Positions 1-28,877 of a stretch of 28,877 nt of DNA are shown in pieces. Below the pieces are notes generated by a model. The model saw nothing but the letters and a program-made list of their open reading frames with translations. It did not search any database and had not been told where the DNA came from. The position numbers and the translations under genes were made by a program. Positions within the stretch are counted from its first letter, which is position 1. Each line of letters begins with the position of its first letter. The stretch covers positions 1 through 28,877 of IMG/VR virus record IMGVR_UViG_3300022822_000069. One strand, written 5' to 3'. The stretch is from a virus.

Positions 1-1
1 T

Positions 2-2074
2 AAACTAACGGGAGTTACTAGAGGCTTACATCATTTTGTTAGTAAAGCATCTATTAAGTACGCAGCTATCGGAACTAATAGAATTTTATATATTTATTCA
101 GGGGGAGTGTACTACGATATACATCCTATTAAAACAGACTTCGGAGTTTTGTCAGGCGCCTTTACTTGTAATTTTACCAGCGGTAGTGCTGCAGTAACTA
201 TTACTTTCCCAGGAGGATCTTATACTACAGCAGGAATGTCACAAGGTGATATTTTATTGATGACTGATTTTACTGGTGGAGCAGGTACAGGATTTTCAGC
301 AACAGATTTTGATGATAAAAAATTTATGATTGCTTCAGTTGATAGTACAACTCAAGTTACAATCACAATGCCAAGTAATTCTACAGCGAGTACAACAGGA
401 ACATTTAAAGTCCAGTGGTATTACCCAGTGGGACCAGCAGAACAATTAGGAGATTTTGGTTGGGGTATATCTTTATTTGGTGGAAATATTTTAGGAGCAT
501 TAACAACTACATTAAATGGTAGTTTAAGTGATAACGCTTTTGGAACAGGAGGAAGTGGAACAACTATTACATTAGCGAGTGTTACCGGCCTTCCAAGTAC
601 AGGTACAAATTATATTCAAGTGGGTACTGAAGAAATATCTTACACAGGAGTTACAGCAAGTACTATAACTGGAATTACTAGAGCGGTAAGAGGATCAACA
701 AGAGCAGCACATAGCACCGGCGCTACAGTTACTAATACTTCATCTTACACAGGATGGGGATCACCGGCCGCTAACACCGATTCTGTATCAGACCCCGGTC
801 AATGGTCCTTGGACAATTTAGGCCAAACTTTAATTGCTTTAATTGTTAATGGGGAATGTTTCGAATGGGATTCAAACGCAGTTAATGCAACAGATAATAG
901 AGCAACAATTATTGCAGGTGCACCGACAGCATCGAGAGATATGTTAGTATCAACACCGGATAGACACTTAGTATTTTTTGGAACAGAGACTACGATTGGG
1001 GATCCTACAACCCAAGATGGTATGTTTATAAGATTCTCTTCTCAAGAAAATATTAATGACTACACTCCAACAGCAATCAATAGTGCTGGTACACAGAGAT
1101 TGGCCGCCGGATCACGGATCGTGGGTGCTAAACTTGGTAGAAATGCAATCTATGTTTGGAGTGATACTTCTTTATTTACTATGAGATTTGTTGGAACTCC
1201 ATTTACATTTGCTTACGAACAAGTTGGAACGAACTGTGGATTACTAGGTAAGAATGCAGCCGTTGAAGTTGATGGTGCGGCTTACTGGATGTCTGATAAT
1301 GGTTTCTTTAGATATACGGGTCGATTAGAATCGATGGATTGTTTGGTCGAAGATTATGTTTATGATGATCTTAATACAACTTCTAATGAATTAGTATATT
1401 GTGGTATTAATAACTTGTTTGGTGAGATCACTTGGTTCTACCCAACGTCTACTTCCAATACAAATAATAGATCTGTTACATACAGTTATCTAGACTCAAC
1501 AGCAAAAAGACCTATCTGGTTTACTAATGCTAGTACACTTTATCAAAGAAGTACTTGGGCAGACTCAGCTGTATTTGGTTTACCTCATGCAAGTAAATAT
1601 GATGCAGGAGACGATGCGTCTTTTGATGTCGTAGGTAATACGGATGGAGTTACAATTTATTTTGAACATGAAACTGGAGTCAATCAACAACTAGCGGGTA
1701 CTATAGCAACTGCTATTCCAGCAAATATTACTTCAGGAGATTATGATATTACACAAAAAGTAGTTAAAGGAGCAGCAACTAATATGGCTGACCTTAGAGG
1801 AGATGGAGAAAGTATTATGAGGGTAAGTAGAATTATTCCTGACTTTGTTTCTCAAACAGGGAATGCTATTGTACAACTAGATTTAAGAGACTATCCAAAT
1901 AACTCTGCAGCAAGCTCCTCATTAGGTCCGTTTACAGTGACAACTTCTACAAGTAAAGTAGATACACGAGCTAGAGCTAGAGCAATTGCTTTAACTATTT
2001 CTAACACTGCGGTAGATAGTAGTTGGAAGTTAGGGACTTTTAGATTAGATATACAATCTGGAGGAAGACGATAG
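2..2074 (+). CDS. Tail/DNA-stabilisation structural protein (5' partial)
   Basis: The frame is open to the left edge, so the first residues are missing; 690 residues are visible. The GTG at 107 is only an internal codon, because the upstream frame reads on as GTNRILYIYSGGVYYDI, which resembles the N-terminal part of P22 gp10-like packaged-DNA stabilisation proteins and related tail hub proteins. The protein is rich in Thr, Ser, Gly and Asn with short beta-type segments and few Lys, as expected for a virion beta-structure. Around residues 170-235 it carries a module (TLASVTGLPSTG, then EEISYTG and ITRAVRGST) that recurs in many phage structural proteins. It heads the plus-strand virion module and its stop overlaps the next GTG start. 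The structural role is fairly sure; the exact tail position is inferred. Confidence 0.65.
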   Translation, partial: KLTGVTRGLHHFVSKASIKYAAIGTNRILYIYSGGVYYDIHPIKTDFGVLSGAFTCNFTSGSAAVTITFPGGSYTTAGMSQGDILLMTDFTGGAGTGFSATDFDDKKFMIASVDSTTQVTITMPSNSTASTTGTFKVQWYYPVGPAEQLGDFGWGISLFGGNILGALTTTLNGSLSDNAFGTGGSGTTITLASVTGLPSTGTNYIQVGTEEISYTGVTASTITGITRAVRGSTRAAHSTGATVTNTSSYTGWGSPAANTDSVSDPGQWSLDNLGQTLIALIVNGECFEWDSNAVNATDNRATIIAGAPTASRDMLVSTPDRHLVFFGTETTIGDPTTQDGMFIRFSSQENINDYTPTAINSAGTQRLAAGSRIVGAKLGRNAIYVWSDTSLFTMRFVGTPFTFAYEQVGTNCGLLGKNAAVEVDGAAYWMSDNGFFRYTGRLESMDCLVEDYVYDDLNTTSNELVYCGINNLFGEITWFYPTSTSNTNNRSVTYSYLDSTAKRPIWFTNASTLYQRSTWADSAVFGLPHASKYDAGDDASFDVVGNTDGVTIYFEHETGVNQQLAGTIATAIPANITSGDYDITQKVVKGAATNMADLRGDGESIMRVSRIIPDFVSQTGNAIVQLDLRDYPNNSAASSSLGPFTVTTSTSKVDTRARARAIALTISNTAVDSSWKLGTFRLDIQSGGRR

Positions 2075-2238
2075 TGGCAAAAATTGTACAATCCTTAACT
2101 AGAGCAAGTGAAGAATACGAAGCGGACACTGCACAATCTTTGGTTAGAGATTTAGATGCTGTGTTAGAGAAATTAAACACAACGTTTCAAGAAGAATTAA
2201 AACAGGAGATAGAAGCTAGAAGCTTCTTTTTAGATTAA
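2074..2238 (+). CDS. Small acidic/helical virion-module protein, 54 aa
   Basis: The GTG start at 2074 shares its G with the TAG stop of the preceding gene, and the TAA stop overlaps the ATG of the next, so it fills the space between two structural genes in the style of the module. It begins MAKIVQSLTRASEEYEA and continues as one likely amphipathic helix (AQSLVRDLDAVLEKLNTTFQEE). It has no Cys and no membrane segment. The gene is below usual length cut-offs. A small scaffold, linker or chaperone-like role beside the tail protein is possible, but I do not recognise a family. Confidence 0.6.
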   Translation: MAKIVQSLTRASEEYEADTAQSLVRDLDAVLEKLNTTFQEELKQEIEARSFFLD

Positions 2239-2573
2239 TGGCAGTAGTCAATCAATATAAATTTGTAGGAATAGATAACAGTACAACAGGTAGTGCACTT
2301 ACACCTTTTGGTTCAGGGTTTCCTTTAGTAAGTGAAACGTATGTTATTAAATCTATTTTAGTTACATCAGCAGGTACACCAACAACGACTGTTACAAACA
2401 ATAGTATTACAGCTATTAAAACAATAGGTCTAACAGCAAATGTTACAACAGAATTATTAACCCAACCGCTAATAGTAGAAGGTGGTAAAACCTTTACAGT
2501 ACAAGCAAGCACAACAGACTCGTTTGATGTAGCTATTAGCTATCTAAACATTAAGAAAGAGGTAACAACATAA
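2238..2573 (+). CDS. Small beta-rich virion-module protein, 111 aa
   Basis: The ATG at 2238 overlaps the previous TAA (TAATG) and its own stop overlaps the next ATG, indicating translational coupling. The protein is Thr/Val/Ser-rich with alternating hydrophobic residues (YVIKSILVTSAG, KTFTVQASTTDSF, VAISYLNIKK), suggesting a compact beta-sandwich such as a minor head or tail decoration protein. It has no Cys, Trp or signal peptide. The antisense reading frame here is only a shadow. Function is inferred from position and composition. Confidence 0.7.
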   Translation: MAVVNQYKFVGIDNSTTGSALTPFGSGFPLVSETYVIKSILVTSAGTPTTTVTNNSITAIKTIGLTANVTTELLTQPLIVEGGKTFTVQASTTDSFDVAISYLNIKKEVTT

Positions 2574-2740
2574 TGGAAATACTAAACGCAAAAGTAGAGA
2601 CGACTTACAGACACAAGGAAACAGGAGAGCTTTTTAAGGAGAGAAAAGACTGGGAAGCTAAGGGTTTCAAGCAAGAAGACATGGCTCAAGATGTAAAGGT
2701 TATTATGCCAGCACTTGATTTGTTGTCTAAAACAAAGTAA
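2573..2740 (+). CDS. Small charged hypothetical protein, 55 aa
   Basis: The ATG at 2573 overlaps the TAA of the preceding gene (TAATG). The product MEILNAKVETTYRHKETGEL... is rich in Lys and Glu, with a central KERKDWEAKGF segment and a C-terminal helix (VIMPALDLLSK). No motif is recognised. The overlap on the left and the 24-nt gap before a strong ribosome-binding site on the right fit a genuine tiny gene of the virion module. It is too short for most gene callers. Confidence 0.55.
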   Translation: MEILNAKVETTYRHKETGELFKERKDWEAKGFKQEDMAQDVKVIMPALDLLSKTK

Positions 2741-2764
2741 AGTAATAAACTCAGGAGAAAAATT

Positions 2765-3148
2765 ATGTTTGAAGAACAAATGTCACAATCAATAGAAGCA
2801 GGCGCACCCGATATCAAGTACAATCAAGGTGATATTGGAAGAGGCCAACCCCAAGACGAACAAGGTAAACAAGTTGCTGCTAAAATATGGGAGCAAATGG
2901 AACCCGAGCAAAAATCTCAATTCGGAAGTTTTGATGCTTTCTTTGCAAGCGGTATATGGAAACAAATTATCCAACAGATGCAAGCAGATGAATCAGGAAT
3001 TAATTCTCAAGCTCCAGAAATGATGCAAGAAAATGTTAACATGGCTGAGTCAATGCCAGGCGGTGGTATCGCTGATGTTGATATGAGAGAACAAGTTCAG
3101 ATGAGAGCCAACGGTGGTCTGATGGGTCTATACAACAGAGGTAGATAG
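2765..3148 (+). CDS. Virion-module hypothetical protein with C-terminal NGGLM tail, 127 aa
   Basis: A clear ribosome-binding site (AGGAG, 2753-2757) precedes the ATG at 2765. The protein is Gln/Met/Glu-rich (EEQMSQSIEAG, IWEQMEPEQKSQFGSFDAF) and probably helical. Its C-terminus, MRANGGLMGLYNRGR, resembles the Gly-rich GGLM segments of the next protein. It ends two bases before the start of the 633-residue Gly-rich protein and so is probably co-translated with it. A scaffold-like or internal head role is plausible but unproven. Confidence 0.7.
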   Translation: MFEEQMSQSIEAGAPDIKYNQGDIGRGQPQDEQGKQVAAKIWEQMEPEQKSQFGSFDAFFASGIWKQIIQQMQADESGINSQAPEMMQENVNMAESMPGGGIADVDMREQVQMRANGGLMGLYNRGR

Positions 3149-3150
3149 TC

Positions 3151-5052
3151 ATGGCCGGTATAAAAGATACCAAAATAATTAAAGGTCAACCACACCTGTT
3201 GACTTACATAACACCAAACGAAGTTGAAAAATTAAAAGCTTTAGGGGGTCAAGAGACTATGACACCTGAAGGCATACCTGCGTATCCTGAATATGATAAC
3301 TATGGTTTTAGTAGTCAATCGGATTTCAATTCAGGAGATGTGTCTAGATCTAATGATCCTAATGTAAGAGGAGAAGGACCAGGTCAAAATAGAGTAACCG
3401 CTTCTCAATTAGCTGCAACAAATGCAAAAGAAAAAGCAGATGCAATTGCAAAAGATATTGCAAAAAGAGAATTAGAAAAATCTAAATATGATGTAGGTAC
3501 TAAGAAAAATCCTTATGCAGATTTTTTTAGTAAACAAAAAATAAAAAGCATGAACAAAGCTGCTCGAAGAAATAAATATAAAACTTTACAAGAATTAAAT
3601 CAACTTCCAAAAGATGAACTAAGTAAAAGTCAACTTGCATTTATGGCAATGAATCCGATTTATGGTTTTGGAAAATTAATAAGTGGACAAACAAAAGTTA
3701 ATCCAGAAACAGATATGTTTGATATAGATTCGATAAGAGAAATAGGTGGTCAAACACAATATACACCTACTGTAGATCCTGTTACAGGGAAAACAACCTA
3801 TGGTACAACAGCCAATCAAGCAAAACAATTAGGTTATTTAAAACAAGATATAGACATGAGCACTAGAAAAGATATTACTCAAAACGAATTTGATGAATAT
3901 ATGAACAGAAAAAAAATTCCTACTTTTGAAAGTGGTGGCAACCCTAATATTTTACCACAATACGCAATGATGGGGGGTGGTGCAGACATGGGATCAGAAG
4001 ATGTTGAACCGTATAATCAATTTACTTATGACGAAGATGCTTTTGGTCTTGGCGGAGACTCAGCAGATGTAACAAGAGCTTCATATGATTTTAACCAAGG
4101 TGGAAGAGCCGGAAAAGCTGAAGGTGGGATCATGGAACTAAGAGCACGAAGAGCTTTCGGTGGGATCATGGATAGAGTTGATAAGAGACAAGGATATTTT
4201 TTAGGAGGTATAGGTAAAGCTATTAAAGGTGTAGTTGGTGGCGTGGCTGATGCAGCAGGTAAAGTTTTAAAAAGTGATGTTGGTAAGATGGCAATAGCCG
4301 GCGCAGCATTTTATTATGGTGGCGGTGGTTCTGGTATGTTTGCTCAAGGATCCGCTGGTGGTGGTGGTTGGATGGGTGGTTTAAAAGCAATGGGTGGTAA
4401 TTTTATGAGTTCAGCAAACCCTCTTTTATTTTCAGGTGGTAAACTTAGTCTAGGTAAACTAGGGTTAGCTTCAGCAGCACTACCTTTTTTAATGCCAGCA
4501 GCTAAACCAAACGAAACAAGTTTTAGTGATAGAGGTGGATCATTAATAGATCCTATAACAGGACTACCCGCAAAACCAGCTGAGATGAGAGCATCACTAA
4601 ATAATGCTTTAGATAATGCTGATGGAGATCCTATTAGAATAAAACAAATTAATGATGCCTATGCTTTTTTAGGACCTGATGAAAGACTAGGAACTTACTC
4701 ACCTTATAGAACTTATGGAGTTAAAGATGGTGGCAGAATAGGTAAAGCAGAAGGTGGATTAATGGACCTTGGTGGTATGGAAAAAGATTACAGAGCTGAA
4801 GGTGGATTTGTACCTATTGGAGAATATGAAAAGAAGGACGATGTACCAGCAAGACTAAGTGTTAATGAATTTGTATTCACAGCTGACGCTGTAAGAGGCG
4901 CAGGTCAAGGAGACATAGATAAAGGTGCAGAGATCATGGAAAATATGATGAAAAATTTAGAAAAAGGTGGTACAATATCAGAGGAATCACAAGGAAATAT
5001 TGGAGCCCAACAAATGTTTGAAACATCAGAGCGATTAGGAGAAGTAATATAA
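3151..5052 (+). CDS. Large Gly-rich virion protein with GKAEGG repeats, 633 aa
   Basis: The N-terminal 260 residues are hydrophilic and Lys/Asn/Gln-rich. From about residue 316 there is a Gly-rich stretch with GGRAGKAEGGIM, then FGGIMDRVDKR, and a hydrophobic Gly/Ala segment (roughly 350-450, including KMAIAGAAFYYGGGG and ASAALPFLMPAA) that could insert in or cross a membrane. GGRIGKAEGGLM returns near residue 527. The last 80 residues contain DDVPARLSVNEFVFTADAVR and a helical GAEIMENMMKNLEKGG, an ending I associate with marine phage structural proteins. The position before the long internal protein, with a hydrophobic core, suits an internal or ejection-type protein. The function is inferred. 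Confidence 0.7.
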   Translation: MAGIKDTKIIKGQPHLLTYITPNEVEKLKALGGQETMTPEGIPAYPEYDNYGFSSQSDFNSGDVSRSNDPNVRGEGPGQNRVTASQLAATNAKEKADAIAKDIAKRELEKSKYDVGTKKNPYADFFSKQKIKSMNKAARRNKYKTLQELNQLPKDELSKSQLAFMAMNPIYGFGKLISGQTKVNPETDMFDIDSIREIGGQTQYTPTVDPVTGKTTYGTTANQAKQLGYLKQDIDMSTRKDITQNEFDEYMNRKKIPTFESGGNPNILPQYAMMGGGADMGSEDVEPYNQFTYDEDAFGLGGDSADVTRASYDFNQGGRAGKAEGGIMELRARRAFGGIMDRVDKRQGYFLGGIGKAIKGVVGGVADAAGKVLKSDVGKMAIAGAAFYYGGGGSGMFAQGSAGGGGWMGGLKAMGGNFMSSANPLLFSGGKLSLGKLGLASAALPFLMPAAKPNETSFSDRGGSLIDPITGLPAKPAEMRASLNNALDNADGDPIRIKQINDAYAFLGPDERLGTYSPYRTYGVKDGGRIGKAEGGLMDLGGMEKDYRAEGGFVPIGEYEKKDDVPARLSVNEFVFTADAVRGAGQGDIDKGAEIMENMMKNLEKGGTISEESQGNIGAQQMFETSERLGEVI

Positions 5053-5900
5053 TGGCAATAACAGAAACTAGAAGTTTACCCCCACAGTTTGTAGAAGATC
5101 TAGGTAAAGATTACGCAACACAGTTAACGGGTTTAACTTCACAACCAATGGACACGACCAAGTTTCAACCTATGGTTGCAGGTCAAGACCAAGCACAAAC
5201 AGACGCTTATAATTTAGCAACTACACAAGGTCAAGGTATCGGAGCTTACGCACCTTATCTATCACAAGCGGGAGCTTATGGAACAGCAGCCGCAGGTCTT
5301 TCAGGGCCTCAAGGTTATTCAAGTTTCATGTCCCCTTATCAACAAGATGTTATCGATGCAACAATGAGTGAGTATGATACACAAGCTGCAAAAGGAATTA
5401 CAGGTATAGGTCAACAAGCAGCGATGTCTGGAAATTTAGGTGGTGGACGTGAAGGGGTTATGAGATCAGAATATCAAAACAAATCTGACATGAACAGAGC
5501 ATTACTACAAGCTGGAATGTTACAACAAGGATTTGGCCAAGCACAACAAGCAGCTAACACAGCGTTCGGTCAACAACAACAGTTAGGAGCTGATCAACAA
5601 AGAATGGCTCAACTAGTTCCAGGATTATACGGAGCAGATATTGGAACATTACAATCAGCAGGTCAAACTCAACAACTACAAGCACAAAATATTCTTGATC
5701 AACAAAGAGAAGCTAATAGAATGGCAGCCTACGAACCTTACGAAAGATTAGGTTACATGGGTGCGGGTATGGGTAATGTTATGGGAGGTGCAATGGGTCA
5801 GTATCAATCACAAGTTACACCTAATCAATCTCCACTACAGCAAGCTATGGGTATCGCTTCACTAGGACTAGGAGCTTATCAAGCTTTTAAACCAAGGTAA
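5052..5900 (+). CDS. Gln/Ala-rich internal virion protein, 282 aa
   Basis: The start overlaps the previous stop (TAATG) and is preceded by GGAGAAG. The protein is dominated by Gln, Ala and Gly, with helical stretches such as GFGQAQQAANTAFGQQQQLG and LQAQNILDQQREANRM. The central block has FMSPYQQDVIDATMSEYDTQ followed by GNLGGGREGVM, a pattern seen in a widespread phage structural family. The length and Ala/Gln composition recall small internal core or ejection proteins such as T7 gp14, but no homology was tested. The order Gly-rich protein, Gln-rich protein, giant protein matches a three-part ejection apparatus. Confidence 0.65.
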   Translation: MAITETRSLPPQFVEDLGKDYATQLTGLTSQPMDTTKFQPMVAGQDQAQTDAYNLATTQGQGIGAYAPYLSQAGAYGTAAAGLSGPQGYSSFMSPYQQDVIDATMSEYDTQAAKGITGIGQQAAMSGNLGGGREGVMRSEYQNKSDMNRALLQAGMLQQGFGQAQQAANTAFGQQQQLGADQQRMAQLVPGLYGADIGTLQSAGQTQQLQAQNILDQQREANRMAAYEPYERLGYMGAGMGNVMGGAMGQYQSQVTPNQSPLQQAMGIASLGLGAYQAFKPR

Positions 5901-5902
5901 TT

Positions 5903-6757
5903 ATGTTTAATAAAACTTTAAGTAGACCTATGTTTAGACGCGGCGGTAAAGCTGAAGGAGGCATTACGTCTGGACTAAGAAGACAAGGTTACGCTGGTGA
6001 TGATGGTAATCAAAACGTTATTAAAAATGATATGGAAAAAGTTGCAACCAATAAGAGTCAATTTGATAAAGCCTTTCCTTCATATAACAATGCAGGTTCT
6101 GATTTTTTTCTGAACCTTGGATCAAATATATTAGCAGCGCCAGGAGGTAATCCTATTTTACAGACATTAGGTACCGCAGCGAAAGAACCTTTACTTCAAA
6201 TGCAAAAAACAAACATGGCTAACACGCAAGGTAACAGAGAACTTGCATTAAAATTTTGGAACAATTTAGATGATGATGACAAAATTCTAGTTGAAAAACA
6301 AATGGATTTTTATATGTCTAAAGACGGGGGTAATATGAGTCGAGAAAAAGCTCTGGAACAAATTATGTTTAGGAAATCACAGAGTCCTACAGATGCTGCA
6401 AGAGAAGCGATATTAACTGAACAAGATGATACAACAAATGCAGTAAATTCTATAGCAAAAACATTTGGTTTAGGTATGCCTGATGCTGCAACTTTAAATA
6501 CATTTTTTGGAGACATTGAAGCAGGTACATACGAAGGTGCTCCACATGATCCAAGTACATTCTTTATTGAAGATGACGATGTAGCAAGAAGTGGTAAAGA
6601 CAGTAGACTTGTTGTAAAAGATTTTGATCCTAATAAAGATGACTACAAAGATGGTAGAGTTTACATAGATTTCATAACTAAAATAGCTTACGTAAAACAA
6701 GGACAATTCTTTGTTCCTTATAGTGAATGGTCCGCAGAAGAAATTAAAACAGATTAG
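5903..6757 (+). CDS. Virion protein with N-terminal RRGGKAEGG motif, 284 aa
   Basis: It starts two bases after the preceding stop, with AAGG upstream. The N-terminus (MFNKTLSRPMFRRGGKAEGG, then ITSGLRRQGY) is Arg/Gly-rich and repeats the GKAEGG element found twice in the 633-residue protein. The middle is helical (LALKFWNNLDDDDKILVEKQ). The C-terminal part is acidic and ends in a short beta-rich segment (GRVYIDFITKIAYVKQGQFF). No catalytic motif is visible. It is part of the run of internal virion genes just before the giant protein, so it is likely a virion component. Confidence 0.65.
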   Translation: MFNKTLSRPMFRRGGKAEGGITSGLRRQGYAGDDGNQNVIKNDMEKVATNKSQFDKAFPSYNNAGSDFFLNLGSNILAAPGGNPILQTLGTAAKEPLLQMQKTNMANTQGNRELALKFWNNLDDDDKILVEKQMDFYMSKDGGNMSREKALEQIMFRKSQSPTDAAREAILTEQDDTTNAVNSIAKTFGLGMPDAATLNTFFGDIEAGTYEGAPHDPSTFFIEDDDVARSGKDSRLVVKDFDPNKDDYKDGRVYIDFITKIAYVKQGQFFVPYSEWSAEEIKTD

Positions 6758-6765
6758 GAGGATAA

Positions 6766-9700
6766 ATGCCGTTCGGAATCGACCCTCGAAAAATAATAGA
6801 AGAAGATAATCAAGAAGAAGATAAAAAAGTTAAAGAAGCCATTAAAAAAACTTTAACTTTTGAGGAACAGATTGAAGAAAATGAAACTACTATTAGAAAG
6901 CGAAGCGACATTTCTAAAAACTTTTCTGAAGTTGATAAGGCTCTGCGTGAAGTAAACTTTGTTGAGAAAGAAGGCATGGCTGCCTGGAGAAAAGAAAAAG
7001 AAGAAACAGATCCAGAAGGATTTGAAAAATTTCAAGACTGGGAAAGTAAAACTTTATTTGGCAAACTTGGTATTGGTAAAAAATCTAAAACACTAGAACA
7101 AGAAGAAGTTAAAACTAAAGATATTGAAAAACCTTTTGTCTTTGATGATGAAGAAGAGGGTACTGGTGGTAAAATTAAAACACAATCAAAGGGTATACCT
7201 TTTGAAAGTGAAGTAGGAATAACAGAATCAATTGGTTCTGCACTTGTTTCAGGTGCTATAAAAATTCCTAAAGGTTTCATGAATATTGGAGCATGGACCA
7301 TGGATGTATTTGGAGATGAAAACATTCCAGTGGATCAAGGTAAAGTTGCTCAGTTTGAAAATTGGTTTGATAAAACTTACATCGGTGGACTAGAAGGTTA
7401 CGCTGAAGAGCGAGCACGAGCTACTGCCGTAGGTAGACTTACAGAAATGATGGTACAGTTTTATGGAGGTTGGAAAACTGTTGGTAAAGGAGCTGAAAAA
7501 ATAGCTCTTAAAGCTCAAGAAGGAATTAACAAAGCAACTACGGCTATTAAAAAAGGAAAGTATTTAAGAACAGCCGGTAACAAAGAAGGTTACAAGTTAG
7601 CTAAAGAAGTTGAAAAATGGAATAAACTTTCAGGTAAACAAAAGTTTGTGGGAATGTTTGTAGGAGGAGGTGTAACTGGAGGGGTGATCTATGATAATTT
7701 AAATATAGGAACTTTTGGAGACATAGAAGCATTAGATTTTTTACCCACAGGATTAGATAGAGAACAGAAAGATACAGCTAAGGAAGATGCAATGAGGATG
7801 TTCTATAACAAATTAAAATTTGCTGGTGAAATGGGTTTTCCTATTATTCCTGCAATTATTGGTGGGGGTAGAATTGGTAAAAGTATTTTAGACGGAGCAG
7901 TTAAGAGAAATGCAAATGCCGGAAAGTTTGATAAGTTTGTAGAAAAATTTGTTGCTAGACCTTTTAGATCTAGAGGACCTTTCCCAGAGAAACAGTTTCA
8001 AGCCATGCAAAGATTAGAAGGTAAAAGAACTTCAGCTAATTTATTGTCTACAGATTATCTTAGAAACCTAGATGAATTAGTTAAACAGATATCCAAGTAT
8101 TCACAAGGAGCAGCTAATGCCAGTGGTATGACTACTGAAATGTCTAGTCTAATTGTAGATTTAATTAGAAAGGGTAAGCTTGGAGTTCAAAATGGTAAAG
8201 TAGTTGTTAAAGGATTTGGTGATGCAGATTTAGAAAATTTCTATCAAGCGATGACAGGTAAATTAAAAATAAAATCTGATGATGTTGTAAAATTAGTTGA
8301 ACAATTAACAGGGGTCCATCAATCATGGGCTCAGTTTTTAAACACAGTGGTTCAAGGTAAAAACTTAAACGTAGCTACTAAAGAATTTACAGCTTTAATG
8401 AATGATAGAATTAGAAATACTTTAAACTCAGAGTATAAAATATTTGAACAAGGAGGCGTTAAACCTTTTGTAGAAAACGCAACGTCTAATGATGTTTTAA
8501 AAGAAGTAGCAGATATTTTTATGAGAAGTGCAAAAGCTAATGGTAAAAGATTAAGTGCAGAAGATGCTGAATTAATTGTAAAAGATATTATTAAGAATGT
8601 TAGGTTAGATAAAAATACCACGACTCCTATATTTAAATATGAAGCATCAGACATAGCAAAAAACAAAGCATTAATAGTTAAAAACATTGGTGAAAATATA
8701 ACAGGAGGGGGTAAATTTAAACCAGATGGTAAAGGAGGATTGATACAAACTAAATCAGATCTAGCTGCCTTTAATAAATTGTTTGGTAAATTTGAAAATG
8801 CTGAATCCATCATAGCTAATGTGACAACGGATCTTGCAGAGATTGCAGCAAGAGATAGATTTTATAATGTAATTAAAGAAGGCTCTGATGAAATGATTAA
8901 AAAAGGTGAGATTGGAATTGTTTATCCAACTTATAACTCAGCTGTAAAAGCATTTGGATTAGGGGAAGACATTATAGATGCTACTTCTGGTCTACAACTT
9001 CCACAAAAATTAGGTGAGCAAGCTTACACAGTTCCTATCAATGGAATGTTTACAACTAGAACTATTGCCGAAGGTTTAAAATACGGTGCAGCAAATAGTA
9101 TGGGAAGTATAACTAAAAATATTGTTTATCAGTATGCAGTGATGCTACCTAAAGGATTGATCCAAGCTGGTAAAACAGTAGGGGGTCCTTTCACACATGC
9201 TAGAAATTTTTCATCCGGTGCAGTAACTACTGTTGCTTTAGGTAATTTTAGTTATGCTCTTAGACATCCGGGAGTTGCCATAAGATCTATGATAACCGCG
9301 TTTAATACATTACAGCCTCAACTTCTTTATAGAAATAAGCCAGGAGCTTTACGTTATATTGAAAGGGGAGGTAAACAAATTTCTTTAAGTGACAGTGAGT
9401 TTGCCGATGCTTTAAAAGGAGAAGGGGGCCAAGCATTATATAGATTTTTACTTGAAGAAGGTATGGTAAATCAAAGTGCTATCATGAGAGATGCCATAGG
9501 CTTACTTGAAGACGTAGCTAAACAAGGATTTCTAATGAAAGCTTGGAATAAATTAGGTAGAAAAACAAAAGCAGTTATAAAAGGGGCTCAAGATATGTAT
9601 GTTGCAGAGGATGATATCTGGAAAACTTGGAATTTTTTAATGGAAGATCATAAAATTGCAGGAGCTTATCAAAGAGCAATTAAGAAAAAAATTATTAATC

Positions 9701-11223
9701 CAGCAACAAATAAACCATACACTCAAATGGATATTCCAAATAGATTAGACATAATGAAAATGGCAACTCAAAACGTTAGAGAAATGTTGCCTAACTATGC
9801 ATACGTATCTGAATTAGTACAAGCATCTAGAAGATCACCATTAGGTAATTTCGTGTCATGGCCTGCAGAAATTATAAGAACTTCAACAAACATATCTATG
9901 GTATCTAAAAGAGAAATGGCTGACCCTGTGTTTAAATTAATAGGTGCTGAAAGAGCTGCTGGTTTTGCAATGACCGTCGGTACTATAGGTCCAGCTGCAA
10001 TATGGGGAGCAAGTCAGTTAGCTGGTTTTACAAAAGAAAAACTTATGGCTTTAAGAGAATTTGTTCCATACTTTTCAAAAGATAATACTTTATTACCAGT
10101 GTACGAAGATGGAAAATATAAATACATAGATTTTAGTAGAGCATTTTTCTACGATGTAGTTACTCAACCTTTTCAAACTACTTTTACGGAAATGAATAGA
10201 AGAGAAGATGAACCGGTTATACCTTCAATAGTTATGGGTTTAACAAAAGCTCTTGGTAAATTAGTTGAACCTTTTGTATCAGAATCTATTTGGATTAGTG
10301 GTATCATGGATCTATATGCTAGAGGTGGGAAAACTAAAAGGGGCCAAGCTATATGGAATGAACGAGATTCTGAAGGAGATAAAATATTTAAGGCAATTGG
10401 ACACTTAACTAAACTATATACACCGGGTTCTACTGTTCAACTTGAAAGATTATACAATGCTATTACAGGTAAAACTATTAAAGGTACACAGTATGAAGTG
10501 TCGGATGAATTACTAGGTTTGATTGGATTAAGAAAAGCACCTGTAGATATACCGAGATCTATTGAAATTATGATTGGCCAGTTTTTAAAATCTGAAAGAG
10601 ATGAAAGAAAATTAATTTATGCAGGAACATTAACTGGTGATCCCGTAAAAGATGACAACAAAATTATAAGACAATTTATATTTGCTAATCAACAAAGATT
10701 AGAAACTTATGAAGTCATGAGAAGACAATATGATGCTGCTAAAGTTTTAGGTATGAAGGAAAAAGATATAAAAGAAATATTTAAAGCTAGAGGTAACGAA
10801 GCATTATATAAAATGATTAAAACAAATAAATTTAAACCTTTTGGTATTACAGATGGAATGAAAGACGCTTATGAAAGAATGTCTGAAAAATATAACATTG
10901 AAAATCCTTTATCAAAAAGAATAATAAAAAGATTAGAAAAAATTGAAAAGAAATTAACAAAACAAAGATTAAATAGAGAATTTAAAATAGACCCTGAAAG
11001 ATATTTATTTAATGAGAAATCTATTATAGATAGAGGAATAGAATTGTTTAAACAAGATGACAAACCTGCATTACCAGAAGGATTTAGTAAGCTACCAGAC
11101 ACACCACAACCTGTGGTAAATAATGCACAAATGACACAGAATGTTGACCCTATAACTAACTTGACACAAACAGAAGAAGCGTTATTATCGCCAACTGAAA
11201 AGGTAATTGCGAGTAGGACTTAA
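6766..11223 (+). CDS. Giant internal/ejection-type virion protein, 1485 aa
   Basis: A very strong ribosome-binding site (AGGAGG) lies five bases before the ATG. The first 150 residues are Lys/Glu-rich and coiled-coil prone. Hydrophobic, glycine-containing segments follow: GSALVSGAIKIPKGFMNIGA near 160, KFVGMFVGGGVTGGVIYDN near 300, and MGFPIIPAIIGGGRIG near 365. The remainder is mostly helical and Lys-rich, ending in a Pro/Gln/Thr tail. The length and position at the end of the structural module are those of giant internal proteins (for example T7 gp16) that pass into the cell with the DNA. I could not find a convincing transglycosylase or peptidase active site, so an enzymatic activity is not claimed. 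Confidence 0.75.
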   Translation: MPFGIDPRKIIEEDNQEEDKKVKEAIKKTLTFEEQIEENETTIRKRSDISKNFSEVDKALREVNFVEKEGMAAWRKEKEETDPEGFEKFQDWESKTLFGKLGIGKKSKTLEQEEVKTKDIEKPFVFDDEEEGTGGKIKTQSKGIPFESEVGITESIGSALVSGAIKIPKGFMNIGAWTMDVFGDENIPVDQGKVAQFENWFDKTYIGGLEGYAEERARATAVGRLTEMMVQFYGGWKTVGKGAEKIALKAQEGINKATTAIKKGKYLRTAGNKEGYKLAKEVEKWNKLSGKQKFVGMFVGGGVTGGVIYDNLNIGTFGDIEALDFLPTGLDREQKDTAKEDAMRMFYNKLKFAGEMGFPIIPAIIGGGRIGKSILDGAVKRNANAGKFDKFVEKFVARPFRSRGPFPEKQFQAMQRLEGKRTSANLLSTDYLRNLDELVKQISKYSQGAANASGMTTEMSSLIVDLIRKGKLGVQNGKVVVKGFGDADLENFYQAMTGKLKIKSDDVVKLVEQLTGVHQSWAQFLNTVVQGKNLNVATKEFTALMNDRIRNTLNSEYKIFEQGGVKPFVENATSNDVLKEVADIFMRSAKANGKRLSAEDAELIVKDIIKNVRLDKNTTTPIFKYEASDIAKNKALIVKNIGENITGGGKFKPDGKGGLIQTKSDLAAFNKLFGKFENAESIIANVTTDLAEIAARDRFYNVIKEGSDEMIKKGEIGIVYPTYNSAVKAFGLGEDIIDATSGLQLPQKLGEQAYTVPINGMFTTRTIAEGLKYGAANSMGSITKNIVYQYAVMLPKGLIQAGKTVGGPFTHARNFSSGAVTTVALGNFSYALRHPGVAIRSMITAFNTLQPQLLYRNKPGALRYIERGGKQISLSDSEFADALKGEGGQALYRFLLEEGMVNQSAIMRDAIGLLEDVAKQGFLMKAWNKLGRKTKAVIKGAQDMYVAEDDIWKTWNFLMEDHKIAGAYQRAIKKKIINPATNKPYTQMDIPNRLDIMKMATQNVREMLPNYAYVSELVQASRRSPLGNFVSWPAEIIRTSTNISMVSKREMADPVFKLIGAERAAGFAMTVGTIGPAAIWGASQLAGFTKEKLMALREFVPYFSKDNTLLPVYEDGKYKYIDFSRAFFYDVVTQPFQTTFTEMNRREDEPVIPSIVMGLTKALGKLVEPFVSESIWISGIMDLYARGGKTKRGQAIWNERDSEGDKIFKAIGHLTKLYTPGSTVQLERLYNAITGKTIKGTQYEVSDELLGLIGLRKAPVDIPRSIEIMIGQFLKSERDERKLIYAGTLTGDPVKDDNKIIRQFIFANQQRLETYEVMRRQYDAAKVLGMKEKDIKEIFKARGNEALYKMIKTNKFKPFGITDGMKDAYERMSEKYNIENPLSKRIIKRLEKIEKKLTKQRLNREFKIDPERYLFNEKSIIDRGIELFKQDDKPALPEGFSKLPDTPQPVVNNAQMTQNVDPITNLTQTEEALLSPTEKVIASRT
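11161..11188 (+). promoter_or_regulatory. Candidate sigma70-like promoter for the lysis genes
   Basis: TTGACA (11161-11166), a 16-nt spacer, then TATTAT (11183-11188). It lies inside the 3' end of the giant virion gene, about 35 nt upstream of the holin-like gene. A chance match inside coding sequence is possible in DNA this AT-rich. Confidence 0.35.
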
Positions 11224-11414
11224 TGGCTAAAAATATTGCACTAACAAAAATAGAATCACATGAAAAACTGTGTAGAATTATGCAAAAACAAACTCATGAC
11301 AAAATTAAATCAATAGAAAATCAAATAAGTAGAATTGAAACTATTCTACTGACATCTGTCGGAGCTTTGATCACCGGTATGGCCGGAATGATCTACATGT
11401 TAATCATAAAATAG
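11223..11414 (+). CDS. Holin-like small membrane protein, 63 aa
   Basis: The start overlaps the TAA of the virion gene (TAATGG). Residues 1-40 form a charged, heptad-like helix (KIESHEKLCRIMQKQTHDKI...). Residues 41-62 are one strong membrane segment (LLTSVGALITGMAGMIYMLI) ending in a single Lys. Coiled coil followed by a C-terminal anchor is the layout of XhlA-type proteins and some holins. The endolysin gene starts eight bases after the stop, which supports a lysis role. Only one membrane span is seen, so it could be a pinholin, a holin partner or an anchor. Function is inferred from topology and neighbour. Confidence 0.65.
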   Translation: MAKNIALTKIESHEKLCRIMQKQTHDKIKSIENQISRIETILLTSVGALITGMAGMIYMLIIK

Positions 11415-11421
11415 GAGAGTC

Positions 11422-11916
11422 ATGAAACTTTCGAAAAATTTTCACTTATCAGAGATGATTAAGTCCCAGACAGCGACCAGGATGGGCCTTAACAACATTC
11501 CAGGGGAGCAACATACAGAAAACCTAAGATTGCTTTGTGAGAGGGTCCTACAGCCGATTAGGAGTCACTATAATAAAGTAGTTACGGTTTCTAGCGGATA
11601 TAGAGATATTATTTTAAACAGGCGCCTTGGATCTTCAGATTCATCACAGCACTGTCAAGGGATGGCGGCAGATATAGAAATATTTGATTTACCCAATAAT
11701 GAATTATCAGATTGGGTTAAAGAAAACCTTATGTTTGACCAATTAATATTAGAGTACTTTGATCCATCAGAAGGCCCAAATTCAGGGTGGGTTCATATTT
11801 CTTATAATCCAACTATATCTTTAAATCGTAAGGAGTATTTGATTGCTTTTAAAAAAAATGGTAAGATTGAGTACAAACCAATTTTAGGTTTAAGTACAGA
11901 TAGATATGTCAAATAA
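11422..11916 (+). CDS. Endolysin, M15-family peptidoglycan peptidase, 164 aa
   Basis: This is likely a zinc-dependent peptidase that cuts peptidoglycan cross-links. The M15_3 signatures are present: VTVSSGYRD (residues 55-62), SSQHCQGMAADIEI with His77 and Asp84 as metal ligands, and GWVHISY with His125. Acidic residues at 109-112 (LILEY) are in the usual place for the catalytic base. The length is close to that of single-domain phage endolysins such as T5 endolysin-like and cyanophage enzymes. No signal peptide is seen, so export probably needs the holin-like protein encoded just upstream. GGAGAG precedes the ATG. The 5' part is clearly richer in G+C than neighbouring genes. Confidence 0.88.
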   Translation: MKLSKNFHLSEMIKSQTATRMGLNNIPGEQHTENLRLLCERVLQPIRSHYNKVVTVSSGYRDIILNRRLGSSDSSQHCQGMAADIEIFDLPNNELSDWVKENLMFDQLILEYFDPSEGPNSGWVHISYNPTISLNRKEYLIAFKKNGKIEYKPILGLSTDRYVK

Positions 11917-11919
11917 AAA

Positions 11920-11932
11920 GATTTAGTAGGAT
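11920..11932 (+). repeat. Left arm of 13-bp inverted repeat flanking the HNH gene
   Basis: GATTTAGTAGGAT covers the last bases before the HNH start codon and includes its first two bases. Its exact reverse complement lies at 12528-12540, just after the HNH gene. Confidence 0.6.
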
Positions 11933-12503
11933 GACTTTAGAAGAAAAAAAATTAATAAAAAAAGAACTTTCTAGAAAATGGTATCTTAAAAATAAAGAAT
12001 TAGTTATAGCTAGATCTAAAAAATGGCATCAAAAAAATAAAGAAAAATCTAAGGAATATTATTCTAAATATCAAAAAAGTAAAAAAGGTTTATTAACTAA
12101 AAAAAGATATAGAGATAATAACCCTGAAAAAATAAAAGAATATTTATTGGAAAATAAAGATAGAATTCGAAAACAACAAAACATTAGAGAAAATTTTAGA
12201 AGAAAAAATGATATTAATTTTTGTTTAACAAAAAGATTGAGAAGAAGGTCATGGGGCGCATTAAATGGTATAGATAAATCTAAAAAAACTATGGAATTAT
12301 TAGGATGTACAACAGAAGAATTTAAAAAATATTTAGAATCTAAATTTACAAAAGGAATGACTTTTGATAAAATACACATAGATCATATAAAACCATGCGC
12401 TGCCTTTGATTTGACTAAACCTGGAGAACAAGAAAAATGCTTTCATTACAGTAACTTCCAGCCTTTATGGCCTATTGATAATTTAAGGAAAGGTGCTAAA
12501 TAA
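11931..12503 (+). CDS. HNH homing-type endonuclease, 190 aa
   Basis: The C-terminal 45 residues hold a full HNH (ββα-metal) site: HIDHIKPCAAFDL, then CFHYSNFQPLWPIDNLRKGAK, with the DH pair, the central Asn and the final Asn all present. Just before it, LGCTTEEFKKYLESKFTKGM is the helical element typical of phage HNH proteins of this type. The N-terminal 110 residues are extremely Lys/Glu/Asn-rich, with loosely repeated units (RKWYLKNKE, KKWHQKNKE), probably DNA-contacting helices. It sits alone between the endolysin and a convergent helicase gene and is bracketed by 13-bp inverted repeats, fitting a mobile free-standing endonuclease. The target is unknown. Confidence 0.85.
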   Translation: MTLEEKKLIKKELSRKWYLKNKELVIARSKKWHQKNKEKSKEYYSKYQKSKKGLLTKKRYRDNNPEKIKEYLLENKDRIRKQQNIRENFRRKNDINFCLTKRLRRRSWGALNGIDKSKKTMELLGCTTEEFKKYLESKFTKGMTFDKIHIDHIKPCAAFDLTKPGEQEKCFHYSNFQPLWPIDNLRKGAK

Positions 12504-12527
12504 AATCCCAGCGCGCCACGTGTGTAT

Positions 12528-12540
12528 ATCCTACTAAATC
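12528..12540 (-). repeat. Right arm of 13-bp inverted repeat flanking the HNH gene
   Basis: On the plus strand this reads ATCCTACTAAATC, the exact reverse complement of 11920-11932. It contains the stop codon of the minus-strand helicase gene. The 30-nt gap between the two convergent genes (12504-12533) is otherwise a GC-rich patch (AGCGCGCCACGTG) without a clear terminator hairpin plus T-run. Confidence 0.6.
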
Positions 12541-13964
12541 CATGACTTTAATTCTTCTCCTAATACTTCAGAAGCAATATCAATCTTTTTACGTAAAGCT
12601 TTAACAATCTTTTCATCGACCGTATCTTCAGCATTAATATCAACATACGTTACCGGTTTTTTCTGACCTATTCGGTGAGCACGGTCTTCGGACTGTAATC
12701 TTTTCTCCAAGTCATATCCGTTAGAATAGTAAATAACGGTGTTTGCAGCAGTCAAAGTAATGCCATAGCCGCCCGTAGAGGGTGTGCCAACAAAAAACCG
12801 ACACTTAGGGTCGTCTTGAAATTTCTTAATATTCGGTTGTCTATCTTCTTTAGGCGTTAGCCCATAATAATCAACCACGGATCCCGGACCATAAACTTTT
12901 TCTATTTCTTTAATTATGTTTTTAATATCATATTGATAGTGAGCCCAAATAATTGCTTTACCTTCCATATCTTCCAACACATTTAATAATTCTTTTATTC
13001 TATTATTTTCAATAGCTTGAGTTTGACCATTGTCATCTGTAAAATGACCACAAGTAATTTGATGCAGTCTCATTAATTGAGTTAAAGTATTAACAGTTGT
13101 ACTTTGTTTACCATTTAAAATAGCTAACGCTTCTTGTTTCATTTGGTCATACAATTTACGTTGTTCTTTAGATAGACTTATTTGACGTTTAATAAATATT
13201 TTATCAGGTAAATCTAGGCAATCTTCTTTTAATACACGGTAAGAGAAAGGCTTTAATTTGTCAGATAATTCACCTAAATTTTTAAAACCATTAACTAATT
13301 GTATTTGACGGCCGGCAATGTTTGCAGTTTTCATAATAGCATATCTCATTCTAAATGAATAATAAGATTCATGATCTAAATGAAACGGATCTAAAAAATA
13401 ACATTGACTAAATAAATCTAATGGATTTTTAGTTACAGGAGAACCTGTCATAATTCTTCTATATTTAGTTTCTCTACCTAAAGATAAAATATTTTTAGTT
13501 CTATTAGCCTGCGGATTTTTAATAGTAGTCGACTCATCAATAGCCATCATAGTTTCATGACATGATAAAAATTTATTAGCAAAAGCAAAACCTTTTTCGG
13601 TACTTAAAGCTTCAACATTCATGATAAGAATATGTAAACTTTCACCTCCACTAAATAAAGTATCTAAACTTTCTTGTTGTTTTTTAGTAATATTGGCTTG
13701 CCACAATACGGTCACATTCTCTATATGATCAGGTAAATGAGTTGGTAATTCATTACTATACCAAGTACCTACAACTCCTTTAGGAGCGATAATTAAAGCA
13801 CCATTAACTTTACCTTTATCATAAAGCATAGCTAAATTATCAATTAATACTTTTGTTTTGCCAGTTCCCATTTCTAAGAAATAAGCATAACTTTCTTTAT
13901 TCCATGACTTTTCTAATGCAGTCATTTGATGATTGTATGGTTTTGTTTTAAATTTATAGTTCAT
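12534..13964 (-). CDS. SNF2/superfamily-2 DNA helicase-translocase, 476 aa
   Basis: It is an ATP-dependent double-stranded DNA translocase by motif. Motif I is EMGTGKTK (residues 31-38), motif II is AIDESTTIKN (about 141-150, DEST in place of DEAH), motif III is TGSPVTKN (173-180), and motif VI is SEDRAHRIGQKKPV near the C-terminus. RIGQ is diagnostic for SNF2 relatives. The N-terminal KPYNHQMTAL is the Q-motif region. I prefer the ATG at 13964 over one at 13997, because the product then begins MNYKFKTKPYNHQ and the longer form would extend across the promoter; a purine-rich AGAAAGAAG precedes 13964. It is the only minus-strand gene in the replication region, convergent with the HNH gene and divergent from 14018. 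Roles in replication, recombination or host-DNA handling are possible. Confidence 0.87.
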   Translation of the reverse strand: MNYKFKTKPYNHQMTALEKSWNKESYAYFLEMGTGKTKVLIDNLAMLYDKGKVNGALIIAPKGVVGTWYSNELPTHLPDHIENVTVLWQANITKKQQESLDTLFSGGESLHILIMNVEALSTEKGFAFANKFLSCHETMMAIDESTTIKNPQANRTKNILSLGRETKYRRIMTGSPVTKNPLDLFSQCYFLDPFHLDHESYYSFRMRYAIMKTANIAGRQIQLVNGFKNLGELSDKLKPFSYRVLKEDCLDLPDKIFIKRQISLSKEQRKLYDQMKQEALAILNGKQSTTVNTLTQLMRLHQITCGHFTDDNGQTQAIENNRIKELLNVLEDMEGKAIIWAHYQYDIKNIIKEIEKVYGPGSVVDYYGLTPKEDRQPNIKKFQDDPKCRFFVGTPSTGGYGITLTAANTVIYYSNGYDLEKRLQSEDRAHRIGQKKPVTYVDINAEDTVDEKIVKALRKKIDIASEVLGEELKSWI

Positions 13965-13982
13965 AATTTTTCTTCTTTCTAC

Positions 13983-14010
13983 TTGACAAGATAACATTTA
14001 TAACTATATT
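13983..14010 (+). promoter_or_regulatory. Rightward sigma70-like promoter of the replication genes
   Basis: TTGACA (13983-13988), a 16-nt spacer, TATATT (14005-14010). The expected start point (about 14017) is next to the ATG at 14018, giving a leaderless or nearly leaderless transcript. It overlaps an oppositely oriented promoter. Confidence 0.65.
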
Positions 14011-14015
14011 GTCAA
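13988..14015 (-). promoter_or_regulatory. Leftward sigma70-like promoter of the SNF2 helicase gene
   Basis: Read on the minus strand: TTGACA (14015-14010), a 16-nt spacer, TATCTT (13993-13988). The expected start lies near 13981, leaving a leader of about 17 nt with a purine-rich stretch before the ATG at 13964. The perfect inverted repeat CTTGACAA / TTGTCAAG (13982-13989, 14009-14016) makes both -35 boxes mirror images. Only one polymerase could bind at a time. Confidence 0.6.
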
Positions 14016-14017
14016 GC

Positions 14018-14374
14018 ATGAAAGAAAATAAAGTTTATGTCATTCAAACAATTGCTGGTACTGCAGAAGGTAGACCTAAAATAAATATTATGGGCGCATC
14101 AAAATATGGTGAGTTTGTTTTTTTATTACCGGAACTTTCTCAAATAATATTTTCTCCTGGTCCATTAATTTTTAAACTTAGAAAAGCTTTAAAAGATTTT
14201 ACGACAGAAGATCATTTATTATTAACTGGAGATCCTGCAATTATTGGTGTGGCCTGTTCGATAGTTTCTGACATGACTAACGGTAAATACAATTTACTAA
14301 AATGGGATAAACAAGAAAGACAATATTATCCTATTCAAATTAACTTATATGAAAGAGGAAAGATAGATGAGTAA
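14018..14374 (+). CDS. Conserved phage hypothetical protein, 118 aa
   Basis: A TTG at 14009 could extend the frame, but it falls inside the -10 region, so the ATG at 14018 is chosen. The product is MKENKVYVIQTIAGTAEGRP..., with a mixed alpha/beta pattern (GEFVFLLPELSQIIFSPGPL, LLLTGDPAIIGVACSIVSD, NLLKWDKQERQYYPIQINLY). I recognise this as a recurrent small protein at the head of replication operons in marine phages, without known activity. There are no Cys or catalytic motifs. It is the first gene after the rightward promoter, lacks a ribosome-binding site and overlaps the next gene by 8 nt. Confidence 0.75.
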   Translation: MKENKVYVIQTIAGTAEGRPKINIMGASKYGEFVFLLPELSQIIFSPGPLIFKLRKALKDFTTEDHLLLTGDPAIIGVACSIVSDMTNGKYNLLKWDKQERQYYPIQINLYERGKIDE

Positions 14375-14921
14375 TATAGACTTTGAGAAAGACCAAACAA
14401 AAATGTTAGGGAAGACTGAAAACATTCAGTCACTAGCAGATCAAGTGGAGAAATTAAATTTTTTAGATCAAGAAGTAGAAATACTAGAAAAAAATCTAAA
14501 ACAAAAAAAGAAAGATTTTGAATATCTATCGGGAGAAGTTATTCCAACCATGATGGCTGAGATGGGTTTGTCTCATCTTAAACTTATGGATGGTTCTTCA
14601 GTAGATGTAAAACCAAATTACAGCGCAAACATTACTATTGCTAATAGAGATGCTGCGTTTAACTGGCTTCGTAACAATGGACTAGGAGATATAATCAAAA
14701 ACGAGATATCCGTATCTTTTGGTCGCAACGAGGATAACAAGGCCGCTGATTATGCGAACCTTGCAGCAGAGCGTGGGTATCAACCAACACAAAAGTTGAA
14801 GGTTGAGCCCATGACTCTCAAAGCGCTAGTTCGGGAGCGTATTGAAAACGGCAAAGAAATGCCTACCGAGCTTTTCAACGTATTCGTTGGAAATAAAACA
14901 ACAATAAAAAGGAAACAATAA
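14367..14921 (+). CDS. Conserved phage protein with N-terminal coiled coil, 184 aa
   Basis: Residues 20-60 form a heptad helix (LADQVEKLNFLDQEVEILEK and following). A small beta segment follows (LSHLKLMDGSSVDVKPNYSANI), then a helical domain (DAAFNWLRNNGLGDIIKNEI) with SVSFGRNEDNKA. The combination recurs in phages beside ssDNA-binding proteins, but its function is unknown to me. AGAGGAAAG precedes the ATG. The last 70 codons are about 48% G+C with many G/C-ending codons, against roughly one third G+C for the window, and the shift is abrupt near 14700. It ends two bases before the probable ssDNA-binding protein, suggesting related roles. Confidence 0.72.
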   Translation: MSNIDFEKDQTKMLGKTENIQSLADQVEKLNFLDQEVEILEKNLKQKKKDFEYLSGEVIPTMMAEMGLSHLKLMDGSSVDVKPNYSANITIANRDAAFNWLRNNGLGDIIKNEISVSFGRNEDNKAADYANLAAERGYQPTQKLKVEPMTLKALVRERIENGKEMPTELFNVFVGNKTTIKRKQ

Positions 14922-14923
14922 AC

Positions 14924-15691
14924 ATGAACCAAGTAATAAAAAAAGAAGAAGCAGGCGCGTTAGCTACAAATATGTTTGAAGCTGATGCAAATCATGGCAT
15001 AGAAAATATGTCGCAAGAAGACCTTGCATTACCTTTTCTAAAGGTGTTAGGACAACTATCACCGGAAGTTAATAAGACACATGCAAAGTATAAAGTCGGT
15101 GCTGAACCTGGTATGATTTATAATACAGTTAGCGGTCAATTTTTTGATGGCTCTAAAGGTATTGACATTATCCCTGTTCATTATCAAAGACAGTTAGTAG
15201 AATGGCAAGATAGGGGAGCCAGTACAGGCGCTCCAGTTGCAATTCATAACGCTGAAAGTGATATCATGAGTAAAACAACTCGTGATAAATCTTACAAAGA
15301 TAGATTACCTAATGGTAACTATATCGAAAACACAGCAAATCATTTTGTGCTTATGTTAGGGGATTCACCTACAACAGCATTGATTTCTATGAGAGCTACT
15401 CAATTAAAAATTAGTAGAAAATGGAACTCAATGATGATGGGAATTAAACTACAAGGTAAAAATGGTATGTTTACTCCGCCTACATATAGCCACATTTACA
15501 AACTAAAGACTGTTCAAATGTCAAATGACAAAGGAACATGGTATGGTTGGGATGTGTCACAGGTAGGTCCGGTATCAGATAAAAGTATCTATGATATGGC
15601 TAAAAATTTTGCAGAGCGTGTAAGCGCAGGTGAGATTGCAGCTAAACCTGAAAATCAAGAACAACCAAAAACAGATAAAATAGTTTTATAA
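14924..15691 (+). CDS. Probable single-stranded DNA-binding protein, 255 aa
   Basis: The core (about residues 35-200) has LALPFLKVLGQLSPEVNK, a beta-rich block (GMIYNTVSGQFFDGSKGIDI, then IPVHYQRQLVEWQDRG), and later PTTALISMRATQLKISRKWN and GTWYGWDVSQVGPV. The tail is flexible, rich in Glu/Gln/Lys, and ends in DKIVL. This layout and the position between replication genes match a phage family often annotated as ssDNA-binding. An acidic flexible tail is usual for SSBs, but here it is mixed in charge, so I keep moderate certainty. AAGGAAA precedes the ATG. A stem-loop follows the stop and separates it from the primase gene. Confidence 0.6.
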   Translation: MNQVIKKEEAGALATNMFEADANHGIENMSQEDLALPFLKVLGQLSPEVNKTHAKYKVGAEPGMIYNTVSGQFFDGSKGIDIIPVHYQRQLVEWQDRGASTGAPVAIHNAESDIMSKTTRDKSYKDRLPNGNYIENTANHFVLMLGDSPTTALISMRATQLKISRKWNSMMMGIKLQGKNGMFTPPTYSHIYKLKTVQMSNDKGTWYGWDVSQVGPVSDKSIYDMAKNFAERVSAGEIAAKPENQEQPKTDKIVL

Positions 15692-15703
15692 GTTTCTAGG
15701 AAT

Positions 15704-15733
15704 TGGGCGGCGAAGCGAGAGTGGATCCGCCCA
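15704..15733 (+). promoter_or_regulatory. GC-rich stem-loop just upstream of the primase-polymerase start
   Basis: TGGGCGG (15704-15710) and CCGCCCA (15727-15733) form a perfect 7-bp GC stem with a 16-nt loop, ending 10 nt before the ATG at 15744. There is no T-run, so it is not a normal intrinsic terminator. No Shine-Dalgarno sequence lies between hairpin and ATG. It may be a translational control, mRNA-processing or stability element between the ssDNA-binding and primase genes. Confidence 0.6.
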
Positions 15734-15743
15734 TCATAAAATT

Positions 15744-17213
15744 ATGAATGAAATTAAAAACCTAAATAAAGGTCCGCTTACGTATGAGGACTGGTACGAT
15801 CTTGGCTATACTCTGGTGCCTTGTGAGGGAGGCAAGCCTACAGTTAAAAAATGGAGTGATGCCGATTTTAAAATAAAGAAAGAAGAATGGAAAAACAAAC
15901 ATTTAGATAAAGAAATAGGATTAAGATTAGATAACGTAGTTGATTTAGATCTTGATAACACGCGCGCAAAAGTTTTTGCACATAAATATTTAACAAATTG
16001 TGGCACTATATCCGGTAGAGAACATAACCCTACAAGCCATTATTGGTTTAAAGCAAAATTACCGGCACAGAAATTTTCATTACCAAAAGACCTTGAAAGA
16101 TATGTTGAACATGCGGCACATGGACAAACTTTATGCGAAATAAGAAGTACTGAGACTTGTTATACAATCGTTCCAGGATCATTACATAGTAAACATAGAG
16201 AACATGTAAGATGGGAAAAGTATGCAGGCTTTAATGAATATGTAGGCGACTTAAATAAAATTTTAAGAAAAATATCTTTAGCTACTGCTCTATCAATTTT
16301 ATATGCACCTAAAGGTCAAAGAGATGAATATTGTACAGCTATTGCTGGAGTTTTAATTAAACAAACGGATTGGGACGATACTGAAATCAATGATTTTATT
16401 TATGACATTGCAGTAGAATCTAATGACGATGAATCTGAAAATAGAAAAAATAAAGGTTCAACAACAAGAAAATCTAAAAAACCATTCGGCATGCCTAAAC
16501 TTGCAGAAATAATTGAATGCAGGATTGAAAGTGTTGCAACAATATTCAGTTGGATAGGCGTTCAAGATAAAGCTTTAGTTGAAGTTAAACAAATAGCGGA
16601 CGATTCAATAGGAGATATTGTTGAGTATGGTCAAGATAGATATAAAATACGAGTATCTGGTAATTTAGAAGGCGTAGCATTTACTAAAACTATTACAGTT
16701 GATGGACCAACGCTCATGAACCAGGGAAAATTTTATGATGCGGTTATAATTCAAGCTGAAGTTTGGCTACCTAAAATGAAAGCAGCCCAATTTGAGGAAA
16801 TAATGAAAATGAAATTTGAATCCAGAACTAAATCAAAAGACTACGTAGAAGAAGCGGACGAATCTTTTGTATTTAAAAAACATTTTATTAATTATATTAA
16901 AATTAAAAAAGCCTTCACAGATAAAGAGCAATTAGTTAACTATGGGAGTCCTTATTTTAATCAACAAAATAATCAATTAGAATTTAATTTAGATGAATTT
17001 GAAAGTTACTTACAAGAACAAAGAATAAATCATAAACGAGTAGATCTTGTTTTAAAAATTCAAGACATATTAAAAGCCACTAAAAAAAATGGTAAATACA
17101 AAAATAAATCTTTGGTGTCTTGGGTAATCGATAATCATAAAATTGAAAATGAAGATCTTATGGTAGAAGGAACTAGTGAAGAAGTTAAGGAGGTAAATTC
17201 TGAACGAGCCTAG
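15744..17213 (+). CDS. Archaeo-eukaryotic primase-polymerase (Prim-Pol), 489 aa
   Basis: This is likely the replication primase. The N-terminal domain has the family's opening LGYTLVPCEGGKPTVKKW (about 19-37), the metal-binding motif VDLDLDN (66-72; Asp67, Asp69 and Asp71 are candidates), the TSHYWF His motif (97-102) and CEIRSTETCYTIVPGSLHSK (131-150), equivalent to the third conserved region. Residues 170-290 form a helical region, and the C-terminal 200 residues show no helicase motifs. The helicase is encoded separately by the next gene, with which it overlaps by 14 nt. There is no ribosome-binding site; the GC-rich hairpin above is the only leader element. A +1 frameshift fusion with the helicase is conceivable but less likely than separate initiation. 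Confidence 0.82.
   Translation: MNEIKNLNKGPLTYEDWYDLGYTLVPCEGGKPTVKKWSDADFKIKKEEWKNKHLDKEIGLRLDNVVDLDLDNTRAKVFAHKYLTNCGTISGREHNPTSHYWFKAKLPAQKFSLPKDLERYVEHAAHGQTLCEIRSTETCYTIVPGSLHSKHREHVRWEKYAGFNEYVGDLNKILRKISLATALSILYAPKGQRDEYCTAIAGVLIKQTDWDDTEINDFIYDIAVESNDDESENRKNKGSTTRKSKKPFGMPKLAEIIECRIESVATIFSWIGVQDKALVEVKQIADDSIGDIVEYGQDRYKIRVSGNLEGVAFTKTITVDGPTLMNQGKFYDAVIIQAEVWLPKMKAAQFEEIMKMKFESRTKSKDYVEEADESFVFKKHFINYIKIKKAFTDKEQLVNYGSPYFNQQNNQLEFNLDEFESYLQEQRINHKRVDLVLKIQDILKATKKNGKYKNKSLVSWVIDNHKIENEDLMVEGTSEEVKEVNSERA
17187..17193 (+). promoter_or_regulatory. Strong ribosome-binding site that decides a non-AUG start
   Basis: AAGGAGG lies inside the 3' end of the primase gene. Downstream in the helicase frame there is a stop at 17194-17196, so the only codons before the Walker A motif are ATT (17197), CTG (17200), then AAC, GAG, CCT. 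CTG is six bases from the ribosome-binding site, the best spacing. Confidence 0.7.
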
Positions 17214-18876
17214 ATTTATTGCAGGTCCTCCAGGTACCGGTAAAACTCACAAATTTATTGTGGATACCTATATGAAAGCTTTAGCAAAATATACTCCTGA
17301 AAAAATTATAATTTTATCTCACACTAATATAGCTGCCAATGAAATTAGAGATGCTATTTTTGATTTAAAAAATTTAAAAAATGAAGAAGGAAATTATACA
17401 TTTCCACAATTACGAGGAATTACTAAAAAAGCAATGAAATATAGAGTATGTACTATTCATACTTATTGCAAAAGTAGATTATTAAAAAAAGAAGTGTTTA
17501 AGTTACATAATCATAAAGAATTAATAAACAAAGATAGTCGTTTTAATCTTCACAGGGAAGATGACATAAAACGTAAACATAGATTTTATAAATACTTATC
17601 AGACGCTGACGGACATGGAGAAACTTTAGATAAGTATTGGATTAAATGCGATCAAAAATCTTTTGAGCCTTACAGTTTAAAATTGATTAAAGAGTTACTT
17701 CCACTTTATGAAAAATATAAAAAGGATAAAACTCTTTGTGATTTTTCAGATATGGTAAATAATTTTACACGTCAAACGTATAATGAAAAAACTAAACAGT
17801 GGGAAGATGACGTAAAAGATCCAGATATAGATATGTTAATTATAGACGAATGTCAGGATTGTAATGTACCCCAAAGAAAAGCTATTGATAAAATGGCAAG
17901 AAACGTAAAAGAAGGACATTACTATTTAGTCGGAGACGCAGATCAAACCTTATTTGAGTATTCAGGATCAGATGCAGAATATTTTCACAACTTAGCTGCA
18001 AATCCTTATTACGAATTAAAAAATGGTAATAGATGTGGTGAAGCTATTAATACGTATTGTAAATCAATTATAATGGATGTTTGGGATCATTATAAATCTC
18101 ATAGAGTGTGGACTCCAGCAAAGTATAAGAAGGGTCCTAACGAAGACGAAGTTATTAAAGGAAAAGGTTATTATTTACCAGATTTAAAACCATCAGGACA
18201 TTTAGATAAACTTTTAGATAAAATTAAAAATACTGAGGAAACATTTCTATTTACTTATAGAGGAACTCCAAGCGATGTACGTTGTACAGATTTTCTTATA
18301 GCACAAGGTATAGAATTTGCTCCAGTAAGTAAGCCTCCATTTGTAATTAAAAAAGAATTAAGGGCTCACAAATTATGGCCAGATTTTATTAAAGGTATTC
18401 CAATGGATCTTACTTTGATAAAAAATTTTTGTGAATATTTAAATAAGGATTTGATTGTCGGAGATAGATCTAAAACAGTAGAAACTCTTAAAACATGGAT
18501 TAAAACAGATTACACTGTAGATTATTTAATAGATAAAAAATTATTAAAGTCTAGTTGTAAAGGCCATAAAGATTTTGATCTTATAAGAGCGCCAGTTAAC
18601 AAACATAAAGAAAGAATGAAATATATAAAAAGGGTTTTACATAACGGTTTTGATTTTGATAAAAAAGTTAGAGTTGAATATGCAAACATTCATACTGTTA
18701 AAGGTTTAACATATGATAATGTTATTGTTGACGAAACTGTCGTTAATAAAGATCCTTATTTTACTTCACTAAGACTACAATACACTGCATACAGCAGAGG
18801 GATTTTTGACTATTGGAGATTAGCAAAAATGCCCGGAAAATACTTTACAATAGGAAAAAAAAATGAGTGCTTATAA
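17200..18876 (+). CDS. UvrD/Dda-like superfamily-1 DNA helicase, 558 aa, CTG start
   Basis: It has a full SF1 motif set: Walker A AGPPGTGKT (residues 8-16), motif Ia IILSHTNIAANEIRDAI, VCTIHTYCKS, motif II MLIIDECQDCNVPQ, motif III YLVGDADQTLFEYSGS, motif IV-like NGNRCGEAI, motif V IHTVKGLTYDNVIVDE and motif VI YTAYSRG. The first ATG/GTG/TTG in frame is GTG 17260, which would remove Walker A and inactivate it. The frame is closed by a stop at 17194, so translation must begin at CTG 17200 (or ATT 17197), served by AAGGAGG. It is probably the replicative or recombination helicase acting with the primase and PolA. Calling the gene from 17260 would be an annotation error. Confidence 0.85.
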   Translation: MNEPRFIAGPPGTGKTHKFIVDTYMKALAKYTPEKIIILSHTNIAANEIRDAIFDLKNLKNEEGNYTFPQLRGITKKAMKYRVCTIHTYCKSRLLKKEVFKLHNHKELINKDSRFNLHREDDIKRKHRFYKYLSDADGHGETLDKYWIKCDQKSFEPYSLKLIKELLPLYEKYKKDKTLCDFSDMVNNFTRQTYNEKTKQWEDDVKDPDIDMLIIDECQDCNVPQRKAIDKMARNVKEGHYYLVGDADQTLFEYSGSDAEYFHNLAANPYYELKNGNRCGEAINTYCKSIIMDVWDHYKSHRVWTPAKYKKGPNEDEVIKGKGYYLPDLKPSGHLDKLLDKIKNTEETFLFTYRGTPSDVRCTDFLIAQGIEFAPVSKPPFVIKKELRAHKLWPDFIKGIPMDLTLIKNFCEYLNKDLIVGDRSKTVETLKTWIKTDYTVDYLIDKKLLKSSCKGHKDFDLIRAPVNKHKERMKYIKRVLHNGFDFDKKVRVEYANIHTVKGLTYDNVIVDETVVNKDPYFTSLRLQYTAYSRGIFDYWRLAKMPGKYFTIGKKNECL

Positions 18877-19069
18877 AAAACAAGTAGGAGGATCACATTA
18901 TAAAGATATGATTATTCAACCCGCAGACTTTATTAATAAAAACAAATTACTTTTTGCAGAAGGAAACGCAATTAAATATATCTGTAGACATCAGTCGAAA
19001 GGTAAGTTACAAGACATAGAGAAAGCTATTCACTACTTAGAAATGATAATAGAAAGGGATTACAAATAA
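18863..19069 (+). CDS. DUF3310 family protein, 68 aa
   Basis: The domain fills the whole protein: VGGSHYKDMIIQPADFI (residues 8-24), then FAEGNAIKYICRHQSKGK, and the closing helix LQDIEKAIHYLEMIIERD. The GSHY...IQP, NAIKYICRH and DI.KA..YL blocks are the family signature. Members occur in many phages, and a related segment occurs in T7 gp1.7, a nucleotide kinase; whether this short form has any activity is unknown. Its start overlaps the helicase stop and its stop overlaps the polymerase ATG, so it is embedded in the replication operon. A role in nucleotide supply is inference only. Confidence 0.85.
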   Translation: MSAYKKQVGGSHYKDMIIQPADFINKNKLLFAEGNAIKYICRHQSKGKLQDIEKAIHYLEMIIERDYK

Positions 19070-21165
19070 TGTGTACAGTTCCACAATTAAAAGATCTAGA
19101 TTTAACTGATATAGATACTGTTGCAATTGACTTAGAAACTTATGATCCTAATTTAAAGACAAAAGGATTAGGGGCTATAAGAAAAGATGGCTTTGTTACA
19201 GGTATAGCAATCGCTACTAAGAACCAGACTTTGTATTTCCCTATTGCTCACCACATGACTGATAATTTAAATACCAAAGAAACTTGGACCTATTTAAATG
19301 AAAAGATTTTTCAAAACAAAAACATACGTAAGGTATTTCATAATGCTATGTACGATGTCTGTTGGATTAGATCGGCAACTGGAGACATGCCTCAAGGAGA
19401 ATTGTTAGATACTATGATTGCAGCATCAGTTATTGATGAAACTAGAATGAGATATTCACTAGACTCTATAAGTAAAGATTATTTAAATGAAACTAAATAC
19501 AAATATGATTTAGCTGAAAAAGTTTTAGAGTGGTCTAATGGAATGATAAAAGATCCCATGTCTAATATGCATAAATTACCTCATCATTTAGTAAAAGATT
19601 ATGCAGAGCAAGATGTAAACTTAACTTTAAAATTGTGGGAACTATTTGAAAAAAAATATCTGGACGCGGTATTATACACAAAAACTAATCCAGATGGAAG
19701 TAAAGAATACAAAACTTGTAGAAAAATATTTGAATTAGAAACTAAATTATTTCCTTGTTTGGTTGACATGAAGTTTAAAGGAGTTAAAATAGATGTCGAA
19801 AAAGCTAAGGCACTTGGTAAACTTTTAGAAAAACGTAGAGATAATTTATTAAAAATTATTAAAAAACATACTGATGTTGATGTAGATATATGGGCCGCTT
19901 CTTCTATCAAAGCTCTTCTTGAGCATGAAAAAATTACAGATTATGAAAAGACAAAAGACCGTAAGAAAAAAATAAAAGGTAAGGACGGTAAAAATATTCT
20001 TGATGAGAAGGGTGAACCTAAAACAGAATTAGTTCCATCAACAACTCCTAAACTTCCAAAAGATTATTTAAAAACACATAAGAATCGTTTCTTAAGAATG
20101 ATTGTAAAAGCAAGAGAGTGTGACAAAGCTAAGAATACTTTTGTTGAAGGTCTACTAGGCTTTGTTCATGAAGGAAGAATACATGCAGACATCAATCAGA
20201 TTAGATCGGACCAAGGAGGAACGGTTACTGGAAGATTCTCAATGTCTAATCCTAACCTACAACAGATTCCATCAAGAGGAATTATAGGTAAAAAGATGAG
20301 AGAGCTTTTTGTACCGGACGACGGCTGTGTATGGGGATCATTTGACTACTCACAACAAGAACCTCGTATCGTGGTCCACTATGCTTTAACTTTATACCCT
20401 TATAAGAATCCAGATATTGAGATGCCTAATAATTTAAGGGAAAGTTTAGAGAAGATTGAAGAGTCTTATAAAAGTGGATTTGATGTAGACTTTCACCAGG
20501 TTGTTGCAGACATGGCTCACATATCACGGACCATGGCCAAAACAATTAACCTTGGACTCTTTTATGGTATGGGTAAAATAAAACTAGCTAGTGAATTAAA
20601 TTTAACTAAACCTCAAGCTAACACTTTGTTTAATACTTACCATGAGAAAGCTCCATTTGTTAAAAAGTTATCTCAAGATTTAATAGAATTTGCAGAGGAT
20701 AATAAATTATTATTTACATTAGGAGATAGATTTTGTAGATTTAATAAGTGGGAAACTAAAGATAGAGCCTGGAACAACGCTAGTAATAGATATGAACCTG
20801 TCCCTATATTATCAGAAGAAGACGCTAAAACAGCCTTTAAAGCCGAGTTATTAGACAAATATAAAGACCATATAGCTGATAATTATATGAGTGATTTTAC
20901 TAAATATTATAAACCTGCTTTTACATACAAAGCTTTGAATAGATTAATTCAAGGAAGTGCAGCAGATATGACTAAGAAAGCTATGGTAGAACTTTATGAA
21001 CAAGGAATTTTACCACAAATACAAATACACGATGAGTTGTGCCTATCAATTAAAGATGATAAACAGGCCAATATAGTAAAAGAAACTATGGAAAATGCAG
21101 TTCCTCTTAAAGTGCCTAACAAAGTAAATTACAAAAAAGGTAAAAATTGGGGTTCAATAAAATGA
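19069..21165 (+). CDS. polA: Family-A DNA polymerase with 3'-5' exonuclease, 698 aa
   Basis: This is the replicative polymerase. Exonuclease motifs: DLETYDP (Asp21, Glu23), FHNAMYDVCW (Asp96) and DYAEQDVNLT (Tyr178, Asp182). Polymerase motif A is DYSQQEPR (Asp426). Motif B is SRTMAKTINLGLFYG (Arg487, Lys491, Tyr499). Motif C is IHDELCL (His654, Asp655, Glu656). All catalytic positions are present, so both activities are expected; there is no 5' nuclease domain. The residue matching E. coli Phe762 is Leu495. Residues about 293-337 are a Lys-rich insertion (KTKDRKKKIKGKDGKNI) that looks like a flexible loop, possibly for DNA or partner binding. It overlaps its upstream neighbour by one base and the next small gene by four. 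Confidence 0.96.
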   Translation: MCTVPQLKDLDLTDIDTVAIDLETYDPNLKTKGLGAIRKDGFVTGIAIATKNQTLYFPIAHHMTDNLNTKETWTYLNEKIFQNKNIRKVFHNAMYDVCWIRSATGDMPQGELLDTMIAASVIDETRMRYSLDSISKDYLNETKYKYDLAEKVLEWSNGMIKDPMSNMHKLPHHLVKDYAEQDVNLTLKLWELFEKKYLDAVLYTKTNPDGSKEYKTCRKIFELETKLFPCLVDMKFKGVKIDVEKAKALGKLLEKRRDNLLKIIKKHTDVDVDIWAASSIKALLEHEKITDYEKTKDRKKKIKGKDGKNILDEKGEPKTELVPSTTPKLPKDYLKTHKNRFLRMIVKARECDKAKNTFVEGLLGFVHEGRIHADINQIRSDQGGTVTGRFSMSNPNLQQIPSRGIIGKKMRELFVPDDGCVWGSFDYSQQEPRIVVHYALTLYPYKNPDIEMPNNLRESLEKIEESYKSGFDVDFHQVVADMAHISRTMAKTINLGLFYGMGKIKLASELNLTKPQANTLFNTYHEKAPFVKKLSQDLIEFAEDNKLLFTLGDRFCRFNKWETKDRAWNNASNRYEPVPILSEEDAKTAFKAELLDKYKDHIADNYMSDFTKYYKPAFTYKALNRLIQGSAADMTKKAMVELYEQGILPQIQIHDELCLSIKDDKQANIVKETMENAVPLKVPNKVNYKKGKNWGSIK

Positions 21166-21287
21166 ATAAGTTATTAAAAGAGATAGATGAAGCAGCGATA
21201 ATGTGGAATAAAACTAAAAATCCTATTTACAAAAATTTATGGTATAATCTTTTAAAAAAAATAAAATATGTCTTACCTAAATGCTAA
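21162..21287 (+). CDS. Small helical protein, 41 aa
   Basis: The ATG overlaps the polymerase stop (ATGA), a usual coupling in this genome. The product MNKLLKEIDEAAIMWNKTKN... is a basic amphipathic helix with PIYKNLWYNLLKKIKYV near the end. I recognise no domain. The pattern IDEAAIMWNKTKNPIYKNLWY has the look of a conserved phage peptide, but I cannot test it. It overlaps the next gene by 20 nt. Confidence 0.5.
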   Translation: MNKLLKEIDEAAIMWNKTKNPIYKNLWYNLLKKIKYVLPKC

Positions 21288-21927
21288 TATTCCTGTACAA
21301 TACGCTCAAATAAAAAAGGAGTATTTATATGACTGTAAAAAACATCATGGAGAAGTTGAAGACTGTATTATCTTTGCTGTTGCCTGCCTTAGTGGCCGTG
21401 CAATATTATTTCATGCTATTATGGAGAACGGTGCAATATTTTATCGCTTACCAATTACGGCTTTTATTCAACGTGGTTTTCAACCGGAAACTGTTCCACA
21501 TAGACGACTTGATGAACTGGAGCTCTGGAATTCTTTTAGTTATTATCCTGCTATTACTATATTTGATATTCTAAGCGCTGCCTCCGGTAAATATATAGGT
21601 AAAGATAAGAAATGGCATCACGGTAAATACTTATTTACTATTGACTTTGCACATCCAGAGAGTAATATACTTAATACCGAACATTCGGAAATACCGCACG
21701 AACATAAGTGCGCTCACATAATTGCTTTAGATGAAGGCAACTATGCGGCTCAGCCAAACAACAGAATAATATGGGACCTACCTTCATTCACAGTTAAGGA
21801 TAATATTCCTGACTGGAAAGTGCAGACTTCGACATGGAATGTTGAAGATTCTGGCGAATGGAGAACAGAAGATACTGATAACTTTTTTTATGAGATAGAA
21901 GAAAAAACAAATGGAAAAAAAGATTAA
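21268..21927 (+). CDS. Conserved phage hypothetical protein, 219 aa
   Basis: A globular alpha/beta protein without membrane segments. Recognisable blocks are CIIFAVACLSGRAILFHAIM, AIFYRLPITAFIQRGF, LELWNSFSYYPAITIFDIL, GKYLFTIDFAHPES and HKCAHIIALDEGNYAAQPNN, ending in RIIWDLPSFTVKDNIPDWKV and an acidic tail. A similar protein is common downstream of polymerases in marine phages, including cyanophages, with no assigned activity that I know. Conserved His and acidic residues could bind metal, but no known active site is seen. A second reading frame at 21329-21574 is a shadow. Confidence 0.75.
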   Translation: MSYLNANIPVQYAQIKKEYLYDCKKHHGEVEDCIIFAVACLSGRAILFHAIMENGAIFYRLPITAFIQRGFQPETVPHRRLDELELWNSFSYYPAITIFDILSAASGKYIGKDKKWHHGKYLFTIDFAHPESNILNTEHSEIPHEHKCAHIIALDEGNYAAQPNNRIIWDLPSFTVKDNIPDWKVQTSTWNVEDSGEWRTEDTDNFFYEIEEKTNGKKD

Positions 21928-22066
21928 AAATGAATGTAAAAAATGCGGCCATGAATGCCATTGCCTGGATGACTTCCACTTGGATCCTTACGGTCTTTGT
22001 CCTTGTGAGCCTTGTGAGTGTAGTGATCCTAAAAATAAAGGGGAAGAGTGTTTGTCATGTCAATAA
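21911..22066 (+). CDS. Cysteine-rich mini-protein, 51 aa, probable metal binder
   Basis: Ten of 51 residues are Cys, at 9, 12, 16, 18, 30, 32, 35, 37, 47 and 50, plus three His. They fall in clusters: CKKCGHECHC, CPCEPCEC and CLSC. Such spacing would suit binding two zinc ions or a metallothionein-like cluster in the reducing cytoplasm. The start lies in the end of the previous gene (17-nt overlap), and the stop is followed at once by AGGAG for the next gene. A longer hydrophobic reading frame overlaps here (21930-22157), but this frame fits gene spacing better. It is easily missed because of its length. Function is unknown. Confidence 0.65.
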   Translation: MEKKIKNECKKCGHECHCLDDFHLDPYGLCPCEPCECSDPKNKGEECLSCQ

Positions 22067-22080
22067 AGGAGAGCGCCAGG

Positions 22081-22167
22081 ATGAATTACAAATTTACAGC
22101 ACTATTAATTGTGATGATGGTAGCACTGGCTTTATTAGGTGGACCGGGAGATTATAATACACCATGA
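22081..22167 (+). CDS. Single-span membrane peptide, 28 aa
   Basis: AGGAG (22067-22071) lies nine bases before the ATG. The peptide is MNYKFTALLIVMMVALALLG followed by GPGDYNTP: a short basic N-terminus, one membrane segment and a short polar tail. Its stop overlaps the next ATG (ATGA). Tiny membrane peptides are frequent in phage early regions; the role here is unknown. Confidence 0.5.
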   Translation: MNYKFTALLIVMMVALALLGGPGDYNTP

Positions 22168-22376
22168 AATTTACTTTAGTAATATTTCTGTGTTCTTTTA
22201 TTGATAATCAATGTTTACCTCCAGCAGAGGTTAAACAACTTTATAATTCATGGAAAGAATGTACACTTGCAGCATTAGAAATATCTACAGAAATATTACG
22301 GCTACAAGAAGAAGATTTTGTTAATAATAACAAAGTAGCCACTAAATTTACATGTACAGAAGTGGGGGAGACTTAA
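22164..22376 (+). CDS. Small secreted-type protein with four cysteines, 70 aa
   Basis: The N-terminus MKFTLVIFLCSFIDNQCLPP looks like a short signal or anchor. The rest is soluble with YNSWKECTLAALEISTEIL and VATKFTCTEVGET. Cys10, 17, 33 and 64 could form disulfides if the protein reaches the periplasm. The block arrangement (CSFIDNQC, SWKEC, KFTC) matches a small protein family I associate with marine phages, of unknown role. ATGA overlap with the preceding peptide gene suggests joint translation of two envelope-directed products. Confidence 0.65.
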   Translation: MKFTLVIFLCSFIDNQCLPPAEVKQLYNSWKECTLAALEISTEILRLQEEDFVNNNKVATKFTCTEVGET

Positions 22377-22469
22377 ATGATTGATAGATTTTGGTATAAT
22401 TTTTTTGCAAAAATGGATGATATTTGTGAATGGATTGCAAATTATTTTAATAAAAAAAGAAAAAAATGA
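22377..22469 (+). CDS. Amphipathic mini-protein, 30 aa
   Basis: The ATG directly follows the previous stop and is preceded by GGGGGAG. The peptide MIDRFWYNFFAKMDDICEWI, then ANYFNKKRKK, is aromatic and amphipathic with a basic tail, suggesting a membrane-surface helix. Its stop overlaps the next ATG. It resembles the 44-residue protein at 24737 (MID.F.Y...K..DI), a possible paralogue. Confidence 0.5.
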   Translation: MIDRFWYNFFAKMDDICEWIANYFNKKRKK

Positions 22470-22654
22470 GCAGAAAAACTAACACATTTTTAATAGGATT
22501 ACTAGGTACAATTTTAATGGGACTTGCTACATGGACTTTAGTTACATTAATAGAACTTCAATTAACAGTAACCATGATCCAAACTGATTTGATGTCTATT
22601 GACAAACAATTTGGAAGGGTTTACAATTTTATAGATTCTGTTAGAAGTAAGTAA
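22466..22654 (+). CDS. Small membrane protein with C-terminal coiled helix, 62 aa
   Basis: A basic N-terminus (MSRKTNTF) is followed by one membrane span, LIGLLGTILMGLATWTLVTL, and a soluble helix (TVTMIQTDLMSIDKQFGRVY). This is the reverse topology of the holin-like protein at 11223. Similar proteins occur in marine phage early regions. It could be a holin partner, a superinfection factor or an envelope scaffold; nothing in the sequence decides. It overlaps genes on both sides by one to four bases. Confidence 0.65.
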   Translation: MSRKTNTFLIGLLGTILMGLATWTLVTLIELQLTVTMIQTDLMSIDKQFGRVYNFIDSVRSK

Positions 22655-22875
22655 TGCCAAAAAATAAGAATTTTAAAATTCAAGCAGAAGTTGTACGAGG
22701 GGAATGTCCAACGTGCGATACAATCACAACATTAGTTGGAGTTAGTTCTCAATTTTATAGATGTATGGAATGTGGTGCAGATTTAGAGCAACATGTTAAT
22801 GGTAAAATAAGTTATATACCTATTATGCCTTCAAGAACAGATGGTGGTAAACACTATGTTAAAGACTGGAAGTAG
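22654..22875 (+). CDS. Zinc-ribbon protein, 73 aa
   Basis: Two CxxC knuckles, GECPTCDT (Cys18, Cys21) and YRCMECGAD (Cys37, Cys40), are separated by about 15 residues with a beta-type linker, the layout of a zinc ribbon. The tail is ISYIPIMPSRTDGGKHYVKDWK. Such small ribbons bind nucleic acid or act as RNA polymerase or partner adaptors, but the partner is unknown. The start shares a base with the previous stop, and the stop overlaps the GTG of the next gene. Confidence 0.75.
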   Translation: MPKNKNFKIQAEVVRGECPTCDTITTLVGVSSQFYRCMECGADLEQHVNGKISYIPIMPSRTDGGKHYVKDWK

Positions 22876-23012
22876 TGGCTAAACAAAAATTTACTCATTT
22901 TGTACCTAGAGATAAACCTACTAAAAGGCCTAGAAAACATAAGAAATCCCCCTCAAAATCTGAGAAAAACAATAATAAAAATAAAAAATATAAAGGCCAA
23001 GGTAGGGGTTGA
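22875..23012 (+). CDS. Very basic small protein, 45 aa
   Basis: GTG start overlaps the preceding TAG. The product MAKQKFTHFVPRDKPTKRPR continues with KHKKSPSKSEKNNNKNKK and ends KYKGQGRG. Nearly half the residues are Lys or Arg, so it should bind nucleic acid and be unstructured alone. The stop codon lies inside the -35 box of the next promoter, showing how tightly the two units are packed. GTG start and length would hide it from many callers. Confidence 0.6.
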   Translation: MAKQKFTHFVPRDKPTKRPRKHKKSPSKSEKNNNKNKKYKGQGRG

Positions 23013-23037
23013 CAAACATCATTTAGTATCCTATATA
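23009..23037 (+). promoter_or_regulatory. Strong sigma70-like promoter (copy A)
   Basis: TTGACA (23009-23014), a 17-nt spacer and TATATA (23032-23037). The expected start (about 23044) is next to the ATG at 23045. It shares GGTTGACAAACATC and AGTATCCTATATA with the promoter at 27412, a near-duplicate element. Confidence 0.75.
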
Positions 23038-23045
23038 AAAGGATA
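23027..23045 (+). promoter_or_regulatory. Candidate operator over the -10 of promoter copy A
   Basis: TATCCT (23027-23032) and AGGATA (23040-23045) are perfect 6-bp inverted arms with a 7-nt centre that covers the -10 box and reaches the start codon. The arm is related to the TCCTATATAG arm at the ribbon-helix-helix gene promoter. Confidence 0.45.
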
Positions 23046-23440
23046 TGAAAGATAAAAAAATAGAAACACCCGAAGAAAAGTTAAGAAAAGAAAATAAAGA
23101 AATACAAGATACGTTAAAAAAAGAAATAAAAATGTTAAGGCTGGTAGCTAGACCTTTTCTTGCTTATAAAAAATTAATTTTAAATGCAGCTAAATCAGAT
23201 TATGACTTTAAAGAAGTTGTTGAAGGTTTAAAATTTGCAGCTAAATTAATTAAGAAAAAAGATTGGGCACTACTAGATAGAGTAGCAGGAACTTCTGGCG
23301 ATTTAATGGCAAGAGGGGCCTGTTCAAAATGCGAGATCAATTTAGTGGGAGAAGATCTTTTACCAAGGGAATTTACAATGCCTTGTTTAATTAAAGATTG
23401 CCCATATAATCAAACTAACCCAGAAAGAGAACTAATATGA
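23045..23440 (+). CDS. Helical protein with C-terminal Cys motif, 131 aa
   Basis: The first 35 residues are a Lys/Glu-rich helix (EEKLRKENKEIQDTLKKEIK). The middle is helical (KEVVEGLKFAAKLIKKKDW). The C-terminus has ACSKCEINLVGED and, 15 residues on, MPCLIKDCPYNQ: four Cys arranged as a probable zinc site. The gene begins at the predicted transcription start of promoter copy A; AAGGA sits only two bases from the ATG, too close for efficient classical initiation. The last codons overlap the next gene by 4 nt. A nucleic-acid-binding regulator is plausible, but I do not recognise a family. Confidence 0.7.
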   Translation: MKDKKIETPEEKLRKENKEIQDTLKKEIKMLRLVARPFLAYKKLILNAAKSDYDFKEVVEGLKFAAKLIKKKDWALLDRVAGTSGDLMARGACSKCEINLVGEDLLPREFTMPCLIKDCPYNQTNPERELI

Positions 23441-23697
23441 AAAAAGAAACTATAGAAAAATGGATCGAAAATGCACCTGCTCATGAATCTGTAATATATT
23501 ACACAGGACATTTAATTGAAGCAAGAAACGACATAAATCTAACAAAAAAAACTGATCTTTTTATGTTAGCCGCTGAAGAAGGGAAAATAGAGTTATATCA
23601 AAAAAAAATCAAAGCAGGCACTGAAAAAAATAGTCCTATTTATGATTATATAGCTAGAAAGTTAAAAACACATGAAAAAAGTAACCATAACAAGTAA
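23437..23697 (+). CDS. Hypothetical protein, 86 aa
   Basis: ATGA overlap with the preceding gene. Soluble, helical and charged: MKKETIEKWIENAPAHESVI, then YYTGHLIEARND, FMLAAEEGKIELYQKKI and YDYIARKLKTHEKSNHNK. The pattern of a short beta segment (VIYYTGHLIEA) between helices, ending in a basic tail, could fit a small winged-helix DNA binder, but this is a guess from layout. It overlaps the next gene by 26 nt. Confidence 0.65.
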   Translation: MKKETIEKWIENAPAHESVIYYTGHLIEARNDINLTKKTDLFMLAAEEGKIELYQKKIKAGTEKNSPIYDYIARKLKTHEKSNHNK

Positions 23698-23857
23698 AGA
23701 CATAAATCAAAAACAATGGAGTAATCTGTTGTTAGAGCTTAATTTGATAAAAACTGCATGGAAAAACTATGCACATTTAGAATTACAAGCTCATGGTTTA
23801 AAGAAAATATTAGCAGCCGGTACAAAAACTGCTGAAATCAATACAGAAGAACAGTAA
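23672..23857 (+). CDS. Conserved-looking hypothetical protein, 61 aa
   Basis: The start lies inside the previous gene. The product MKKVTITSKDINQKQWSNLL continues LELNLIKTAWKNYAHLELQA and GLKKILAAGTKTAE. It is a short beta strand followed by helices. I have the impression of a recurrent marine phage protein (TITSKDI..KQWSN.LLELNL), with no known activity. It is the last gene before the promoter of the ribbon-helix-helix regulator. Confidence 0.6.
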   Translation: MKKVTITSKDINQKQWSNLLLELNLIKTAWKNYAHLELQAHGLKKILAAGTKTAEINTEEQ

Positions 23858-23860
23858 TAC

Positions 23861-23889
23861 TTGACTATGTAGGAGTTTTCCTATATAGA
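23861..23889 (+). promoter_or_regulatory. Promoter of the ribbon-helix-helix gene
   Basis: TTGACT (23861-23866), a 17-nt spacer, TATAGA (23884-23889); TATATA at 23882 is an alternative with 15-nt spacing. The gene starts at 23912 after AAAGGAAAG, so unlike copies A and B this transcript has a normal leader. Confidence 0.6.
23865..23888 (+). promoter_or_regulatory. Palindromic operator between -35 and -10 of the regulator gene
   Basis: Left arm CTATGTAGGA (23865-23874), 4-nt centre GTTT, right arm TCCTATATAG (23879-23888). The arms match as inverted repeats at 9 of 10 positions. A site here would block polymerase, as expected for autoregulation by the ribbon-helix-helix protein encoded next. 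Confidence 0.6.
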
Positions 23890-23911
23890 TAATATAAACA
23901 AAGGAAAGAAA

Positions 23912-24085
23912 ATGACTGATATAAGTAAATATAGAAACGTATCTTTAACACATAGTACGTATAAGAAGTTGATAGCAATCTCTAAGGTACTTTTACCTGA
24001 AGCACCGTTGTCAATTAGTAAAACCATAGAATCAATTACAAATGAGAAAGTAAAAAAATTAAATGGCAAACTTAAAAAAGCGTAG
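23912..24085 (+). CDS. Ribbon-helix-helix transcription regulator, 57 aa
   Basis: The protein is the size of Arc/Mnt repressors. Residues 7-13 (YRNVSLT) form the DNA-contacting beta strand with alternating polar side chains. HSTYKKLIAISKVL is helix A, LSISKTIESITNEKVKKL is helix B, and a basic tail NGKLKKA closes it. AAAGGAAAG precedes the ATG. It has its own promoter with a near-perfect palindrome between -35 and -10, strongly suggesting autoregulation. Similar half-sites at two other promoters in the window suggest it controls several early units. It is shorter than common length cut-offs. The fold is inferred by pattern; no search was possible. Confidence 0.72.
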   Translation: MTDISKYRNVSLTHSTYKKLIAISKVLLPEAPLSISKTIESITNEKVKKLNGKLKKA

Positions 24086-24305
24086 GCACAAGGCAATCTG
24101 TTCTGAGTGTAATGGAAATGGTTACAAACAATTCCAAATACAAGAGAATGGAAAATTAAACGAAGATAAAACTAGCAGAGAGCATATAATTTTACAATGT
24201 GATATATGTGATTCGGAAGGAGAAATTTATGTGGATGAGTCCGAAGTTGTTGAGTTTTATCTTGATGATGATACTTCTACAAGTGATGTTGGTAAGTTGC
24301 ACTAA
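24063..24305 (+). CDS. DnaJ-type zinc-finger protein, 80 aa
   Basis: CSECNGNGYKQ (Cys13, Cys16) and CDICDSEGEIY (Cys46, Cys49) are two CxxCxGxG-like repeats, the zinc-binding units of DnaJ and of many small phage proteins. A Lys/Arg-rich start (MANLKKRRHKAI) and a very acidic tail (VDESEVVEFYLDDD) flank them. It overlaps the regulator gene by 23 nt, so it shares its promoter and possibly its control. A role as a nucleic-acid or protein adaptor is inferred. Confidence 0.7.
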   Translation: MANLKKRRHKAICSECNGNGYKQFQIQENGKLNEDKTSREHIILQCDICDSEGEIYVDESEVVEFYLDDDTSTSDVGKLH

Positions 24306-24308
24306 GGA

Positions 24309-24338
24309 TTTACAACCGAATCCCTACACGACTATAAT
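24309..24338 (+). promoter_or_regulatory. Candidate promoter with consensus -10
   Basis: TTTACA (24309-24314), an 18-nt spacer and TATAAT (24333-24338), in the 57-nt gap before the gene at 24363. It lacks the TCCTATATA element seen at the other early promoters. Confidence 0.5.
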
Positions 24339-24362
24339 AAAACAATTAATGAAAGAAAAAAA

Positions 24363-24737
24363 ATGAACGACAACTTTAAATTAGATACGCCTTATATTGC
24401 AGGACTGTTTGATGCTAAAGGTATTATTAAAAGTTCTACAAAAACAAAGTGGCATTGGAAAATGGAACTGTCTATGGCAGATAGAGATGTTATAAAGTTG
24501 ATTCATGAGACTTTAAAGTGTGGTGAGTTACGTAAAATTAAAAAACAATGGCGTTGGACATGTTTTAATAAAGATTGTTTCTTTGTTGCAAGAGAATTAT
24601 GGGCTTATGCCTTAGTTAAATTACACATGATAGAAAAAGTTATAGATTATTATGGTCCTGATATACAAGATCTTGATGATAATGTAATTGAACTCGATAA
24701 ATTTAGAAATAACATATGGTTTGGGAAGAAAAAATAA
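24363..24737 (+). CDS. LAGLIDADG-like protein with altered catalytic position, 124 aa
   Basis: Residues 11-22, YIAGLFDAKGII, align with the LAGLIDADG helix, and the following KWHWKMELSMADRDVIKLIH has the beta-beta-helix layout of that homing endonuclease fold. The catalytic acidic residue (second D of DADG) is Lys19, so strand cleavage is doubtful. A later helix, ELWAYALVKLHMIEKVIDYY, fits the rest of a single domain; the C-terminus is IQDLDDNVIELDKFRNN. One motif only, so it would act as a dimer. It may be a domesticated DNA-binding protein. It has its own candidate promoter and its stop overlaps the next ATG. Confidence 0.65.
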   Translation: MNDNFKLDTPYIAGLFDAKGIIKSSTKTKWHWKMELSMADRDVIKLIHETLKCGELRKIKKQWRWTCFNKDCFFVARELWAYALVKLHMIEKVIDYYGPDIQDLDDNVIELDKFRNNIWFGKKK

Positions 24738-24871
24738 TGATAGATTTTTTTGTATATAAATGTTTAGAGAAGATTAATGATATATCAACAAAACTAACAA
24801 GTTGGTCATGGAAAAAACTATGGGCTGACAGAAAGAAAGGTTATGGCTACAGGAAAAGAAACAAAAACTAA
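24737..24871 (+). CDS. Small basic protein, 44 aa
   Basis: TAATG overlap with the previous gene. The product MIDFFVYKCLEKINDISTKL continues TSWSWKKLWADRKKGYGYRK. It is aromatic and basic, probably a surface helix. The start resembles the 30-residue product at 22377. It overlaps the next gene by 29 nt in another frame, so one of the two starts could be wrong. Confidence 0.45.
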   Translation: MIDFFVYKCLEKINDISTKLTSWSWKKLWADRKKGYGYRKRNKN

Positions 24872-25055
24872 ATTTTATATTAATTATTTTTCAAAGTCTG
24901 ATGGGAAAAAAATAAAACGACCTTACGATCCCCATTCAGAAAAACAACATGAGTTTATTGCAAGAAGTGGTAATCTTTGTAAACGGTACTGGGACACTAG
25001 TAAGGAAGGTTTGAGGACCGCTAACGCACCTTGGACGATTATGGTAAAGAAATGA
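24843..25055 (+). CDS. Hypothetical protein, 70 aa
   Basis: AAGAAAGG precedes the ATG. The protein reads MATGKETKTKFYINYFSKSD, then ARSGNLCKRYWDTSKEG and APWTIMVKK, a short beta-rich fold with a conserved-looking KRYWD...NAPWTI ending that I associate with small marine phage proteins. No catalytic motif is visible. The stop overlaps the next ATG. Confidence 0.6.
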   Translation: MATGKETKTKFYINYFSKSDGKKIKRPYDPHSEKQHEFIARSGNLCKRYWDTSKEGLRTANAPWTIMVKK

Positions 25056-25231
25056 CAAAAAAAGAAAAATACGACGGCAGAAGTAGACCTTCTAATAAAG
25101 CTTATGATGAGAGTTGGCATAGAATTTTTGGATCAAACCCTGTAGCATTGGAGGTTAGGACTCCTAAGTTTAAATCTCAAGTGGTTGTATCTAAGAAAAT
25201 ATATAACAGAAAAAGAAATGATAACGGATAA
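25052..25231 (+). CDS. Hypothetical basic protein, 59 aa
   Basis: The ATG at 25052 overlaps the previous stop (ATGA) and is preferred to one at 25031, which would overlap by 25 nt. The product MTKKEKYDGRSRPSNKAYDE continues SWHRIFGSNPVALEVRTPKF and a Lys/Arg-rich end. It is probably a small nucleic-acid binder; no family is recognised. Confidence 0.5.
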   Translation: MTKKEKYDGRSRPSNKAYDESWHRIFGSNPVALEVRTPKFKSQVVVSKKIYNRKRNDNG

Positions 25232-25364
25232 AGACGCAAAAGAATTTCATAAAATGATTAAGAAGTTAGAAGAACAAAATAGATTTAAAAAAGAACAAGA
25301 TGAGTTGAAGGAAAGTTATGAACAATCAAAAAAAAATAAAAAGGAACGTGATGATAAAAAATAA
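25218..25364 (+). CDS. Small coiled-coil protein, 48 aa
   Basis: The ATG lies 11 bases inside the end of the previous gene, with AAAAAGAA upstream. Nearly all residues are Lys, Glu, Asp, Gln or Asn (KMIKKLEEQNRFKKEQDELK), giving a single charged helix. It overlaps the next gene by 14 nt. It could equally be a non-coding purine-rich stretch. Confidence 0.4.
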   Translation: MITDKDAKEFHKMIKKLEEQNRFKKEQDELKESYEQSKKNKKERDDKK

Positions 25365-25812
25365 TGAAAATATAATAAACTCTATACAATTAGGAAAAAC
25401 TATACAAAAATTTATTACAACAATAGACGGTTTTTTTGTAGAACCTAAAAAAGAAGAGTATTACGAATTATTAAGAGCATTTAAACATTGTAAGAGGGTT
25501 ATAAAAGATATTAATTATATAAAAAAAGTTAAACGTAGGAGTATTAGAGAGTGGCTTTGGACCTGGATATTATTTTTTTATGCTAGACCGGAGAGTGCTT
25601 TTTTTGCCTTAAAAAATACTAAAAGAGATTCAAAATTTTATGTAAATGAATATTGGATTCTTAAAAATGATATTAAAGAAGTTGAAGAATGTATTGATCA
25701 ATTAGATGAAACTCTTGATCAATTTGAAATTTTTTCTTTAAGAATGAAAGAAGTGGATAAAAAGTTTGAAACTATTGCAAAAGAAATAGGTGAGTATGAT
25801 AAAAAAAAGTAA
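25351..25812 (+). CDS. Hypothetical helical protein with a hydrophobic aromatic segment, 153 aa
   Basis: AAGGAACG lies just before the ATG at 25351, which is preferred to 25318. It begins MIKNNENIINSIQLGKTIQK. A mid-protein stretch, REWLWTWILFFYARPE, is strongly hydrophobic and aromatic and could lie in the membrane surface. The C-terminal 60 residues are a charged coiled coil (LKNDIKEVEECIDQLDETLD, then QFEIFSLRMKEVDKKF). No known domain. It overlaps the nuclease gene, which follows in another frame. Confidence 0.6.
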   Translation: MIKNNENIINSIQLGKTIQKFITTIDGFFVEPKKEEYYELLRAFKHCKRVIKDINYIKKVKRRSIREWLWTWILFFYARPESAFFALKNTKRDSKFYVNEYWILKNDIKEVEECIDQLDETLDQFEIFSLRMKEVDKKFETIAKEIGEYDKKK

Positions 25813-26539
25813 CAAATACAGCTATATACAAGGAAAACAGCTCACGGACCCCGGATCAGGGACGAGGATGTATGAGATTGGTAATTACAAATTACCTAGT
25901 GTTACGACTGTACTCGGTGCCACAAAAAATCAAGATTTTATAAAAAAATGGAAAGCTCGAGTGGGGGAAACAAATGCAGAACAAATCAAGAACCATTCAA
26001 GTTCACGTGGAACATGCATGCACAAATTCTTGGAGCACTATGTTCTTGGGACCAATATCATTGATCTAACACCCATAGGTCAAGAAGCACGGCCCATGGC
26101 TGATAAAATTATAGAGATGGGTCTTGCACCCGTAGATGAATATTATGGTAGTGAAGTTATGTTACACTATCCTGGCCTGTACGCGGGTGCTACAGACCTT
26201 ATATGCAGTCATAATGGTATGGAGACTGTTGTCGATTTCAAGCAGTCTAATCGACCAAAAAGAGAAGAATGGATTGAAGATTATTATTTACAAATTGCAG
26301 CCTACGCTATGGCCCACGATTATGTTTATGGATCTAAAATTAAACAAGGTGTCATTATGGTTTGTACGCCAGATTTATACTATCAAGAGTTTAAAGTTGA
26401 AGGATTACAATTCAGGAAATGGAAACATGAGTTTCTAAAAAGATTGGACATGTATAATGAATTAAAATTTAGTGAGAAAGAGAAAGTTAAAGTAGATACT
26501 AATGAATTATTAAAAGAATTTGAGAAGGATAAATCATGA
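25796..26539 (+). CDS. PD-(D/E)XK nuclease (RecB/Cas4-like exonuclease), 247 aa
   Basis: Starts at ATG 25796 after AGGTGAG; GTG 25790 would add two residues. Catalytic core: SEVMLHYPGLYAGATDLI with Glu120 and Asp134, VVDFKQSNRPK with Asp147 and Lys149, and YLQIAAYAMAH with Gln166, the RecB-family QxxxY-type motif. The upstream SSRGTCMHKFLEHYV block is the usual His-containing helix of this family. It likely degrades or resects DNA for phage recombination or host-genome breakdown. The gene's higher-GC 5' part differs from its very AT-rich neighbours. The stop overlaps the next ATG, coupling it to a second nuclease-like gene. Confidence 0.85.
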   Translation: MIKKSNKYSYIQGKQLTDPGSGTRMYEIGNYKLPSVTTVLGATKNQDFIKKWKARVGETNAEQIKNHSSSRGTCMHKFLEHYVLGTNIIDLTPIGQEARPMADKIIEMGLAPVDEYYGSEVMLHYPGLYAGATDLICSHNGMETVVDFKQSNRPKREEWIEDYYLQIAAYAMAHDYVYGSKIKQGVIMVCTPDLYYQEFKVEGLQFRKWKHEFLKRLDMYNELKFSEKEKVKVDTNELLKEFEKDKS

Positions 26540-27231
26540 AAGCTGGAAGCGGAAAACATCCAATAAGATATACACACCCAATAACGGGTGTTGTCTCACC
26601 ACAGTCTTGGTATATAAATGAACAGGGCATAAAGAAAAACATTAGCAGTAAGTATATGGAGTATCAAGTTGATGATAAATGGGTAAAAGCAAAGTTAGTT
26701 CCTCATCTTAGGGAGTATAGTATAAAATATTATAATTCTAAAAAAGGTTTTATGCTGAAGATTCATGGCTCGATGACTAGAAAGGTAAAGGATAGGCTAA
26801 AACAAGGTAAAACTCTGCATGGAGAGTTTGAATTTAAAGATGATCGTCGTGGTCGATGCGATAAACTTTTAGAAGCTTTTGATAAACAAGTGGCACGATA
26901 CGGAGATAGATGTCCGATGACCCATATACCTTTTACTATGAGTAAGCCCAATGAGCTAAGAGATATAAACAACTATCACGGTGGAGTTTATTCCAATGTA
27001 TCAGCGGACCGTATTTTTAATCCTATAGAGTACACCGAACAAAATACAATATTTACTTCTCAATTATGGAATTTAAAAAAAGGTACTAGTTCTATTGAAG
27101 AACTAAAATTTATTTTCATACCAGAAGTTTTGACACGATATAAAGCAATTGTAATAGAACGATTTCCTGATCAAATATACAAAATTAATGAGTTAGAGAA
27201 CGGGGCGGAGCACCCTCAAGAGAGACGATAG
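26536..27231 (+). CDS. HNH-like nuclease, 231 aa
   Basis: Residues 124-183 carry the treble-clef signature: DRCPMTHIPFTM (Cys126, Thr129), then YSNVSADRIFNPIEYTEQN (Asp158-Arg159, Asn170) and QLWNLKKG (Asn179). Serine occupies the place of the first His in the classical motif, a variant seen in phage HNH relatives with SxDRI. The N-terminal 70 residues (YTHPITGVVSPQSWYINEQG, KWVKAKLVPHLREYSIKYY) look like a separate DNA-binding part. ATGA overlap with the PD-(D/E)XK gene suggests the two act together, for instance in recombination or host-DNA degradation. Catalytic activity is not certain. Confidence 0.65.
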   Translation: MKAGSGKHPIRYTHPITGVVSPQSWYINEQGIKKNISSKYMEYQVDDKWVKAKLVPHLREYSIKYYNSKKGFMLKIHGSMTRKVKDRLKQGKTLHGEFEFKDDRRGRCDKLLEAFDKQVARYGDRCPMTHIPFTMSKPNELRDINNYHGGVYSNVSADRIFNPIEYTEQNTIFTSQLWNLKKGTSSIEELKFIFIPEVLTRYKAIVIERFPDQIYKINELENGAEHPQERR

Positions 27232-27245
27232 GCTCTTAAGCTGTT

Positions 27246-27443
27246 GTGATGAGCTTCTTACCCCTTTTCATCACCGTTGCAACAGCACCTATCATTACCC
27301 AATATTACAGAAGCATGGATCATGGAACACGGACCAATTATTATTATTCTCATCATTCTCATAGGTGTACGACAAGATCAATTATTCCTGGTGGATGGAA
27401 CACGAGAAAGGTTGACAAACATCCCAAAGTATCCTATATATAA
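27246..27443 (+). CDS. Possible small membrane protein, 65 aa
   Basis: GTG 27246 (or ATG 27249) opens a frame MSFLPLFITVATAPIITQYY, a signal-like hydrophobic start, followed by a Tyr/His/Ser-rich polar part. It has no clear ribosome-binding site and overlaps the frame at 27322 for over 100 nt. One or both may be real. The 215-nt stretch between 27231 and 27447 holds nothing else except promoter copy B. Confidence 0.35.
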   Translation: MMSFLPLFITVATAPIITQYYRSMDHGTRTNYYYSHHSHRCTTRSIIPGGWNTRKVDKHPKVSYI

Positions 27444-27450
27444 GACATGA
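27322..27450 (+). CDS. Possible single-span membrane peptide, 42 aa
   Basis: The frame reads MEHGPIIIILIILIGVRQDQ, then LFLVDGTRERLTNIPKYPIY. A strongly hydrophobic span follows a short acidic start, and the stop overlaps the ATG at 27447 (ATGA), as elsewhere in the region. AGAAG lies eight bases upstream. It competes with the frame starting at 27246. Confidence 0.45.
   Translation: MEHGPIIIILIILIGVRQDQLFLVDGTRERLTNIPKYPIYKT
27412..27440 (+). promoter_or_regulatory. Strong sigma70-like promoter (copy B)
   Basis: TTGACA (27412-27417), a 17-nt spacer and TATATA (27435-27440). It is a near-copy of the promoter at 23009, sharing GGTTGACAAACATC and AGTATCCTATATA. The expected start falls on the ATG at 27447, or gives a 51-nt leader for the ATG at 27498. 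Confidence 0.75.
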
Positions 27451-27497
27451 AAGAAATAACATTTATCGGCCTTCATATAGCCTACAGGAGAAAAATA

Positions 27498-27698
27498 ATG
27501 AATAAGAAAAAAAGAATATGGAATAACTGTATTACTCCCTCTCTTTCATTAATTAAATATCAGAATAAATTTGATAAATTAATGATACAAATTGAGAGAG
27601 ATAAAATCTTAAAAAAAGTGCCGGGTAATCATATTAGAGGAATGGCTGTTCAAATGATTAAGAGTTTAAATAGCTATTTGAAAACAAATAGACTGTGA
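27498..27698 (+). CDS. Small basic hypothetical protein, 66 aa
   Basis: AGGAG (27486-27490) lies seven bases before the ATG at 27498, which I prefer. An in-frame ATG at 27447, exactly at the predicted transcription start, would add 17 residues (MKEITFIGLHIAYRRKI). The product is basic and helical: ITPSLSLIKYQNKFDKLMIQ, then VPGNHIRGMAVQMIKSLNSY. A small DNA-binding protein is likely by charge. Past the stop, another frame continues with CSNCGKIK, a possible lost zinc knuckle. It is the last gene before the repeat array. Confidence 0.6.
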   Translation: MNKKKRIWNNCITPSLSLIKYQNKFDKLMIQIERDKILKKVPGNHIRGMAVQMIKSLNSYLKTNRL

Positions 27699-27751
27699 GA
27701 CTGAATTGTGTTCCAATTGTGGCAAGATTAAAGCAAAATAAGGCAGATTAC

Positions 27752-27984
27752 TGCGACACCCAAGGTGTCGCAAGGTATCGCATAAATGCGTTTTATGCGG
27801 GTTTTGCTATCGCAGGGTGTCGCGAGATTTCTGTTTTTCTGTGTCATTGTGTCGCATGTCTGTATACTTATGTCGCAGGTAAAGCCCATATAGAGAAAAA
27901 ACTGCGATAGCTACCTTGAAAAAAATGGCGTTAAATGAACAACTGCGACACCTGCGATACCACTGCGACACCCCAGGTGTCGCA
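27752..27984. repeat. Nested large inverted repeat built from the TGCGACACC elements
   Basis: The left half (27752-27782) is the inverted counterpart of the right half (27953-27984), differing only in a 3-nt centre and a 1-versus-2-nt linker. Nested inside, GCTATCGCAG (27806-27815) is the perfect inverse of CTGCGATAGC (27902-27911). Variants pair with matching variants: GGTATCGCA with TGCGATACC, and CTATCGCA with TGCGATAG. It can form a long cruciform or RNA stem. Confidence 0.75.
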
Positions 27985-28120
27985 TGTTTTTGGTCAAATG
28001 GACAGCGGTTACCAACACTTCTAGGAGATAGGTCAACATTATTTACTTCTTGCGACACCTCCCAGGATTTTTTAGCGCAAATAAATAAAAAAAATAAAAA
28101 TATGCTCTTTAGGTGTCGCA
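27752..28120. repeat. Array of 14 TGCGACACC elements (iteron-like)
   Basis: Exact plus-orientation copies start at 27752, 27944, 27964 and 28051. Exact reverse copies (GGTGTCGCA) start at 27764, 27976 and 28112. Variants are GGTATCGCA 27774, CTATCGCA 27807, GGTGTCGCG 27816, TGTGTCGCA 27848, TATGTCGCA 27869, TGCGATAGC 27903 and TGCGATACC 27953. Two perfect palindromes with 3-nt centres lie at 27752-27772 and 27964-27984. Spacing is irregular. A binding array for a replication, packaging or recombination protein is the best guess. Confidence 0.85.
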
Positions 28121-28143
28121 GCACCAAAGCTGCCTTATTTTAA
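28118..28143 (+). terminator. Possible weak intrinsic terminator
   Basis: GCAGC (28118-28122), loop ACCAAA, GCTGC (28129-28133), then CTTATTTTAA. The stem is only five base pairs and overlaps the last repeat element, so termination may be weak. Confidence 0.35.
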
Positions 28144-28206
28144 ACACAATTGAGGCAATTTTTATTTTCCCTGTTCGTGCCTATATTTTTGATATATAGA
28201 GGTTTC

Positions 28207-28527
28207 ATGCCTAAAAGAAAAAACAAATCTAGAAATTTAAACACCTATTCTAAACCTAAATTGATTAAACAAGAGGTTACATTCCCCTATTCAAGATATA
28301 AAATAGATTGGTGTGACATCGTCACTGAAGGCGGTTGGGGATCTGAAAAAGAATTTAATAACATGAAATTAGCAACTCCAGTAAGTGAAGGTTATCTTTT
28401 TAGTAAGGATAAACACACTGTAAAAATTTTTGCGGGTTATGATATTGATGATGATGGTACTATTACTTTTTCTGAACGATCGGTGTTTCCGACTTCGTGT
28501 GTTCTGAAGATGACGAAACTTCATTAA
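28207..28527 (+). CDS. Conserved phage hypothetical protein, 106 aa
   Basis: ATG 28207 with AGAGG four bases upstream is preferred to TTG 28150, which would add 19 hydrophobic residues. The N-terminus is very basic (MPKRKNKSRNLNTYSKPKLI). The rest is a small beta domain: RYKIDWCDIVTEGGWGSEKE, MKLATPVSEGYLFSKDKHTV, FAGYDIDDDGTITFSERSVF and a closing helix. The pattern (W.D...E.GW, GYL...KD..V, ER..FP) recurs in a widespread phage family of unknown role. Its last 65 bases overlap the minus-strand terminase gene tail to tail. Confidence 0.65.
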   Translation: MPKRKNKSRNLNTYSKPKLIKQEVTFPYSRYKIDWCDIVTEGGWGSEKEFNNMKLATPVSEGYLFSKDKHTVKIFAGYDIDDDGTITFSERSVFPTSCVLKMTKLH

Positions 28528-28876
28528 CTTCTTCTTCTAATGCATCAACAGTCTTCATATTTAACATCGGAGCGTAGTCTTCTAAAATCTTTTTCATCTT
28601 TAATTCTATTTCTTCCTCTGACATATCTTCTATTTTTCCATGTTTTATTATTTTTCTGTCTATGTATAGTCCTGCTGCCTTGCCTCGAGATACTTCAGCG
28701 TTTACAGCAGAAGAGAAACTCCCTTTCTTCAAAGCCGCTGTCTTAATTCTGTCTAGTTCAGCTAAATGTTTATCGTACGTAACTTCATGTTTAGCTAATC
28801 TCTCTTGTTTAAGTGAATCTACATATTGAACTACTAATGGAGATAGTCTAGGATTTAATAACTCTGATCCTTCTAC
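28463..28876 (-). CDS. Probable terminase small subunit (5' partial), about 137 aa visible
   Basis: The frame runs in from the right edge, so the start is missing. The TTG at 28732 is only an internal Leu. The visible part has PRLSPLVVQYVDSLKQERLA, HLAELDRIKTAALKKGSF, SSAVNAEVSRGKAAGLYIDR, then KIEDMSEEEIELKMKKILED and an acidic, Ser-rich tail. The helix pattern with L.ELDRI..AALKKG...AVNAEV.RGKAAGLY is typical of small terminase subunits, which bind the packaging site and recruit the large subunit. It is transcribed toward the repeat array. The antisense orientation relative to the structural genes is notable. Assignment is by pattern, without a search. Confidence 0.7.
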   Translation of the reverse strand, partial: VEGSELLNPRLSPLVVQYVDSLKQERLAKHEVTYDKHLAELDRIKTAALKKGSFSSAVNAEVSRGKAAGLYIDRKIIKHGKIEDMSEEEIELKMKKILEDYAPMLNMKTVDALEEEVNEVSSSSEHTKSETPIVQKK

Positions 28877-28877
28877 C

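Follow-up and report, generated by a model that had tools for sequence, protein, structure and literature searches.

Origins of the iteron type, such as the lambda ori recognised by the O protein and those of the iteron plasmids, are characterized by clustered short words with helical phasing and a neighbouring AT-rich tract. Multi-site targets of the terminase small subunit (TerS), situated close to terS itself, occur in other phages. A fusion of AEP-PriCT-1 to a lambda O-like domain is described in PMC5862659, whose reference list also cites the initiator primase of plasmid ColE2. For the pelagiphages related to the DNA studied here, the main texts of PMC9599517 and PMC11066056 contain neither 'origin of replication' nor 'intergenic', and in the portion of PMC9516812 bearing on pelagiphages and a replication origin, the origin discussed is that of the host.

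The window, i.e., the whole stretch of DNA analysed, corresponds to the viral record IMGVR_UViG_3300022822_000069 at its full length of 28,877 bases. Its replication module includes genes for a primase-polymerase (15744-17213), a UvrD-type helicase (17260-18876) and a DNA polymerase A (PolA; 19069-21165), all on the plus strand, the latter displaying 45% identity to PolA of Pelagibacter phage HTVC027P; three genes located 5' of the primase (14009-15691) match the Pfam families of Pam3 phage gp32, gp33 and gp34. The repeat array lies in a gap between two ORFs, one of 83 aa that ends at 27698 and a conserved one of 106 aa (28207-28527, plus strand; phrog_25889), the latter used here as the right-hand marker. 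The gap is 5' of this small ORF, which is convergent with terS (28463-28876, minus strand), a gene that is partial at the window end and complete in the close relative L012 (L012:994-1539), where its product matches Terminase_2 (E 5.1e-08). In L012, TerL is found 5.6 kb beyond TerS, and a GP88-family gene (L012:2857-3465, minus strand) is placed between terS and terL. Phages HTVC027P and 023Pt_psg01 (psg01) display a window-like gene order (p2402, primase, helicase, PolA, exonuclease, gap and antisense terS), including small ORFs between the gap and terS, and HTVC023P carries related genes whose order differs in part. In HTVC023P, where terS is on the plus strand, five copies of CTAGGAAA are found immediately 5' of this gene (L030:11680-11770). 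In a large family of pelagiphage-like viruses, kin to HTVC027P, the array has a syntenic position.

The word TGCGACACC occurs in seven exact copies, as the preliminary description had reported, all at 27752-28120 and none elsewhere in the record. When up to one mismatch was allowed, 11 matches (seven exact and four with one mismatch) were obtained in the whole window, all of them within the array, against an expectation of 1.48 and a maximum of 4 in 100 shuffles. The total of 14 elements given previously varies with the definition of a variant, since a looser definition yields 13 TGCGA/TCGCA cores in the gap. The region had also been called gene-free, which is true in substance; the ORFs of 53-106 aa that run over the repeats are presumably non-coding. 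GTGGCAA and AAGGCA repeats flank the array, the left border (27701-27749, plus strand) containing both together with AAAATAAGGCAG, and two inverted pairs join the borders (27701-27724 with 28131-28154, and 27735-27749 with 28127-28141). From left to right, the array consists of a first palindrome, TGCGACACC-CAA-GGTGTCGCA (27752-27772); a stretch of mostly minus-strand words (27774-27911), with copies at 27774, 27816 and 27848 and looser variants up to 27911; a right cluster (27944-27984) in which three plus-strand words are spaced at 9 and 11 bp and the third falls inside a second palindrome (27964-27984); an anchor, TTACCAACACTTCTAGGAGATAGGTCAA (28009-28036, plus strand); a single plus-strand word (28051-28059); a 52-bp tract of 77% A+T (28060-28111, plus strand), regarded as a candidate unwinding element; and a last, inverted word on the minus strand (28112-28120). 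Both palindromes have the 3-nt centres previously noticed. Between 27778 and 27984, inverted array words are followed by T runs in a terminator-like arrangement.

A scan for inverted word pairs recovered 19 viral stretches, of which 17 were AT-rich and two were GC-rich outliers; judged by eye, the AT-rich ones fell into three groups whose arrays are related. Further, a TerS scan returned at least 570 relatives, the best 80 of which were used. The start of the small ORF served as the cutting point for homologous gaps, given that loci L047, L059, L091 and L102 carry an extra stretch between TerS and this ORF; 77 gaps were obtained from 93 sources, the remaining 16 being dropped for having no ORF or less than 450 bp (among them L582, whose array was seen separately). 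Gaps cut at a fixed distance from TerS underlie the TerS tree, spacing, independent-contrast, two-peak and nearest-neighbour results given below, and none of those four loci is in the tree of 36 TerS. With the change from fixed distance to ORF-start cutting, the gaps whose commonest 7-mer exceeded all 100 shuffles went from 36/70 to 42/77, and the class of the rows typed from PolA was unchanged. An apparent discordant pair, L102/L103, vanished once the gaps were cut at the ORF start.

No word above all shuffles was found in the other 35 of the 77 homologous gaps, HTVC027P included; thus, loci that keep the flanking genes and lack a detectable array, which the preliminary description would have taken as refutation, do exist in part of the family. 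At least six CGACA/TGCGA-type words (hereafter, CG-type) were counted in 25 of the 77 gaps, a figure that includes the doubtful L052 and L594, and in the fixed-distance gaps these counts were sharply two-peaked, at 0-3 or 10-25. The CG-type count of G074 is 12, with one of 100 shuffles reaching its commonest 7-mer. The words themselves differ among relatives, and include TGCGACA, CGCGACA, CGACACC (as TTCGACACC), CCGACAC, GTTCGCA and CCGATAC, as well as ATGTCCA, TGACAAA and TGGTAAA. Unlike the window, psg01 has TGGCACA in its gap and HTVC027P shows no above-chance word, and both have a primase of the other type described below. A degenerate form of the anchor was present in 52 of the 77 gaps, 26 in each orientation, with the window's orientation in 16 of the 25 CG-type gaps; the pattern was derived from these same gaps, and it also matches elsewhere, with 86 occurrences over 496 kb of TerS loci when the gaps are counted. 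By eye, in a subset of loci, the anchor mostly precedes a word and an A/T-rich tract. Also by eye, a palindrome near TTAGAA-NNN-TTCTAA was noticed in or beside several arrays, mostly between two word clusters (mid-array in L033, L036, L050, L060 and L070), with a similar one in L110 and L111 and none in the window.

The spacing of the words had been described as irregular, which is half right. In 16 related CG-type arrays, same-strand neighbours at most 40 bp apart cluster at 11 bp (37 times), 21-22 bp (14 times) and 30-33 bp (nine times), with 9, 10 or 12 bp occurring 20 times; this set contains some near-copies, and each array was scanned with its own chosen word. The AT-rich tract that separates the final two words of the array has 77% A+T, against 64% A+T in L012, and is kept in all five close relatives aligned. 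The array therefore resembles iteron origins in that a single short word is repeated with helical phasing next to an AT-rich tract. It differs from those of lambda and the plasmids in that its words stand in both orientations and in that some 10.5 kb separate it from the candidate initiator gene considered below; the window proteins that were scanned included no O-like one. The earlier proposal of a multi-site target for a binding protein is well supported, and among the functions then listed a replication origin is now the best reading; as to the recombinase arm sites on the same list, no integrase was noticed in the course of the analysis. On balance, we favour a phage replication origin of the iteron type, with somewhat better than even confidence. 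A phage-encoded initiator would bind the repeated word, largely on one helix face, the bound words forming two clusters that mostly face in opposite directions; melting of the AT-rich tract (28060-28111) would follow, and the primase, helicase and PolA would be loaded there. The detrended cumulative GC skew has no extreme at the array in G001 or HTVC027P and gave no consistent signal; in psg01 its maximum (13657) falls at the array, beside a gene-strand switch on the terS side, and nothing is drawn from it because of this nearby switch.

The origin reading connects the array with the replication genes. Primase, helicase and PolA occur in two types, the window's own (W-type) and another (H-type), and the two primase types are alignable over residues 297-450 only (probability 52%, E 1.5e-4). 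The gene located 5' of the primase shows 75-97% identity to that of the window in both types, as whole or partial IMG/VR copies (in G005, 71% over 82 residues). A CG-type array was found in 11 of 12 W-type records (the window, G006, G034, G001, G010, G011, G003, G047, G048, G074 and G075) and in none of the 12 H-type records (G004, G005, G026, G027, G030, G031, G058, G071, G076, G077, HTVC027P and psg01); in these sets, G006 is a near-copy of the window, G001, G010 and G011 are near-copies of each other, HTVC027P and psg01 are distant H-type members, and G030, G031, G058, G071 and G075 were typed from PolA alone. The exception is G073, with W-type primase, helicase and PolA and yet no CG-type words. 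PolA scans gave loci with the gap in 5/80 (W-type) and 4/80 (H-type) cases, some counted before. The association between array class and replication type is numerically strong and weak in independent events, as it corresponds to one independent contrast on supported branches and three on all branches.

As for the protein that would read the words, the primase-polymerase is a tentative candidate for the initiator through its predicted C-terminal winged helix (residues 372-473), and we regard this assignment as possible though doubtful. In a structure model built from 25 sequences (mean pLDDT 82.2), the first part resembles the PrimPol domains of pRN1 ORF904 (VIA Z 9.1) and NrS-1 (Z 7.3), and residues 372-473 resemble the winged helix of SCCmec Cch (Z 7.6), an oriT-binding protein (Z 6.3) and ORC/Cdc6 (Z about 4.5), where values of Z below 8 may reflect a common arrangement. 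This predicted combination of a PrimPol fold with a C-terminal winged helix would be akin to initiator primases and to fusions of AEP with origin-binding domains. A Foldseek search with the model gave no match at E of 0.001 or lower, the primase profile matched no PDB sequence, and sequence support consists of one weak PHROG match, phrog_21866 (E 1.8e-8).

At a fine scale, the winged helix does not change with the word. The primases of G034 and G047 are 99% identical in the winged helix and 100% in the rest compared, and their words are TGCGACACC and CGCGA(C/T)ACC, respectively; conversely, the window and G034 are almost alike in their arrays and 64% identical in the winged helix. The winged helix diverges more than the rest of the protein when the window is compared with G034, G001, G047 and G003, and it is not the more divergent part against G048 (59 against 54%). 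Either the reader tolerates changes in the first base of the word or it is another protein, perhaps encoded nearer the array. These observations slightly lowered our confidence in the origin reading, to the level stated above. Loci G034 (L200/L584) and G047 (L213/L582) are alike from the primase to about 10.5 kb, beyond which G034 is window-like (93-100% per ORF) through the exonuclease, array and TerS; G034 looks like a natural recombinant, as far as its sequence suggests.

Among the alternatives, a packaging start (pac or cos), at which TerS would bind the words and packaging would begin, fares best, and we consider it unlikely. Like known sites of this kind, the array is multi-site and adjoins terS, as it does in the loci read, and in HTVC023P the repeated words lie directly 5' of terS with the exonuclease located elsewhere. 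Furthermore, the nearest neighbour predicts the right array class in 54/63 cases for TerS, 56/63 for its first 75 residues, 41/49 for the exonuclease, 50/62 for the small ORF, 50/55 for the nuclease and 25/29 for the 69-aa gene, so that no single protein stood out as the reader (one locus, L102, is misclassed in this set). On the tree of 36 TerS, array class requires six changes, below all 500 shuffles (mean 12), at least four being forced by starred branches; the clustering implies that TerS and the array are not independent by descent, and the changes imply that arrays were exchanged between TerS lineages, a point in favour of the origin reading. However, residues 1-75 of TerS, its DNA-binding end, do not differ between L090, which carries CCGACAC, and L109, which carries AGTTCCA, and the whole TerS of L072 (TGCGACA) shares 94.9% and 95.6% identity with those of L064 and L067 (ATGTCCA). 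Since identical or near-identical TerS go with unrelated words, TerS is unlikely to be the reader, and the packaging site bound by the small terminase, as put forward in the preliminary description, is disfavoured. Moreover, 57 of the 80 contigs (the best 80 of at least 570) extend at least 1200 bp beyond the TerS match, and contig ends show no pile-up at one place, which speaks against fixed ends at the array and is compatible with headful packaging.

An operator or enhancer array, at which a phage regulator would bind the words and control early or convergent genes, is in our view less probable still than packaging. The array has the early block on one side and terS on the other, and repeated phased words would suit a cooperative regulator, but this reading alone leaves the link to the primase, helicase and PolA type unexplained, and a scan with a sigma-70-type consensus gave four promoter-like sites in 27400-28600 against 4.5 expected. 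A terminator or structured RNA built from the inverted words is very improbable: terminator-like sites in 27400-28600 numbered five where 0.5 were expected, and array words form three of them, but a terminator needs neither a concerted change of its copies nor clustered spacing, and Rfam gave nothing at the gathering threshold.

Returning to the origin reading, relatives whose neighbouring genes are almost unchanged differ in a word that has switched together in its copies, which raises a bolder proposal, namely that in this family of abundant ocean phages the origin is a specificity-typed locus where the initiator of each lineage would fire its own origin class, one that co-infecting relatives of another class would be unable to use. 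We hold this to be improbable, more so than at first because near-identical primases go with words differing in their first base. If true, competition within the cell would have driven lytic phages to a form of iteron incompatibility. A bounded, alignable site with switching words would make an origin testable in cultivated members, HTVC027P for example, and the array variants would form a natural set for studying the evolution of origin specificity in lytic phages.

Words of the same kind were also found outside this family. Scans for direct pairs gave at least 120 viral and at least 116 genome stretches; 230 new loci were taken from these, of which 29 have five or more TGCGACA within 500 bp; six of the 29 were flagged as pelagiphage-like. 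A further likeness to iteron origins is that, in some unrelated phages or prophages, the window's word sits within initiator genes of the O-like or DnaD-like kind: TGCGAC words lie within an O-like initiator gene of a GC-rich phage contig recovered by the inverted-pair scan (L026:10919-11854), and in L462 a word array lies inside a DnaD/O-like loader gene. Other word arrays adjoin primases (L373, L430) and DUF3987 helicases (L467, L455), the proteins near arrays having been hand-picked, so that they constitute a lead and give no rate. Several of the 29 dense loci are inside long coding ORFs or next to unrelated genes, the latter including a methyltransferase (L394), an exonuclease (L446), a sulfur-metabolism gene (L358) and a folate-type gene (L568). 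In L365 the array is about 0.9 kb from TerL, and in L008, the other outlier of the initial scan, the words adjoin an HTH ORF.
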